NCBI GenBank assembly: GCA_903937385.1
Contig: CAIZZF010000026.1
Span: forward strand, 310,001 to 374,000
Direction of reading: 5' to 3'
Source of the DNA: an uncultured Holophagaceae bacterium
GTDB lineage: Bacteria; Acidobacteriota; Holophagae; Holophagales; Holophagaceae
DNA length: 64,000 bases
Shown: one piece after another, positions 1 to 64,000 of the stretch
How the letters are laid out: every line of letters starts with the position of its first letter
Position numbering within the stretch: the first letter of the stretch is position 1
Made by a program: the position numbers and the translations under genes
Notes under the pieces: generated by a model
What the model was told of the DNA's origin: nothing
The model's input: only the letters and a program-made list of their open reading frames with translations
The model's database searches: none

Positions 1-879
1 GCCCTCGAACACCATATCGGCGTAGCTGCTCAGCATCACGCGGTCCTTGAACGTGCCGGGCTCACCCTCGTCGGCATTGCACACCACATAGCGCTCGGGA
101 GCTGGCGTGTCCCGGCAGGCCTCCCACTTGAGGGCGGCCTTGAAGCCCGCGCCGCCCCGGCCCCGGAGGTCGGAGCGGTAGAGCTCCTTCAGGGTCTCGT
201 CAGCGCCGCGCTTCCAGGCGATGCCCGAGGCAGGATCCACCGCCTCCTCGAACTGGATCGCCTTCAGCGTCTCATCCCCCCCGCGCAGCAGTGCGGACTT
301 GAGGGCCGCCCCGGGCTCGAAGGCACGGCGGAACAGCACATCGGAGCGGCGGAAGTTGTCCTCCACCAGGAACAGTTCCGGCGGCCAGTCCGAAACCGGC
401 GTCCGGGCCATGATGAGGTCCACCATGCGGTCCGCCCGCTCCCGGCTGAGCCGGGTCACCGGCCGACCATTCACCAGGGCCGCGGGTCCCTGGTCGCACA
501 TGCCGGTGCAGGAGGTGAAGTGGACGCTCACCCGACCGTCGCTTCGGACCCTTCCCAGCTTCACACCCAGGCGGCTGCAGAGGTACTTTCCGATTTCCTT
601 GTTGCCGAGCATGCGGTCCGTGATGTTGTCGCTGAGGTAGATAACGTAGTCGCCAAGGAAGCTGTCACTGAGGAACGAATAGAATCCCACCAGGCCCCGG
701 ATGTGGGCGCGTGTGACCCGGAGGTGTTCGGCAATGAGACCCACGGCCTCCTCGGATACCCAGTGGTAGGCGTGCTGGACCGCCACCAGGATCTGCAGCA
801 GCTCGCCAGCATCGCGGGGGTGCTTCTGCAGAATCTGCTGCACCGATTCCTGAGCTTGGGTCGTGACGGCTTGGGACAT
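1..879 (-). CDS. hoxF: HoxF-like NAD-linked hydrogenase diaphorase subunit (NuoE-NuoF fusion), 3' end outside window
   Basis: First 293 residues of a protein that joins a NuoE-like domain (about residues 1-150) to the start of a NuoF-like flavoprotein domain. The NuoE part has SCTGMCDQGPA, a CxxxC typical of HoxF-type 2Fe-2S domains. The NuoF part has LRGRGGAGFKAALKW and NADEGEPGTFKDR, the glycine-rich FMN/NAD(H) site. In the family this subunit passes electrons between NAD(H) and a cytoplasmic bidirectional NiFe hydrogenase (HoxFUYH) or a related FeFe or formate enzyme. The ATG at 879 follows a GGGGAGAAG ribosome site. The downstream genes that would decide the partner lie beyond position 1, so hydrogenase is inferred from the fused architecture. 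Electron-bifurcating hydrogenase (HydB/HymB) or NAD-dependent formate dehydrogenase subunits are alternatives. Confidence 0.8.
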   Translation of the reverse strand, partial: MSQAVTTQAQESVQQILQKHPRDAGELLQILVAVQHAYHWVSEEAVGLIAEHLRVTRAHIRGLVGFYSFLSDSFLGDYVIYLSDNITDRMLGNKEIGKYLCSRLGVKLGRVRSDGRVSVHFTSCTGMCDQGPAALVNGRPVTRLSRERADRMVDLIMARTPVSDWPPELFLVEDNFRRSDVLFRRAFEPGAALKSALLRGGDETLKAIQFEEAVDPASGIAWKRGADETLKELYRSDLRGRGGAGFKAALKWEACRDTPAPERYVVCNADEGEPGTFKDRVMLSSYADMVFEG

Positions 880-1072
880 GGGCTTCTCCCCGGGATAGGG
901 CCGGCACCACAAATCCGGCCCTGCTCACCGCGTGTGTCCAGCACACCCGGCGCCTGACTCCAAAGACGACTAAACCATCGCAAAACTATACCCAGCCCCC
1001 CCATGAACACAACCCGGCATCTCGCCAGGTTGTAATAAAGACCCTGAATCCGAATTTTTTCGGGGATCTCTT

Positions 1073-1924
1073 TCAGAGGATGGAGGCTCGCCGGTAGAGC
1101 TCAGAGGCAGGCAGGCCCAGGTGCTTGGCCAGGGGCTTGACCGCATCCCGAAGGGTCATGCCACCCTCCCGCGCAGCGGCGAGGAAGGCCTTGGCCCAGA
1201 GCGGTAGCTCCTCACCCTCGGAGTCCGGGATGCCGTCCGTGACCACGCGCTTGGCCCCGGCCCCGGCCAGCACCAGCACCATCTCCCCGCGGTCCTCACG
1301 GCCCAGTTGGACCTTGACCTGGGCGGGCGTGCCCCGGTACCAGGTTTCATGCAGCTTGGTCAGCTCGCGGCCCAGGGCGATCTCCCGATCCGGCAGCAGA
1401 GCTTCCAGGTCGGCCAGGGTGTCGTGGATGCGGTGGGGCGTCTCGAAGACCACCATGGTCTCTTCCTCGGCCCCCAGCTGCTTCAGCAGCGTGCGCCGCG
1501 GCTCGCTGCGGCTGGGCAGGTAGCCCCGGAAGCTGAAGCTGTGGCAGGGGAGGCCCGAGGCCACCACCGCCAGCAGCACCGCCGAGGCGCCGGGCAGTAC
1601 GGTGACTTTCGCACCCGCGGCCCGGGCGGCCCGGGCGAGCTCGAAGCCCGGGTCGTTGATGCCGGGCATGCCCGCGTCGCTGCAGTAGGCCACGGTACGG
1701 CCCGCGGCCAGCTCCAGGCCCAGGCGCTCGTAGGCCGCGGCGCCCGCGTGGTCATCGAAGCGCAGCAGCGGCTTGTCGATCTCCAGGTGCTTCAGCAGGC
1801 CGCCGGTGCGGCGGGTGTCCTCGCAGGCCACCAGGTCGGCGCCAGCCAGGGCCTCCTTCGCGCGGTCCGTGAGGTCGCCGAGGTTGCCAATGGGGGTGGG
1901 GACAAGGATGAGGTGGCCGGTCAT
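1073..1924 (-). CDS. rsmI: 16S rRNA (cytidine1402-2'-O)-methyltransferase
   Basis: A 283-residue protein, normal length for RsmI, which 2'-O-methylates C1402 in the ribosomal P site using S-adenosylmethionine. The N-terminus LILVPTPIGNLGDLTDRA and the following CEDTRRTGGLLKHLEI are the family signature, and the GMPGINDPG segment is part of the tetrapyrrole-methylase-like SAM fold. The ATG is preceded by GGGGAGCT. It stands between the divergent hox gene and a GAF-domain gene on the same strand, with no sign of an operon partner. The assignment is secure from sequence motifs. Confidence 0.95.
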   Translation of the reverse strand: MTGHLILVPTPIGNLGDLTDRAKEALAGADLVACEDTRRTGGLLKHLEIDKPLLRFDDHAGAAAYERLGLELAAGRTVAYCSDAGMPGINDPGFELARAARAAGAKVTVLPGASAVLLAVVASGLPCHSFSFRGYLPSRSEPRRTLLKQLGAEEETMVVFETPHRIHDTLADLEALLPDREIALGRELTKLHETWYRGTPAQVKVQLGREDRGEMVLVLAGAGAKRVVTDGIPDSEGEELPLWAKAFLAAAREGGMTLRDAVKPLAKHLGLPASELYRRASIL

Positions 1925-1981
1925 AGCTCCCCAGTCTGGCAGGCCTGGGCCAGGTGCGTCCCGAGAGCCCCCAACGAGGCC

Positions 1982-3091
1982 CTAGGCCCGCCGCAGGGTA
2001 GGCGGCTGCCAGGGCTTGGGGGCCGCGACGACGAGCGCCGCCGGCCGCGGCCGGGCCGAGCTGTCCTCGCCGAGGCCGGGCGGCAGCACCCAGACCAGCC
2101 CGGGGTTTGCCATGGCGCGGCTGGCGGCCAGCGCGGCGTCAAGGCTGGCCCGGCAGGACTCGAGGCCTAGGCCCTCGGTGCCTGGCACCCAGAGGGTGGC
2201 GCCCATGGGCGCACCATCGAGCTGGGACCGCATCCGCAGCAGCAGCACGTGGGCGATGCTGCGGGGCGTGTGCTGGAAGATGATCATGAACCGGCCCGGC
2301 GCCAGGCGCACCACCAGGTCCCCGGCCCGGATGCCTTCGGCAGCCTGGCGGACCTTGGCTGCATCTTTGCGGCTCTTCATCGCCACGTGGCACTCGGCCA
2401 CCACCAGGCTCTCCGGCCGATGGTCCGAGGCCAGCATCGCCTTCTCCCAGATCTCCAGGTAGCGCAGGTTCGGCAGGTCGGTGTCCGGATCCCGGGTGGA
2501 GCTGTCCTCCATCACCGCCTGGGTGATGGCGAGGGCGTCCTCCAGGCGGGTCAGCGACTGCTTCAGGTCCTCGATCTCGAGCATCCGGCTGATGAAGCCC
2601 GAGACAGCCTCAAGGAGGGTGAAGGCTGTCCGGGGGAAGGTCTGCGGCTGGTCGAAGAAGGCGAAGAGCAGCGCCCGGACCCCGTCGCCCTGCCGAAGCG
2701 CACAGCCGAGCGCAGCCTGGTGGGGGAGGCCCGTCAGTTCGGCTTTCTTCCGGGTGTGGGAATCGGCCCGGAAGTCCTTGACCACGAGGACCCGATCCGG
2801 ATGTTCGAGGAGCCAGTCGCAGAGTGGACCGACCGGCGCCGGTGCCGCGTCGTCGGTGCCCTCGGGCCACCACCAGCGGGTATCCACGGAGCCCTGGGAG
2901 ACCATGACGAGGGTGGTCTGGGAGGCGCCCAGGTGCTTCACCAGCAGCTCCAGGCTGTGGGAGAGGAAGAAGGGATCGCCGACGCCCCCGGCCTGGATCA
3001 AGGTGTGGATGGCGCTGGAGAGGCGCTCGAGGTGGCCCGCGCGCGGGGCAAACCGTCTCAGGTAGCGGTTCTGCAGTCGTCGATCCGCCAA
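1982..3091 (-). CDS. GAF domain protein with degenerate GGDEF-like C-terminus
   Basis: About 369 residues, cytoplasmic, without a signal peptide. Residues roughly 30-180 look like a GAF domain (small-ligand or redox sensing), followed by a short coiled coil and a diguanylate-cyclase-like region starting DPDTDLPNLRYLEIWEKA, which matches the usual DxLTGLPNRR entry of GGDEF domains. At the place of the catalytic GG(D/E)EF loop the sequence reads APGRF, so cyclase activity is not expected. The chosen start is TTG at 3091, after GGAGGG. A longer reading frame runs to 3295 but would overlap the upstream DUF218 gene by more than 100 bases. Likely a regulatory or scaffold protein; the ligand is unknown. 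Confidence 0.6.
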   Translation of the reverse strand: MADRRLQNRYLRRFAPRAGHLERLSSAIHTLIQAGGVGDPFFLSHSLELLVKHLGASQTTLVMVSQGSVDTRWWWPEGTDDAAPAPVGPLCDWLLEHPDRVLVVKDFRADSHTRKKAELTGLPHQAALGCALRQGDGVRALLFAFFDQPQTFPRTAFTLLEAVSGFISRMLEIEDLKQSLTRLEDALAITQAVMEDSSTRDPDTDLPNLRYLEIWEKAMLASDHRPESLVVAECHVAMKSRKDAAKVRQAAEGIRAGDLVVRLAPGRFMIIFQHTPRSIAHVLLLRMRSQLDGAPMGATLWVPGTEGLGLESCRASLDAALAASRAMANPGLVWVLPPGLGEDSSARPRPAALVVAAPKPWQPPTLRRA

Positions 3092-3186
3092 GCCATCCCT
3101 CCAGGACACCGTTGCCCCCTTCTCGGCACCCCCAGGGCTCGGGATGAACTCCAGCAGGTCTTGCAACGACCGAGCATAGCCGCCCT

Positions 3187-3918
3187 TCAGGTCACCCGAT
3201 CGAGCTGCTGCCGGCTGCCCAGCAGCCGCGTGTAAAGCATGCCCGTGTGATACCAGTGCAGGAGAAAGGCCTCTCCTGCCGCCCGCGCCCACCATGCGGA
3301 GGTCCCCGGACCCGGCGGCGCCAACCGCGCCGCGCTGCAGCTCACGTCCAGATCGAGGCCCCGGGCCGTGGTCCCCGCCCGGGCCAGGTGCAGGGGATCC
3401 GACACCAGCAGCAGGGTCCGCCAGGCGGCCTTCCGCATCTGGATCCGGACATTGAAGAGGTTCTCCAGGGTGTGCTGGCTGCGGTCCTCCAGCAGCAGCG
3501 CCTCGGCGGGGAGGCCCCGCGCCAGGAGCCAGTCCCGGCCCGCTTCGGCCTCACTGCGCGCGGCAGTCCCCGTGGTGCCGCCGGCGATAAACAGGCGGGG
3601 CGCAAAGCCCTGGCGCCAGAGATCCTCGGCATGGGCCAGCCGGGCCAGGAAGACCGGGGTCAGGGCGTCATGGTCCAGACGCCGCCCCAGCACGAGGATG
3701 GCATCCACCGGAGCCGCCTCCTCGCCCCGGGCAGCCCGCAGGACCTGCCAGAGCCGAACCAGCCAGGGCAGTCCGGCCAGCCCCAGGCAGCTCAGCAGGG
3801 CCAAGGCAAGGGAAGCGGCCCCGCCAGGTCCCAGCTTCTGCCAGAAGGTGGCACGGGGCGGCGCCGCATAGACCCCCTTGGAGCCCTTCCCGCTCGCGCT
3901 GTCATCCTGGCCGCCCAT
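3187..3918 (-). CDS. DUF218 / ElyC-SanA-YdcF family membrane protein
   Basis: About 243 residues. A hydrophobic segment (near residues 30-55) is followed by a DUF218 domain: AILVLG, FIAGGTTGTAARSEAEAG, and EDRSQHTLENLFNV, which corresponds to the family pattern with SEA and an acidic Glu followed by S-x-[NH]-T-x-EN. Relatives (SanA, ElyC, YdcF) act at the cell envelope and are linked to barrier function or undecaprenyl-carrier metabolism, but their chemistry is poorly defined. The start is taken as the ATG at 3918, just before a plausible N-terminal anchor. An open frame extends to 4128, but that part runs through the presumed terminator of glnK. Confidence 0.75.
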   Translation of the reverse strand: MGGQDDSASGKGSKGVYAAPPRATFWQKLGPGGAASLALALLSCLGLAGLPWLVRLWQVLRAARGEEAAPVDAILVLGRRLDHDALTPVFLARLAHAEDLWRQGFAPRLFIAGGTTGTAARSEAEAGRDWLLARGLPAEALLLEDRSQHTLENLFNVRIQMRKAAWRTLLLVSDPLHLARAGTTARGLDLDVSCSAARLAPPGPGTSAWWARAAGEAFLLHWYHTGMLYTRLLGSRQQLDRVT

Positions 3919-3993
3919 GGTTCCGTTGTAGCACCCCCGGCGCGGGGGCGCCCCTGGGGATCTTCCCCACGCCGGGGGAAAGCCTTCAACCAG

Positions 3994-4032
3994 AAGGGCA
4001 CGGAGGGCGGCAAGCCGCCTTCCGTGCCCTTT
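3994..4032 (-). terminator. Probable terminator of the amtB-glnK operon
   Basis: An 18-bp stem with one mismatch (arms AAGGGCACGGAGGGCGGC and GCCGCCTTCCGTGCCCTT) with a very short loop, placed about 40 bases past the glnK stop. The U-tract is weak, so termination may be partial. Confidence 0.6.
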
Positions 4033-4069
4033 CGGTGTTCCATGAGAATCCCTGTGGGAGGGAGGATCC

Positions 4070-4423
4070 TCACGGCCCGATGGCGGCGCTGCCGGTTTCG
4101 CCTGTGCGCACCCGGTAGCAGTCTTCAAGGTTCAGGACGAAGACCTTGCCGTCGCCCAGGTGGCTGGGCTCCGACTTGGCAGCGGTGATGATGGCCTGCA
4201 CCGCTGGCTTCACGAACTCTTCGTTGACGGCGATCTCCAGCTTCACCTTGGGGAGCAGTCGGACCAGGCCGATCTTGTTGCCCCGGAACTGCTCGGCGAA
4301 GCCCTTCTGCGTGCCGCAGCCGCGGACATCCGAGACGGTCATCAGGTAGATCTCCTGGGCCACCAGGGCGGCCTGGACCGCCTCGAACTTATCCGGGCGG
4401 ATGATGGCGATGATCATTTTCAT
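4070..4423 (-). CDS. glnK: PII nitrogen regulatory protein
   Basis: A 117-residue PII protein. PII trimers bind ATP/ADP and 2-oxoglutarate and, in the GlnK branch, plug the ammonium channel AmtB when nitrogen is plentiful. Visible motifs are GTQKGFAEQFRG at the start of the T-loop, LLPKVKLEI, and the C-terminal YRVRTGETGSAAI nucleotide-site signature. Counting from the Met, position 51 is Ile, where many PII proteins carry the uridylylated Tyr51, and position 49 is Asn where cyanobacteria have the phosphorylated Ser. Covalent control at those sites is therefore unlikely. It lies 48 bases after amtB, which supports the GlnK naming. The ribosome site AGGAG lies 6 bases before the ATG. Confidence 0.93.
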   Translation of the reverse strand: MKMIIAIIRPDKFEAVQAALVAQEIYLMTVSDVRGCGTQKGFAEQFRGNKIGLVRLLPKVKLEIAVNEEFVKPAVQAIITAAKSEPSHLGDGKVFVLNLEDCYRVRTGETGSAAIGP

Positions 4424-4471
4424 GGGGAACTCCTCTCACGTGATGTTGGGCAGGGATGGCTCAGCTTCCGC

Positions 4472-6151
4472 TCACTTCTTGGAGGCCGGAACCTTCAGGG
4501 GGGCACCGGCGGGCGCAGACAGGGCCGAGATCACGTATTCGGGGTAGGCCGAGATGCCGTGCTCATGGAGGTCCATGCCGTCGTGCTCACCGTCCTCCGA
4601 GAGCCGCAGGAGGCCGAAGGCGTCGATGGCCTTCATGACTGCGTAGCTGACCGTGAAGGTGGCGATGGTGACGATGGCGCTGCCGATGACCTGCGCGATG
4701 AGCACCTTGGAGCCGCCGCCGTAGAAGAGGCCCGTGAGCTTGCTGGAAAGGTCGGGGGCGATGGGGTCACTGCCGATGGCGGAGAACTGGCCGCTGGCGA
4801 AGAGGCCCAGGGAGAGGGTGCCCCAGATGCCGTTGACCATGTGCACCGGCACGGCGCCGATGGGATCATCGATGCGGAGGTATTCCAGCAGGTCCACGGC
4901 CAGGATCACGATGATGCCCGCGATGCCGCCGATGATGACGGAGCCGAAGGGGCTCACCCAGTAGCAGGGGGCAGTGATGGCCACCAGGCCGGCCAGGAAG
5001 CCGTTGGTGATGGAGCCCGGATCCCACTTGCCGGTGCGGAAGTAGATGTAGAACACCGCCGTCAGGGCTGCGGCGCAGGCTGCCAGGGTGGTGTTGGCGG
5101 ACACCCGGCCGATGCCTTCGAAGTCCATGGCGGACAGGGTGCTGCCGGGGTTGAAGCCATACCAGCCGAACCAGAGCAGCAGGCCGCCGCAGACGGCGAT
5201 GGTGAGGTCATGGGGCGTCATGGGGCCGCCGCCGTCCCGCTTGAACTTGCGACCGATGCGGGGGCCCAGGACCAGGGCGCCTGCCAGAGCCACGGAGCCG
5301 CCGATGGTGTGGACCACGGTGGAGCCGGCGAAGTCATGGAAGTTCATGCCCAGACCGGGGAGGAACTTGCCGGCGCTGCCCATGGTGGCCAGGAAGCCGT
5401 CAGGACCCCAGGCCCAGTGGCCGATGATGGGGTAGATGAAACCCGAGACGCAGAAGCTGTAGAGGATGTCGCCGATGAAGTCGGTGCGGCCGATCATGGC
5501 GCCGGAGGTGATGGTCGAGCAGGTGTCAGCGAAGGCGAACTGGAAGATCCAGTGGGCCAGGAGGGCGACGCCCGTGGTTCCGTAGGTGACGGGGACACCC
5601 TTGAGGAAGAACCAGTGGTAGCCGATGAAGCCGTTGCCCTCGCTGAACATGAAGGCATAGCCAAAGGCCCAGAAGAGGATGCCGCAGAGAGCCGTGTCAA
5701 ACACGCACTCCACCAGCACGTTCACGGTCTCCCGGGAGCGGCAGAAGCCCGCCTCCAGCATGACGAAGCCCACCTGCATGGCGAAGACGAGGAAGGCGGC
5801 GATCAGGGTCCAGACCGTGTTGAGTGGGTTGACGATGTCCTTGGCGAGCACCACCGGCGCAGCGGGGGCAGCAGCAGGAGCAGTAGCCGCGGCGGGAGCA
5901 GCGGGGGCGGCCTCAGCGGGAGCCGCCACGGCGGCGGGGGCGGGAGCAGGTGAATCCGCATGGGCGGGGGTCCCGTTGAACATCATCGGCAGGACGATCA
6001 TCATGCCGAGAACCGCCGCCATGCCCAGCATCTTGCCGGAGGCCAGGACGAAGCCGTAGCGCCGCCACTCCGGGTCCTTCATGCGGTCGGCCAGTCGGGC
6101 CAGCTTGTTCTTGAATGAGAGCTTCTCGCTCCCTCGGGTGCAACTTGCCAT
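4472..6151 (-). CDS. amtB: Ammonium transporter with N-terminal Ala/Pro-rich extension
   Basis: A 559-residue Amt channel in the inner membrane. The conserved core starts near residue 105 (NTVWTLIAAFLVFAMQVGF). The twin pore histidines lie in DFAGSTVVHTIGG and VPVHMVNGIWGT. The first 100 residues hold a cytoplasmic stretch, one hydrophobic segment near residues 36-60, and a long Ala/Pro-rich linker; most Amt proteins have only a short signal here. The ATG follows GGAG with 7-base spacing. It sits between a TorF-type porin gene and glnK. The sigma54 promoter at 7396-7411 probably drives the whole unit, so expression under nitrogen limitation is expected. Confidence 0.95.
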   Translation of the reverse strand: MASCTRGSEKLSFKNKLARLADRMKDPEWRRYGFVLASGKMLGMAAVLGMMIVLPMMFNGTPAHADSPAPAPAAVAAPAEAAPAAPAAATAPAAAPAAPVVLAKDIVNPLNTVWTLIAAFLVFAMQVGFVMLEAGFCRSRETVNVLVECVFDTALCGILFWAFGYAFMFSEGNGFIGYHWFFLKGVPVTYGTTGVALLAHWIFQFAFADTCSTITSGAMIGRTDFIGDILYSFCVSGFIYPIIGHWAWGPDGFLATMGSAGKFLPGLGMNFHDFAGSTVVHTIGGSVALAGALVLGPRIGRKFKRDGGGPMTPHDLTIAVCGGLLLWFGWYGFNPGSTLSAMDFEGIGRVSANTTLAACAAALTAVFYIYFRTGKWDPGSITNGFLAGLVAITAPCYWVSPFGSVIIGGIAGIIVILAVDLLEYLRIDDPIGAVPVHMVNGIWGTLSLGLFASGQFSAIGSDPIAPDLSSKLTGLFYGGGSKVLIAQVIGSAIVTIATFTVSYAVMKAIDAFGLLRLSEDGEHDGMDLHEHGISAYPEYVISALSAPAGAPLKVPASKK

Positions 6152-6181
6152 CGCAGGCTCCAGGAAAAGGGGGATGAGGTT

Positions 6182-6197
6182 GCGGCAGAGCTGCCGC
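6182..6197 (-). other. Small intercistronic hairpin between the porin gene and amtB
   Basis: Perfect 7-bp stem GCGGCAG/CTGCCGC with a 2-base loop in the 87-base gap between the TorF-like gene and amtB. It has no U-tract. It could tune the mRNA ratio or stability; no function can be shown. Confidence 0.3.
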
Positions 6198-6238
6198 CGG
6201 GACTGGACTTCGGTCTCGGCTGCGGCTCGGTTCCAGGC

Positions 6239-7051
6239 CTAGAAAGCCTTGGTGATGGTGAGGGTCACGCGGCTCTTGCCGATGTTGTTCCCCAGGGGGT
6301 TCTTGTAGGCGACGTCCTTGGTGTCGGCGTTGGTGCCGGCCAGGGCGAAGGTGTAGCCCTTGATCTCCTTGGCCAGGCCCAGCTTGTAGTCGGTGTAGTC
6401 GAGCGGGCTGTTGCCGGTGCCAGCGTAGGTGGTCTTGCCACCGTGAGCCAGCACGGTCCAGCCACTCTCACCCAAGGGGATGGCCAGGCTCAGGTCGATG
6501 TAGCTGGAGCCATCCGCCTTGGCGACGCCGAAGTTGCCGGCGCTGAGCACCCGGGAATACTTGAGGCTGGCCCAGCTGTAGCTGAGGCCCAGGTAGCCCT
6601 CGGTGGTGTTGGGGCTGGTGATGCTGACGTGGGAGTAGTCGCCGGGGTAGAGGTAGCGGATGGCGCCAATATCCAGGGTCCAGTCCTTGGCGAAGGCCCA
6701 CTTGTAGCCGCCGAACACATCCACCTCGACGCCGGCGGAAATCGTTCCGACCCCTGCGTCGGCCAGCCAGGAGATGTTGCTACTGGCCAAGCTCAGGTAC
6801 CAGCCATCCGCGTGGGCCAGATCGATCTCAGCCTGCACGGTGGGCCTGCCATCCGTCTGGGTGAGACCCCGGAAGATGTACTGAGAACCCAGGGTGGCGG
6901 TACCCGTCACGGCGAAGCCCAGGAAGGAGGGAGGCGCCGGTGCTGCGGGGGCGGGCGCTGGGGCCGCTACCGGCGCGACCACCGGGGGGGTCTGGGCCTG
7001 GAGGCTGCCGCACAAGGCGGCCACGAAGGACAGGATGGAACGAAGGCGCAT
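6239..7051 (-). CDS. TorF-family putative outer-membrane porin
   Basis: About 270 residues with a signal peptide (MRLRSILSFVAALCGSLQAQ) and a short Pro/Ala linker. The rest looks like a beta-barrel of the TorF/Gcw_chp family: FAVTGTATLGSQYIFRGLTQ near the start and alternating aromatic strands ending in a final strand with terminal Phe (VTLTITKAF), as expected for BAM recognition. The ATG at 7051 has an AGGAG six bases upstream; a TTG two codons earlier is less likely. It lies between a tiny exported peptide gene and amtB in one probable nitrogen-regulated operon. This suggests, but does not prove, passage of ammonium or small nitrogen compounds. Confidence 0.75.
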   Translation of the reverse strand: MRLRSILSFVAALCGSLQAQTPPVVAPVAAPAPAPAAPAPPSFLGFAVTGTATLGSQYIFRGLTQTDGRPTVQAEIDLAHADGWYLSLASSNISWLADAGVGTISAGVEVDVFGGYKWAFAKDWTLDIGAIRYLYPGDYSHVSITSPNTTEGYLGLSYSWASLKYSRVLSAGNFGVAKADGSSYIDLSLAIPLGESGWTVLAHGGKTTYAGTGNSPLDYTDYKLGLAKEIKGYTFALAGTNADTKDVAYKNPLGNNIGKSRVTLTITKAF

Positions 7052-7104
7052 GAACAACTCCTAGAGGGGGGGGAGGCGACAGGTGGAAGGTGGGAGGTGC
7101 AGGA

Positions 7105-7257
7105 CTACCGGGGCGCCTGGACGCCCTGGCTCTGGGCAGGCTCAATCTGGCTGCCCTGCAGGGAGCCAGAACATGTATCGGCCGCAAAGACCAGCGTCGA
7201 TAGGGCCAGCAGGGCCACGACCATGGCGAGGGTGCGGGAAAGGATCCGCCGATTCAT
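7105..7257 (-). CDS. 50-residue exported peptide of unknown function
   Basis: The ATG at 7257 has a strong GGAGG site 7 bases upstream. The first 26 residues (MNRRILSRTLAMVVALLALS, then TLVFAA) form a clean signal peptide with a likely AFA-A cleavage site, leaving a mature part of about 25 residues that is polar, Gln-rich and has one Cys. It is the first gene after the sigma54 promoter at 7396-7411 and is followed by the TorF-like porin. A longer open frame back to 7476 would start upstream of the promoter and is rejected. No family is recognised. It could be a true secreted peptide or a leader whose translation matters for the downstream mRNA. Confidence 0.6.
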   Translation of the reverse strand: MNRRILSRTLAMVVALLALSTLVFAADTCSGSLQGSQIEPAQSQGVQAPR

Positions 7258-7395
7258 CCGAGTGCCTCCTTCATCTGACCGGAGGAGGTTGGGTTCCCAG
7301 GGGGGGGCGTCACTGACGATCCACTGATCCAGGTTCCCGGGGCCGCCCCGGTGGTCCGCAGGGGCCGGCCATCGACCCCTCTTGGCACTTCCCTG

Positions 7396-7411
7396 AGCAG
7401 GGGCCGTGCCA
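7396..7411 (-). promoter_or_regulatory. Sigma54 (-24/-12) promoter of the peptide-porin-amtB-glnK operon
   Basis: The minus strand reads TGGCACGGCCCCTGCT, matching the sigma54 consensus TGGCACG-N4-TTGC with one difference (CTGC for TTGC) and correct GG/GC spacing. It lies about 140 bases before the small exported peptide gene and directly after a sigma54 activator gene on the same strand. No clear NifA upstream site (TGT-N10-ACA) was found nearby by eye. Confidence 0.75.
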
Positions 7412-7530
7412 GTGGGTATCGGGAACTCGTATAAATATTTTATTATTATTATTATTTGGCTTAGATGAAATATCAATTATCAGGCCTAGACGATCAATAC
7501 CATCAATTTTGTAACTATTTTGAAATACTA

Positions 7531-9099
<1,569 letters not shown>

Positions 9100-9117
9100 G
9101 GAGCCTCCAGGATGCGA

Positions 9118-9163
9118 ATTACAAAATTGTATGTCAACTCACATTGTCATACAATTTTGTAAT
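9118..9163. promoter_or_regulatory. Paired palindromic operators in the promoter of the NifA-like gene
   Basis: Two 16-base arms, ATTACAAAATTGTATG (9118-9133) and CATACAATTTTGTAAT (9148-9163), are exact reverse complements 14 bases apart. Each arm contains its own palindrome (TACAAAATTGTA and TACAATTTTGTA), with centres 30 bases apart, about three helical turns. On the minus strand a TTGACA (9137-9132) overlaps the inner edge of one arm and could be a -35 element, with a weak CATCCT 17 bases further. This looks like a cooperative repressor or autoregulatory site rather than a terminator of typA: the stem is AT-rich, the loop long, and no U-tract follows. Confidence 0.6.
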
Positions 9164-9179
9164 GTTTCCTAGAGCCTAT

Positions 9180-11003
9180 TTATTCGGCGCTGCGCTTCTC
9201 TGACTTCTTTCTCTCATTCGTATCCAGCACCCGCTTGCGCATACGGATGAAGTTGGGCGTGACCTCCACCAGCTCGTCGGGCTCGATGTATTCCAGGGCC
9301 TGCTCCAGGGTGTGCTCCCGGGGCGGCGTGATGCGGGTGGCCTCGTCGCTGCCGCTGGAGCGCATGTTGGAGAGCTTCTTGGCCTTGGCCACGTTCACCA
9401 CCAGGTCGTTCTCGCGAGCGTGCTCGCCCACGATCATGCCCTCGTAGCACTTGGTGTTGGGCTGGATGAAGATGACGCCGCGCTCCTCGAGGTTCATGAG
9501 GGCGAAGCCCACGGACTCGCACTGCTCCATGCTGATCAGCACGCCGTTCTTGCGGCTGGTGAGCTCGCCCTTGTGGGGGCCGTAGTGGCTGAACAGGCTG
9601 TGGATGATGCCTTCGCCGCGGGTGTCGGTCATGAACTCGTTGCGGAAGCCGATGAGGCCGCGGCTGGGGATCTTGAAGTGCAGCCGCAGCCGGCCGCCCT
9701 CGTTGCCCATGTCCTGCATCTCGGCCTTGCGGTTGCCCATGTGCTCCATGGTCACGCCCATGTAGGCCTCGGGGATGTCGATGGTGACGTCCTCGTAGGG
9801 TTCCATCTTCTCGCCCTGCTCGGTGTAGTGAAGGATCACCTCGGGGCGGCTCACGCAGAGCTCGAAGCCCTCGCGGCGCATGGTCTCGATGAGCACCGAG
9901 AGGTGCAACTCGCCCCGGCCGCTCACCTTGAAGGAGTCAGGGCTGTCCGTGTCCTCCACCCGGAGGGCCACGTTGTGCTGCAGCTCCTTCTGGAGGCGCT
10001 CACGGATGCGGCGGCTCTGGATGTACTTGCCGTCCTGGCCGGCGAAGGGGCCCGCATTCACCATGAACATCATGGAGATGGTGGGCTCGTCGATGTCGAC
10101 GTATTCCAGGGCCACGGGGCTGGCGCTGTCGGCGATGGTCTCGCCCACGCGGATGTCCTCGATGCCCGCGATGGCCACGATCTCGCCGGCGCTGCCCTCC
10201 TCGAGCTGGACCCGGGTGAGGCCCTCGAAGCCGTAGAGCTGGGTGATCTTCTGCGGCTGAATGCTGCCATCGCGCTTGATGAGGGCCACGCTGTCGCCCA
10301 CGTGGATGCGGCCATTCACGATGCGGCCGATGCCGATCTGGCCGACGAAGTCGCTCCAGTCCATGAGGGTGACCAGCATCTGGAGGGGAGCGTCAGGGCT
10401 GCCCGTGGGATGGGGGCAGTGCTTGACGATGGTGTCGAAGAGGGGATCCAGGTTCTCGGTGGGGTCGTTCATGTCCAGCATGGCGTAGCCCATCTTGGCG
10501 CTGGCGAACACGCAGGGGAAATCGAGCTGCTCCTCCGTGGCGCCCAGCTCGATGAGCAGGTCGAAGACCTGGTCCTGGCACCAGACGGGGCGGGCACCGG
10601 GGCGATCCACCTTGTTGATGACCACGATGGGCCGGAGCCCGAGGGCCAGCGCCTTGCGAGTCACGAACTTGGTCTGGGGCATGGGGCCGTCGAAGGCATC
10701 CACCACCAGGAGCACAGAATCCACCATGCTGAGCACCCGCTCCACTTCGCCGCCGAAGTCGGCGTGGCCAGGGGTGTCCACGATGTTGAAGCGATAGCCG
10801 CCCCAGTGCAGAGCGGTGGTCTTGGCCAGGATGGTAATGCCGCGCTCGCGCTCCTGGTCGTTGCTGTCCATGGCCCGTTCCTGGACGCGCTGGTTGTCCC
10901 GGAACATGTGGGCGCCCTTGAACAGGGCATCTACGAGCGTGGTCTTGCCGTGATCGACGTGGGCAATGATGGCGAGGTTGCGGATCTTTTCAAGGGCGGT
11001 CAT
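9180..11003 (-). CDS. typA: Ribosome-associated GTPase TypA/BipA
   Basis: A 607-residue translational GTPase of normal BipA length. Near the N-terminus are G1 AHVDHGKTT and the G3 [14 protein letters not shown], with G4 NKVD. Elongation-factor domains II and III and the TypA-specific C-terminal domain follow, including the conserved segments [11 protein letters not shown] and [11 protein letters not shown]. TypA binds the 70S ribosome and assists large-subunit assembly under stress or low temperature. The start ATG follows GGGAG. It is probably monocistronic: the next gene on the strand begins after 80 bases that hold the paired operators. Confidence 0.97.
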
Positions 11004-11149
11004 CGGGCTCCCGGGGCGGCCCTGGCAAAGGCCGGGCAGAACCTTCGATTTTACCAGAAACTTGCGACTTTCCCGAGCACTGATCGCGAATCCCTTCCAT
11101 TAGGCCGAATGGGGACTAAGATAATTCCGACCCCCTCTGGGAGATCCCC

Positions 11150-12388
11150 ATGCACATCAATGAATTGCTCACTGTCGTGTGTGAGCAGGGTGCCAGTGAC
11201 CTTCACCTCAAGGTCGGTAACCACCCCATCGCTCGCATCCGAGGCAAGCTGACGCCCCTGACCCAGTTCAAACGCCTCGTTCAGGAAGACACCATCGCCA
11301 TGGCCTACGCGATCATGGCCAGCGACCGCCAGAAGGGAAAGTTCAAAGAAAACTTCGACATTGATATCGCCTACTCCGTGCCGAGCCTGGGTCGCTTCCG
11401 CTGCAATGTCTTCAACCAGCGCGGCACGGTGGGTCTGGTGCTCCGCGTGATCCCGCGGAAGATCTACACCATCGACGACCTGATGCTGCCCAAGGTGCTG
11501 AAGACCATCTGCCAGGAGCAGCGCGGTCTGGTCCTGGTGACGGGAACCACGGGTTCCGGCAAGTCCACCACCCTGGCGGCGATGATCGACCTCATCAACG
11601 CCACGCGCACCGAGCACATCCTGACCATCGAGGACCCCATCGAATACCTGCACCGGGACAACCTCAGCATCATCAACCAGCGCGAGGTCGAGGCTGACTG
11701 CAAGAGCTTCTCCTCCGCCCTGCGCGCTGCGCTGCGCCAGGATCCGGACGTGATTCTCGTGGGCGAGATGCGCGACCTGGAGACCATCGAGACAGCCCTG
11801 CACGCCGCCGAGACAGGCCACCTGGTGTTCAGCACCCTCCATACTCTGGATGCCACGGAGACCATCAACCGCGTGATCTCCGTCTTTCCCCCCCACCACC
11901 AGAAGCAGATCCGCCTCCAGCTGGCCTCGGTGCTCAAGGGGATCATCTCCCAGCGCCTGGTGCCCCGGGCCGACGGCCAGGGCCGGGTGCCGGCCGTGGA
12001 AGTCATGGTCGCCACCGAGACCGTCCGGTCCTGCATCGAAGAGAAGGACAAGACCAAGATGCTGAAGGACGTCATCAGCGCCGGCACAGCCCAATACGGC
12101 ATGCAGACCTTTGACCAGAGCCTTTATTTCTTGTTAAGCCAGGACCTTATCACCGAAGAGGAGGCCCTCCTTCGGGCCACCAATGTCGGGGAGTTCAAGC
12201 TCCGGCTGGAGGGCGTCATGGCCACTTCGGACCTTGCCAAGAGCAACATGGAGCGCGGCATGTCCATTGCCCAGGGCGGCGGACGGGAAGCGGGCGGAGC
12301 CGTTCCACCCCAGGCCCCGGCGCAGCCTCCCAGGATCTCCGTGGCCATGCCCTCGGCTCCTGAGGTAAAAATCACCCTGGCACGGTAG
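11150..12388 (+). CDS. pilT: Type IV pilus retraction ATPase PilT
   Basis: A 412-residue secretion-type AAA+ ATPase. N-terminal MHINELLTVVCEQGASDLHL is the PilT signature. Further on are Walker A (GTTGSGKSTT), the Asp box (TIEDPIEYLH), Walker B (ALRQDPDVILVGEMRD) and the His box (TGHLVFSTLHT). PilT hexamers power pilus retraction for twitching motility and DNA uptake at the cytoplasmic base of the pilus. The last 55 residues form a Gly/Ala/Pro-rich tail longer than in typical PilT (about 345-370 residues). A PilT paralogue such as PilU is the main alternative. Confidence 0.93.
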   Translation: MHINELLTVVCEQGASDLHLKVGNHPIARIRGKLTPLTQFKRLVQEDTIAMAYAIMASDRQKGKFKENFDIDIAYSVPSLGRFRCNVFNQRGTVGLVLRVIPRKIYTIDDLMLPKVLKTICQEQRGLVLVTGTTGSGKSTTLAAMIDLINATRTEHILTIEDPIEYLHRDNLSIINQREVEADCKSFSSALRAALRQDPDVILVGEMRDLETIETALHAAETGHLVFSTLHTLDATETINRVISVFPPHHQKQIRLQLASVLKGIISQRLVPRADGQGRVPAVEVMVATETVRSCIEEKDKTKMLKDVISAGTAQYGMQTFDQSLYFLLSQDLITEEEALLRATNVGEFKLRLEGVMATSDLAKSNMERGMSIAQGGGREAGGAVPPQAPAQPPRISVAMPSAPEVKITLAR

Positions 12389-12437
12389 CCTTCCTTCACC
12401 TATTCTGGCTTTTCCCAGCCACTTCCCGAGGTCGCCG

Positions 12438-12713
12438 ATGATCAAGATCGATATCGCCAATTCATTGATGAAAGTGCACCCCTGCTCCCGCGCCACCGCC
12501 CTCCAGGTCGTGGACCTGCTCACGGAGCGCCTGAAGGATGCCCTGCTCAACGGCCACCGCATCGAGATCCGCGGCTTCGGCGTCTTCGAGCCCCGCCCCC
12601 GCAAGCGCGGCATGGGCCGGAACATCAAGACCGGCGCCAGCGTCCAGATCCCCAAGGGCAAGAGCATCCGCTTCAAGCCGGGGAAGGATCTGCGCGAGAT
12701 CCTCGTGAAGTAG
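12438..12713 (+). CDS. HU/IHF-family DNA-bending protein
   Basis: A 91-residue protein with the HU/IHF fold: two N-terminal helices (IANSLMKVHPCSRATALQVV), IEIRGFGVFEPRPRKRGMGRN leading into the DNA-binding arm, and IPKGKSIRFKPGKDLRE at the C-terminus. It would act as a homodimer or heterodimer bending DNA in the nucleoid. The arm tip differs from classical HU (NIKTGASVQIP), so HU versus IHF cannot be settled by eye. It follows pilT by 49 bases and is followed by a hairpin. Confidence 0.9.
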   Translation: MIKIDIANSLMKVHPCSRATALQVVDLLTERLKDALLNGHRIEIRGFGVFEPRPRKRGMGRNIKTGASVQIPKGKSIRFKPGKDLREILVK

Positions 12714-12714
12714 C

Positions 12715-12737
12715 CTCTCAACGCTGCGCGCTGAGAG
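12715..12737 (+). terminator. Hairpin after the HU-like gene
   Basis: A 10-bp stem with one mismatch (CTCTCAACGC/GCGCTGAGAG) and loop TGC, starting two bases after the stop codon. No U-tract is present, so it may attenuate transcription into the following DUF493 gene or stabilise the mRNA. Confidence 0.4.
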
Positions 12738-12750
12738 ATAGGGTAAAGCT

Positions 12751-13023
12751 ATGGAAGAAGCCTGCCGTCGGCCTGAGATCACCTACCCTTTCCGCGTGCC
12801 GATGAAGATCATCGGGCGGCAGGAGGAGCTGCGGCCCGAGATGGTGATGCAGACGATCCTGGCCCAGCTGGGACCCCAGTCCGAAGGCGATGAGCAGCAC
12901 CAGTCCACCTGCAAGGGCTCCTTCATCAGCTACACCTTCTGGGTCACCCTGCCCGATGACCAGGCCGAGACGCCCCTGCGGGAGGCCATCCAGAAGCTGC
13001 CGGGCGTGGTGATGCAGCTCTGA
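12751..13023 (+). CDS. DUF493 (YbeD-like) protein
   Basis: A 90-residue protein with the YbeD/DUF493 ferredoxin-like ACT-type fold: ITYPFRVPMKIIGRQ at the front and a GSFISYTFWVTLPDDQ strand in the middle. YbeD relatives are small cytoplasmic proteins, probably allosteric regulators; their partners are generally unknown. The ribosome site is weak (GGGTAAAG). It lies 37 bases after the HU-like gene and may be co-transcribed with it. The function is not assigned. Confidence 0.75.
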   Translation: MEEACRRPEITYPFRVPMKIIGRQEELRPEMVMQTILAQLGPQSEGDEQHQSTCKGSFISYTFWVTLPDDQAETPLREAIQKLPGVVMQL

Positions 13024-13054
13024 GGGGTGGGTTCCGACGTTTTGCCGTTCCTTT

Positions 13055-13154
13055 GAAAATCGCTGCGCGATTTTCACGGGTAAGAGCAAGGACGGCATAA
13101 GAAGCGTGGTTTTTTTCAGGCAGTCGCTCTGCCGAAAATCGCGCAGCGATTTTC
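13055..13154. repeat. Pair of inverted palindromic units around GAAAATCGC
   Basis: 13055-13075 and 13134-13154 are both 21-base hairpins with GAAAATCGC/GCGATTTTC arms and a 3-base loop; one has TGC, the other GCA, so they are exact reverse complements of each other 58 bases apart. The arrangement resembles a REP/BIME-type extragenic element between two convergent genes (the DUF493 gene and asnS). Confidence 0.6.
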
Positions 13155-13157
13155 GAT

Positions 13158-13178
13158 CACACGGGTGCAGCCCGTGTG
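13158..13178 (-). terminator. Hairpin downstream of asnS
   Basis: Perfect 8-bp GC-rich stem CACACGGG/CCCGTGTG with a 5-base loop, 17 bases past the asnS stop on the minus strand and next to the palindromic repeat. It probably contributes to termination between convergent genes. Confidence 0.55.
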
Positions 13179-13194
13179 CGGGAACGGAGGCTGG

Positions 13195-14496
13195 TTACGG
13201 CCGCAGCGTCCCCATCATGCGGGGATACGGAATGGTCTCTCGCACATGCGGCAGCTTGCACATCCACGCCACGGCGCGCTCGAGGCCCATGCCGAACCCG
13301 GCGTGGGGGACGCTGCCGTACTTGCGGACGTCCAGGTACCACTCGTAGTCGGCGCGGTTCAGCTGGTGGTGCACGATCTGGTCCAGCAGGTACTGGAGGT
13401 CGCTGGCGCGCTCGCCGCCGCCGATGACCTCGCCGTAGCCCTCCGGGGCCAGCAGGTCGGCGCCCAGGGCCAGGCGGTCGTCCAGGGGGTCCGGCTCCAT
13501 GTAGAAGGCCTTGAACGCCTTGGGGAAGCGGTGCACCCAGAGGGGCCGGTCCGTGGCGTTCATGAGGATGGTCTCGTCGTCGTTGCCGAAGTCCTCGCCC
13601 CACTGGATGTCGCTGCCCAGGGTCTTGAGCTTGTCCACGGCCTCGGTGTAGGTCATGCGGTCGAAGGTGGTGTCGAGGGCCAGCTCCAGGGGTGCGGTGT
13701 CGCGCTCCAGGATCTTCAGCTCCTCCTGCCGACCCTCCAGCACCCGCTGGATGAGGAACTTGGTCATGCGCTCGCCCAGGGCCATGACGTCGTCCAGGTG
13801 GGCGAAGGCCACCTCGGGCTCCACCATCCAGAACTCGGTCAGGTGGCGGCGCGTCTTGCTCTTCTCCGCCCGGAAGGTGGGGCCGAAGCAGTAGACCTTG
13901 CCGAAGGCCGCGATGCCGGGTTCCTGGTAGAGCTGGCCCGACTGGCTGAGGAAGGCCGTGCCCTCGTGGAAGTACTCGGTGCCGAAGAGGGTGCTGGTGC
14001 CCTCGCAGGCGCTGGGGGTCAGGATGGGCGCGTCGAGCAGGGTGAAGCCGTCCCCGTCGAAGAAGTCCCGGATGCCCTTCACCAGCGTGTGGCGGATGCG
14101 GAGGATGGCCCACTGGCGGCGGCTGCGCAGCCACAGGTGCCGGTTCTCCATGAGGAATTCGGTGCCGTGCTCCTTGGGGGTGATGGGGAAGTCGGTGCTG
14201 CCGCCGATGAGTTCCAGGGACTTCACCAGCAGCTCGGGCTGTCCGGTCTTCGGATGCTGCTGCACCACCCCGGTGAGGGCGATGGCGGCCTCCTGGGTGA
14301 GCTTGCCGGCCAGCTCATAGCTGGCGGGATCGGCCTCGGCGGCGCCCACGACACACTGCACGAAGCCGGAACCATCCCGCAGCTCGATGAAGCGGGTCTT
14401 GCTGGTGCGGGCATTGCGGACCCAGCCCCGCAGCCGGACAGTCTCACCGATCTGGCCAGCGAGGAATCGGACTTCGGTGAAGGACGGGCTGCTCAC
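13195..14496 (-). CDS. asnS: Asparaginyl-tRNA synthetase
   Basis: A 433-residue class IIb aminoacyl-tRNA synthetase that charges tRNA-Asn. An N-terminal OB-fold (VRLRGWVRNARTSKTRFIELRDGSG) is followed by the catalytic core, with motif 2 FRAEKSKTRRHLTEFWMVEPE and motif 3 GFGMGLERAVAWMCKL. The HLTEFWMVE stretch and the overall length separate it from AspRS, which has a large insertion. It is transcribed away from the upstream CheW-CheZ gene by 75 bases on the same strand and converges with the DUF493 gene. Confidence 0.95.
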   Translation of the reverse strand: MSSPSFTEVRFLAGQIGETVRLRGWVRNARTSKTRFIELRDGSGFVQCVVGAAEADPASYELAGKLTQEAAIALTGVVQQHPKTGQPELLVKSLELIGGSTDFPITPKEHGTEFLMENRHLWLRSRRQWAILRIRHTLVKGIRDFFDGDGFTLLDAPILTPSACEGTSTLFGTEYFHEGTAFLSQSGQLYQEPGIAAFGKVYCFGPTFRAEKSKTRRHLTEFWMVEPEVAFAHLDDVMALGERMTKFLIQRVLEGRQEELKILERDTAPLELALDTTFDRMTYTEAVDKLKTLGSDIQWGEDFGNDDETILMNATDRPLWVHRFPKAFKAFYMEPDPLDDRLALGADLLAPEGYGEVIGGGERASDLQYLLDQIVHHQLNRADYEWYLDVRKYGSVPHAGFGMGLERAVAWMCKLPHVRETIPYPRMMGTLRP

Positions 14497-14570
14497 GGGG
14501 CCTCCTGGGCCAAACCCCTATTGTGCCCGGGGATTGGCGTCGGCTCCAGGGCTTGTCTCCCGAAGGGGCG

Positions 14571-15488
14571 CTAGACGCCCCGGAACTTCCCTGAAATAGC
14601 GACCTGCATGCCCTTCAGGTGGGCCATGACCCGCTCCAGCTTCTGGCGGGCGATGTCCTGGAACTGCATGAGCTGGATCAGGGCGAAGACCGTGTCCTGC
14701 ATCTCCTGGTTGGTGGTTTCCAGCTCGGCGATGGCCTTCTCCTGGCCCTTCAGCTTGCCCAGTCCCGCCTCTTGCTTCAGGTAGCCGATGCCCCGGAAGA
14801 CCCTGTCTGTGCCCGCCAGCATGGTTTCGATCCGCTCGAGGACCTTGGCCATCTCCTGCTCGGTGTAAGTGATCGAGGACTCGATCTGGGGAATCACCCG
14901 GTGCTCGTCCTGCTCCTTGGCCGGCGCCATGTCGATGAGCCGCCGGAGGTCGTCGTCGAGGCGCTCCTCCAGGCTGCGGGCGGCGAGGGCTTCCCGGCCC
15001 TGGGTGCGTCCTGGTCCCAGGTTGGCGATCATGGCCGCGTCCAGCAAGGTGACAACGCGGTCGCCCTGGACGATGAAGCCCTCGACCCAGGCGCCGCCGA
15101 GTCCGGCCAGCATGGGACTGGCCTTGACCAGATCCTCCTCAGGCACGCTAAGCACCGCGTCCACAGCATCCACCAGGAGGCCCGTGGCGGTGCCGGCCAG
15201 ATCCAGGACCAGGATGGTGGGGATCAGAGCCGAATCCAGCGGAGGCAGGGACATGCGCTCCCGCAGGCTCATCACGGGCACCACCCGGCCCCGGAGGTCG
15301 AGGATGCCCTCCACCGCCTTAGGCATGTGGGGCAGCCGGTTCAGCTCCCGGAGGGGCGTGATCTCCGCCACGTGATGGAGGGGGATGCCATAGGTTCGCT
15401 CGTTCAGGACAAAGGTCATGAACCGGTGCTGGACGGACCCTTGGCCCGCGGCGCGGGTCGGAGACGTCGGAGCGGCACCAGGGTTCAC
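14571..15488 (-). CDS. CheW domain fused to a CheZ-like phosphatase domain
   Basis: A 305-residue protein with two parts. Residues about 20-155 are a CheW domain (MTFVLNERTYGIPLHHVAEI, VEGILDLRGRVVPVMSLRER), which docks to CheA and chemoreceptors. Residues about 170-300 are a helical region ending in LMQFQDIARQKLERV, with Asp278 and Gln282 in the D-x3-Q spacing that is catalytic in CheZ (DLTGQ in E. coli). The expected role is CheY-P dephosphorylation held at the receptor array. The start is a GTG overlapping the cheA stop (GTGA), so it is translationally coupled. It is the last gene of the cheY-cheZ-cheW3-cheA operon. The CheZ assignment rests on the motif and on similarity to the 199-residue protein at 19222-19821. 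Confidence 0.75.
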   Translation of the reverse strand: MNPGAAPTSPTRAAGQGSVQHRFMTFVLNERTYGIPLHHVAEITPLRELNRLPHMPKAVEGILDLRGRVVPVMSLRERMSLPPLDSALIPTILVLDLAGTATGLLVDAVDAVLSVPEEDLVKASPMLAGLGGAWVEGFIVQGDRVVTLLDAAMIANLGPGRTQGREALAARSLEERLDDDLRRLIDMAPAKEQDEHRVIPQIESSITYTEQEMAKVLERIETMLAGTDRVFRGIGYLKQEAGLGKLKGQEKAIAELETTNQEMQDTVFALIQLMQFQDIARQKLERVMAHLKGMQVAISGKFRGV

Positions 15489-17689
15489 ACGGCCTCCTGG
15501 ACAGCAAGCTGCAGGAGCTCCGCGGGATCGAGGATCAGGACCACGCCGCCATCACCCATGATGGAGGCGCCGCTGATGCCCGGCAGGGCGGCGAGGTAGG
15601 GCGCCAGGGGCTTGATGACCACTTCCTGCCGGCGCACGAAGGCGTCGACGATGATGCCCATGCGCCGTCCGGAGCTGGAGACCACCACCACGGAGAGGCC
15701 CTCCGACTCGGCCTCGGTGTTCACCGGGGCCTTGGACTTCAGCAGGTGCTGAAGGCGACTCACGCCCAGCACCTCCCCCCGCAGGTTGATGGCCTGCCGG
15801 CTGGTGAGGTGCGACACGCTCTCGAGGGGCACGATCAGGGTCTCTTCGACGGCGGTGCCCGGGATGGCAAACACCTGCCCGCCGCTCTTCACGAGCAGGG
15901 CGTCGATGATGGCCAGGGTCAGAGGGAGCTTGATGGTGAAGACCGAGCCCTTCCCGACCGTGGAGCGGATGCCCACCCGGCCGTTGAGCTTGCGGACATT
16001 GGACCGCACCACGTCCATGCCGACGCCGCGGCCGGAGATGTCCGTGACCTGGGCAGCGGTGCTGAAGCCCGGGGCGAAGATGAGCTCGATGATCTCTTCA
16101 TCGGGCATGGCCTCGGCCCGGTCCACGGTCAGCAGGCCCTTCTCGATGGCCTTGGCGCGGATGACCGCCGGGTCGATGCCCTTGCCGTCGTCCTCGATCT
16201 CGACCACCACGCTGTCGCCTTCGTGGCGGGCGCGCAGGATCACGATGCCCGTCTCGGACTTGCCCGCCTTCAGCCGCACTTCCGGCGACTCGATGCCGTG
16301 GTCGGCGCTGTTCCGGATCAGGTGAATCATCGGGTCGCCCAGCTCCTCGATGATGCTCTTGTCGATCTCAGTGTCCTCACCCACCAGCTGCAGCTCGATC
16401 TTCTTCCCGCTGGCCTTGGCCAGGTCGCGGAGCATGCGCGGGAACTTCGAGAAGACGGTCTTCACCGGAACCATGCGGATGCCCAGCACCGAGGCCTGGA
16501 TCTCCTTGCTCACGTGGTCCAGATAGACCGAGGCGTGCGCGAGCTCCTTGGCGACACCGGCGGCCGAATGGCCATTGACCTGCGGCACCAGGCGCTCCAC
16601 CAGGTGGCTGATCATGGTCTTGCTGATGATCAGCTCCGCCACGATGTTCATGAACTGTTCGAGCTTGGCCTGGCTCACCCGGATGGTGTCGCCAGCGCCC
16701 TTGTCGTCACCGCCCCGGCGACTGTTCTTGCGGCGGTCATCGGTGGGGGCGGCCGGGTCTGGAGTGGCAGGCCCTGCCGTGGCAGGCTCCGGCGTGACCA
16801 GCTCTGGCGTGGCAAGGTCCGGGGCGGCTTCCGCCACAGGTGCGGTCGGGGCCGCCTGCTCCTGTGCCGGGCCGAGGGCCAGAGGATGGAACGTGATGAC
16901 GGCGTGGGTGACGGCGCCGAAGACCTTCTTGACCTCCTCCATCGACTCGGTGACTTCAAGCAGGATCACCAGGTCCAGGTGGAAGCAGCGGGGGTCGAAG
17001 GAGTCCAGGTCCACCAGGGGCTCGCGGGGAACGAGCTGCCGATGGAGCGGGCGCCCCACCAGGTCTGCCACCTGGAAGAGCGTGAAGGGATTGAACGCCG
17101 TGCCGTAGATGGCGCCGGAGAGCTCGGCGTGCACGCCGACCACCGTGTTGCCCTCGGCGAGCGAGGCAAAGGCAGCGGCCCGGCCAGCCTCACTGACCCC
17201 GGCCAGGAGGGGCGGCATCTGGACCACGCTCGCGGGGGCGGGCACCGCCGGAGCGGCAGCGGCAGCTGCGGCTGCGGCCTCTCCCTGCTTGAGGGATTCG
17301 AGGTTCCGGAGCAGCTCGCTGGGGTCCGGATCCTGGGGCTCGCCCTGCTTGCGGACCTGGATGCCCACGTCGTCGACCAGCACCTTGAGCAGGTCCACGG
17401 TCTCGAAGAGCAGCTCCATGACCCGGTCGCTGAGTTCCATGCGGCCCTTGCGCAGGTCGTCCAGCACGTTCTCGCCCATGTGGCTGACCGAGAGCACCTT
17501 CTGGAGTCCGAGGAAGCCCGCGGCTCCCTTGATGGTGTGGACGCTGCGGAAGATGGCGTTCAGCAGGTCGAGGTCGCCCGGGGCCTCCTCGAGGGCCAGG
17601 AAGTTGGTCTCGATCTGCTCGAAGTGTTCCTGGGCCTCGACAAGGAAGTCCTCATAGAAGCTGGGGTCGTCCAGGGTGAAATCGTTCAT
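15485..17689 (-). CDS. cheA: Chemotaxis histidine kinase CheA
   Basis: A 734-residue CheA. P1 (HPt) has the phospho-acceptor His51 in VHTIKGAAGFLG. An Ala-rich linker and an unusual region at about residues 160-270 occupy the P2 position without an obvious CheY-binding fold. Next come P3 dimerisation helices, the P4 kinase (N box DPMIHLIRNSADHGIE, G1 EDDGKGID, G2 GRGVGMDVV) and a C-terminal CheW-like P5. It phosphorylates CheY in response to chemoreceptors. It overlaps the triple-CheW gene by four bases (ATGA) and the CheW-CheZ gene at the other end. The middle Ala/Pro-rich stretch (ATAGPATPDPAAP) is low complexity. Confidence 0.95.
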   Translation of the reverse strand: MNDFTLDDPSFYEDFLVEAQEHFEQIETNFLALEEAPGDLDLLNAIFRSVHTIKGAAGFLGLQKVLSVSHMGENVLDDLRKGRMELSDRVMELLFETVDLLKVLVDDVGIQVRKQGEPQDPDPSELLRNLESLKQGEAAAAAAAAAPAVPAPASVVQMPPLLAGVSEAGRAAAFASLAEGNTVVGVHAELSGAIYGTAFNPFTLFQVADLVGRPLHRQLVPREPLVDLDSFDPRCFHLDLVILLEVTESMEEVKKVFGAVTHAVITFHPLALGPAQEQAAPTAPVAEAAPDLATPELVTPEPATAGPATPDPAAPTDDRRKNSRRGGDDKGAGDTIRVSQAKLEQFMNIVAELIISKTMISHLVERLVPQVNGHSAAGVAKELAHASVYLDHVSKEIQASVLGIRMVPVKTVFSKFPRMLRDLAKASGKKIELQLVGEDTEIDKSIIEELGDPMIHLIRNSADHGIESPEVRLKAGKSETGIVILRARHEGDSVVVEIEDDGKGIDPAVIRAKAIEKGLLTVDRAEAMPDEEIIELIFAPGFSTAAQVTDISGRGVGMDVVRSNVRKLNGRVGIRSTVGKGSVFTIKLPLTLAIIDALLVKSGGQVFAIPGTAVEETLIVPLESVSHLTSRQAINLRGEVLGVSRLQHLLKSKAPVNTEAESEGLSVVVVSSSGRRMGIIVDAFVRRQEVVIKPLAPYLAALPGISGASIMGDGGVVLILDPAELLQLAVQEAV

Positions 17690-19218
17690 GGCTCACCCGT
17701 TCGGCTGGCCGCAGGGCGGCGTCCCTGGAGGTTCTGAAGCTGGCCGGTTTCCGTGTCCGTCAGCAGCTGCTGGAGCTCCAGCAGGAAGATCATGCTGCTG
17801 TCGAGCCGGGCAACCTTCTCAATGTAGCGGTTGGCCCCCACGGCCGTGACCGCAGGAGGCGGGCCGAAGCGGCTCAGCTCCACAGGGCGGACCTCGTCCA
17901 CAGCATCCACCACGAGGCCGGTAAAGACCCCGCCGATGCTCGTGATGAGGATGCGGGAGATGCTGGTCGCCTCCACGCGCTCCAGGCCGAAGCGGGTGCG
18001 GAGGTCCACCACGGGCATCACCTCGCCCCGCAGGTTCAGGACGCCGTCCACGAAATCGGGGGCCCGGGGCACCGGCGTGATCTGGCTCACCATGACGATC
18101 TCGCGCACCTCATGGAGTCGCAGGGCATAGTTCTCGGGCCCCAGGCGGAACACGACCAGCTCTAGGCTGGGAGCGACTTCCTGGGTGCGGTTGTCCGCCA
18201 GGCCGAGCCCCTGACCCAGGGCGGCGATCTTCTCCTGGTCATCGCCCGTGATGATCTTCAGCACGTTGATGAGGCTCACCATGCGGCCCGGCAGCAGGAG
18301 GATGCCGCTCAGGTGCTCGCGCTCGGCCTCGGAGAGGGTCTGGGGCGGCGGCAGGGTCTGGCCCTCCTGGACCCGGAGGATCTCCTGGATCTCATCCACG
18401 ACCACGCCGATCTTCGCGGTGCCGAAGGAGAGCAGCACCACCATGTCTCGCTTGCGCTCGACTCCCTCCTGCTGGATGGAGAGGATCTCGGAGATGTCCA
18501 CCAGGGGCATGACGTGATCCCGCAGGCAGATCACCCCCAGCACGTAGTCCGGCGCATCCGGCACCTTGGTCACCGGCGGCAGCTCGACGATCTCCTCCAC
18601 CTCGTGCAGGGCGATGCCGAAGGATTCCCGGCCCAGACGGAAGGTGACGTAGGGCTGGCCGTCTTCCTCAAGGTCATCGTCGTCGTCAGCGTCCGTGCTC
18701 CCGATGGTACCGGCCAGGCCCAGGTCATCGAACTCGGCGCGACGGGTGAACTCGGCGCTGTCCAGGAGCTTCTCCAGGTGGATCAGAGTGATCAGGCGGG
18801 TACCCACCGTGACCATGCCCGCCAGGTATTCGGCGCGGATGCCCGCCACCAGGGGCGGGGTGTCGCGAATCGCGTGGTCCTCGAGCCGCACCACCTCGGC
18901 CACGGAGTCCACCAGCAGGCCCGTGGGCCCGCTGGCCAGGCGCAGCACGATGATGCGGGTCTTCGTGGTGGTCTCCTGGGGCGCCAGGTGGAACCGAACC
19001 CGGCTGTCGATGACCGGGATGATCAGGCCGCGCAGGTTGATGACGCCCAGGATGAAGCTGGGGCTGCCGGGGATCGGGGTGATGTCCGTCCGGTGGGTGA
19101 TCTCCTGCACCCGGTCGATGTCCAGCCCGAACTCCACATTGTCGAGCGTGAAGGTCACCAGCTGGCCTGAAGGCACCAACTCGGTGGCGAGCAGGGACTG
19201 GGCGGACTCGACAGCCAT
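17686..19218 (-). CDS. Chemotaxis adaptor with three tandem CheW domains
   Basis: 510 residues containing three CheW repeats at about residues 15-165, 187-330 and 353-495. Each shows the typical pattern: an F-x-L-x2-x-x-F-G/A entry, then VLGVxxLR (GVINLRGLIIPVID, GVICLRDHVMPLVD, GVLNLRGEVMPVVD). A normal CheW has one domain of about 150 residues and bridges CheA to chemoreceptors. A triple adaptor could occupy several ring positions in the array. It sits between the CheZ-like gene (3-base gap) and cheA (4-base overlap). CheV (CheW plus receiver) is excluded because no receiver domain is present. Confidence 0.9.
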   Translation of the reverse strand: MAVESAQSLLATELVPSGQLVTFTLDNVEFGLDIDRVQEITHRTDITPIPGSPSFILGVINLRGLIIPVIDSRVRFHLAPQETTTKTRIIVLRLASGPTGLLVDSVAEVVRLEDHAIRDTPPLVAGIRAEYLAGMVTVGTRLITLIHLEKLLDSAEFTRRAEFDDLGLAGTIGSTDADDDDDLEEDGQPYVTFRLGRESFGIALHEVEEIVELPPVTKVPDAPDYVLGVICLRDHVMPLVDISEILSIQQEGVERKRDMVVLLSFGTAKIGVVVDEIQEILRVQEGQTLPPPQTLSEAEREHLSGILLLPGRMVSLINVLKIITGDDQEKIAALGQGLGLADNRTQEVAPSLELVVFRLGPENYALRLHEVREIVMVSQITPVPRAPDFVDGVLNLRGEVMPVVDLRTRFGLERVEATSISRILITSIGGVFTGLVVDAVDEVRPVELSRFGPPPAVTAVGANRYIEKVARLDSSMIFLLELQQLLTDTETGQLQNLQGRRPAASRTGEP

Positions 19219-19221
19219 GGG

Positions 19222-19821
19222 TTACCCCTTCTTCTGGGTCTTGAAGGCCTCGATCACCGCATCTGCGTGGGCCTTGTTCTCGTCGGGCGTGGTGCCAGTC
19301 TGCGCAATGGTGTGGCTGATGGAGGGCCGCGCGGTGTCGCTCTTCAGACCCGTGCCCAGCAGGTCCACGATGTAGTCGTGGATCTGGCGCAGGTGGTGCA
19401 GGATGCGCTCCAGCTTCTGGCGGGTGATGTCCTGGAACTGCATCAGGTCCATGGCCTCGAAGACCTTGTCCTGAATCTCCTTGCTGGCGCTCATGACCTC
19501 GAGAATCGCCTTCTGCACTCCCGGCGCCTGGGCACCTTCGTTGCTCATGATCTCTGTGACGAGGCGTTGCTGGCGGTTCACGAGCTGGCCGATCTGATCC
19601 AGCTGGTCCATGACCTTGTTGGATTCCCGCTCGGTGACGGCGGTGACCGTGTCCAGCTCGGAGATCACGTGCCCGCTGCCGTCCGCATGCGGCTCGGCGT
19701 GAGGGGCCACCGTGACGGCCGGAGGGGCAATCACGGGATCCTTGACGGGGGCGCTGACCTCGGGCTTTGTCGGCGACTTCGTCCCTCCCGCGAGGAGGGC
19801 ATCTATTTCGGACTGATCCAT
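19222..19821 (-). CDS. CheZ-like CheY-P phosphatase with FliM-like N-terminal EIDALL peptide
   Basis: A 199-residue protein. It begins MDQSEIDALLAGG, closely resembling the N-terminal CheY-P-binding peptide of FliM and FliY (SQ-x-EIDALL). An acidic/Pro-rich linker (about residues 14-50) leads to a long helical domain with LMQFQDITRQKLERI, where Asp131 and Gln135 have the CheZ D-x3-Q spacing. The inferred role is removal of phosphate from CheY-P, with the N-terminal peptide acting as substrate tether in place of the C-terminal CheZ peptide of enterobacteria. It lies 9 bases after cheY and directly before the triple cheW gene. The ribosome site AGGAG lies 6 bases before the ATG. Confidence 0.75.
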   Translation of the reverse strand: MDQSEIDALLAGGTKSPTKPEVSAPVKDPVIAPPAVTVAPHAEPHADGSGHVISELDTVTAVTERESNKVMDQLDQIGQLVNRQQRLVTEIMSNEGAQAPGVQKAILEVMSASKEIQDKVFEAMDLMQFQDITRQKLERILHHLRQIHDYIVDLLGTGLKSDTARPSISHTIAQTGTTPDENKAHADAVIEAFKTQKKG

Positions 19822-19830
19822 GGCCTGCTC

Positions 19831-20187
19831 CTATCCCAGGAGGGACTCGATCTTTTCCTTGAGGGTCTCCGGGGTGAATGGCTTCACCACGTAGTTGTTC
19901 ACGCCGGCCTGGAGGGCTTCGACGATGTCCTCCTTGGCGGCGTTGGTGGTCACCATCAGGATCGGGATGACGGGGTTCTGGGTCCGCACGGTCTTCACGA
20001 ACTCAAGCCCATCCATCTCCGGCATGTTCCAGTCGGTGATGATCATCTCCACCCCGCCCTGGCCGAGCCGCTCGAGGCCGCTCTTGCCGTTGTCACCCTC
20101 GACCACATCGGTATAGCCGATGCGGGACAGGGTGTTGATGATGATGCGCCGCATCGTCGAGGAATCGTCCACGATGAGGATCTTCAC
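19831..20187 (-). CDS. cheY: CheY response regulator
   Basis: A 118-residue single receiver domain. It has the acidic pocket VDD (residues 6-8), the phospho-acceptor Asp in MIITDWNMPEMDG, Thr in MVTTNAA and Lys in VVKPF, all as in CheY. It has no output domain, so it should act by binding the flagellar switch or another motor. It is the first gene of the chemotaxis operon and starts with GTG after CAGGAGGCCCCC. The CheZ-like protein encoded next is its likely phosphatase. Confidence 0.95.
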   Translation of the reverse strand: MKILIVDDSSTMRRIIINTLSRIGYTDVVEGDNGKSGLERLGQGGVEMIITDWNMPEMDGLEFVKTVRTQNPVIPILMVTTNAAKEDIVEALQAGVNNYVVKPFTPETLKEKIESLLG

Positions 20188-20219
20188 GGGGGCCTCCTGA
20201 AAGGGGTGGTGACTCGGGA

Positions 20220-20615
20220 TCAGAGTGAGGAAGGAGGCGCGGTGGCCTCCAGGAACTTCACAAGGGCTTCAAGGTCATCGGGATAGACGTTCTGGAACTT
20301 GATTCCCAGCTCGTAGTCCCCGGCATCCAGCTGCTCGACGCGAACCACCATGCCCAGGGCGACCAGGGGCCGGACCTCAGCCTCCTGGACAGGGCCGAAG
20401 TGGTTCTGGTAGCGGCCCCAGCCCGGCACTCGCAGCTCGAGCTTGAGCAGGGCCCCCAGGGGGTAGGCCCGGGGGGAGTCCAGCAGGAGGCCGCCGGCCG
20501 AGACATCCCGGTAGCTGCTGGTAGCCGCATCGGCACCCTTGTGGAAGCTGAGTTCCTGAAAGCTCAAGGAGGCCTCCAGGGGGATTCTTCGGTATTGCCG
20601 CCGTTCCTGACTCAT
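20220..20615 (-). CDS. PilZ-domain c-di-GMP-binding protein
   Basis: About 131 residues, almost all PilZ domain. Near the N-terminus is RRQYRR (the RxxxR half of the c-di-GMP site), followed after the first strand by DVSAGG (the D/N-x-S-x2-G half). PilZ proteins read out c-di-GMP to control motility, pili or polysaccharide. The ATG at 20615 has GAGGA just upstream; a longer frame to 20669 lacks this. It lies 32 bases before cheY on the same strand and may be the true first gene of the chemotaxis transcription unit, which would link c-di-GMP to motor control. Confidence 0.85.
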   Translation of the reverse strand: MSQERRQYRRIPLEASLSFQELSFHKGADAATSSYRDVSAGGLLLDSPRAYPLGALLKLELRVPGWGRYQNHFGPVQEAEVRPLVALGMVVRVEQLDAGDYELGIKFQNVYPDDLEALVKFLEATAPPSSL

Positions 20616-20770
20616 GTTTGTCCTCAGATGGGGCATCGGAGGGTGGCGTATTCGACTTGAATACTGCAAATACTACCTGGAGGGCATCGGACTTAGATTC
20701 CTTGGCCCCCGCCTCGGCTAGACTTGAATTCGTGGGCGCCCGCCTGGAACAGGCGCTCGTCGGAGGATCC

Positions 20771-21313
20771 ATGCCCGCTGCCCAAGGCCCCTGCCCCGTG
20801 GACCCCGGCCAGATGGAGGCGATCGTCCACCGTCTCGCCGCGGATCTGCTGGCCCGGGTGAAGCCCGAAGAGGAGATCGTCCTGCTTGGCATCCGCTCCC
20901 GGGGCATGCCTCTGGCGGAGCGCCTGGCCCTCCAGCTCCGCGCCCTCACCGGGGCCGCCATCCCGGTCGGCACCCTCGACATCACCCTCTACCGGGACGA
21001 CCTCACCGAGATGGTGGGCAGCCCCATCGTGCGGCCCACGGAGATCCCCTTCACGCTGAAGGAGCGGACCGTGGTGCTGGTGGACGATGTGCTCTACACC
21101 GGCCGCACGGTGCGTGCCGCCCTGGATGCGCTGCTGGACCACGGACGCCCCCGGCGCGTGATGCTGCTGGTCATGGCCGACCGCAGCGGGCGCGAGCTGC
21201 CCATCCAGGCGGACCTGGCAGGCCTCACCGTGGAGGTGCCTCCGGGCCACCGGGTGGCCGTGCGGATGAAGGAGATTGACGGCGAAGACGGCGTCACTGT
21301 GGAGGCCTGCTGA
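20771..21313 (+). CDS. pyrR: Pyrimidine operon regulator / uracil phosphoribosyltransferase PyrR
   Basis: About 180 residues in the type I phosphoribosyltransferase fold. VVLVDDVLYTGRTVRAALDA is the PRPP-binding loop typical of PyrR, and GIRSRGMPLAERLA and DITLYRDDL match family segments. PyrR either binds pyr mRNA to cause attenuation or makes UMP from uracil. The start is the ATG at 20771 with GGAGG four bases before it. An upstream frame to 20618 lacks a ribosome site. It overlaps pyrB by one base (TGATG). No convincing PyrR binding loop was seen in the 150 bases upstream, so the regulatory role is not shown here. Confidence 0.93.
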   Translation: MPAAQGPCPVDPGQMEAIVHRLAADLLARVKPEEEIVLLGIRSRGMPLAERLALQLRALTGAAIPVGTLDITLYRDDLTEMVGSPIVRPTEIPFTLKERTVVLVDDVLYTGRTVRAALDALLDHGRPRRVMLLVMADRSGRELPIQADLAGLTVEVPPGHRVAVRMKEIDGEDGVTVEAC

Positions 21314-22272
21314 TGACCTCCGAACGCTATGTCTTCCCCCACCGGCACCTGCTGGGCATCGAGCCCCTCAGCCCCCGGGACATCACGGCTCTCCTGGATC
21401 AGGCCCAGGCCTTCGAGGAGGTCTGCGAGCGCCCCAGCATCAAGATCGTGCCGGCCCTGCGCAAGAAGCTCGTGGTCAACCTCTTCTTTGAGAACAGCAC
21501 CCGCACCCGCAACAGCTTCGAGATCGCCGAGAAGCGGCTGTCCGCCGAGATCATCAACTTCGACGCCGACACCAGCAGCCTCAACAAGGGCGAGACCCTG
21601 ATCGACACGGCCATGAACCTCCAGGCCATGCACCCGGACCTCATCGTGATGCGCCACAGCGCCCCCGGCGCCCACGCACTGCTGTCCCGGCACATGAAGG
21701 CCAGCATCATCAACGCCGGGGACGGCTCCCATGAGCACCCCACCCAGGCCCTGCTGGACGCCTACACCCTGCGCAAGCGGTTCGGCAAGCTGGAGGGCCT
21801 GCGCGTCGCCATCGTGGGCGACATCCGCAACAGCCGAGTGGTCCGCTCCAACCTCTGGCTCCTGAACCGCATGGGCGCCAAGGTCACGCTCGTGGGCCCG
21901 CCGACCCTGGTGCCCCAGGAGATGAAGGCCACCTGGCCCGCCATCGAGATCTGCCATGACTTCGACGCCGTGCTGCCGGAGCAGGACGCCATCATGATGC
22001 TCCGCGCCCAGTTCGAGCGCGGCACCGGCGCCTACATCCCGGGCCAGGGCGAGTACAGCCGCTTCTACCAGCTCAACGCGGCGCGGATGAAGCGCGCCCG
22101 GAAGGATGTGGTCGTGCTGCATCCAGGTCCCATCAACCGCGGCCTCGAGATCACCAGCGACGTGGCTGACGGCCCCAACAACCTCATCCTCGACCAGGTG
22201 ACCAACGGGGTCCCGGTCCGCATGGCGGTCCTCTACCTGCTGTCCAATCCCCACGGGGAGCAGGTGCCCTGA
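21313..22272 (+). CDS. pyrB: Aspartate carbamoyltransferase catalytic subunit
   Basis: A 319-residue enzyme that makes N-carbamoyl-L-aspartate from carbamoyl phosphate and aspartate, the committed step of pyrimidine synthesis. The carbamoyl-phosphate loop FFENSTRTRNSFE, HEHPTQALLD and HPGPINRG are all present. It is coupled to pyrR by the overlapping TGATG. No pyrC or pyrI follows; the next gene is gpmI 26 bases downstream, so the operon is either very short or shared with glycolysis. Confidence 0.97.
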   Translation: MTSERYVFPHRHLLGIEPLSPRDITALLDQAQAFEEVCERPSIKIVPALRKKLVVNLFFENSTRTRNSFEIAEKRLSAEIINFDADTSSLNKGETLIDTAMNLQAMHPDLIVMRHSAPGAHALLSRHMKASIINAGDGSHEHPTQALLDAYTLRKRFGKLEGLRVAIVGDIRNSRVVRSNLWLLNRMGAKVTLVGPPTLVPQEMKATWPAIEICHDFDAVLPEQDAIMMLRAQFERGTGAYIPGQGEYSRFYQLNAARMKRARKDVVVLHPGPINRGLEITSDVADGPNNLILDQVTNGVPVRMAVLYLLSNPHGEQVP

Positions 22273-22298
22273 GCACGCCACCGCCGAGAGAAGGACCC

Positions 22299-23822
22299 AT
22301 GATCCCAGGCCCCATCACCCTCCTCATCCTGGACGGCTTCGGCGACGGTCCGCGCAACGCCTTCGACGCCACCTTCGTGGCTTCGATGCCCCGGTTCAAC
22401 GCCCTCCGGAAGGACTACGCCGCCACCCAGCTGGGCACCAGCGGCGAGGCCGTGGGCCTGCCCGAGGGGCAGTTCGGCAACTCCGAGGTGGGCCACATGA
22501 ACCTGGGCGCCGGCCGCGTGGTCTGGCAGGAACTCACACGGATCGACGCCGCCATCCGGCGCGGCAGCTTCCGCGAGAATCCCCCCATCACCGCGCTGCT
22601 GGCCGGGCTGAAGGCCTCCGGGAAGCGGCTGCATCTCCTCGGCCTGGTGAGCGATGGCGGCGTGCACAGCCACCAGAACCATATCGTGGCCCTGGCCCAG
22701 TGGGCCCAGGCGGAGGGCATTCCCACCACCATCCACGCCATCACCGACGGCCGGGACACGGGCCAGAAGAGTGCCGATGGCTTCCTCCAGTGGCTCACCT
22801 TCCAGCTGCGGACCTGCCCCCTGGTGACCCTCGGCTCCGTGTGCGGCCGCTACACCGCCATGGACCGCGACAAGCGCTGGGAGCGCACGGAGCAGGCCTG
22901 GAAGCTCTACGTGGACGGCGAGGCCGCCCAGCACGCCCCGGATGCCCTCGCGGCCATCGCCGCCGCCTACGCGCGGGGCGAGACGGACGAGTTCGTGGCG
23001 CCCACAGCCCTGGACGCCTTCCAGCCCTTCGCCGACGGCGATGGCGTTCTGTTCTTCAACTTCCGGGCGGACCGGGCCCGCCAGCTCTGCCACGCCTTGG
23101 TGCACCCGGGCTTCGCCGCTTTCACCCCGAAGCATCGCCCCGCGGTGAAGCTGCTCACCTTCACGGCCTACGATGGCGAGCTGGAGCCCTACCTGGCCGT
23201 GGCCTATCCACCGCAGAGCCTCGACCTGATCCTGGGCGAGCTCATCAGCGCCCAGGGCTGGAAGCAGTTCCGCACCGCCGAGACCGAGAAATACGCCCAC
23301 GTGACCTACTTCTTCAACGGCGGGCGGGAGGTGCCCTTCGACCACGAGGAGCGCCGCCTGGTGCCCTCGCCCAAGGTGGCCACCTACGACCTGCAGCCGG
23401 AGATGAGCCTGGCGGACGTAAGCCAGGGCCTGGAGGCCGCCATCGGCTCCGGCACCTACCGGCTGCTGGTCTGCAACCTCGCCAACCCCGACATGATCGG
23501 CCACACGGGCGATCTGGCCGCCGCCGTCACCGCCTGCGAGGCCGTGGACGCCGCCGTGGGCCGCATCGCCGACGCCACCCTGGCCGCCGGGGGCGCCCTC
23601 TTCATCACCGCCGACCACGGCAACTGCGAGTGCATGCGGGACGAAGGTGGCAACCCCCACACGGCCCACACCCTGAACCTGGTGCCCGCCGTGCTGGTGG
23701 CCAAGGGCTTCGAGACCCGGCAGCTTCGCGCCGGCGGCGCCCTCAGCGACGTGGCTCCCACCCTCCTGAAGCTGTTCAGCCTGCCCCAGCCCGACGTCAT
23801 GGACGGCAGCAGCCTTTTCTGA
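22299..23822 (+). CDS. gpmI: 2,3-bisphosphoglycerate-independent phosphoglycerate mutase
   Basis: A 507-residue Mn-dependent enzyme of the alkaline phosphatase superfamily that interconverts 3- and 2-phosphoglycerate. It starts ITLLILDGFGDG (metal ligand Asp). The catalytic Ser62 is in GQFGNSEVGHMNLGAG. Further motifs are SDGGVHSHQNH, TDGRDTGQKSA and ADHGNCECM near the C-terminus. An AAGGACCC ribosome site precedes the ATG. The protein has normal length and no anomalies. Confidence 0.97.
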   Translation: MIPGPITLLILDGFGDGPRNAFDATFVASMPRFNALRKDYAATQLGTSGEAVGLPEGQFGNSEVGHMNLGAGRVVWQELTRIDAAIRRGSFRENPPITALLAGLKASGKRLHLLGLVSDGGVHSHQNHIVALAQWAQAEGIPTTIHAITDGRDTGQKSADGFLQWLTFQLRTCPLVTLGSVCGRYTAMDRDKRWERTEQAWKLYVDGEAAQHAPDALAAIAAAYARGETDEFVAPTALDAFQPFADGDGVLFFNFRADRARQLCHALVHPGFAAFTPKHRPAVKLLTFTAYDGELEPYLAVAYPPQSLDLILGELISAQGWKQFRTAETEKYAHVTYFFNGGREVPFDHEERRLVPSPKVATYDLQPEMSLADVSQGLEAAIGSGTYRLLVCNLANPDMIGHTGDLAAAVTACEAVDAAVGRIADATLAAGGALFITADHGNCECMRDEGGNPHTAHTLNLVPAVLVAKGFETRQLRAGGALSDVAPTLLKLFSLPQPDVMDGSSLF

Positions 23823-24164
23823 GGTTCATTCGGAAGTTCAGGGGAAGAGCCAAGACGCTTCAACATGACCCCCTGCGTATTCTCCTAACGCTAAGGCAAA
23901 AGCAACCACTCTCGCAGAGATAAGGACGAGGGGAGTGGAGGGACGCTGTGGGCTTCGGGTTAGCCGCTGTTCTCTGCGAGTCTCAGCCCTCTCCGCATCC
24001 TCTGCGAGAGTGGTTGCCCTTCCCGCACGACTTGGATGAATCCATGGAGCGGTGGTATTCCCATAAATCCCGGAAGAACCATTTATTCACCCCAGGCGCC
24101 GATGAGCGCCCCAAGGTGATGCAGAACACATTTCCGGGCTCCCTGGTCCCGGGATACTGGACAG
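23823..24164. other. 342-base intergenic region with an inverted repeat
   Basis: No coding potential was recognised. It holds an 18-bp perfect inverted repeat (23902-23919 and 24000-24017) 80 bases apart. Between the arms is a partial direct copy of the motif TCTGCGAG (near 23972). Nothing else could be assigned. Confidence 0.6.
23902..24017. repeat. CTCTGCG-type palindromic intergenic repeat
   Basis: Left arm GCAACCACTCTCGCAGAG (23902-23919) and right arm CTCTGCGAGAGTGGTTGC (24000-24017) are perfect reverse complements. CTCTGCG-containing intergenic repeats occur in many Gram-negative genomes. Here two copies face each other, which may reflect a miniature mobile or REP-like unit. Confidence 0.55.
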
Positions 24165-24713
24165 ATGAAAGTTGCCTTCATCGGTACCCACGGCGTGGGC
24201 AAGACCACCCTCTGCTATGAGCTGGCCGCGGCCCTCAAGCGGGAGGGCGTCCATGTGGACATCGTGAAGGAAGTGGCGCGGCTCTCGCCCCTGCCCATCA
24301 ACCAGAAGACCTCCCTGGAGGCCCAGACCTGGATCTTCCTCACCCAGATGGCCGAGGAGATCCGCTCGGCCAGCCAGCATGACGTGCTGGTCTGCGACCG
24401 CAGCGTGCTGGACAACTACGCCTACCTGATGCTGGCCTGCGGCCGCCAGCTGCCCATCGAGCGCTACATGCACCACTGGATGAAGAGCTACGACCTGCTC
24501 TTCAAGGTCCCCTTCGAGGGCCAGCTGGCTCCGGACGGCATCCGGGACACGGACACCTTCTTCGCCGAGGCCGTGGACCAGCTGGTGGACCGCCTCCTCG
24601 CCGAGCGCGGCCTGCCCCACGAGCGTCTGGAACCCGGCGCCCGGGCCACCTGGATCGACCGCGTCAAGCAGGTGGTGCTGAACCACCCGGGAAGCCAGAA
24701 GCGGCTCTTGTGA
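24165..24713 (+). CDS. P-loop AAA-type ATPase/kinase of unknown substrate
   Basis: 182 residues. The N-terminus MKVAFIGTHGVGKTTLCYEL is a Walker A in the style of AAA_28/NadR-like nucleoside kinases. DVLVCDRSVLDNYAYL gives the Walker-B-like DRS motif found in deoxynucleoside and ribosylnicotinamide kinases. The protein is cytoplasmic and without extra domains. Such proteins phosphorylate small molecules or act as NTP-dependent switches; the substrate cannot be told from sequence. It is flanked by the intergenic repeat and a chemoreceptor gene and has no clear operon partner. Confidence 0.6.
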   Translation: MKVAFIGTHGVGKTTLCYELAAALKREGVHVDIVKEVARLSPLPINQKTSLEAQTWIFLTQMAEEIRSASQHDVLVCDRSVLDNYAYLMLACGRQLPIERYMHHWMKSYDLLFKVPFEGQLAPDGIRDTDTFFAEAVDQLVDRLLAERGLPHERLEPGARATWIDRVKQVVLNHPGSQKRLL

Positions 24714-24796
24714 CCTAATCGTCCTTTATACACGACTTAAGAATCATCAATACCCGCCGATGGAGAGGCTGGATGCAGCCAACTCCGGAGAGAACC

Positions 24797-26374
24797 ATGT
24801 TCAAGAACGCCCGCACCATCGCTGCCCGCCTCTTCTTCGCCACAGGAGTCACGGGCATCCTCTTCGTCGCGGCCCTCCTGGTGGCCCTCCAGGGGCTCCA
24901 GCAGGGCCGAGCAACCTTCCTCGCCTATGCGGACCATGAAGCCCCGGAGCTGCTGCTCTACACCCGCCTCTATGCCTCCGGCCTCCAGACTGGCCAGGCC
25001 CTGCGCAACATCCTGCTGGATCCGGTGAACACCAAGGCCTACGAGAACTACGACACCGCGGTCAAGGAGTTCAACGAAGCACTGGCGAGCGCCCCCGCCA
25101 TCATGGGTGAGAACCCGGAGGCCCGGAAGGCCCTGGCGGGCATGCGGGACAAGTGGACCCGCCTGGTGGCCCTGCAGGCGCCAATCCGAGACAAGACCCT
25201 CTCACCCGCCGCTGGTGCGGCCCTCACCAAGACCGACGTCACGCCCCTCTGGCGTGACCTGAAAAGCCAGCTCCTGGAGCAGGTCCGGGCCCAGGAGCTG
25301 ATCATGGCAGCGGCCAAGGAGCAGGCCACCCGCAGCCTCGGCAGGGCTATCACCCTTGCTATCGCCGTAGCCCTGGTAGCCATGGCCCTGGGGGCGGGCC
25401 TGGGACTTCTGTCCATCTGGAACATCCAGCGCCGGCTGGGAGAGCTGGACCTGGCCATGGAGGAACTGGCCAGTGGCAAGGGAGATCTCACGCGCCGACT
25501 CCCCGTGGAGGGCCGGGACGAGCTCTGCCGCATCGCGGAGAAGGCCAATCGCCTCACGGAGTTCTACCAGCTGTTCTTCCAGCGCCTGGGGCTCCATTCC
25601 CAGGGCGTCGCCAGCGGCTCCACCCAGCTCTCCGTCACCGCCTCCTCCCTCTCAGAGACAGCCAACCTGCTGGATTCCCACACCCAGTCCACCCAGGGCA
25701 GCGCCCAGGCCATGGGGAACGCCATGCAGACCCTCCTGGCCTCGCTGGAGGAGGTGATCAAGCTGGCAGGGCAGTCCCACACCCACTCCGAGAGCTCCGA
25801 GCAGGCCATCCAGCACGGGATCACCACAGGCCAGGACACGGCCAGAGCCATGGATGAGATCCGGGAAGCGACCGCCCAGATGATCAGCGCCGTCTCGGTG
25901 ATCCAGGATATCGCCCGGCAGACCAACCTGCTCTCCCTCAACGCAGCCATCGAAGCCGCCAAGGCGGGCCAGATGGGCAAGGGCTTCGCCGTGGTGGCCG
26001 AGGAGGTGCGGAAGCTCGCGGAGCGCAGCGCCCAGGCCACCCATCAGATCAATCAGCTCATCAGTGCCACGGACCAGGCGCTGGGCAAGGGCACCCTCAC
26101 CACCGAAGCCACCACCAAGGCCCTCCAGCAGATCCAGGCCCACGTGCAGGAGTCGGTCGCGATGGCCACCCGCATCGGGCACTCGGCGGGCGAGCAGGTG
26201 CGCATCAGCCATCAGGTCGGATCCCTGGTGGGCCAGGTCTCCGAGGATGTGCGGCAGAATGCCTCCGCCAGCCACCAGCTCTCGGCCACCATCACCGAGG
26301 TGGCAGCCACCTCCTCGGAGCTGTCCCGCATCGCGGAGAGCATCCGGGAGGAAGTGGCCCTGTTCAAGGTCTAA
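24797..26374 (+). CDS. Methyl-accepting chemotaxis protein
   Basis: About 525 residues. A first membrane helix (about residues 12-35), a periplasmic four-helix-type sensor region, a second membrane helix (about 190-210), a HAMP region, and a long cytoplasmic coiled coil with the hairpin tip [21 protein letters not shown], which contacts CheA and CheW. The ATG at 24797 has GGAG seven bases upstream. The ligand is unknown. It is followed 72 bases later by a PAS protein and a second chemoreceptor, forming a small receptor cluster. Confidence 0.93.
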
Positions 26375-26446
26375 GCACCCGGATTTTGGCAGAACTCAGG
26401 GGGAGCCCGCTCCGTGGCCGATACCAGAGAAGTGGAGACTCCCCCT

Positions 26447-26968
26447 ATGACCGCCCGGCCCCAACCGACCCTGAACGAACGCGTCCTGGCCGAGGATGAC
26501 TTCATCGTCTCGAAGACGGACCTGAAGGGCCTCATCACCTACGGCAACCGCACCTTCATCGCCATGTCCGGCTATGCCGAGCGGGAGCTGCTAGGCGCCC
26601 CGCACAACATCCTGCGCCACCCGGACATGCCCCGGGTGGTGTTCAAGCTGCTCTGGGACACCATCCAGGCCAAGCGCGAGATCTCTGCCTACGTGAAGAA
26701 CCTGGCCAAGGACGGCAGCTTCTACTGGGTGTGGGCCAACATCACACCCTCCCTGGACGCCAGGGGCAGCCTCATCGGCTACTACTCGGTCCGCCGCAAG
26801 CCGCGGCCCGAGGCCATCCAGGTCATCAGTGGCGTCTACCAGGCCCTGCTGGACGCCGAGCGGCGGGCCGGAGATGGCCAGGCCGGCATGAAGGCCTCCC
26901 TCGCACTCCTCAACCAGACACTCGAACAGAAGGGCTTGAGCTATGAAGAATTTGTCTTTGGGCTCTAG
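26447..26968 (+). CDS. Aer/CetB-like PAS domain redox sensor
   Basis: About 173 residues with one PAS domain. [34 protein letters not shown] and [13 protein letters not shown] closely follow the FAD-binding PAS of the aerotaxis receptor Aer. It has no membrane helix or signalling domain. The end of the gene overlaps the next chemoreceptor by 26 bases, so the two are translated together and probably form one bipartite receptor, as CetB/CetA do in Campylobacter. The ATG at 26447 (GGAG nine bases upstream) is preferred; a GTG at 26414 with GGGGGAG is also possible. FAD binding is inferred from family similarity. Confidence 0.8.
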
Positions 26969-28400
26969 GGTCCACCTGCTGGTCGCCCTCAGCCTCGGCC
27001 TGTTCCTCGTCTTTGCCTACCTGGGACAGGGTTCCGGCGGCTACTCGACCGCAGCCTGGGCCGTCTTCACCCTGACTGCCCTGGTGCTGGCCCTGACCTA
27101 CTACACCGTGCACCGCATCCTGAACGCCCTTGGCAAGATCACGGGGCAGCTTGAAGCCGCGGCCCTGGGCAACCTGGACCAGCGCATCACGGGCATCAAG
27201 AAGGGCGCCGCCACTGGGAAACTAGCCTGGGCCCTCAACGACCTGCTCGACCAGCAGGAGGCCTACTTCCGCGAGGTGTTCTCCGCCTTCGACCACGCCT
27301 CCCGGGGCCAGACCTTCCGACTGGCCATGGATCAGGGCCTGCACGGGGCCTTCAAGGACGGCATGCAGCGCATCAACGTCTCCGTGGAGAGCATGGGCCA
27401 GGTGCAGCAGATGGCCCTCAAGGAGAAGCTCATCACGCGCATCACCGACCTGAACTCCGGCAACCTCATCGGGAACCTGAAGTCCATCCAGGAATACCTC
27501 ATGAACATGACCCAGGAGCTGTCCATCGTCGGCCAGCTCTCCCGGGAGACGGCCAAGGAGGCCGACGGCAGCCGCACCACCATCGAAGACCTGGTCGCGA
27601 ACCTGAACCAGGTGGCCGAGATGGTTGCTGAGACCAACACCCAGATCACCCTCCTCCACGAGAAGGGGGAGGAGATCAACCAGATCGTCCAGGTCATCAC
27701 CGACGTGGCCGACCGCACCAACCTCCTGGCCCTGAACGCCGCCATTGAGGCCGCCCATGCCGGCGACGTGGGCAAGGGCTTCGCCGTGGTGGCCGAGGAG
27801 GTGCGCACCCTCTCCGAGAACACCAAGGACGCCGCCGCCAGCATCGCCGCGACCATCGAGTCCTTCGGCGCGGCCACCAACCGGATGATCAACGACTCCC
27901 GGCAGGTCAAGGAGATCGCCGAGGGCAGCCGGAGCGCCGTGACTGAGTTCCGGGCCCAGGTGCTAAAGTTCGCCGACTCCGCCAAGACCTCCTTCACCCA
28001 GATCAGCCGGGCCCAGGACTTCAGCTTCGCCTCCCTGGTGAAGATGGACCACTTCCTCTACAAGCAGAACGGCTACCGCGTCCTGCACCAGGGGGCCGGC
28101 TCCCCGGAGGCCCGGGCCATCCAGACGGACCATCGGGGCTGCCGCCTGGGCACCTGGTATTACGAGGGAGATGGCGCCACCAGCTTCTCCCATGTGCCCT
28201 CCTACCCCCGGCTGGAACAGCCGCACACCCGGGTCCACGCCAGCGTGCATCAGGCCGTGGCCCTCCTGGGCACCCGCTGGGAGAATGACCCGGTCACCCA
28301 GGGCGACATCTATTCCCACTTCGAGGACGCGGAGCGCGCCAGCGAGGAAGTGGTTCAGATCATCGATCAGATGGTGACCGAGCGCCACCGGATGGGCTGA
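26943..28400 (+). CDS. Chemoreceptor with C-terminal zinc-binding CZB domain
   Basis: 485 residues. Two closely spaced membrane helices (about residues 10-28 and 38-58) with almost no periplasmic part, a HAMP-like region, then a signalling domain with tip [20 protein letters not shown]. After residue 370 a CZB domain follows: [23 protein letters not shown] and LEQPHTRVH supply the three His and one Cys zinc ligands. CZB chemoreceptors sense zinc or oxidants such as HOCl. With no periplasmic sensor, input must come from inside, presumably from the PAS protein encoded immediately upstream (26-base overlap). Confidence 0.9.
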
Positions 28401-28401
28401 C

Positions 28402-29100
28402 CTAAGAAGCTTTCACACCCACATGAAGCGCCACGATGCCGCCCGTGAGGTTGGTCCAGTGGACCTCCTGGAAGCCTGCTGCCTCCAGCTCCGCCGCGAG
28501 GGCGCGCTGATCCGGGAAGGTCCTGATGCTCTCGGGCAGGTAGGTGTAGGCTGAGCCGTCCCCACTGATCCAGGCCCCGATCCGGGGCAGCACCCGCAGG
28601 CTGTACCAGGTATAGAAGCCCCTCAGCCATGGCAGCACCGGAGTGCTGAACTCCAGGATGGTGAGCTGCCCGCCGGGCTTCAGGACCCGGAGGAACTCGG
28701 CGTAGGCCCGGGGGCGGTCCTCGACATTGCGAATGCCGTAGCAGATGGTCAGGCCGTCGAAGCTGGCGTCCCGGAAGGGCAGCTGCTGGGCGTCGGCGTC
28801 GCTGGAGGCCCAGATGAGGCCCGCCAGCCCCTTCCGGGCGAACTTGGCCGGGCCCAAGCGCAGCATGGCATGGGTGAAGTCGGTGCTGAGCACTTCCGCG
28901 CCCCGGCGGGCCAGGGCCACGCTGGAATCCCCGGTGCCGGCAGCCACATCCAGGAACCGCTTGCCTGGGCCCGCGCCGCTGGCTCGGGCCATGCGCCACC
29001 ACCACCAGAAGTCCACGCCACCCGAGAGGACGTGGTTGAGCACGTCGTATTTCCCGGCGATGGCCGAGAACATCTGCTGCACCTGTCGGCCTTCCGGCAT
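28402..29100 (-). CDS. menG: Demethylmenaquinone methyltransferase (MenG/UbiE family)
   Basis: A 232-residue SAM-dependent C-methyltransferase. It has VQQMFSAIAGKYDVLNHVLSGG at the front, the SAM motif FLDVAAGTGDSSVALA, and LRVLKPGGQLTILEFSTP, all standard for UbiE/MenG. It makes menaquinone from demethylmenaquinone, the membrane electron carrier used by quinol-linked anaerobic respiration. It is convergent with the upstream chemoreceptor (stop codons one base apart). The ubiquinone branch is less likely in an anaerobic respirer of this gene content. Confidence 0.92.
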   Translation of the reverse strand: MPEGRQVQQMFSAIAGKYDVLNHVLSGGVDFWWWWRMARASGAGPGKRFLDVAAGTGDSSVALARRGAEVLSTDFTHAMLRLGPAKFARKGLAGLIWASSDADAQQLPFRDASFDGLTICYGIRNVEDRPRAYAEFLRVLKPGGQLTILEFSTPVLPWLRGFYTWYSLRVLPRIGAWISGDGSAYTYLPESIRTFPDQRALAAELEAAGFQEVHWTNLTGGIVALHVGVKAS

Positions 29101-29264
29101 TCCACCTCCGCTGCCCGAGCACGGGCTCAGGCGCGCTCCTGCGAACTTCTATTGAACCAGACCAACGTCTTTACCCGAAGTAACGCCTCGTTGACCAGAG
29201 GTAGAGACTAGTCAAGAACCGTCCTGCCGCCCATCTTGATCCCTACCCAATCCGGAGGTCCAAG

Positions 29265-31049
<1,785 letters not shown>

Positions 31050-31055
31050 CCGCTG

Positions 31056-31108
31056 CTCCGCCGCGGCGCGGCGGAGATAGGAAAAGGGCCCCGTTCGGGG
31101 CCCTTTTC
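31056..31108. terminator. Tandem-hairpin bidirectional terminator
   Basis: Two hairpins between convergent genes: 31056-31076 (9-bp stem CTCCGCCGC/GCGGCGGAG) and 31081-31108 (12-bp stem GAAAAGGGCCCC/GGGGCCCTTTTC, loop GTTC). The second has T/A-rich flanks on both sides and works for either strand. Confidence 0.85.
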
Positions 31109-31124
31109 CTGGCTGGGAAGCGGG

Positions 31125-33107
31125 TCAGTGGCGCTCTTCCCTCGGCTTTTCCTTGGGGACCTCGTGCTTGGGGGGAGCCTCATGGGGCTTGGCCTCGGGC
31201 TTGGGGGCCGCCTCGGGGCGGCGCTCTTCGGACCGGGGCCGGGACTCAGGCATGCGCTCGCGAGGCGAGGTCTCGGGGCGCCGTTCCTCGAGCTTGGGCC
31301 GAGACTCGGGCATGCGCTCGCGGGGCGAGGTCTCGGGACGCCGCTCCTCGGCCTTGGGCCGGGACTCCGGCATCCGCTCGCGAGGCGAGGTCTCGGGGCG
31401 ACGCTCATCCATCTTGGGCCGGGACTCGGGCATCCGCTCGCGGGGCGAGGTCTCGGGACGCCGCTCCTCGGCCTTGGGCCGGGACTCCGGCATCCGCTCA
31501 CGGGGCGAGGTCTCGGGGCGACGCTCCTCGGCCTTGGGCCGGGACTCGGGCATCCGCTCGCGTGGGCCGGGATCGGTGCGCCGCTCATCCATCTTGGGCC
31601 GGGACTCGGGCATCCGCTCGCGGGGCGAGGTCTCGATCCGGCTGGGCGTCAGGTCGCGGGGTCGTTCCTTGGGGGTGAGCCCTTCCATTGACTTGGTGCG
31701 CCGTTCCTCAAAGGGGACGCGGCTCGGGCCGGGTGCGGGACCGCCCGGACGAACCTCTCCGGGACCGGCGGGGCGCAGCTCGCGCCGGACGATGACGCGG
31801 CCCGTGGCCACCCGGGCCTGGCGCTCGTAGGCCACCAGCCGCTCCCGGTGGACTTCTGGCCGGAAGGCCGTGTCCACGTGACCGCTGTGGAACTCTGCCC
31901 GGGAGACGATGAGCGGTGACCGCTGCCAGGGCGCATGCAGGTCCCTGCCGCCACCACCATTGAAGGTCCGCAGCAGGCCGGTGTCGATGGTGATCCGGGT
32001 GTGGATGTTGCCGAAGTTCAGGTGCCCGACCGCCACCACATTCCAGGCATAGCCACCGCCCCAGGCGCCGTAGCCCCAGTGGCAGGGTGTGTTGTGGTAG
32101 CCGAGGGGTGCCCAGCCGGCATAGCCGGGGCTGTGGTTCCAGGCCACCCAGGCGGGGCTGTAGTAGATGCCGGGGATCCAGAACCAGCCCGCTCCCAGGG
32201 CCCAGTGCCAGCGGCCGTGGTGGTAGGCCACGTAGGCCCAGGGCTCGTCAGAGATCCAGGTCATGCCGCCGGCGTAGGGCGCCCAACGGCCTCGATAGTA
32301 GGGGCGCCAGTCCTCGGCGACCCCGTTGGGCTGCCAGACCCAGCCGAACTCGGGGCTATCGATCCAGTGGCCGCTCTGGTCCAGGTCATCGGCGTAGTAG
32401 CGGATCTCGGATGGCACCCGCTGCCAGCTCTCGCCCTGGCGAACAGCCATGGCCCGATCGCACCAGCGGTCGAAGTCGTCCCCATCGTAGGTGTTGAAGC
32501 TGCGCACGCGGTCCAGGCCATCCTGGGGGCTGTAGACGGTGAGCCGGTCGCCCGCCGCGACGCGGGTCTCGTCCCGCTCGTTGGCAAAGGTCACGCGGCC
32601 GGTGTGCACCTTCAGCCGCACCGTGCGGTCGCGCTCCGCCTCCAGGCTGAAGGAGCCCTTGTCGAAGACGGTGGCGCTGCCCGAGGGGGTGTCCACGCGC
32701 AGCCGAGCATCGGACTGGCCGCCCAGGAGCACCCGGACGCGCCCATAGTCGAGGCGGAGCAGCACCTGCCGCTCGCCCTTCTTGTCGGTGAAGAGCGCCG
32801 CCACGGTGAAGCGGGTGGCGCTGCCGAAAGCGATGCGGGTACCGTCGCCGAGTTGCAGAACGCCACGACCGCGGCTTTCCACGACATCGCCTTCGCCAAT
32901 GGGGGTGCCGCGGGTCAGGGCTTCTTGCAGCTCTCCCTTGGAGACGATCACCTCGCCCTCCAAGGCGCGCACCATGGCATACCGTTCGGGAGCCTCGCCC
33001 TGGTAGGTCTCATCTTCCGGGGCTGCGGGCGCCTGTGGCGCCGCCATCACGATGGCCGCGGGCAACAACAACAGGGCGATCCGGGTCGGGGTGCAGGTGA
33101 TGCTCAT
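31125..33107 (-). CDS. FecR-like exported protein with DUF6600-type WW-rich middle and Arg/Glu-rich repeat tail
   Basis: About 660 residues with a signal peptide ending near AAPQA. Residues about 40-180 look like a FecR/beta-helical domain (RALEGEVIVSKGE, VQLGDGTRI-like strands, VDTPSGSATVFDKGSFSLE). Residues about 220-370 are very rich in Trp, Tyr and Gly (FGWVWQPNGVAEDWRPYYRG, HHGRWHWALGAGWFWIPG), as in DUF6600 proteins. The C-terminal 200 residues are highly charged and hold seven copies of a 20-residue unit with core PRERMPESRPK. The start is the ATG at 33107 after GGAGGG; an upstream frame to 33329 has no ribosome site. Function unknown; cell-envelope location is likely. Confidence 0.7.
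   Translation of the reverse strand: MSITCTPTRIALLLLPAAIVMAAPQAPAAPEDETYQGEAPERYAMVRALEGEVIVSKGELQEALTRGTPIGEGDVVESRGRGVLQLGDGTRIAFGSATRFTVAALFTDKKGERQVLLRLDYGRVRVLLGGQSDARLRVDTPSGSATVFDKGSFSLEAERDRTVRLKVHTGRVTFANERDETRVAAGDRLTVYSPQDGLDRVRSFNTYDGDDFDRWCDRAMAVRQGESWQRVPSEIRYYADDLDQSGHWIDSPEFGWVWQPNGVAEDWRPYYRGRWAPYAGGMTWISDEPWAYVAYHHGRWHWALGAGWFWIPGIYYSPAWVAWNHSPGYAGWAPLGYHNTPCHWGYGAWGGGYAWNVVAVGHLNFGNIHTRITIDTGLLRTFNGGGGRDLHAPWQRSPLIVSRAEFHSGHVDTAFRPEVHRERLVAYERQARVATGRVIVRRELRPAGPGEVRPGGPAPGPSRVPFEERRTKSMEGLTPKERPRDLTPSRIETSPRERMPESRPKMDERRTDPGPRERMPESRPKAEERRPETSPRERMPESRPKAEERRPETSPRERMPESRPKMDERRPETSPRERMPESRPKAEERRPETSPRERMPESRPKLEERRPETSPRERMPESRPRSEERRPEAAPKPEAKPHEAPPKHEVPKEKPREERH
31219..31640 (-). 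repeat. Seven in-frame 60-base tandem repeats
   Basis: Near-identical 60-base units encode PRERMPESRPK-x-[ED]ERRPET-type repeats in the tail of the FecR-like protein. Single-base differences are scattered, and two variants (MDERR, AEERR) alternate, which suggests past duplication of a two-unit block. Confidence 0.9.
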
Positions 33108-33198
33108 AAGCCCTCCACAAGGTTGGGTGCCGAGTCGATGCCGGTCGGTTCCCCACCCCAGGCAGCCAGGGCCGTGCCAATCTTCGAGGAAAGAAGGC

Positions 33199-33870
33199 TC
33201 AGTCCTTCGGAAAGGGCGCGAGGGCCGTGCCGGGCTTGACCGGATTCGGGTGCGGTCCGAGTGCCGCCAGGCGCGGCAGGAGGCCGATCCAGGCCAGAGA
33301 CCACTGCCTTGGAGCGCCCTTCTCCACATCTCCCGCCAGCACCTCGAGGCGATCCGGCAGGAACCGGATCTGCAGGTCCCGCCCCGGAGGCAGCGGCAGG
33401 TGGATCACGCGGGCCGTGCCCGGATGGACCACCGTGAGGAAACCCTCGCCGTCCTCGAGCACCCAGAGCAGCCCCTCGAGGAAAGGCCGGAAGTCCGCTG
33501 CCGCCCAGTGCAGCCCACCGAGCCCCTGCTTCAGCGGTGCGTTGTCCGGGAAGCGCCACTCCCCCGAGGCGGTTGGCAGCGGCAGGCCACCGTCCCGCCA
33601 GGCGTGGAGGGGCCGCCCCGGCAGCCCCGCCTGCAATTGGAGGACGCCCCGGGCATCCCGGATCCGCAGCGTGCCATCGCCCGTCAGCGCCACCACCACG
33701 GATCCCGTGGAGGGGGTCGGCGGTGCCGGGACCGGCTCCAACGCGGGGCGGGCCCCGATCTGCCAGTCCAGGGGCGCGATCCGCTCCCAGGCGAGGGGCT
33801 TCCGGCCCTGGGCCGCGAGGGTGGGCGCCAGCAGCGCCGCGCCCGTCAGGAGGAGGGTACCCAGCCGCAC
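33199..33870 (-). CDS. Exported protein of unknown function
   Basis: 223 residues. The first 20 (MRLGTLLLTGAALLAPTLAA) are a signal peptide. The mature part is rich in Leu, Pro and Trp with repeated GxLRIRD/GLPLPTASGEWRF-like strands that hint at a beta fold. No known family is recognised. A GTG start with GGAGG overlaps the end of tatD by 25 bases, so expression is coupled to tatD. The next gene on the strand, the FecR-like protein, starts 92 bases later. The pairing with tatD may be only positional. Confidence 0.55.
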   Translation of the reverse strand: MRLGTLLLTGAALLAPTLAAQGRKPLAWERIAPLDWQIGARPALEPVPAPPTPSTGSVVVALTGDGTLRIRDARGVLQLQAGLPGRPLHAWRDGGLPLPTASGEWRFPDNAPLKQGLGGLHWAAADFRPFLEGLLWVLEDGEGFLTVVHPGTARVIHLPLPPGRDLQIRFLPDRLEVLAGDVEKGAPRQWSLAWIGLLPRLAALGPHPNPVKPGTALAPFPKD

Positions 33871-34625
33871 AGGGCCTCCAGGTTCTGGGTGGTCTGCTCC
33901 GCGAGCCGGGCGGCGGGAATCCCCCGCAGCCCCGCCACGACCTCGGCGGTAAACCGCACGAAGCCCGGCTCGTTGGGCTTGCCCCGGTAGGGAACCGGCG
34001 CCAGGAAGGGCGCGTCGGTCTCCACCAGGATGCGGTCCGCCGGGGCCCAGGCCGCGACCTCGCGCACCGCCAGGGCGTTCTTGAAGGTGGCGATGCCCGA
34101 GAAGCTCAGGTAGAACCCCAGGTCCAGGGCCCGGCTGGCGAAGGCGCGGTCCTCGCTGAAGCAGTGGATGATGCCGCGCACCGCGTCGGCGCCTTCTTCC
34201 TCAAGCGCCTGGAGCGTCGCCTCGGGGGCGGAGCGGGTGTGGATCATCAGGGGCTTACCGATGGCCTTCGCCAGGCGGATCTGGGCCCGGAACGCGGCCT
34301 CCTGGACGTCGCGGGGGCTCAGGTCGTAGTGCCAGTCCAGGCCCGTCTCGCCCACGAAGCGCACGGCGGGATGGCGCAGCAGAGCCTCCAGACCGGTGGC
34401 GACCTCCGGCGACCAGGACTTGGCCTCGTGGGGGTGCACCCCCAGGCTGGCCTGGACCCCGGGGGTGCGGACCGCCAGGGCCAACACGGTCCGTGAGTCC
34501 TCCAGATCCGTGCCCACGGCGATGAACCCGGTCACATCCTGCGCCCGCGCCCGGGCTAGAGTGGCCTCCACCTGGTCGGCTTCCAGATAGGTTCCGGTGA
34601 GGTGGCAGTGCGCGTCCACGAGCAT
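33846..34625 (-). CDS. tatD: TatD-family metal-dependent DNase
   Basis: A 259-residue TIM-barrel metallohydrolase. Metal and catalytic motifs are VDAHCHL at the start, VHPHEAK, FVGETGLDWHYD, KPLMIHTRSA, GIIHCFSED and ILVETDAPFL. TatD proteins are 3'-exonucleases/DNases of the cytoplasm involved in DNA repair, and some remove D-amino acids from tRNA. The length is normal. The gene starts divergently from moaA, so the two share a short promoter region. Confidence 0.93.
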   Translation of the reverse strand: MLVDAHCHLTGTYLEADQVEATLARARAQDVTGFIAVGTDLEDSRTVLALAVRTPGVQASLGVHPHEAKSWSPEVATGLEALLRHPAVRFVGETGLDWHYDLSPRDVQEAAFRAQIRLAKAIGKPLMIHTRSAPEATLQALEEEGADAVRGIIHCFSEDRAFASRALDLGFYLSFSGIATFKNALAVREVAAWAPADRILVETDAPFLAPVPYRGKPNEPGFVRFTAEVVAGLRGIPAARLAEQTTQNLEALCGWVPSS

Positions 34626-34725
34626 GGCTCCATCCTCTCACGGAGCCCCGGACCGCTGTGACCGTCAGCACGAACCCCTGCCGAAGGCCGACTTACGCGG
34701 CATCCTGAGAAGGTATGGAGCCCCC

Positions 34726-35772
34726 GTGCCCGCCCTGTATCTGCAGCCCCCCCAGACCCAATTGCCCCGCATGCTCCGCGTGAAGGACGAACTCAAGGAC
34801 GGCCTGGGACGGAGCATCACCTACCTCCGCGTGTCCGTCACCGACCAGTGCAACCTGGCCTGCGTCTATTGCAAGCCGAGGACCGGCACCTGTGAGCGGA
34901 CCGCCGCCCCGGCCATGAGCCGCAACGAAGTGGTCCAGCTCGTGAAGGTCTTCACCAGCCTGGGCATCCGCAAGGTCCGCCTCACCGGCGGCGAACCGCT
35001 CCTGCGCCGGGACCTGGAGACCATCGTCGCGGGCATCAGCCCCGAGGTGGAGGGTCGGGTGCACCTCACCACCAACGGCATCCACTTGGCCCGCCGGGCG
35101 CGCGGCCTCCGCGACGCCGGTCTGCTGGGTGTCAACGTCAGCCTGGACGCCGCGGACCGCGAGACCTTTGAGCGCCTCACCACCAAGGACGGCCTCAGCC
35201 GGGTGCTGGCGGGAGTGGAGGCCGCCCGGGCCGTGGGCCTGAAGACCAAGCTGAACGCCGTGGTGCTGCGCGGCTGGAACGACAGCCAGATCCTGCCGTT
35301 GGCGCGGCTGGCCCGGCAGGACGGCATCCAGGTGCGGTTCATCGAGTTCATGCCCTACCTGGGCAACGGCTGGGGCCGGGACCAGTTCATGCCCGCGGCT
35401 GAGATCCTCCGCGTCATCCAGGACGGCCTGGGGACCACCCTGGAGGAGGAACCCGGTGTAGGCCTCGAAGAAGGCCCCGCGCGGCTCTTCCGCATCCCTG
35501 GCAGCCAGGGGAAGGTGGGCGTGATCTCCACCCTCAGTGCAGACTTCTGCAACCACTGCAACCGGGTGCGGCTCAGCAGCCAGGGCGACCTCAACGCCTG
35601 CCTGTTCGGCAACCGGCCCGTGAGCCTGCTCCAGCCCCTTCGAGCCCGGGCGACCCACGACGAGCTCGTGGAGCTCATCCGCCAGTCCCTCTCGATGAAG
35701 CTGGACTGCCACCCCATGCGCCACGGCGAGGCGCCGGAGCTTCCCCTGGGCATGTGGCAGGTCGGCGGGTGA
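34726..35772 (+). CDS. moaA: GTP 3',8-cyclase MoaA (molybdenum cofactor)
   Basis: About 348 residues, radical-SAM. The N-terminal cluster motif is CNLACVYC (C-x3-C-x2-C). The C-terminal GTP-binding cluster is FCNHCNRVRLSSQGDLNAC (C-x2-C-x13-C). The protein ends in Gly-Gly, as MoaA requires. KVRLTGGEPLLRRDL is the SAM-binding GGE motif. With MoaC it makes cyclic pyranopterin from GTP. The start is the GTG at 34726 with GGAG five bases upstream; the longer frame to 34597 would overlap tatD. It overlaps mobA (GTGA). Both serve molybdoenzymes such as the one at 43-45 kb. Confidence 0.93.
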   Translation: MPALYLQPPQTQLPRMLRVKDELKDGLGRSITYLRVSVTDQCNLACVYCKPRTGTCERTAAPAMSRNEVVQLVKVFTSLGIRKVRLTGGEPLLRRDLETIVAGISPEVEGRVHLTTNGIHLARRARGLRDAGLLGVNVSLDAADRETFERLTTKDGLSRVLAGVEAARAVGLKTKLNAVVLRGWNDSQILPLARLARQDGIQVRFIEFMPYLGNGWGRDQFMPAAEILRVIQDGLGTTLEEEPGVGLEEGPARLFRIPGSQGKVGVISTLSADFCNHCNRVRLSSQGDLNACLFGNRPVSLLQPLRARATHDELVELIRQSLSMKLDCHPMRHGEAPELPLGMWQVGG

Positions 35773-36335
35773 AGGCGGGGCTGCTGCTGCTGAGCGGCGG
35801 CGCCGGGCAGCGCATGGGCACCCGGAAGCACGCCCTGGAGCACCCCGCAGGCGGCAGCTGGGGCGGCCATCTGGTGCGGGTCTTCGAGACCGTCTTTCCG
35901 GGCGGTCCCCTCCAGGTGCTCGGCGAGCCCCTGCCGGATCGTCCCGACCTGGCCCGCCTCGATGATCCGCGCGAGGGACCGGCGGCGGCCCTGCGTGTCT
36001 GGGCTTCGACGGCGGCTCCCGAGGTGGACCGGTGGTGGGTCGTTGCCTGTGATCAGGTGCGCTGGACCCCCGAGCGCCTGCGGGCCTGGGCCGACCTCTG
36101 CGCGGCCGCGGATCCCACCGCCGCCCACTGGGTCGTGGGCCTCCACGAAGGCCACCTGCAACCCCTGGGCGGCTGGCTGGCGGCCCGCCTGCGCCCCCTC
36201 CTGGCAGCCTCCGGTGAGCGCTCCCTCTGGCGCCTGGCCACCGCCCTGCCCCACCTTGCCCTGCCTCAGACTGGAGCCGAGTGGGTGGATGTGGACACGC
36301 CCGAGGACCGCCGGGCCTTCGAGGCCGAAAGTTAG
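35769..36335 (+). CDS. mobA: Molybdenum cofactor guanylyltransferase MobA-like
   Basis: About 188 residues. LLLLSGGAGQRMGTRKHAL matches the nucleotidyltransferase signature LxGGxSxRMGxxK, and WWVVACDQVRW gives the metal-binding Asp. MobA joins GMP to molybdopterin to form the bis-MGD cofactor of DMSO-reductase-family enzymes. The GTG start overlaps the moaA stop. The C-terminal VDVDTPEDRRAFE is the usual ending of MobA/CTP-transferase folds. Sequence identity to classical MobA looks modest, so another small-molecule nucleotidyltransferase (MocA-like) is possible. Confidence 0.78.
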   Translation: MKAGLLLLSGGAGQRMGTRKHALEHPAGGSWGGHLVRVFETVFPGGPLQVLGEPLPDRPDLARLDDPREGPAAALRVWASTAAPEVDRWWVVACDQVRWTPERLRAWADLCAAADPTAAHWVVGLHEGHLQPLGGWLAARLRPLLAASGERSLWRLATALPHLALPQTGAEWVDVDTPEDRRAFEAES

Positions 36336-36709
36336 CCCAGCCGCTTGCGCACGAGTCGCTCGACAGGCACGCCGCCCTTCAGGTGGCTTGCGATGATCTC
36401 GGGCACGTCTGCCGGACTGACGTGGGCGTACCAGATGCCGTCCGGGTAGACCAGGACCGCCGGGCCGATGGCGCAGAAGCCCACGGACCCGCAGTGGCCG
36501 CAGTGCACCGGGCCGGCCTGGTTGCCCTTGAAGAACAGCAGGTGCTCTTCCATGAGCTGGCTGCGGAAGGCCTCCAGCACCGCCTCGGAGCCGTTGGCCG
36601 CGCAGCTCTTCGCGGTGCAGACAAAGACCTGGCGCTGCAGGTCGTGGTCGATCATGGGCGCCACCGCCGCGTCCTGCTCCCGGGTGGGTAGGGGTCTGGT
36701 GTCAGTCAT
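36332..36709 (-). CDS. Thioredoxin-like 2Fe-2S ferredoxin
   Basis: 125 residues. The cluster-binding cysteines are in VFVCTAKSCAANG and in CGHCGSVGFCAIGPAVLVYPDGIWY, the fold and spacing of thioredoxin-like 2Fe-2S ferredoxins (relatives of NuoE and of Aquifex/Azotobacter FeSII). Such proteins carry single electrons or protect enzymes from oxygen. The extra Cys pair before CGSVGFC (VHCGHC) is a little unusual. Its stop overlaps the mobA stop in convergent orientation. It is divergent from the chemoreceptor at 36899, with a CRP/FNR-type palindrome between them. Confidence 0.85.
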   Translation of the reverse strand: MTDTRPLPTREQDAAVAPMIDHDLQRQVFVCTAKSCAANGSEAVLEAFRSQLMEEHLLFFKGNQAGPVHCGHCGSVGFCAIGPAVLVYPDGIWYAHVSPADVPEIIASHLKGGVPVERLVRKRLG

Positions 36710-36800
36710 GAGCTCGCTCCCTGGGTCCCGAGCCTATCAGGAGTCCCGAGCGTCAGAAAAAAACGACCGAAAAGGAGAATTCCTCATTAAGCATTTAACT

Positions 36801-36822
36801 GATCGTGATTGAGATCACGATC
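36801..36822. promoter_or_regulatory. CRP/FNR-type palindrome upstream of a chemoreceptor gene
   Basis: Perfect 9-bp arms GATCGTGAT and ATCACGATC around a TGAG centre, giving core GTGAT-N4-ATCAC. It lies 77 bases before the chemoreceptor ATG and 92 bases before the divergent ferredoxin start. The same core occurs at 40770-40783. Confidence 0.7.
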
Positions 36823-36898
36823 CCCGGCCCTCATTAATGACGTCAAGATCCGCTTCCGATCCAGAGGGTGAGCTGAACCCCGGCTCTGAGGTGGCATC

Positions 36899-38488
36899 AT
36901 GCTGGCGAAACTGAACATCGCGCGGCGACTGGGCCTGGGTTTCGGAACCCTGCTCGCGCTCCTGCTCTTCGCGGTCCTGGTCGCCCACCTCCAGGCCAAC
37001 CGGGCCCAGGCCACGCTCAAGCAGCTGGTGGAGAAGGAGCAGCGCTCCCTGGTCCTCGGGGCGCTCATGGACCGGCAGATGCTCCTGACCGGGCGCTTCA
37101 TCCGCGCCTACGCCCTGGAGTCGTCGGACGCGGCTCGCACCACCCAGAAGGCCAAGCTCGCCAAGGCCAAAGCCACCTATGACAACGCGGAAATGCAGGT
37201 CGCCGCACTCACCAGCGCTGATGATCTCGAGACCCTCGCCATCCTGAAGACGCTCCGGCCGGATCGGGAAGCGGCCAACCGGATCCACGACGAGTTCGTG
37301 GCCCTGGTGGACCAGGGCCGGAAGGACGAAGCGGTGCGGCTCATCTTCGGAGAGGGGCGCAAGGCCATCAACGCCTGGGAGGCTGGCCTCGAGAAGCTCT
37401 CGGCCCTGAAGGAACAGTCGACCAAAACCCAGAGCCTCGCGGCGATCAAGGCCTCCGAGCGCGCAGACTGGCTGCTGCTGGCCTTGGGCGTGAGCGCCCT
37501 GGGCCTCGGTATCTGGCTGTCGATCGTCATCTCGCGAAGCGTCGCCCGGCCGGCCGAGGAGATGTGCCGGGCCATCGAGCAGGGCCTGGTCCGGGGCGAC
37601 CTCCGCGCGGACCTGCCCATCCACAGCGATGACGAGCTGGGCCGGGTGGCCAAGGCCTTCAATGAGTTCCTCGCGCAACTCAGGATCATCTGGCAGGGAC
37701 TCTCGGACGCCTCGGCACGCACTGCCAGCGGCTCCATGGAGCTGTCCGCCGGGGCCGAGCAGATGGCCGCCACCACCAACCAGATCGCCCGGAATGCCGA
37801 GGAGCAGCGGCAGAGCACCGAGCGCCTCGCCGCCGCCGTCACGCAGTTCTCCGCCTCCATCCAGCAGGTGGCCTCCAACGTCCACCAGGCAGGCAAGCAG
37901 GCCGACACCGCCGTGCAGGCCGCAGCCGAGGGGCACAAGGCCGGCAGCCACACGCTGGAGGCCATGACCACCATCCGGGGCACCTCCGATCGGATCGTCA
38001 AGGCCGTCCAGGTCATCCAGGAGCTCGCCCGGCAGACCAACCTGCTGAGCCTCAACGCCGCGATCGAAGCCGCCAAGGCCGGGGAACACGGCAAGGGCTT
38101 CGCGGTGGTGGCCGACGAGGTCCGGAAGCTGTCCGAGCGCTCCACCCAGGCGGCCCGGGAGATCGCCGGAATCATCCAGGAAGCCAACACCGCCGTGGCC
38201 GGGGGCCAGAAGACCGTCAGCGAAACCGTGCAGGCCCTGAGCTCCATCCAGGAGAGCGTGAGCGGCCTCTCCGCCCTCATCCTCGAGATCGGCAGCGCCA
38301 CGGACGAGCAGGCCCACACCAGCGACGAGGTCTCAGCCAACGTCGAGGACGGCGCCCAGCAGGCCACGCAGAACGCCACCGCCACGGCCCAGCTCGCGAG
38401 CACTGTCCAGGAAGTGGCCCGTACCTCCAGTGACCTCGCCCATGTGGCCGAGGACCTCGCCAAAACCGTAGGGCAGTTCCGCACCTAG
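36899..38488 (+). CDS. Methyl-accepting chemotaxis protein, tandem paralogue 1
   Basis: 529 residues. Membrane helix at about 10-32, a periplasmic four-helix bundle (4HB_MCP type), a second membrane helix at about 190-210, HAMP, and a signalling domain with tip [21 protein letters not shown]. The N-terminus [16 protein letters not shown] is typical of class 40H-like receptors. It is preceded by a CRP/FNR-type palindrome and followed after 511 bases by a paralogue of the same length. The last 120 bases of both genes are nearly identical. Ligand unknown; the shared operator with the respiratory operon suggests an electron-acceptor or energy-related signal. Confidence 0.93.
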
Positions 38489-38999
38489 CAGCAAACCGCG
38501 GTCAACCCTGAGCTCCAGCGCCTCCTTGGTAACGGAGGCCGGGCGGCGCTTCGCAAGGCACCTTACAAGTGGTATCACCCCCCCCACGACCCCTCGCGGG
38601 ATTTTGGGACCACCTCAAAGAGCCAAGATCAAATCTGAATAAAATTTGTGTACCAGGACGTCTGCGTCAAACCAGGTTAATCCCTGGGCATTCCTTCATA
38701 GTTGATGCCTATCACGAAGCCGTGACCCACATTTATCGTGGCTCCCGTGCCTTCCGATCCGAAGTCGTGGAACCGAAATCTGATCCTGCCTAAGGACCTG
38801 AACCTTCCACCCATGTGAAGACCACCTGCGGCCATCCGCAGCTGGCCGCAGGTGCTAGCTACGGCTGAACAGCGTGAGGTTCCGCCGCGCTCCTGGTTCA
38901 TCCCAAGGCGGAGTTTCTGGGATCCGCCCCTTCCGACCGCCCGGGTCCGAAGACAGATGAGTACTAACCAACCCCAGCTTCCCTTCCTGTGGAGGAACC
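38489..38999. other. 511-base gap between tandem chemoreceptor genes
   Basis: No gene is recognised. One hairpin is clear at 38824-38853: a 10-bp stem ACCTGCGGCC/GGCCGCAGGT with a 10-base loop and no U-tract. The stretch 38590-38700 is lower in GC than its surroundings. A GEMM-type (c-di-GMP) riboswitch was looked for and not seen. Confidence 0.5.
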
Positions 39000-40589
39000 A
39001 TGCTGACCAAACTGAGCATTGCCAGACGCCTGGGCCTGGGCTTCGGCACCCTGCTTCTGTTCATTCTCTGCGCCGTGACGGTGGCCCACCTGCAGGCCAC
39101 CCGGGCCCAGGCTACCCTCAAGCAGCTCGTGGAGGTCGACCAGCGCTCCCTCGCCCTGGCGGCAGTCATGGACCGCGAGATGATCCTCACCGGGCGGTTC
39201 ATCCGCGCCTACGCCCTGGAGACCACCGAGGCTGCCCGGTCCACCCAGAAAGCCAAGCTGGCCAAGGCCAAGGCGACCTACGAGGACGCCGAAAAACAGT
39301 TCGTGGCCCTGGCGACCTCGGAAGACAAGGAAGTCCTGGCAGTGCTGCGGGAACTGGCGCCAAGCCGGGAGGAGGCGAACCGCATCCACGACCAGTTCGT
39401 GCAGCTGGTGGACCAAGGCAAGAAGGACGAGGGGGTTCGCCTGATTTTCGGCGAGGGCCGGAAGTCCATCAACGGCTGGGAGGCGGGGCTGGAGAAGCTC
39501 TCTGCACTGAAGGAGAAGGGCGCCCAGGAGCAGAGCCGCTCGGCGATCAAGTCCTCCGACCGCGCCGACTGGCTGCTTCTGCTCCTCGGCGCCAGCTCCA
39601 TGGGCATCGGCATCTGGCTCTCCTTCACCATTTCCCGCAGCATCGCCAGGCCTGCCCAGGACATGTGTCGGGCCATCGAGCAGGGCCTGGGCAAGGGCGA
39701 CCTCCGGGCGGATCTGCCCATCTTCTACGAGGACGAGCTGGGCCGAGTGGGCCGGGCCTTCAACGAGTTCCTCGCCCAGCTGCGGCTCATCTGGAAGGGG
39801 CTCTCGGACGCCTCGGCGCGCACCGCCAGCGGGTCCATGGAACTGTCCGCCGGTGCCGAGCAGATGTCTGCCACCACCAACCAGATCGCAAGAAACGCCG
39901 AGCTGCAACGGCAGAGCAGTGATCAGCTCTCAGCCGCAGTCACCCAGTTCTCGGCTTCCATCCAACGGGTGGCGGGCAACGTCCAGGAGGCGGGCAGGCA
40001 GGCCCATAAGGCGGTGAAGGCGAGCACTGAGGGACATGTCGCGGGCAGCCACACCCTGGAGGCGATGATGACGATTCGAGGCACCTCCGACCGGATCGTC
40101 CAGGCCATCCTCGTCATCCAGGACATCGCTCGCCAGACCAACCTGCTGAGCCTGAACGCGGCCATCGAGGCTGCCAAGGCCGGGGAACACGGCAAGGGCT
40201 TTGCGGTGGTGGCAGATGAGGTTCGAAAGCTCTCCGAGCGCTCCACCCAGGCAGCCAGGGAGATCGCCGGAATCATTCAGGAAGCCAACACCGCCGTGGC
40301 GGGGGGCCAGAAGACCGTAAACGACACGGTCATGGCGCTCAATTCAATCCAGGACAGCGTCAGTGGGCTGTCTGCCCTGGTCCAGGAGATCGGCAACGCC
40401 ACGGATGAACAGTCACACACCAGTGATGAGGTCTCCAAGAGTGTCGGGGAAGGGGCCCAGCAGGCGGCCCAGAACGCCACCGCCACGGCCCAGCTCGCGA
40501 GCACTGTCCAGGAAGTGGCCCGTACCTCCAGTGACCTCGCCCATGTGGCCGAGGACCTCGCGAAAACCGTAGGGCAGTTCCGCACCTAG
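39000..40589 (+). CDS. Methyl-accepting chemotaxis protein, tandem paralogue 2
   Basis: 529 residues, the same length and domain order as the receptor at 36899-38488: two membrane helices around a four-helix periplasmic sensor, HAMP, and signalling tip [21 protein letters not shown]. The periplasmic parts differ at many positions, while the final 40 residues are identical, so the two may sense different ligands through the same output. The ATG follows GTGGAGGAACC. It has no copy of the GTGAT-N4-ATCAC palindrome in its own upstream gap, so its control may differ. Confidence 0.93.
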
Positions 40590-40940
40590 GAAAGGCGCCC
40601 TTCCCGCTTCTGGATTCTGGTCTCGCCACCGGGAACCAGAAGCGTCTGGCGGCAGAAACCACGCTGGATTCGGGCTCAACAATGTAGGCTAATTTGTAAT
40701 CAATGAAAAAAGAAACACGATAAACAGGGCAGTTGAATAATTATTCCTGTGTAGTTATTTAATTAAATGTGATCTTGATCACGAACCACTTGACCCCTAT
40801 TATTACCCTTCCATCCTCTATCCAGCGGACCCGAAATCACGTCCGCATCCTGCACCAAAACGAACCCTCTCCACCGCTGACTGCTTGCGCAGCGCCGCGG
40901 TCTTCCTCTACCTCAACCCACCCCAGAAAGGACGTGCTCC
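40590..40940. other. 351-base promoter region of the respiratory operon
   Basis: No coding potential. The middle part (about 40680-40770) is strikingly AT-rich for this genome, then comes the CRP/FNR-type palindrome at 40769-40785 and a TATATT at 40799-40804 that could be a -10 box. The leader before the cytochrome ATG is about 130 bases. Confidence 0.6.
40769..40785 (+). promoter_or_regulatory. CRP/FNR-type operator of the cytochrome-porin-Psr operon
   Basis: TGTGATCTTGATCACGA has symmetric half-sites GTGATC/GATCAC. Its centre (40776.5) lies about 35-41 bases before the start point expected from the TATATT at 40799-40804, the usual place for an activator contacting RNA polymerase (class II). 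The core is the same as that of the palindrome at 36801-36822. Confidence 0.7.
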
Positions 40941-41261
40941 ATGCGGAACACCCTGAAGCTTCTCACCCTCCTCGCCGTGCTCGCGGCCCCTCTGGCTGCC
41001 GAAGGCGGCAGCGACACCAAGGGCAAGTTCTTCTTCAAAAAGACCTGCAAGGCCTGCCACGCCCCCGGCACCCCTGCCAAGGAGATCACCCCGCTCTCGA
41101 AGACCCAGGCCCAGTGGAAGGCCTACTTCGCGGCCGGCAAGCACAAGAAGGGCGCCGAGAAGCTCGACTCCGTGCTGAAGCCCGAGCAGGTCAAGGACGT
41201 GCAGACCTTCCTGGTCAACCACGCCTCCGACTCCCCGCAGCCCGAGACCTGCGGCGGCTGA
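40941..41261 (+). CDS. Periplasmic monoheme c-type cytochrome
   Basis: 106 residues with a signal peptide (MRNTLKLLTLLAVLAAPLAA). One heme motif CKACH at residues 36-40, preceded by KGKFFFKKT as in class I cytochromes. The mature part has no Met at all, so the sixth heme ligand cannot be the usual Met; the His in AAGKHKKG or NHASD is a candidate. It is the first gene of the operon with the barrel and molybdoenzyme genes, which places it as a periplasmic electron shuttle. The ATG follows CCAGAAAGGACGTGCTCC. Confidence 0.85.
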   Translation: MRNTLKLLTLLAVLAAPLAAEGGSDTKGKFFFKKTCKACHAPGTPAKEITPLSKTQAQWKAYFAAGKHKKGAEKLDSVLKPEQVKDVQTFLVNHASDSPQPETCGG

Positions 41262-41323
41262 TCCGCCCCCAGACCACGGCAAACCCCTTCCCCCCCCTGA
41301 ACCGTTCTCCACGGAGACACGCC

Positions 41324-43021
41324 ATGAAATCCCGCATCACGCTCGCCCTCGTCGCCCTGCTGGCGCCCGCAGCCCTGAGCGCCCAGACCCCCGCCGAGCT
41401 GCAGAAACAGATTGAGCAGCTGAAGCTCCAGCTCAAGGCCATCGAAGAGAAGGCCGCCGCCACCCAGGCGGTGGACGAACGCCTGGTCAAGGTGGAGACC
41501 AAAGTCTCCGGCATGAACATCGCCTGGAGCGGCGAGCTGCGCACCCGCTTCGACAGCACCAAGGAGTCCTTCAAGCCCTACCAGCAGTTCATGGGCTTCA
41601 TGCAGACCCCGTCCGGCCCGGCCGCCGGGATGCCCATGCCCATCGCCCAGCCCGTCGCCGCCCAGGACTGGAGCAACTCGGTCCAGTGGTCCACCCGGCT
41701 CCGCCTGAACATGGGCATGACCATCAACGAGAACGCCAAGATCATGGGCCGCCTCGTGATGTACAAGATCCACGGCGGCGCGGACGTGCCCACCTTCAAC
41801 GGCACGCCCAACACCATCAGCACCGCCTTCACGGCCGGCCAGACGCCCGCCACGGACGCGCTGCTGGTGGAGCGGGCCAGCCTGGTCTACCACTTCAACT
41901 CCGTCGCCAGCATCCTCTCCATCGGCCGCCAGAACACCTCGGACGGCCCGCCCTTCGAAGTGCGTGAGGGCGGCGAGCGCCAGGCGACACCCCAGGCCTT
42001 GGCCGTGAACGCCACCATCGACGGCATCGGCTGGAAGTTCCAGCTGGACAAGCTCGGCTTCCCCGAGGACACCCTGCTGGGCCTCTGCTACGGCGTGGGC
42101 TACGAGAGCGGCTTCGGCGGCGGCGGCAGCGTCAAGTCGAACCAGAACATCGTCGGCATGGACTTCGCCAAATTCAACGGGACGAACCCCTCCGCCATCG
42201 CTCCCGTGGTTGGCAACATCGGCCCCCTCAAGGACACCACCGTCCTGGGCGTGATGTTCGACATGCCCCTGCTCTTCCAGCTCGGTGAGTCCGTGCAGAG
42301 CGCGAACCTCTATCTGGGCTACAACCGCATGGGCAACATGACGGACATCCCCTTCGGGAACACCATCAACTTCCCCATCCCCGGCCAGACGCCTTCGACC
42401 CAGTACGTCAGCGCCACCGCCAACCTCGGCGACATGGACCAGTTCACGGCCACCTGGAAGCACAAGATCGGCGACACGTTCACCTACTTCGTGAGCGCCG
42501 GCTACCTCAAGAGCCTGCCCAACGGCAAGGTCTCGCAGTATGGCGCCTACTGGACGTTCCCCTCCGTGATGCCCGCGGGCTATCCCACCGGCCTGACGCA
42601 GCTGTCGGGTTTCGGCGGCCTCATGGGCGATCCCAACAAGAGCCAGACGGCCACGGCCTACTACACCGGCGTGCGCTATGACCCGACTCCGGCCTTCGGG
42701 TTCGGCGTCGAGTTCAACCACGGGTCCCCCCGCTGGTGGACCTACACCCCCGCCACCGGTGAATACACCGACAAGCTCGGCGCCCGCGGCGACGTGTGGG
42801 AGGGCTACATCCAGTGGCGCTTCGCCAAGAACGCCGGCCTCCGGCTCGGCGTGATCGACTACAAGTACAGCACCGCCATGAGCGGCTGGCAGATCGGGCC
42901 TTCCGCCCAGGCTGGCCAGAACTGGGAGAGCGCCATGAACCTGGCCAACAATCCCATGCTGCAGTACTCCTACCCGGCCACCTTGAGGAACTACTACGCC
43001 TCGCTCGAGGTCCGTTTCTAG
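41324..43021 (+). CDS. DUF3373-like outer-membrane beta-barrel protein
   Basis: About 565 residues with a signal peptide (MKSRITLALVALLAPAALSA) and a short coiled coil (ELQKQIEQLKLQLKAIEEKA), followed by a long barrel-like region of alternating aromatic strands ending in LEVRF with terminal Phe. The coiled coil followed by KVSGMNIAWSGELRTRFD resembles DUF3373 proteins of metal-reducing bacteria. These are thought to be porins, sometimes near extracellular electron-transfer cytochromes. It lies 62 bases after a monoheme cytochrome gene and 72 before the molybdoenzyme gene, so it may carry the substrate or product of that enzyme or form part of an electron conduit. Confidence 0.72.
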   Translation: MKSRITLALVALLAPAALSAQTPAELQKQIEQLKLQLKAIEEKAAATQAVDERLVKVETKVSGMNIAWSGELRTRFDSTKESFKPYQQFMGFMQTPSGPAAGMPMPIAQPVAAQDWSNSVQWSTRLRLNMGMTINENAKIMGRLVMYKIHGGADVPTFNGTPNTISTAFTAGQTPATDALLVERASLVYHFNSVASILSIGRQNTSDGPPFEVREGGERQATPQALAVNATIDGIGWKFQLDKLGFPEDTLLGLCYGVGYESGFGGGGSVKSNQNIVGMDFAKFNGTNPSAIAPVVGNIGPLKDTTVLGVMFDMPLLFQLGESVQSANLYLGYNRMGNMTDIPFGNTINFPIPGQTPSTQYVSATANLGDMDQFTATWKHKIGDTFTYFVSAGYLKSLPNGKVSQYGAYWTFPSVMPAGYPTGLTQLSGFGGLMGDPNKSQTATAYYTGVRYDPTPAFGFGVEFNHGSPRWWTYTPATGEYTDKLGARGDVWEGYIQWRFAKNAGLRLGVIDYKYSTAMSGWQIGPSAQAGQNWESAMNLANNPMLQYSYPATLRNYYASLEVRF

Positions 43022-43093
43022 CACAGGAAACCTCCGGGCCAGGGCGACACCCCCTGGCCCGGTTCTTATCCCCCCGTTTCTTGGGAGATCCTC

Positions 43094-45280
43094 ATGGGTA
43101 CCATTCGCATGGATCGCCGGCTGTTCCTGAAGGCCGCGGGCGCCACCGCCGGAGCCGCGGCCACCACGCAGGTGGCCTGCCTCAGCTACTTCAAGAAAGG
43201 CCGCAGCGCCGCGGCTGAGAACCGGGAAGTCCCCACCACCTGCGAGCTGTGCCCCAACAAGTGCTCGGCCATCGCGGTGGTCGAGGCTGGCGTGGTCAAG
43301 AAGCTCAACCCCAATCCCGAGAATCCCAAGTCGCGCGACATGCTCTGCGCCCGCGGGAACGCCGCCATCAAGCAGGTCTACGATCCCGACCGGATCAAGA
43401 AGCCCATGATCCGCATGGGCGCTCGGGGCGAGGGCAAGTGGAAGGAAGTGAGCTGGGACGACGCTTTCGACTTCGCTGCCAAGAAACTATCCGAGGTGAA
43501 GGACAAATACGGGCCGCAGGCCTCCCTCTGGTCCTCCACCGAGGGCTTCCAGGAAATCTTCTTCAAGAACCTGGGCCTGGCCTTCGGCTCGCCCAACCTG
43601 GTGCGCCACCCGACCCTCTGCCTGGCCTCGGTGAACCTGGCCTACAGCGCCACCTTCGGCACGGTGCCCAGCTTCGACCTGCTGAACAGCAAGTTCGTCA
43701 TCATGTCCGGCGCCAACCGCTTCGAGAGCATCATCACGCCCGACACCATGGACCTCATCGGCGGCGTCATGGAGCGCAAGGCCAAGCTGATCTACCTGGA
43801 TCCCCGCTTCACCGTCACCGCGGCCAAGGCCGACGAGTGGTACCCCATCAAGCCCGGCACCGACCTGGCGTTCATCCTCGCCATGATCCACGTGATCATC
43901 AAGGAGAACCGGCAGAGCAAGGACTTCGTCGCCGCCTACACCACCGGCTTTGACGAGCTCGCCGAACACGTGAAGCAGTACACGCCGGAGTGGGCGGAGA
44001 AGGAAACCGAGATCCCGGCCAAGGACATCACCCGCCTCGCCCGGGAGTTCGCGGACGCCGCACCCCGGTCCCTCTACTACGCCGGACGCCGGTCTTCCTG
44101 GTACCAGAACGACTTCCAGATGCGCCGCGCCCAGGCCATCCTGAACGCCATCATCGGGAACTGGGACCAGGTCGGCGGCATGGTGCCCAACGCCAAGCTG
44201 CCCAAGGGCGAGTTCCTCTTCATGCCCTGGGACGAGCCCAAGGCCCCCCGGGTGGACGAGATCGAAAAGAACTTCCCCCTGGCCGCCAAGGGCGACGGGG
44301 TCTACCTGAAGCTGCGCGAGAACGTCCTCAGCGGGAAGCCCTACCCCATCAAGGCCTGGATGGTCTACAAGCAGGACCCCATGAACGCCCTGCCGGACCA
44401 GGCCAAGACCCTGAAGATGATCGAGGGCATGGACTTCATTGGCGTCATCGACGTGGCCATGAGCGACATGGCCTGGTACGCCGACGTGGTCTTCCCCGAG
44501 AGCGCCTACCTGGAGCGCACGGATCCCGTGGAGGTCATGGCCGGCATCTGGCCCGCGGTGGTCTACCGGCAGCAGGTGGTCAAGCCCATCCACGACACGA
44601 AGCCCAACCTGGAGATCGTCCAGGGCCTGGCCAAGCGGCTCGGCCTCTCGGACTACTTCGACTACACCATCGAGCAGTGGGTGGAGGCGGAGTTCAAGGA
44701 GCTGCCCATCCCCATGGCCATGGAGCACATGAAGAAGCACGGCGTCTGGGCCGCCAGCGGCAAGCCCACCTACGGGAAGACCCTGACGCCCGACTTCCGG
44801 TTCGTCACCAAGACCGGAAGGATCGAGCTGTTCTCGCAGCGGCTGCAGGAGGCGGGCTACGACCCGCTGCCGGCCTACACCGCCCCGGTGCAGCCACCGG
44901 ACGACCGCTTCCGCCTCATCCTGGGCCGGGTGGGCTACTTCACCCACGCAAACCAGACCAACAACGTCTGGCTCAACGAGTTCATGAAGGAGAACGACCT
45001 CTGGATCAATCCGAAGCCCGCCGAGCGGCTCGGCATCCGGAATGGTGCCACCGTCGAGGTCGCCAGCAGCGTGGGCAAGGTCCGACTCAAGGCCCGCGTC
45101 ACGGAGGAGATCCGCCCCGACTGCGTGTTCATGCTCCACGGCTTCGGCAAGAAGTCGAAGATGCAGAGCCTGGTCTACAACGTGGGCGCCAGTGATGCCG
45201 TGATCCTCGAGACCGCCTGGGACAAGGTCTCCGGCAACGCGGCCTTCCACGAGACCTTCGTCAAAGTCGCGAACGCCTGA
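43094..45280 (+). CDS. PsrA/PhsA-like molybdopterin oxidoreductase catalytic subunit
   Basis: 728 residues of the DMSO-reductase superfamily. A twin-arginine signal (MDRRLFLKAAG) sends the folded enzyme to the periplasm. The 4Fe-4S cluster ligands are Cys50, Cys53, Cys57 and Cys85 (CELCPNKC and LCARG). The Mo ligand is probably Cys176 in RHPTLCLASVNLAYSATFG, as in polysulfide (PsrA), thiosulfate (PhsA) and some selenate or arsenate reductases. The following genes supply PsrB, PsrC and a chaperone. The substrate cannot be fixed by sequence: a sulfur oxyanion or polysulfide is most likely, with arsenate or selenate as alternatives. It needs bis-MGD, for which moaA/mobA lie 8 kb upstream. Confidence 0.9.
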   Translation: MGTIRMDRRLFLKAAGATAGAAATTQVACLSYFKKGRSAAAENREVPTTCELCPNKCSAIAVVEAGVVKKLNPNPENPKSRDMLCARGNAAIKQVYDPDRIKKPMIRMGARGEGKWKEVSWDDAFDFAAKKLSEVKDKYGPQASLWSSTEGFQEIFFKNLGLAFGSPNLVRHPTLCLASVNLAYSATFGTVPSFDLLNSKFVIMSGANRFESIITPDTMDLIGGVMERKAKLIYLDPRFTVTAAKADEWYPIKPGTDLAFILAMIHVIIKENRQSKDFVAAYTTGFDELAEHVKQYTPEWAEKETEIPAKDITRLAREFADAAPRSLYYAGRRSSWYQNDFQMRRAQAILNAIIGNWDQVGGMVPNAKLPKGEFLFMPWDEPKAPRVDEIEKNFPLAAKGDGVYLKLRENVLSGKPYPIKAWMVYKQDPMNALPDQAKTLKMIEGMDFIGVIDVAMSDMAWYADVVFPESAYLERTDPVEVMAGIWPAVVYRQQVVKPIHDTKPNLEIVQGLAKRLGLSDYFDYTIEQWVEAEFKELPIPMAMEHMKKHGVWAASGKPTYGKTLTPDFRFVTKTGRIELFSQRLQEAGYDPLPAYTAPVQPPDDRFRLILGRVGYFTHANQTNNVWLNEFMKENDLWINPKPAERLGIRNGATVEVASSVGKVRLKARVTEEIRPDCVFMLHGFGKKSKMQSLVYNVGASDAVILETAWDKVSGNAAFHETFVKVANA

Positions 45281-45292
45281 GGAGGATGAGCC

Positions 45293-45844
45293 ATGGCCAT
45301 GAAGAAGAAACGTTACGCCCTCGTCCTCGACTCCAGGAAGTGCATCAACTGCAAAGCCTGCGCCGTCGCCTGCAAGGCCGAGAACCAGGTCCCCGTGGGC
45401 AACACCCGGAACTGGATCAACGAGGCGCGCCAGGGCGAGTACCCCAAGCTCCGCATCGACTTCGAGCCGGAGCAGTGCCACCACTGCGAGCACCCCTCCT
45501 GCGCCCGGGTCTGTCCCACCGGCGCCACCTGGATGCGCAAGGACGGCGTCGTGCTCGTGAACTATGACGACTGCATCGGCTGCCGCTACTGCATGGTGGC
45601 CTGCCCCTACGACGCCCGCTACTTCCATGAGGAGAGCGGCACGGTCCACAAGTGCACCCTCTGCAGCCACCGCGTGGACAAGGGCGACCTGCCCGCCTGC
45701 GTGGAGACCTGCCCCTCGAAGGTGCGTGTCTTCGGCGACCTGGAGGACCCCACCAGCCGGGTCCACGAGCTGCTCGCCACGCGGCGCTACCGCGTGAAGG
45801 AACCCCAGACGGGCAACGGCCCCCAACTCTATTACCTGTTGTAG
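45293..45844 (+). CDS. PsrB/PhsB-like four-cluster ferredoxin subunit
   Basis: 183 residues with four Cys motifs for 4Fe-4S clusters: CINCKACAVACKAEN, CHHCEHPSCARVCPTGA, CIGCRYCMVACPYDARYF and CTLCSHRVDKGDLPACVETCPSK. This is the DmsB/PsrB type that wires the molybdoenzyme to the quinol-oxidising membrane anchor. It has no signal peptide, so it is exported together with the Tat-bearing catalytic subunit. The gaps to its neighbours are 12 and 9 bases, which fixes it in the operon. Confidence 0.95.
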   Translation: MAMKKKRYALVLDSRKCINCKACAVACKAENQVPVGNTRNWINEARQGEYPKLRIDFEPEQCHHCEHPSCARVCPTGATWMRKDGVVLVNYDDCIGCRYCMVACPYDARYFHEESGTVHKCTLCSHRVDKGDLPACVETCPSKVRVFGDLEDPTSRVHELLATRRYRVKEPQTGNGPQLYYLL

Positions 45845-45853
45845 GAGGAAGCC

Positions 45854-46834
45854 ATGCACGAGTTCAACTGGGGTCTCCTGATCGTCGTCTACCTCTTCCT
45901 GGGCGGCCTGTCCGCCGGGCTCTTCTTCGCCGCGGGCCTTGCCAACTACCTGGAGGTCGACGGCCAGCCCGCCTATCCCCGCGTGGCGGCCATGGGCGCC
46001 CTGCTGGCGCCCTGGCCTGTGGCCATCGGCTCCGCCCTGCTCATCCTCGACCTGGGGAACTGGTACCGGTTCTACAAGCTGTTCACGCACTTCCGCTGGG
46101 AGAGCCCCATGTCCATCGGCTCCTACCTGCTGACCATCTTCACCGGCATCGCCTTCGTCTACGCCTTTGCCTGGCTGCCTGAGGCCTGGCGCCAGCAGCT
46201 TTTCGCAAAGGTCCCCGCGACCTGGAAGCAGGTGCACCGCCTGAACATGGACCTGTCGCCCTACCGCAAGGTCATCGCCATGGTCGGCTTCCCCTTCTCC
46301 ATCGGCGTGGGCATCTACACCGGCGTGCTGCTGGGCGCCGTCTCCGCCCGCCCCTTCTGGAACACCAACCTGGTGGCCCAGATGTTCCTGTTCTCGGCCC
46401 TCTCCAGCGGCGCCGCGGCCCTGCTGCTGGCCATGGTGCTCGACAAACGCAGCCCCATCCAGACCCATGAGACCAAGTTCCTCATCACCCTCGACATCGT
46501 CTTCATCGTGCTGGAGCTGTTCATCATCCTGCCCTACCTCATCCACGGACAGCTCTCAGTGCTGGCGGTGAAGCAGGCCCTGTGGCTCATCCTCGGCGGC
46601 CCCTACACCGTGGTGTTCTGGGTCTTCTTCCTGGGTCTGGGCCTGCTGGTGCCCCTGGGCATCGAGGTCTCGGAGCTGGCCCCCAGCCTCCTCAAGGGCA
46701 AGGCCTTCCACGGGGACCGCAAGCTGGCCCTGGTGGCCTCGAGCCTCGTCCTCATGGGCGGCTTCCTGCTCCGCTACATCTTCGTCTACGCTGGCCAGGT
46801 GAGCAGCTTCCACAAGATGGGGATGCTGCACTGA
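45854..46834 (+). CDS. PsrC/NrfD-like quinol-binding membrane subunit
   Basis: 326 residues with about eight to nine hydrophobic helices and the NrfD-family opening EFNWGLLIVVYLFLGGLSAGLFFAAGLANYL. These anchors oxidise menaquinol at the periplasmic face and pass electrons to the B subunit; they carry no heme. The lengths of PsrC and NrfD (about 310-400) agree. It is followed 10 bases later by the chaperone gene. Confidence 0.92.
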   Translation: MHEFNWGLLIVVYLFLGGLSAGLFFAAGLANYLEVDGQPAYPRVAAMGALLAPWPVAIGSALLILDLGNWYRFYKLFTHFRWESPMSIGSYLLTIFTGIAFVYAFAWLPEAWRQQLFAKVPATWKQVHRLNMDLSPYRKVIAMVGFPFSIGVGIYTGVLLGAVSARPFWNTNLVAQMFLFSALSSGAAALLLAMVLDKRSPIQTHETKFLITLDIVFIVLELFIILPYLIHGQLSVLAVKQALWLILGGPYTVVFWVFFLGLGLLVPLGIEVSELAPSLLKGKAFHGDRKLALVASSLVLMGGFLLRYIFVYAGQVSSFHKMGMLH

Positions 46835-46844
46835 AGGACAACCC

Positions 46845-47444
46845 ATGAGCCTCGCACTCCTGGCTGATCTCAGCCAGCTCCTCGCCGAAGTCTTCCTGGA
46901 ACCGGACGCCGACCTGGGCGCTGACCTGCGGGATGCCCTGGCGCAGCTGCAGGACGCGGGCGACAGTCCGGCCCTGCTGGCACCCCTGGCCCGCATGGCC
47001 GGAGCCGGCCTGGATCCCGCCGCCCAGCCGGTGGAATACGCCCGCCTCTTCCGGCACGCCCTGGCCACGGACACGGTGCACCTCTTCGAGTCCGCCCAGG
47101 CCCGCGGCCACCTCATGGCCCCGGCCGTGATCGGGCCACTCCAGGCCATCTACGACGAGGCCGACATCGCCGTGGATGAGGACCTCGCCACCCCGCCGGA
47201 CCACCTGGGCCTGGAGCTGGCCTGCCTGAGCTACCTGCTGGGGCAGGTGGTGGAAGGGGACCTGGCGGACCAGGCCGCCTTCGTGGAGCTGGCCCAGCGG
47301 CTGCTCCAGGAGCACCTGCAGCCCTTCACGGCGGCCATCGCCGAGCAGCTGCCCCAGGTGGCCGCGCACCCCTACTACCTGGGCGCCGCGGAGCTAGCCG
47401 TGGCCTTGGTGGCTGAAGCCTTGAAGGCAGTTGCAGATTTATAG
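46845..47444 (+). CDS. TorD/DmsD-family molybdoenzyme chaperone
   Basis: 199 residues, all-helical, Leu/Ala-rich. VEYARLFRHALATDTVHLFESA matches the central EYxRLF element of TorD proteins (PF02613), and DHLGLELACLSYLL the second conserved helix. Such chaperones bind the Tat signal of the catalytic subunit and hold it for cofactor insertion. The position right after the A-B-C genes supports the match, although overall similarity to E. coli TorD or DmsD is low. Confidence 0.8.
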   Translation: MSLALLADLSQLLAEVFLEPDADLGADLRDALAQLQDAGDSPALLAPLARMAGAGLDPAAQPVEYARLFRHALATDTVHLFESAQARGHLMAPAVIGPLQAIYDEADIAVDEDLATPPDHLGLELACLSYLLGQVVEGDLADQAAFVELAQRLLQEHLQPFTAAIAEQLPQVAAHPYYLGAAELAVALVAEALKAVADL

Positions 47445-47491
47445 ACAACCCCCTGCTGGACAAAGGCTTGCCCCGCGCCCAGCATGGAGAG

Positions 47492-48871
47492 ATGCGCCCT
47501 CCCACGACCATCCTGCTGGTGGACGACGAGCCGGGGATCCGGCGGTCGCTCGGAGAAGCCCTCAAGGACGAGGGCTACCACGTGGTGAAGGCCGAGCGCG
47601 GCGAGCAGGCCATCGACCTGCTGCACAATCCGGACGGTGAGGGCATCGACCTGGTGCTGCTGGACGTGTGGCTGCCCGGCCAGGACGGCCTGGAGACCCT
47701 GAAGCAGGCCAAGCAGATTCGCCCCGACCTGCCGGTGGTGATGATCTCCGGCCACGCCAGCATCGACACCGCCTTGCAGGCCACCAAGCTGGGGGCCTTC
47801 GACTTCCTTGAGAAGCCCATCGACCTGGACCGCCTGCTGCTGGTGGTGGGCAATGCCCTCCGGCAGTCCAAGCTGGAGCAGGAGAACCAGCGCCTGCACG
47901 CCGAGGTCGAGGGCGGCCGGTTCTTCCTGGCGGACAGCCCCGCCATGCGGCGGCTCATGGCCGATGTGGCCCTGGTGGCACCCACGGAAGGCCGTGTGCT
48001 GCTCACCGGCGAGAACGGCAGCGGCAAGGAGGAGGTGGCCCGCCTCCTGCACCTGCAGAGCCCCCGCAAGGACGCTCCCTTCGTGGAAGTGAACTGCGCG
48101 GCCATCCCCGAGGAGCTCATCGAGAGCGAGCTGTTCGGCCACCAGAAGGGAGCCTTCACGGGCGCGGTCCGCGACCAGAAGGGCAAGTTCCGGGAGGCCG
48201 ACGGCGGCACCCTGTTCCTCGACGAAGTGGGCGACATGTCCCTCAAGACCCAGGCCAAGGTGCTCCGCGCCCTGCAGGAGGGCCGTGTGGAGCCCGTGGG
48301 CGGCGGCGGTGCCGTGGGCGTGGATGTACGCGTCATTGCCGCGACCAACAAGGACCTGGCCGGTGAGATCACCCGGGGCCGCTTCCGGGAGGACCTCTAC
48401 TTCCGCCTCGCCGTGGTGCCCCTGCGCGTTCCCCCGCTGCGCGAGCGCCCCGAGGACATTCTGCCCCTGGCCGAGGCCTTCATCTCCCGCATCGGCCGCC
48501 AGTACGGCCGGCCCCCGAAGCACCTGGGCCCCGAGGCCAAGGACACGCTGCTGCGCCACGACTGGCCAGGCAATGTGCGCGAGCTGAAGAACCTCATGGA
48601 GCGGGCCGTCATCCTGGGCCGCGGCAGTGAGCTGGGCCCCCGGGACCTGGGCCCCCTGGCCACCCGCCACCTCCAGGAGCAGGACCCCTTCTCCTTCCCC
48701 GAGTTCACCAGCCTCAAGGAGGCCCGGGACTGGTTCGAGGCCCAGTACCTGCAGCGGGAGATGCGCTTCCAGAACGGCAACATGACCCGCGTCGCCGAGC
48801 GCGTGGGCATGGACCGCTCCAACCTCTACAAGCGACTCAAGGCCCTGGGCATCGAGCCCAGGGAGAGCTGA
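47492..48871 (+). CDS. NtrC-family sigma54-dependent response regulator
   Basis: About 459 residues. A receiver domain (residues 5-120, phospho-acceptor Asp58 in LVLLDVWLPG, Lys in FLEKPID), an AAA+ domain with GENGSGKEEVA and an intact GAFTGA loop, and a C-terminal Fis-type helix-turn-helix (GNMTRVAERVGMDRSNLYKR). It activates sigma54 promoters when phosphorylated. No histidine kinase is adjacent, so its partner is unknown. It starts 47 bases after the chaperone gene and may be co-transcribed with the respiratory operon. The first ATG with a purine-rich site (47492) is used; a TTG at 47468 is possible. Confidence 0.9.
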   Translation: MRPPTTILLVDDEPGIRRSLGEALKDEGYHVVKAERGEQAIDLLHNPDGEGIDLVLLDVWLPGQDGLETLKQAKQIRPDLPVVMISGHASIDTALQATKLGAFDFLEKPIDLDRLLLVVGNALRQSKLEQENQRLHAEVEGGRFFLADSPAMRRLMADVALVAPTEGRVLLTGENGSGKEEVARLLHLQSPRKDAPFVEVNCAAIPEELIESELFGHQKGAFTGAVRDQKGKFREADGGTLFLDEVGDMSLKTQAKVLRALQEGRVEPVGGGGAVGVDVRVIAATNKDLAGEITRGRFREDLYFRLAVVPLRVPPLRERPEDILPLAEAFISRIGRQYGRPPKHLGPEAKDTLLRHDWPGNVRELKNLMERAVILGRGSELGPRDLGPLATRHLQEQDPFSFPEFTSLKEARDWFEAQYLQREMRFQNGNMTRVAERVGMDRSNLYKRLKALGIEPRES

Positions 48872-48875
48872 CGCC

Positions 48876-49277
48876 ATGGCTGAGCGCAAGTGGTTCAAAA
48901 TTGGAGAAGCAGCCGCCCAGGTAGGGGTCGGCCCCAAGGACCTGCGCTACTGGGAAGACGTCATCCCCGACATCAAGCCCCGGCGCAGCAAGGGCAACCT
49001 CCGCTACTACCACGTCGATGAGCTGCCGCGCCTCAAGCGCATCAAGGGCTGGCTGGCCGAGGGCCTCACCGTGGCCGACTGCGCGGAGCTGCTGCTCCAC
49101 GGGCACCTGGCCCAGCGCCTGGACCTGGGCCTGGCCCCGGACGAGCTGCCCGCTGCGCCCACCCACAAGGTGCGGCCCACCATTCCCCGTCTCCTGCGCA
49201 CCAGCAGCGACCTCCAGCCCATCCTCAAAGCCGTCCGCGCCCTGCACGAAAGGCTGTCCGCCCCACCCAAACCTTGA
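48876..49277 (+). CDS. MerR-family transcriptional regulator
   Basis: 133 residues. An N-terminal winged helix-turn-helix of MerR type: [22 protein letters not shown], then [28 protein letters not shown]. The C-terminal 55 residues are short and Pro/Leu-rich, with no Cys for metal sensing. It is only four bases after the response-regulator gene and so belongs to the same transcript. Similar short MerR proteins occur next to DNA-binding regulators and integration factors in many bacteria. Target and effector are unknown. Confidence 0.8.
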
Positions 49278-49312
49278 CCCCGGCCCTCTCCCGGTCTACA
49301 GTCAATAGTTCA

Positions 49313-49389
<77 letters not shown>

Positions 49390-49403
49390 AATCACCAGAA
49401 AAC

Positions 49404-49426
49404 GGGACCCATCCGGGTCCCTTTTT
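49404..49426 (+). terminator. Rho-independent terminator after tRNA-Pro
   Basis: Perfect stem GGGACCC/GGGTCCC with loop ATCC followed by TTTTT. The flanking CCAGAAAA/TTTTCTGG can extend the stem. Confidence 0.9.
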
Positions 49427-49445
49427 CTGGTGCTTCGACCCTTCG

Positions 49446-49468
49446 GGCCGAGAGGATTCGAACCTCCG
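49446..49468 (-). repeat. Inverted T-arm copy 1 downstream of tRNA-Pro
   Basis: 23 bases identical to 49579-49601. Their reverse complement begins with the 20 bases at 49361-49380 of tRNA-Pro (T-arm plus start of the 3' acceptor strand). It faces opposite to the tRNA. Between the two copies are a hairpin at 49483-49503 (GGCGCCAC/GTGGCGCC) and a segment near 49518-49535 resembling the D-arm of the same tRNA. The whole 329-base stretch from the tRNA to the next gene has no coding potential. Confidence 0.75.
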
Positions 49469-49578
49469 AGTGGACTTGCCGAGGCGCCACTCGATGTGGC
49501 GCCGAACAAGGCCGGCACACGGCGCAGCCGGGTGCGTTCGAAGCCCGCCCTGATGGGTCGGCGCCAGATACGGGGCAC

Positions 49579-49601
49579 GGCCGAGAGGATTCGAACCTCC
49601 G
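49579..49601 (-). repeat. Inverted T-arm copy 2 downstream of tRNA-Pro
   Basis: Second copy, 133 bases after copy 1 and in the same orientation. The bases flanking the two copies differ, so only the T-arm core is shared. It may be a remnant of tRNA genes or an attachment-site scar. Confidence 0.75.
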
Positions 49602-49718
49602 CAGAGGCTGCCCAAGGCGTGTCCCAATAAATCGTCGTTTAATTTTCAACCCTGAGGTCATGTTCTGTTAGGGTCTCCCTCTGCATGGCTAATAATTCAG
49701 CCCAGGCGAGGAGAATCC

Positions 49719-52475
49719 ATGAAGGACTCTATTCGGTTCAGCAGGGTTCTCACTAGCCTTGCCTTGGCCTCCCTCCTTGCGCTCGGTACCGGCTGCTGGG
49801 TCAGCCATTCGGAGCGGGGTGAGAACACCAACCTCCTGGCCAGGGGGGAGGTGGGGCCCGAGGGCGGCACCCTGAGCGTCACCTCGGGGCCCATGACCGG
49901 GGCCACGGTGACAATCCCGCCGGGAGCCCTGGCGAGTCCCCTCGTGGTCAGCCTGCGGAGCGTCGAGGGGTTCTCCCGGGCGGGGTATCTGAGCGTGGGG
50001 CAGGCGGTGACCCTGGAGCCCTCCGGTACCGCCTTCCTGGCTCCGGTGACCGTGCTCATGCCCTACGACGGGTCGCGGATCCCGAGCGGCCACCTGCACA
50101 CCTCCGTGAAGGTCCTTGGCCAGGACGCGGCGGGCAACCCCACGGTGGTCTACCCCGCCGACCTGCAGCCCTCGGCTCAGCTGGTCGCGGCGGAAACCAC
50201 CACGGGCTCCACCCTCGAGCCCGCCGTGCGGCTGTCAGCGCCGCTGCTGGGCGGGCCCTCCCTGGGAGCCGCCGTCCCCGCCAACCGGGCCTTCGTGCCG
50301 ACCCCCTGGCCCAGCACGACGCCGCTGCTGCCGCCCCGCAACTATCCCAGCAACCAGAACACCTTCCTCTGGAACGGCTACAACGTGGACGGCTCCAGCA
50401 AGGCCAACGCGGTCCTGCTCGACTCCCCGGCCACCGTGGGCGGCTTCAGCTACACCCTGCGCAGGCTGACCACAGGCGACGCCATCTCGGTCAATGGCCA
50501 GGACTACAAGGTCTACTCGGCCGTTCCCGAGCAAGCCACCACGACCTGGGCCTACCAGAATCCCGCCACCTACTACACCGCCACCGACCCCCACCGCCGC
50601 ACCGCCCCCATCAACGGCGGCGCCCCCTCCACCCTCGGTGTGAGCCCGGTGAGCTGCGCCTACTCGACCAGTGAGCCGGCCTATCTGGCCACGGGCAGCG
50701 AGGACAGCCTGCACTTCCTCCCGAATCTGCCCAACGGGCGCAGCGCCGACGGCACCTACCTCGACCGCCTGGGCCTGACCGAGAACGTCGCCTGGACCAT
50801 CAACCCCTACGTGTTCACCCTCTACCAGCCGGAGGCTGGGGTGACGCAACAGTTCTCCCGCGGCTGGGCGACCCCCTCCACCACCGCGGGCGAGGACGTG
50901 TCCTGGAACAAGCTGAAGGTGGACGGCAAGGGAAACCAGATGCCGGACAACCCCGCGACCGGCCCCCTGCTCCTCTACAGTCCGACGAACAAGGCCACTG
51001 CGAACCTGCTGCTCGAGACCATCGATCTGAAGACCTTCCAACCCAAGCTGGACGAGCTCCTGACCACCCTGTCCCTGTCCTACCTCAACGCCGACAGCAC
51101 GGTCCAGCGCAGCCCCACCTGGCTCAAGCAGGGGGCCTTCGTCAGCTACCAGGCCATGCCCGGCTTCCAGCGGAACCTCATCCGGAACTACACGCCCACC
51201 GGGGCCTTCACCCTGGCCGAGAACACCAGCGACCTCTTCGTGCGGGCGGGGGGCGGCATCGAGATACCCGCCGTGCTCCAGAGTGTCGGGGGGACCTCCA
51301 CCGCCATGCAACCCTACCCTCTGGTCGTACAGACCTGGGTGGACCAGACCTTCGCCCTCCTCAACCACCTGCCTGACGCGGTCCCTTCCACCCAGGACCA
51401 GTATCCCGGCGAAGAGGCCTACTACCTGGGCAACACCTTCCTGCCCGGAAAGGCCGGCGTGATCACCAACTGGCTTCACTATCCCAAGATGGTGGCCGGC
51501 ATCCCCGACGAGCGGGACAGCGACTCCTGGCTGGGTCTGGCCGGCGATACGCCATGGGACGTGATGGCCTGGAACACCGGGGAAGGCACGACCTTCCGGA
51601 ATGACCTCAACTGGCCCGAGCTCGGCGCCCAGGTCCGGAAACCCTACATGTTCGGCGCCTCGGTGCAGGTGAAGAGCGACTCCGACTCGGCCACCCTCTG
51701 GAAGCTGCGCCTGGAGCACAGCAACAGCTTCTGGTGGTACCAGGTCGCCGCCGACGACCCTTCGCTCGGGAAAGGAAAGATGTATCAGGCCACCCTCTGC
51801 GTGGATCCGGGCGGGGGCCACGGCTATGTGCCCATCGCCCGCATCTGGTACGAATGGCAGAAATGGAGTTTCACCTACACCGAGCTCAGCCCGCACCACA
51901 CCACCCCCACCGACTTCAAATACACCTACGTGTGGACGCCGCCCCTCCCCACCTCCGTGAAGGGCACCTGGGTCCCCCGCTTCGACTGGCTCATCGACCA
52001 GAAGACCCTGGACAAGTTCCCCAGCTTCAAGGACAAGAGCGGCGCCACCGCGGGCGGCGGCTGGGTCCTCAAGCCACCCTCCTCGGACCTGAGCGGCTCC
52101 AACAGCCCCTTCATCTGGACCCTCGTGTCCGGGGCCCAGGCCGGCGCCGTCTCCATCAGCCTCATCGCCAACCAGGCGGATCTCCCTGCGGACCAGGTGG
52201 ACGGGCGCCTGCCCAACGAGCAGTGGCTCCAGGCCATGACCTGGACTGGCGCGGACATGCCCGCCTACGCGCCGATCCTGGGCAATCCGCCGGCCAAGTC
52301 GGCGGATATCCAGGCCAACCCGTCCGCGGGGGTCAAGCCCTATTCCCGCGCCTGGAGCCCCGGCAAGGAAGTCAAGAACCAGCCAGTGTGCCGCTACACC
52401 CTCTCGGCGGTCACCAACGATCCCCTGCCCGGGTCCACGTTCCCCCGGGTGAAGTTCCTGGTGGTGCTCGACTGA
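49719..52475 (+). CDS. Large exported lipoprotein-like protein with ZU5-like N-terminal domain
   Basis: 918 residues. The N-terminus ends in LLALGTGCW, a near-lipobox with Cys26, so lipid anchoring is likely but the residue at -3 is unusual. Residues about 44-115 (VGPEGGTLSVTSGPMTGATV, then IPPGAL) look like a ZU5 domain, a beta-sandwich often found in cell-surface proteins. The remaining 750 residues, rich in Trp, Tyr, Thr and Pro, match no family recognised here. It is flanked by the tRNA scar region and a small membrane protein. It has a good ribosome site (AGGAGAATCC). Function unknown; it is among the largest genes in the window. Confidence 0.65.
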   Translation: MKDSIRFSRVLTSLALASLLALGTGCWVSHSERGENTNLLARGEVGPEGGTLSVTSGPMTGATVTIPPGALASPLVVSLRSVEGFSRAGYLSVGQAVTLEPSGTAFLAPVTVLMPYDGSRIPSGHLHTSVKVLGQDAAGNPTVVYPADLQPSAQLVAAETTTGSTLEPAVRLSAPLLGGPSLGAAVPANRAFVPTPWPSTTPLLPPRNYPSNQNTFLWNGYNVDGSSKANAVLLDSPATVGGFSYTLRRLTTGDAISVNGQDYKVYSAVPEQATTTWAYQNPATYYTATDPHRRTAPINGGAPSTLGVSPVSCAYSTSEPAYLATGSEDSLHFLPNLPNGRSADGTYLDRLGLTENVAWTINPYVFTLYQPEAGVTQQFSRGWATPSTTAGEDVSWNKLKVDGKGNQMPDNPATGPLLLYSPTNKATANLLLETIDLKTFQPKLDELLTTLSLSYLNADSTVQRSPTWLKQGAFVSYQAMPGFQRNLIRNYTPTGAFTLAENTSDLFVRAGGGIEIPAVLQSVGGTSTAMQPYPLVVQTWVDQTFALLNHLPDAVPSTQDQYPGEEAYYLGNTFLPGKAGVITNWLHYPKMVAGIPDERDSDSWLGLAGDTPWDVMAWNTGEGTTFRNDLNWPELGAQVRKPYMFGASVQVKSDSDSATLWKLRLEHSNSFWWYQVAADDPSLGKGKMYQATLCVDPGGGHGYVPIARIWYEWQKWSFTYTELSPHHTTPTDFKYTYVWTPPLPTSVKGTWVPRFDWLIDQKTLDKFPSFKDKSGATAGGGWVLKPPSSDLSGSNSPFIWTLVSGAQAGAVSISLIANQADLPADQVDGRLPNEQWLQAMTWTGADMPAYAPILGNPPAKSADIQANPSAGVKPYSRAWSPGKEVKNQPVCRYTLSAVTNDPLPGSTFPRVKFLVVLD

Positions 52476-52543
52476 GGCCCCTCCGGCCCTGGACGCCAAC
52501 CAAGCCCGACCTCGCCCTCCGCGGCGCACGAAAGGATCCGTAG

Positions 52544-53038
52544 ATGCTCTTCCTGGGCCCCTGGCTCCTGAGCCTGCTGCTGGCCGCCAGCCACTGCTGG
52601 CTCCGGCGCTCCACCCTTGACAAGGCCGAGGCGATCAGCCTCTTCTTCCGCTACCAGCTGGTCTTCGGGTTGGCCTTCGCGGGCATCTTCGGCTTCCTGG
52701 GCCATGGGCTGCGTCCTGAGCAGACGGCCCTCCGCATCGGCTGGCCCGCCCACCCCCAGTTCCAGTTCGAGCTGGCCTCCTTCGAGCTGGGGTTCGGCCT
52801 CGCCGCCCTGCTGGGCCTCTGGGTGCGAAACCGGCACTACTGGCTTGGCGTCTGCCTCGCCCCCAGCCTCTTCATGGTGCTGGCGGCGGTGCAGCACGTC
52901 CGGGAGATCCTGGCCAAGGGGAACCTCGCCCCCAACAACGTGCTCGTCATCCTGCCCGACCTCCTGCTGCCCGCCACCCTGCTGGGCCTGCTGGCCTGGC
53001 TGGCCCAGGCGGAGCAGCAGAAGGCCGCGCACCGCTGA
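52544..53038 (+). CDS. Small integral membrane protein, DUF6790-like
   Basis: 164 residues with four hydrophobic helices. LRIGWPAHPQFQFELASFELGFGLAALLGLW resembles the IGWP-FQ-E-NLG pattern of DUF6790 proteins, shown here only in part. The role of that family is unknown. It starts 68 bases after the large lipoprotein-like gene with AAGGATC upstream, so co-transcription is possible. Confidence 0.55.
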   Translation: MLFLGPWLLSLLLAASHCWLRRSTLDKAEAISLFFRYQLVFGLAFAGIFGFLGHGLRPEQTALRIGWPAHPQFQFELASFELGFGLAALLGLWVRNRHYWLGVCLAPSLFMVLAAVQHVREILAKGNLAPNNVLVILPDLLLPATLLGLLAWLAQAEQQKAAHR

Positions 53039-53148
53039 ACCGGGGAACCGCCAGCGAGGCCGAAGGGTCGTTGGCAGGTCTCACAGGTGGCCAGAACGGG
53101 TGGCTGGATCTCGCGGGCTTCGTTCGGCGCGGAGTCGGTGCCTCTGCC

Positions 53149-53931
53149 CTACTGCGCCGTCCACCCGCCATCAATAGGGATGGCCGTCCCCGTGATCTGG
53201 GCGGCGGCGTTGGAGCAGAGGAACACGGCCAGCTGCCCCAGGTGCTCGATGGCGACGAACTGGCCGGAGGGCTGCTTTCCTGCCAGCAGGGCCCGGCCGC
53301 CTTCCTCGACGCTGACGCCCAGCTTGGCGGCGAGGGCCACGATCTGGGGCTCGATGAGCTCGGTGCGGGTCCAGCCGGGGCAGATGGCGTTGCAGGTGAT
53401 GCCCTGCCCCGCGGTCTCCAGGGCGACCACCTTGGTGAGGCCCACCAGGCCGTGCTTGGCGGTGACGTAGGCGGCCTTGCGCACGGAGGCCACTAGGCCG
53501 TGCACGGACGAGACATTCAGGATGCGGCCCCAGCCCCCGGCCTTCATGGTCGGCAGGGCGTGGTGGATGGTGTGGAAGGCCGAGGACAGGTTCAGGGCGA
53601 TGATCCTGTCCCACAGCTCCGGCGGGAAGTCCTCCACCGGGGCCGTGAACTGGATGCCGGCGTTGTTCACCAGGATGTCGAGGCCCCCCAGCTGCGCCAC
53701 CGTGGCGGCCACCAGGGTCTCGGCCTCGGCGGGGCGGGTGAGGTCCGCCTGGTGGTAGGCCACGGGGACCCCCGCCTGCCCTTCCAGCTCGCGCCGAGTG
53801 GCTTCCACGGCGGCGGCTTCCCGGGAGCCGTTGAGCATCACACTACAGCCCGCGGCGGCCAGGGCCCGGGCCACGCCCAGGCCGATGCCACTGGTGGAGC
53901 CGGTGATCAGCGCACGCCTGCCCGTCAGCAT
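53149..53931 (-). CDS. 3-hydroxybutyrate dehydrogenase-like SDR
   Basis: 260 residues, classical short-chain dehydrogenase. NAD-binding TGSTSGIG (residues about 10-17), NNAG, catalytic Ser in NVSSVHG, Tyr and Lys in AAYVTAKHG, and CPGWTRTELIEPQI with the QIVALAAKLGVSVEE stretch typical of BdhA. The family oxidises (R)-3-hydroxybutyrate to acetoacetate. It starts with ATG at 53931 after GGAGGG; a longer frame to 54027 would overlap livM. It is the last gene of the Liv-type transport cluster, 13 bases after livM. With the CoA-transferase at the other end this points to hydroxybutyrate or ketone-body use. Confidence 0.82.
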   Translation of the reverse strand: MLTGRRALITGSTSGIGLGVARALAAAGCSVMLNGSREAAAVEATRRELEGQAGVPVAYHQADLTRPAEAETLVAATVAQLGGLDILVNNAGIQFTAPVEDFPPELWDRIIALNLSSAFHTIHHALPTMKAGGWGRILNVSSVHGLVASVRKAAYVTAKHGLVGLTKVVALETAGQGITCNAICPGWTRTELIEPQIVALAAKLGVSVEEGGRALLAGKQPSGQFVAIEHLGQLAVFLCSNAAAQITGTAIPIDGGWTAQ

Positions 53932-53944
53932 GGGGAACCCTCCA

Positions 53945-54886
53945 TCAGAGCGAGCGCCGGAGCAGGCGCCCCAGCTCCCCCACAAAGCCGCGCCGGAAGA
54001 CCAGCACGCAGACCACGAAGATGCCACCGATGATCACCGTGATCCAGGGTCCCACCATGGTCAGCTGGGACTGGAGCGTGACCACCGTGAAGGCGCCCGC
54101 GGCGGGCCCCAGCACCGTGCCGACGCCGCCCAGCAGGGTCATGAGCACCACCTCGCCGGAAGTGTGCCAGCTCACATCGGTGAGGGAGGCCAGCTGGAAG
54201 ACCAGACACTTCATGGCGCCGGCCATGCCCGCCAGGGCCGAGGAGAGGACGAAGGCGATGAGCTTGAAGCGCTCCACCTTGTAGCCCAGGGAGCGGGCCC
54301 GGGGCTCGTTCTCCCGGATGGCCTTCAGCACCTGGCCGAAGGGGGAGTGGATGGCCCGGTAGATGATCCCGAAGCCGAGGCAGAACAGGGCGAAGATGAA
54401 GTAGTAGAGGGCGAGTGGCAGGGGTGTGCCGCCCACGGTGACGTGGCGGTTCAGGTCGATCAGCCCGAAGAGGAGGCCCCGGGGAATGCCCTGCAGGCCG
54501 TCCTCGCCACCGGTGAAGGGCAGCTTCAGGGCCAGGAAGTAGACGATCTGCGCCAGGGCCAGGGTCACCATGGCGAAGTAGATGCCCTGGCGCCGGATGG
54601 CCAGGCTGCCCACCAGGTAGCCCAGCAGACCCGCGAACAGGGTGCCGGCCAGCACGCCCAGCTCCGGCGTCAGGCCTAGGTTCTTGACCAGGTGGCCCGT
54701 CACATAGGCCGCGCCACCGAAGAAGGCCGCATGCCCGAAGGAGAGCAGCCCCGTGTAGCCCAGCAGCAGGTTGAAGGCCGCGGCAAACAGCGCGAAGCAG
54801 AGCAGCTTCATCATGAAGACGGGATAGACCGCGAAGGGGGCCAGCAGCCCGAGGGCCAGGAGGGCGAGCCAGAGGTAGCGGTTCAC
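53945..54886 (-). CDS. livM: Liv-type ABC transporter permease LivM
   Basis: 313 residues, 8-10 membrane helices, with LLLGYTGLLSFGHAAFFGGAAY, the LivM signature, and the coupling-helix region AIRENEPRARSLGYKVERFKLIAFVLSS that docks to the ATPases. The GTG start directly abuts the livH stop. It forms the inner-membrane channel with LivH. The family imports branched-chain amino acids, but many members carry amides, aromatic acids or short carboxylates, so the gene name gives the subfamily and not the substrate. Confidence 0.9.
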   Translation of the reverse strand: MNRYLWLALLALGLLAPFAVYPVFMMKLLCFALFAAAFNLLLGYTGLLSFGHAAFFGGAAYVTGHLVKNLGLTPELGVLAGTLFAGLLGYLVGSLAIRRQGIYFAMVTLALAQIVYFLALKLPFTGGEDGLQGIPRGLLFGLIDLNRHVTVGGTPLPLALYYFIFALFCLGFGIIYRAIHSPFGQVLKAIRENEPRARSLGYKVERFKLIAFVLSSALAGMAGAMKCLVFQLASLTDVSWHTSGEVVLMTLLGGVGTVLGPAAGAFTVVTLQSQLTMVGPWITVIIGGIFVVCVLVFRRGFVGELGRLLRRSL

Positions 54887-55792
54887 CTAGGCTTCCTTCC
54901 CGAACAGGCCCGCGGGCTTGACCAGCAGGACGATCACCATGATCAGGAAGATGACAGTGCCCGAGGCCGGCGCGTAGACCACCTTGGTGAAGCCCTCCAC
55001 CATGCCCAGCAGCAGGCCCGTGACGATGGAGCCCATGATCGAGCCCATGCCGCCGATGACCACCACCGCGAACACCGTGATGATCATCTCCGAGCCCATG
55101 ACCGGGCTGACCGAGTAGATCGGCGCGGCCAGCACGCCCGCGAAGGCCGCCAGGCCCACGCCGAAGCCGTAGGTGAGCGTGATCATGAGCGGCACGTTGA
55201 TGCCGAAGGCCTTCACCAGCTCCGGGTTCTCGGTGCCCGCCCGCAGGTAGGAGCCGAGCTTGGTGCGCTCGATGACGAACCAGGTGCCGAAGCACACCAC
55301 CAGCGAGATGCCGATGACCCAGACGCGGTACCTGGGGAACAGCATGAAGCCCAGGTCCACCACGCCGCTGAGCACCTCCGGCTTGCCGTCGTAGGCGTCA
55401 CCGGAGACGTTGAAGTAGTTGGTGAAGACGCCCTGGATGATGAGGGCCAGCCCAAAGGTGAGCAGCAGGCCGTAGAGGTGATCGAACTTGCGCAGCCGCC
55501 GCAGCATGGTCTTCTCGATGAGGACGCCCAGGGCCCCCACCACCAGGGGCGCCACGATGAGCGCCGCCCAGTAGTTGAGGTGGAAGTCCGGCCGGCCGAG
55601 CAGCGGGCCCAGCTGGTTGAAGCCCAACAGGGCCACGTAGGCACCCAGCATGTAGAGCGCGCCGTGCACGAAGTTGACGATGTTCAGCAAGCCGAAGATC
55701 ACGGCCAGGCCGAGGCTCAGGATGGCGTAGAAGACGCCATTGTTGAGCCCCAGCATGACCTGGGACATCACCGTCTGGAACGACATGCCCAT
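54887..55792 (-). CDS. livH: Liv-type ABC transporter permease LivH
   Basis: 301 residues, about eight membrane helices. LNNGVFYAILSLGLAVIFGLLNIVNFVHGALYMLGAY is the LivH-specific N-terminal region (given in pieces across residues 14-50), and RAGTENPELVKAFGINV the coupling helix. It pairs with LivM. The start ATG lies 30 bases after the binding-protein stop with GGAGG upstream. Confidence 0.92.
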   Translation of the reverse strand: MGMSFQTVMSQVMLGLNNGVFYAILSLGLAVIFGLLNIVNFVHGALYMLGAYVALLGFNQLGPLLGRPDFHLNYWAALIVAPLVVGALGVLIEKTMLRRLRKFDHLYGLLLTFGLALIIQGVFTNYFNVSGDAYDGKPEVLSGVVDLGFMLFPRYRVWVIGISLVVCFGTWFVIERTKLGSYLRAGTENPELVKAFGINVPLMITLTYGFGVGLAAFAGVLAAPIYSVSPVMGSEMIITVFAVVVIGGMGSIMGSIVTGLLLGMVEGFTKVVYAPASGTVIFLIMVIVLLVKPAGLFGKEA

Positions 55793-55822
55793 GCGGGTGT
55801 CCTCCTGATTCTCAGGCGCGGC

Positions 55823-57046
55823 CTACTTCTTCACCGCGGGGCAGGTGCTCTCGGAGAGCGGCATGAAGGCCTCGTCGCCACTGACGGTCTTGACGATCTT
55901 CAGCAGGTCCCACTCGCCCTTGGAGTCCGAGGGCTTCTTCACTTCCATGAGATACATGTCGTGCACCATGCGGCCGTCCACGCGGATCTTGCCGTGGACC
56001 GCGAAGAAGTCGCTGATGTCCATGGACTTCAGCTTGGCCATGACCGCGTCCGGATCGTCGGTGCCCGCGGCCTTGATGGCCTTCAGGTAGTTCATGGTGG
56101 CCGAGTAGGCGCCGGCCTGGTCCATGGTGGGCATGGCCTTGTGGATGGCGAAGAAGCGCTTGGCGAAGGCGCGGGTGGCCTCGTCGCGGTCCCAGTAGAA
56201 GCCGGAGGTGAACTGCATGCCCTGGGCCACGTTGAGGCCGAGGCTCTTGATGTCCGTGTCGAAGATCAGCAGGCCCACCAGCTTCTGGCCCTTCTGGCCG
56301 ATGCCGAACTCCTTGGCCTGCTTGATGGCGTTGATGGTGTCGCCCCCGGCGTTGGCCAGGCCGATGATCTGGGCGCCCGAGGCCTGGGCCTGGAGCAGGT
56401 AGGACGAGAAGTCCGCGGAGGAGAGCGGGTGGCGCACGGAGCCCACCACCTTGCCGCCCAACTTCTTCACGAAGAGGCTGGTGTTGCCTTCCAGGGACTG
56501 CCCGAAGGCGTAGTCGGCGGTGATGAAGAACCAGCTCTTGCCGCCGGTCTGCACCACGGCCTGGCCGGTCACCTTGCCCAGGGCGTAGGTGTCATAGACG
56601 TAGTGGATGCTGTAGGGCGTCCAGGCCCCGTTGGTGAGCTCGGTGCTGGCGGCGCCGGTGTTCATGGTGATGCGCTTCTTGTCGCCGCCGAGCTTCTGCA
56701 CCGCCAAGGCGCAGCCAGAGTTCAGCAGCCCGGTGATCATGTCCACCTTCTCGTTGTCGAACCACTCCCGGGCCTTGGCCGAGGCGATGTCAGCCTTGTT
56801 CTGGTGGTCCGCGCCGATGACCACGATGGGCTTGCCCAGCACCTTGCCGCCGAAGTCCTTCACGGCCATCTCCACACCCACCTGGGTGCCCTTGCCCCCG
56901 AGAGTGGAATAGACGCCGGACATGTCGGTGAGGACGCCGATCTTCACGACGCCATCCGAGATGGTGTCCTTGGGCGGCGCCGCGAACCCAGCCGTGGTCA
57001 GGAGCAGAGAAGCAGACAGGGCCGCGCTGGAATACAGGCTCTTCAT
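55823..57046 (-). CDS. Liv-type ABC transporter periplasmic binding protein
   Basis: About 407 residues with a signal peptide (MKSLYSSAALSASLLLTTAG). It is a type I periplasmic binding fold: VKIGVLTDMSGVYSTLGGKG, AVKDFGGKVLGKPIVVIGAD and GLANAGGDTINAIKQAKEFG are typical of Peripla_BP_6 proteins. The two Cys (in LLNSGCALAVQK and ESTCPAVKK) might pair. The ligand is not known: neighbours suggest a carboxylate or 3-hydroxybutyrate rather than a branched-chain amino acid. ATG at 57046 with AAGGAA upstream. Confidence 0.88.
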   Translation of the reverse strand: MKSLYSSAALSASLLLTTAGFAAPPKDTISDGVVKIGVLTDMSGVYSTLGGKGTQVGVEMAVKDFGGKVLGKPIVVIGADHQNKADIASAKAREWFDNEKVDMITGLLNSGCALAVQKLGGDKKRITMNTGAASTELTNGAWTPYSIHYVYDTYALGKVTGQAVVQTGGKSWFFITADYAFGQSLEGNTSLFVKKLGGKVVGSVRHPLSSADFSSYLLQAQASGAQIIGLANAGGDTINAIKQAKEFGIGQKGQKLVGLLIFDTDIKSLGLNVAQGMQFTSGFYWDRDEATRAFAKRFFAIHKAMPTMDQAGAYSATMNYLKAIKAAGTDDPDAVMAKLKSMDISDFFAVHGKIRVDGRMVHDMYLMEVKKPSDSKGEWDLLKIVKTVSGDEAFMPLSESTCPAVKK

Positions 57047-57160
57047 GGCGGTATTCCTTTCCGTTCGAATACCTGGAACACCCAGGCAGGGTTGGGTTGC
57101 TCGTGTGGGGGTGGAAGGGTGGCTCAGCATACCGACATTCGCCTGGACCTCAAATCGGGA

Positions 57161-57877
57161 TCAGACGCCCAGGTAGTGGTTGAGCTTTTCGGTGCTGGCG
57201 GGGAGCTGCTCCCGGGTGATCATCTCCGCGATGGTGCCGCGATCGATGACGTAGTGGCGGTCCGCCAGGTCCGCCGCGAAGTGGAAGTTCTGCTCCACCA
57301 GGATGATGGTGAAGCCCCGCTGCTTCAGCTGGCCCATGAGCTGGCGCAGGGTCTGCACGATGACCGGGGCCAGGCCCTCGGTGATCTCGTCCAGCAGCAG
57401 AAGACTCGCCCCGGTGCGCAGGATCCGCGCCATGGCCAGCATCTGCTGCTCACCGCCAGACAGGCGGGTGCCCATGCTGCCGCGGCGCTCCAGCAGGTTG
57501 GGGAACATCTCGAAGATCTCGGCCACGGAAAGGCCCCCCGGGCCCACCGCCACCGGCAGCATCAGGTTCTCCTGCACGGTGAGGCTGGAGAAGATCCCGC
57601 GCTCCTCGGGGCAGTAGCCCAGACCCAGGTGGGCGATCTTGTGGGTGGGCATGGCGATGGTCTCGACCCCGCGGACCTGGATGGACCCGGTGCGGCTGCC
57701 CACCAGGCCGATGATGGACTTCAGGATCGTGGTGCGGCCCGCGCCGTTGCGCCCCAGCAGGGTCACCAGCTCGCCCTCGCCCACCACCAGGTCGATGCCG
57801 TGGAGGATGTGGGACTCGCCGTAGAAGGCGTGCAGCCCGCTGATGCGGAGCATCTCCGGAGGGGTGGCTTCAGGCAT
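57161..57877 (-). CDS. livF: Liv-type ABC transporter ATPase LivF
   Basis: 238 residues, ABC ATPase. Signature RLSGGEQQMLAMARIL, Walker B LLLLDEITEGLAP, and the LivF-type YCPEERGIFSSLTV. The Walker A reads GRNGAGRTT: the essential Lys is Arg. It overlaps livG by 8 bases. In Liv systems LivF and LivG form a heterodimer, so a weakened site in one could be tolerated. 114 bases separate it from the binding-protein gene. Confidence 0.9.
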   Translation of the reverse strand: MPEATPPEMLRISGLHAFYGESHILHGIDLVVGEGELVTLLGRNGAGRTTILKSIIGLVGSRTGSIQVRGVETIAMPTHKIAHLGLGYCPEERGIFSSLTVQENLMLPVAVGPGGLSVAEIFEMFPNLLERRGSMGTRLSGGEQQMLAMARILRTGASLLLLDEITEGLAPVIVQTLRQLMGQLKQRGFTIILVEQNFHFAADLADRHYVIDRGTIAEMITREQLPASTEKLNHYLGV

Positions 57878-58640
57878 GGGCGCTCCCCATGTAGGCTTCC
57901 ATGACCTGCGGATCCTGCGAGACCTCGGCGTAGCTGCCCTCGGCGAGGATGGCCCCCCGCTGCAGCACCGTGATGCGGTCCGCGAGGGTCTCCACCACCT
58001 TGAGGTTGTGCTCGACCATCAGGATCGTCCGGCCCGCGGAGGCCTGCTTCACCAGGGCGGTGATGCGGTCCACGTCCTCGGCTCCCATGCCCTGGGTGGG
58101 CTCGTCCAGCAGCATGAGCTTCGGCTCCAGGGCCAGGGTGGTGGCGATCTCCAGGGCCCGCTTGCGGCCGTAGGCCAGCTCACCGGTGATCGCGCCGCTG
58201 AGCTCTGCCAGTCCCACCGACTCCAGCAGGGCCATGGCCCGGTCGTCCAGCTGCTTCAGGCAGCGGTCGCTCTTCCAGAACTGGTAGGACGTGTTGGTCG
58301 CCCGCTGCAGGGCCACCCGCACGTTTTCGAGGGGCGTCAGGCCGGGAAACACCGCCGAGATCTGGAAAGAGCGGATCACGCCGCGCAGGGCAATCTCGGC
58401 GGGCTCCTCCCGGGTGATGTCGATGCCGTTGAAGTGGATCGTGCCGGTGGTGGGGGTCAGGAACTTGGTCAGCAGGTTGAAGACCGTGGTCTTGCCCGCC
58501 CCGTTGGGTCCGATCAGCGCGTGGATATGGCCCCGCTGGACCTGGAGGTTCAGGTCGGTGACCGCCGCGAAGCCCTTGAACTCCTTGGAGAGCCGCTTGG
58601 TCTCCAGGATGCAGTCGGCTAGGGGGTTCTCGGTCAACAC
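57870..58640 (-). CDS. livG: Liv-type ABC transporter ATPase LivG
   Basis: 256 residues. Intact Walker A GPNGAGKTT, Walker B LMLLDEPTQGMG, and the LivG-type RSFQISAVFPGLTPLENV. The usual LSGG-type signature loop reads ELAYGRKRALEIA, as is common in LivG proteins (LAYGxQRxLEIA). Starts with GTG at 58640. It powers import together with LivF. Upstream, 60 bases away, is the CoA-transferase gene on the same strand. Confidence 0.92.
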   Translation of the reverse strand: MLTENPLADCILETKRLSKEFKGFAAVTDLNLQVQRGHIHALIGPNGAGKTTVFNLLTKFLTPTTGTIHFNGIDITREEPAEIALRGVIRSFQISAVFPGLTPLENVRVALQRATNTSYQFWKSDRCLKQLDDRAMALLESVGLAELSGAITGELAYGRKRALEIATTLALEPKLMLLDEPTQGMGAEDVDRITALVKQASAGRTILMVEHNLKVVETLADRITVLQRGAILAEGSYAEVSQDPQVMEAYMGSAHA

Positions 58641-58700
58641 CTTCGGGATCTCCCTGGCAGGTCAGCTGAGTTCATGGGTTGGATGAGTTTGGAGGGGAGT

Positions 58701-60287
58701 CTAGCACTCCGCGCCGGGTAGCAGGGACAGCAGTCCCATGGGCTCTGGCCGAAAGATGCAGGCGGGCATGAGGCGCAGGTCCGGGGCGATGGCGGGCCGG
58801 AAGGCCATGTGGGCCAGGATGTCCCGCTCGAGATCAATGCCCGGCGCAATCTCGATGAGCTCCAGCCCCTGGCCCGTGAGGCGGAACACGCAGCGCTCGG
58901 TGATGTAGAGCACCCGCTGGCCCTTGCGGAAAGAGACTTCCCCGCTGAAGGTGCGGTGCTCGACGGTCTCCACGAACTTCCGGGTAGCGCCCTCCTGGAG
59001 GATCCGCAGGCGGCCGTCCTCGGTTGCCACCTGGAGCCCGCCGGCGGTGAAGGTGCCCACGAAGACCACGGTCTTGGCGGACTGGGAGATGTTGATGAAG
59101 CCCCCGGCCCCGGCCAGGCGGGTGCCGAACTTGCTGACGTTGAGGTTGCCCTCCCGATCCGCCTGGGCCAGCCCCAGGAAGGCCAGGTCCAGGCCGCCGC
59201 CGTCGTAGAGGTCGAACATGGAGGGCTGGTCGATGATGCAGGTGGTGTTGGACCCCGCGCCGAAGCTGAGCCCCCCCGCGGGCACGCCGCCGAAGACACC
59301 GGGCTCCGTGGACAGCGTGATGAGGTCCGAGGCGCCCTCTTCCACGGCCACGGCGGCGATGCCCTCGGGCATGCCGATGCCCAGGTTCACCAGGCTGCCC
59401 GGCCGCAGCTCCAGGGCGGCGCGGCGCGAGATGATCTTCCGCTCGTCGAACTCCATGGGCGCCATGCCCGAGAGCAGGATGCGGATCTCGCCGCTGTAGG
59501 CGGGGTTGTATTGCTCCTGGAAGGTCTGCATGTGGTGGCCCGGCTCCTCGGCCACGACGATGCGGTCCACCAGGATCCCGGGGATCTTCACCTGGCGGGT
59601 GTTGAGGGAGCCCCGCTCGGCCAGGCGCTCTACCTGCACGATGACCGTGCCGCCACTGTTGTGGACCGCCATGGCGATGGCCTGGGCCTCCAGGGTCAGC
59701 GCCTCCTTCTCCATGGTGACGTTGCCTTCGTCGTCCGCCGTGGTGCCGCGGATCAGCCCCACGTGGATGGGGAAGGCCTTGTAGAACAGGAAGTCCTCGC
59801 CGTGGATGGGCAGGTGCTCCACCAGGTCCTCGGTGGTGATGTCGTTGAGCTTGCCTCCGCCGTGGACCGGATCCACAAAGGTGCCGAGGCCGATGCGCGA
59901 GAGCGTTCCCGGCTTGCCTGCGGCAATGTCCCGGAAGAGGTGGGCGATGACCCCCTGGGGCAGGTTGTAGGCCTCCACCTGGCCGCTCAGGGCCAGGGCC
60001 TGCAGCTTCGGCGCCAGGCCCCAGTGGCCGCCGATGACCCGCTTCACCAGGCCAAGGTGGCCCAGGTGGTTCAGGCCCCGGGTCTTGCCATCGCCCTGGC
60101 CCGCGGCGTAGACCAGGGTCAGGTTGCGGGGCGCCGCAGTCTGCAGGAAGCGCTGCTCCAGGGCGATGGCCAGGTTCTCCGCGAAGCCGATGCCCACGAA
60201 GCCCCCGGTGGCCACCGTGTCCCCGTCCCGGATCAGGGCCACGGCCTCGGCGGCGCTGACGACTTTCGTCCGGGTCGGGGTGGTCAT
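58701..60287 (-). CDS. Fused acyl-CoA:carboxylate CoA-transferase (YdiF/Pct-like)
   Basis: 528 residues joining the alpha and beta halves of family I CoA-transferases. The alpha half has [20 protein letters not shown], the beta half [16 protein letters not shown] and [16 protein letters not shown] with the catalytic Glu. Such enzymes move CoA between acetyl- or acetoacetyl-CoA and short carboxylates (propionate, lactate, butyrate, 3-ketoacids). It is the first gene of the Liv cluster. With the hydroxybutyrate dehydrogenase it would activate and oxidise the imported acid. The ATG at 60287 (AGGAG five bases before) is used instead of the GTG at 60293. Confidence 0.9.
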
Positions 60288-60527
60288 GGGCACTCCTGAG
60301 AGCAGCTCCCCTGGCTGCAGAGCGGCCGGGAGAGCAGGGACTGGTGAGTTGGGTGGTGGAGTTTTATACCCTGGATTCCGGCTGGGGCGGGGTCGGAATC
60401 AGCGGCTGGCGAGCCCCGGCCGGGGGAGATGGGCCCTGGTCCAACATCTGGACAGAATCCGTGCGACGTGCGGTTACCATCGGCTTTTCCCCACCACTCT
60501 GCCCACCCCGAGGTTCGGCTCCTTCCC

Positions 60528-63500
60528 GTGCCCAAAACCCTTTTTGTTCCCCATCCTGCGGGCTCCCGAGCGAGCCTGCTCTGGAGGATCGTGCTGCTGC
60601 TGGCGCTGGGAAGCGGCGTGGCGCTCTGGGGCCAGCGCCTTCCCCTCAAGTCTTTCTCGGCGGCGGATGGCCTGCCAGGCGGCGGCATCCGCCGCATCCT
60701 GCGGGATGCCCATGGCTTCCTCTGGTTCTGCGGCCCGGATGGCGCTGCCCGTTTTGATGGGCAGACCTTTGTCCGGTTCAACCAGGAGGGGGGATTGCCC
60801 TTCCAAACCATCCTCGATCTGCTGCAGACGCGGGATGGCTGCTACTGGTTCGCGACGGACAAAGGGCTGTGCCGGCTGGACCCCAGCCTTCCCCCGGGCC
60901 GAGGGAACCCCGGACGGATGCGGCTCCTGCCCCTCCCGCCCGGCGCCGCCCACCCCATCCACCTGTTCGAGGACTCCACCGGCGTGCTCTGGTGTGGCAC
61001 CACCACGGGCCTCCTCCGCGTCGATCGCCGCCCGGAGGGCGTGTCCCTGCAGACGGTGGAGCTGGGCCTGCCCCGGAAGCTCTATGACGACCCCATCGTG
61101 TCCACCCTGGCGGAGCGGGCCGGCGGCGGGCTCTGGATCGGCACCGGCAGCGGCCTCTACAGCCTGGATCCCCTGGGCCGGGTGCTCCGCTTCACGAAAG
61201 CCGATGGCCTCCCCCATCAGCTGATTCGCACGCTCGCCACCGACACCGATGGCACTCTCTGGGTGGGCACCTCCAGGGGCATCACCCGGTTCCGCCTCCC
61301 CACTGGCGCGACCAGGCTGCAGCAGCTGGAGCCGTTCTCCGCCGCCAACGGCATGGCCAACGCCGATGTGCAGGTGCTCCTGCGCACGGCCTCGGGCCGC
61401 ATGATCGCGGGCACCGCCGGGGGCCTGAGCATCTTCGAGGCCGGCGCGATCCACAACCACGGGCCGGAGCACGGCATCAAGGGCCCCGTGTTCGTCCTCG
61501 CGGAGAACGCGAGCGGCGACCTCTGGCTGGGCAATGACAGCGGCGTCCAGCGCTGGGTCCAGGACGGCCTGACCACCTTCAGCCCGGAGGAAGGCCTCGC
61601 CGAAGCCCGGGTGGACGCTGTCTTCGAGGACCAGACAGGGGCGCTGGTCGCGGGCCGGGCCGGCAAGCGCGCCTACTGGCTCCACACCCTGCAGCAGCGG
61701 CGCTTCGCACCCAGCCGGCTGGAGCTTGGGGCGGTGTCCGCGGGCTGGGGCTGGAACCAGGCGGTGCTGCAGGACCACCTCGGGGCCTGGTGGCTGGCCG
61801 CCATCCAGGGGCTCGCCCGCTTCGACCGGGCTCCCGGCGCAGCCGCGCTGGCCGGCCGCCGCCCCGCGAAGGTCTACCCGGTCGGCCAAGCCACTGGCGC
61901 CGAGGGCGTCTTCGCCCTGTTCGAGGACAGCCGCGGCGACATCTGGTTTTCCGTCGCCTCGCCCGTGACCAACGGCCTGGGCCGGTGGCGAAGGTCCCTG
62001 GACCGGATCGAGGGTTTCCGCGAGCAGGACGGCCTCCCCCGCCTCTTCGATTCCCTGCCCACGGCCTTTACGGAGGACCGGGCCGGGAATGTCTGGGTGG
62101 CCTTCAACGGTGCAGGCGTGGCCCGCTTCCGGAACGGGCGCTTCGACTTCTTCAGCCATGCCCAGGGAGTCCCCGAGGGCTGGATCCGTTCGATGATGAA
62201 GGATGCCTCCGGCCGGATCTGGCTGGCCTGCTCCCTGGGTGGCGCCGGCATCATCGAGGAGCCAGAGCAGGACCAGCCCCGCTTCCGCAGCCTCACCACC
62301 GCGCAGGGCCTGGCCAGCAACTCCGTCTGGAGCCTGGTGGAGGATTCCTGGGGCCGGGTCTATGTGGGCACCGGCGCGGGCATTGACCGCTTTGACGCCG
62401 GACAGCAGCACGTACAGCACTTCTCAGAAGCCCAGGGACTGGCTCCGGGCGTGCCGCGGGTGGCCTACCGGGACCGGCTGGGCGCCCTCTGGTTCGGCCT
62501 GAGCGGGGGCCTCTCGCGCTACCTGCCGGCGCCTCCCCGACCCGCGCTTGCCCCGCCCATCTTCCTCACCGGGCTGCGGGTCGCAGGGGTGCCCAGGCCC
62601 CTGCCCGAATCGGGAACATCGGACTGGGAGCTGCCCGAGCTCGCCCCTGGCCAGAACCGCCTCCAGGTGGGCTTCACCAGCCCCGAGGGACTGGCGGGCA
62701 CCGCCCTGCTCTACCAGTATCGCCTCAAGGGTGTCTCCGAGGACTGGACCCCGGCAGGCAGCGCCCGCAGCGTGGACCTGGCCAACCTGGCCCCCGGCCA
62801 CTACCACTTCCAGGTCCGGGCCGTGGGTGCCGAAGGACAGGCCAGCGAGCCCCCTGCAGAGCTCCGCTTCACCATCCTGGCTCCGGTCTGGCGGCGCGGC
62901 TGGTTCCTCTTCCTGGCCGCAGCCAGCCTCCTGGGCCTGGCCTGGCAGGCCACCCGCATCCGGCTGCGACACCTGCTGGAGGTGGAGCGGATCCGCACCC
63001 GCATCGCGGCCGATCTGCACGATGACATTGGCGCCAGCCTCTCCCGCATCGCCATCCTCAGCGAGGTGGTCAAGCGGCAGACCCCGGCTGCTCAGCCTGA
63101 GAGCTTCCGCTTCCTGACGGAGATCGCGGAGTCCTCCCGCGAGCTGGTAGACACCATGGCCGACATCGTCTGGTCCATCGACCCACGCCGGGACGATCTG
63201 CAGTCGCTGCTGGCCCGGGTGGGCCAGTTCGCCTCCGGTGTCCTCCAGGCGAAGGGCATCCGCTGGTCCATGAGCCTCCCCGCCGACCCCGCAAGCATCA
63301 AGCTGAGCCCGGAGCAGCGGCGGGGGATGTTCCTGATCCTCAAGGAGGCCATCAACAACGCCGTGAAGCACTCCGGATGCCGCACCCTGAACCTGCAGGT
63401 GGAGGTCAGCCACCGCGCCCTGACAGCCCAGGTCCGGGATGACGGCACGGGGCTGCCAGCCGAGGCGCCACCGAGCGAGACCTCAGGCATCCGGCGCGGC

Positions 63501-63623
63501 CGGGGCCTCGTCAACATGCAGGCCCGGGCCGTGGAGATGGGTGGTCATCTGGTGATCAGCTCCGACGCCAGTGGCACCCTCATCCACCTGGAACTGCCCC
63601 AGCGGCACAGGGGGGGAGCATGA
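60528..63623 (+). CDS. Sensor histidine kinase with beta-propeller and Y_Y_Y sensor domains
   Basis: About 1031 residues. A signal or anchor segment (SLLWRIVLLLALGSGVALWG) is followed by about 600 residues of Reg_prop blades (repeated GLP..I..I..D..G.LW.GT..G), then a Y_Y_Y domain (YQYRLKGVSEDWTPAG), a membrane helix near residue 795, and a HisKA_3 domain with His831 in ADLHDDIGASLSR. The C-terminal HATPase has NNAVKHSG and GRGLVNMQARA. This is the layout of periplasm-sensing NarL-type kinases. The regulator at 63690 follows 66 bases later. It is divergent from the CoA-transferase/Liv cluster and may control it. The GTG at 60528 is chosen; a GTG at 60591 after GGAGG would lose the positively charged end of the signal. 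Confidence 0.88.
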   Translation: MPKTLFVPHPAGSRASLLWRIVLLLALGSGVALWGQRLPLKSFSAADGLPGGGIRRILRDAHGFLWFCGPDGAARFDGQTFVRFNQEGGLPFQTILDLLQTRDGCYWFATDKGLCRLDPSLPPGRGNPGRMRLLPLPPGAAHPIHLFEDSTGVLWCGTTTGLLRVDRRPEGVSLQTVELGLPRKLYDDPIVSTLAERAGGGLWIGTGSGLYSLDPLGRVLRFTKADGLPHQLIRTLATDTDGTLWVGTSRGITRFRLPTGATRLQQLEPFSAANGMANADVQVLLRTASGRMIAGTAGGLSIFEAGAIHNHGPEHGIKGPVFVLAENASGDLWLGNDSGVQRWVQDGLTTFSPEEGLAEARVDAVFEDQTGALVAGRAGKRAYWLHTLQQRRFAPSRLELGAVSAGWGWNQAVLQDHLGAWWLAAIQGLARFDRAPGAAALAGRRPAKVYPVGQATGAEGVFALFEDSRGDIWFSVASPVTNGLGRWRRSLDRIEGFREQDGLPRLFDSLPTAFTEDRAGNVWVAFNGAGVARFRNGRFDFFSHAQGVPEGWIRSMMKDASGRIWLACSLGGAGIIEEPEQDQPRFRSLTTAQGLASNSVWSLVEDSWGRVYVGTGAGIDRFDAGQQHVQHFSEAQGLAPGVPRVAYRDRLGALWFGLSGGLSRYLPAPPRPALAPPIFLTGLRVAGVPRPLPESGTSDWELPELAPGQNRLQVGFTSPEGLAGTALLYQYRLKGVSEDWTPAGSARSVDLANLAPGHYHFQVRAVGAEGQASEPPAELRFTILAPVWRRGWFLFLAAASLLGLAWQATRIRLRHLLEVERIRTRIAADLHDDIGASLSRIAILSEVVKRQTPAAQPESFRFLTEIAESSRELVDTMADIVWSIDPRRDDLQSLLARVGQFASGVLQAKGIRWSMSLPADPASIKLSPEQRRGMFLILKEAINNAVKHSGCRTLNLQVEVSHRALTAQVRDDGTGLPAEAPPSETSGIRRGRGLVNMQARAVEMGGHLVISSDASGTLIHLELPQRHRGGA

Positions 63624-63689
63624 ACATGCCATCCCCAGAGCCATGGGTGCGGCCTAGGATGAAGGCTGCCACCCAGGAGGGTGTCTAGC

Positions 63690-64000
63690 ATGGGCGATCC
63701 CCGGGTGATCTCCGTGGCCCTGGTCGAGGACGACGACTCGACACGGGAAGGCCTGCGAATGCTCATCCACGGCAGCCCTGGCTTCCGCTGCATCGGCGCC
63801 TATCCCTCCTTCGAGGCGGCCCTGCCCGGGCTGGCCCAGGACCTGCCGGACGTCCTGCTCATGGACATCAACCTGCCGGGCCTGAGCGGTCGGGAGGGCG
63901 TGCGGATCGTGAAGGACCGCTGGCCGGCGGTCGAAGTCCTCATGCTCTCGGTCTACGGCGAACAGGAGAGCGTGTTCGAGTCCATCTGCAACGGGGCCGC
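63690..64000 (+). CDS. NarL/LuxR-type response regulator, receiver domain (3' end outside window)
   Basis: The first 103 residues are a receiver domain: acidic pocket VEDDD (13-17), phospho-acceptor Asp59 in VLLMDINLPGLSG, Ser in VLMLSVYG. The DNA-binding part lies beyond position 64000. The ATG follows CAGGAGGGTGTCTAGC. It comes right after a HisKA_3-type kinase, which normally pairs with NarL-type regulators, so the LuxR/NarL output is inferred from this pairing. Confidence 0.85.
   Translation, partial: MGDPRVISVALVEDDDSTREGLRMLIHGSPGFRCIGAYPSFEAALPGLAQDLPDVLLMDINLPGLSGREGVRIVKDRWPAVEVLMLSVYGEQESVFESICNGA

Follow-up and report, generated by a model that had tools for sequence, protein, structure and literature searches.

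A conserved FliM-type peptide at the N-terminus of a CheZ-like protein that also has a putative C-terminal CheY-docking tail, and the protein's likeness to Campylobacterota CheZ

The window analyzed here, a stretch of 64,000 nucleotides from an uncultured Holophagaceae bacterium, contains a cheZ-like gene whose product begins with a FliM-type peptide, MDQSEIDALL. This peptide is conserved in nearly all orthologues, and a corresponding peptide opens the CheZ proteins of Campylobacterota. We consider it moderately probable, at roughly 60%, that the protein belongs to the Helicobacter-type class of CheZ phosphatases acting on CheY-P, and that its N-terminal peptide is a second docking site, mimicking FliM and auxiliary to the catalytic function. 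Under this reading, the so far unexplained N-terminal part of Helicobacter/Campylobacter-type CheZ gains a concrete identity, and the phosphatase would rival the motor switch for CheY-P, each using the same peptide. If this is true, signal termination would be set by the rivalry of matched FliM-type peptides, beyond the C-terminal tether of CheZ.

The cheZ-like gene and its neighbors

The cheZ-like gene lies in a tight run of chemotaxis genes on the minus strand, in the order cheY, the cheZ-like gene, a gene for a protein with three CheW domains, cheA, and a gene for a CheW-CheZ fusion. The features of this run are as follows:

19831..20187, minus strand: cheY, the putative substrate; the chemotaxis gene that opens the run, ending 9 nt before cheZ
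19828..19832, minus strand: AGGAG ribosome-binding site of the cheZ-like gene, read from the sequence
19222..19821, minus strand: cheZ-like gene, 199 aa, placed by its open reading frame and its orthologues
17686..19218, minus strand: three-CheW-domain protein, its gene starting 3 nt after cheZ
15485..17689, minus strand: cheA
14571..15488, minus strand: CheW-CheZ fusion with D278-x3-Q282, without a C-terminal docking tail

The AGGAG site lies 6 nt ahead of the ATG, and the frame stays open for just 3 codons further upstream; the start of the gene is soundly placed. The open reading frame reads MDQSEIDALLAGG at its N-terminus, followed by FQD131ITRQ135 and HADAVIEAFKTQKKG. The residues and positions of the N-terminal FliM-type peptide were thus as described in the earlier note, and its further reading of a linker leading to a CheZ-like domain with D131-x3-Q135 was verified, the linker being disordered.

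Both cheA and the gene for the CheW-CheZ fusion overlap the preceding gene by 4 nt, and the three-CheW-domain protein sits between cheZ and cheA. The fusion stops 23 residues past its catalytic Gln, which leaves it without a C-terminal CheY-docking tail; its CheW domain is presumably what directs it to the array, and orthologues of identical layout occur across the family. The earlier note had counted two CheZ-like proteins in the operon. The fusion is indeed a second one in the same operon, but the genome has four in all. The remaining two are paralogues, one of about 320-335 aa on contig C20 (a 335-codon frame, tail VDDIIAQF) and one of 174 aa on contig C4 (positions 3901-4425 of its locus, tail DADSVVAEF). 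Both share the QD-I-x-RQK helix and a C-terminal tail with the window protein, but unlike it they have no EIDALL peptide.

Domain anatomy and conservation of the N-terminal peptide

The protein can be divided into the following parts:

19789..19821, minus strand: FliM-type peptide MDQSEIDALLA, residues 1-11 (predicted helix 3-11, pLDDT ~71; pN/pS 0.061)
19675..19788, minus strand: variable, disordered, Pro/Ala-rich linker, residues 12-49 (residues 13-42 with pLDDT < 50)
19354..19674, minus strand: predicted helical hairpin, which would form half of a CheZ-type four-helix bundle, residues 50-156 (helices 50-93 and 100-156, pLDDT ~74-90)
19417..19431, minus strand: catalytic motif D131-I-T-R-Q135, invariant in the family alignments
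19231..19287, minus strand: C-terminal helix PDENKAHADAVIEAFKTQK, residues 179-197, apparently a diverged form of the classical CheY-docking tail of CheZ

In the AlphaFold2 model (mean pLDDT 68.9), helix 3-11 is followed by disorder at residues 13-42, the two long helices at 50-93 and 100-156, a second disordered segment at 164-178, and helix 179-197. A Foldseek comparison of the monomer model with the PDB was unspecific (best E 0.31, a non-CheZ structure), as a lone long hairpin resembles many coiled coils. The Pfam CheZ profile (PF04344) matched the protein with E=2.1e-4 and 21.7 bits, under its gathering cut-off of 30.7, and the CheZ proteins of Helicobacter and Campylobacter likewise fell under that cut-off (18.6-22.2 bits). 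The NCBIfam model NF041271 (Phos_CheZ), which describes Helicobacter-type CheZ, gave E=4.3e-14 and 52.6 bits against a cut-off of 350 bits, while H. suis CheZ scored 360.2 bits over its whole length. Judged by these profiles, the CheZ homology is weak but real, and the protein is a remote relative of Helicobacter-type CheZ that falls outside the NF041271 equivalog. Pfam gave the CheZ match alone, with neither a FliM middle domain (PF02154) nor a SpoA domain in the protein. It thus resembles FliM/FliY in having EIDALL, the residues of the CheY-P-binding helix, at the N-terminus on a flexible linker, but differs in that the peptide is attached to a CheZ catalytic hairpin instead of a FliM/SpoA domain. 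Since the Pfam CheZ profile missed or scored below its cut-off most orthologues in 396 genomes of the phylum, family alignments were used for the searches.

Escherichia coli CheZ (PDB 1KMI; PF04344) shares the D-x3-Q catalytic motif and a C-terminal helix with the window protein, but its tail is the canonical VDDLLDSLGF, unlike that of the window protein. A phmmer comparison aligned FQDITRQ of the window protein to FQDLTGQ of E. coli CheZ weakly (E=0.88). To our knowledge, E. coli CheZ has no FliM-type peptide. Its N-terminal helix has been described as of "unknown function" (PMC7750401).

The presence of EIDALL in close orthologues was set beforehand as a check on the earlier claim, and the N-terminal peptide was kept in 41 of the 42 orthologous loci fetched and occurs in each of the 10 family genera that were sampled. 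These 41 start with M[D/E][Q/K][S/T]E[I/V]D[A/T]L[L/M], and 33 of them with exactly MDQSEIDALL. In the single exception, on a 4.6-kb contig, a deletion has brought the linker of cheZ directly behind the last part of cheY. The first orthologue search covered 80 related genomes, and full-length proteins turned up in two other genera as well as in most of the congeners that have flagella; a second search added more genera. The pN/pS ratio was 0.061 for the peptide (residues 1-10), 0.605 for the linker (residues 11-46, with indels), 0.089 for the catalytic helix (residues 115-156), and 0.145 for the tail (residues 179-193); the 41 sequences behind these ratios were picked by a loose form of the motif, a selection from which the count of 41 in 42 is free. 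Synonymous changes were frequent in the peptide codons, indicating that the protein sequence and not the DNA is conserved. Selection on the N-terminal peptide is as strong as on the catalytic helix. The observation made in the window was therefore right, and is stronger than earlier stated.

A six-residue motif is short, and the DNA pattern for E-[I/M/V]-D-A-L-[L/F] has 9 matches in the genome, 7 of them away from any N-terminus, so a chance or vestigial sequence without function has to be weighed. The N-terminal matches, however, are only FliM and the window protein, and the genome's own FliM (contig C30) begins MAKILSQEEVDALL, in fuller form MAKILSQEEVDALLKS. A peptide that is selected as strongly as the catalytic helix, conserved in 41 of 42 loci and found again at residue 1 in Campylobacterota is hard to explain by chance. 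This explanation is disfavored by the conservation data, and we regard it as very improbable.

The cheZ-like gene and fliM tend to occur together within the genus: 33 genomes have both, 10 neither, 3 only fliM, and 1 only cheZ (Fisher p=5.6e-7, with relatedness among the genomes ignored). Eight near-complete congeners have neither FliM nor a CheZ-like match, and this group points to flagellar loss inside the genus. A scan of viral contigs with the family alignment found no relatives.

The corresponding design in Campylobacterota CheZ

A pattern scan of public genomes with M-x-Q-[D/E/K/N]-E-[I/L/V]-D-A-L-[L/I/M] returned at least 119 stretches. Among the matches listed were at least 38 complete Campylobacterota CheZ proteins with QDIHRQK, including those of Helicobacter suis, Campylobacter concisus, Campylobacter volucris, Sulfurimonas, and Sulfuricurvum. 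These listed proteins start with MTQEELDA (one with MNQEELDA), in fuller form MTQEELDALM, and nearly all of them end like DDIEALLASFGKK. As such a scan presupposes the motif, the search was repeated independently in 200 Campylobacterota genomes with a whole-protein profile. The family was found in 174 of them; nearly all matches listed begin at profile position 1, and MTQEELDAL[M/I] was present in all 30 loci read, which were the best-scoring 30 of the profile matches. These results show that the N-terminal peptide design is not unique to the window but is phylum-wide in Campylobacterota CheZ, which is already known experimentally. The distant family of the window would then be a second, diverged lineage showing the double-peptide design.

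The relationship between the two families extends well beyond the peptide. A profile-profile comparison (hhalign) of the window family with Campylobacterota CheZ gave a probability of 99.5 and an E of 2.6e-22 over 147 columns, spanning the hairpin and the tail, and an L-D-x-V-T-x-x-x-E stretch ahead of the hairpin is common to both. AlphaFold2 predicts the same order of elements in both families: a helix at 3-11 or 3-12, a disordered linker, a long hairpin, a linker, and a C-terminal helix. The window protein thus resembles Helicobacter/Campylobacter-type CheZ in [D/T]-Q-x-E-[I/L]-D-A-L-[L/M] from residue 1, in the linker and the stretch that follows it, in the QD-I-x-RQK catalytic helix, in the C-terminal docking-type helix, and in its association with flagellar chemotaxis. 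It differs in having only 20-29% identity, a shorter hairpin, and the tail HADAVIEAF as opposed to DDIEALLASF. The gene setting is also different, as the window cheZ lies in a cheY-cheZ-cheW-cheA run, whereas the Campylobacterota cheZ lies beside trhP (PMC9321776).

The nearest named relative read here was H. suis CheZ, rather than the H. pylori CheZ on which the functional work was done. Both D189 and Q193 of H. pylori CheZ have been shown to be necessary, and without its C-terminal region the protein loses its phosphatase function (PMC11237671). The same paper gives the function of the N-terminal region as unknown, and removal of that region reportedly leaves phosphatase activity unaffected (PMC11237671). 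In the literature searched, which did not include the founding paper on H. pylori CheZ, no description of a FliM-type peptide in CheZ was found.

Two docking-type peptides and their possible roles

The C-terminal tail of the family, TPDENKAHADAVIEAFK, is also conserved, and K183, H185, A186, D187, and V189 are invariant. It aligns without gaps to the canonical tail KDSVDDIIAQFKK of a paralogue from the same genome, and hhalign aligned the tail of the window family to that of Campylobacterota CheZ. The tail peptide of the window protein is PDENKAHADAVIEAFKTQKK; the acidic pair that marks VDDLL-type tails is missing from its HADAVIEAF. The earlier note had proposed a tether at the end opposite to that of classical CheZ. 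The N-terminal peptide is real, but the classical C-terminal tail is retained, and a replacement of the one by the other is not supported. The window protein thus carries docking-type peptides, putatively for CheY, at both of its ends.

The CheZ tail and the FliM peptide dock on the same face of CheY. EIDALL is the conserved CheY-P-binding motif in the first helix of FliM, bound in the alpha4/alpha5 groove of CheY (PMC9126983), and PMC11528121 cites a crystal structure in which CheY is bound by the C-terminal peptide of CheZ (Guhaniyogi 2006). In our comparison, covering the window set and the Campylobacterota set, the N-terminal peptide was in both more like the C-terminal tail than like shuffled tails (1/500 and 0/500). 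Together with the residues kept on the face of the adjacent CheY, described below, these points lead us to read the N-terminal peptide as a second putative CheY-docking helix.

The anatomy of the sequence, its conservation, and the selection on it are shown by the data; we infer phosphatase activity, dimerization, and CheY binding by either arm, and the protein may act as follows. A CheY-P phosphatase would be made in one gene run with its CheY. Two hairpins would pair into a four-helix bundle, in which D131 would position CheY-P and Q135 would orient the attacking water. Each subunit would extend two flexible arms, each tipped by a short amphipathic helix of a type that docks on CheY at its alpha4-beta5-alpha5 face: at one end the FliM-type QSEIDALL, at the other the classical CheZ tether formed by the C-terminal tail. 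That tether would support catalysis, while the N-terminal peptide would provide an auxiliary second docking site that captures or recruits CheY-P as FliM does. Since deletion of the N-terminal region is reportedly harmless to phosphatase activity in H. pylori, the peptide is most likely auxiliary, and by the same analogy it may have no part in catalysis at all (PMC11237671). In such an auxiliary role, it would most likely capture CheY-P when little of it is present, compete with FliM, or help to place the enzyme. The H. pylori result also leans against the idea that removal of the peptide alters bulk CheY-P turnover. Three further points speak against the main reading: the missing acidic pair in the tail, the CheZ profile scores under the curated cut-offs, and a structure search in which CheZ did not come up.

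With slightly less confidence, but still on the favorable side of even, we extend this reading to a double-ended CheZ in Campylobacterota and the window family, in which a FliM-mimicking N-helix and a classical C-helix flank the catalytic bundle. Each dimer, with its two active sites, would then present four helices on which CheY could dock. In H. pylori-type CheZ, the N-terminal region would accordingly be a FliM-type ligand of CheY-P or another receiver, through which the phosphatase could rival the motor for the signal or be drawn to it.

The reported dispensability of this region for H. pylori phosphatase function could also mean that the N-terminal peptide is an address label, which binds the receiver-type face of some protein that is not the substrate CheY and so positions CheZ in the cell, for instance at a pole or an array. 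Strong conservation without a catalytic role would suit targeting, and the localization of H. pylori CheZ depends on ChePep (PMC7750401, PMC11237671). However, ChePep has been described as confined to Campylobacterota (PMC9665402) and so cannot be the shared partner in the window's family; moreover, the motif belongs to a known CheY ligand, and no candidate partner emerged. We therefore consider targeting a rather unlikely primary role. The identity of the motif with that of FliM and the flagellar co-occurrence within the genus would also fit a peptide that acts outside the phosphatase function, as a signal buffer competing with FliM for CheY-P or as a motor-side recruiter engaging the switch. 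We know of no precedent for FliM-type peptides that bind switch proteins. The retained catalytic residues and C-terminal tail argue for a phosphatase role, and pure competition overlaps with the main reading, so that such a separate function seems improbable to us.

The adjacent CheY, the putative substrate, keeps all six catalytic residues (D7, D8, D52, T80, Y99, and K102). On its FliM-binding face, 10 of 14 residues are retained. Its best solved match was 3gwg, H. pylori CheY, with 143 bits, versus about 125 bits for E. coli or Salmonella CheY. The adjacent CheY is thus nearer to H. pylori CheY, in parallel with the CheZ being nearer to Helicobacter-type CheZ, and the cheY-cheZ pair may be a matched pair inherited together.

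Several other proteins combine similar elements. In another genome of the phylum, a single CheZ adjoining cheY carries both MDQSEIDALLSGG (MDQSEIDALL) and the canonical tail NVDDIIAQF; it lies on an AT-rich 2.7-kb stretch (28% GC), which may be a stray contig in the metagenome bin. The exact EIDALL peptide was found neither among the few related CheZ in a sample of 198 genomes from the phylum of an uncultured Desulfovibrio nor among the few in 299 genomes from that of a Rhodospirillales bacterium. Two related CheZ in the former sample have the N-termini DQ[S/T]SID[D/N]II. The N-termini of two CheZ of the same subfamily (loci L286 and L287), MSSDQSSIDDII and MSSDQTSIDNII, may represent another form of this docking peptide. 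In addition, seven proteins of 130-142 aa from Ignavibacteria/Kapabacteria start with MTQ[D/E]EIDALI and end like FliN (FGIRITTLVDP), and thus look like FliN-like proteins with a FliM-type peptide.
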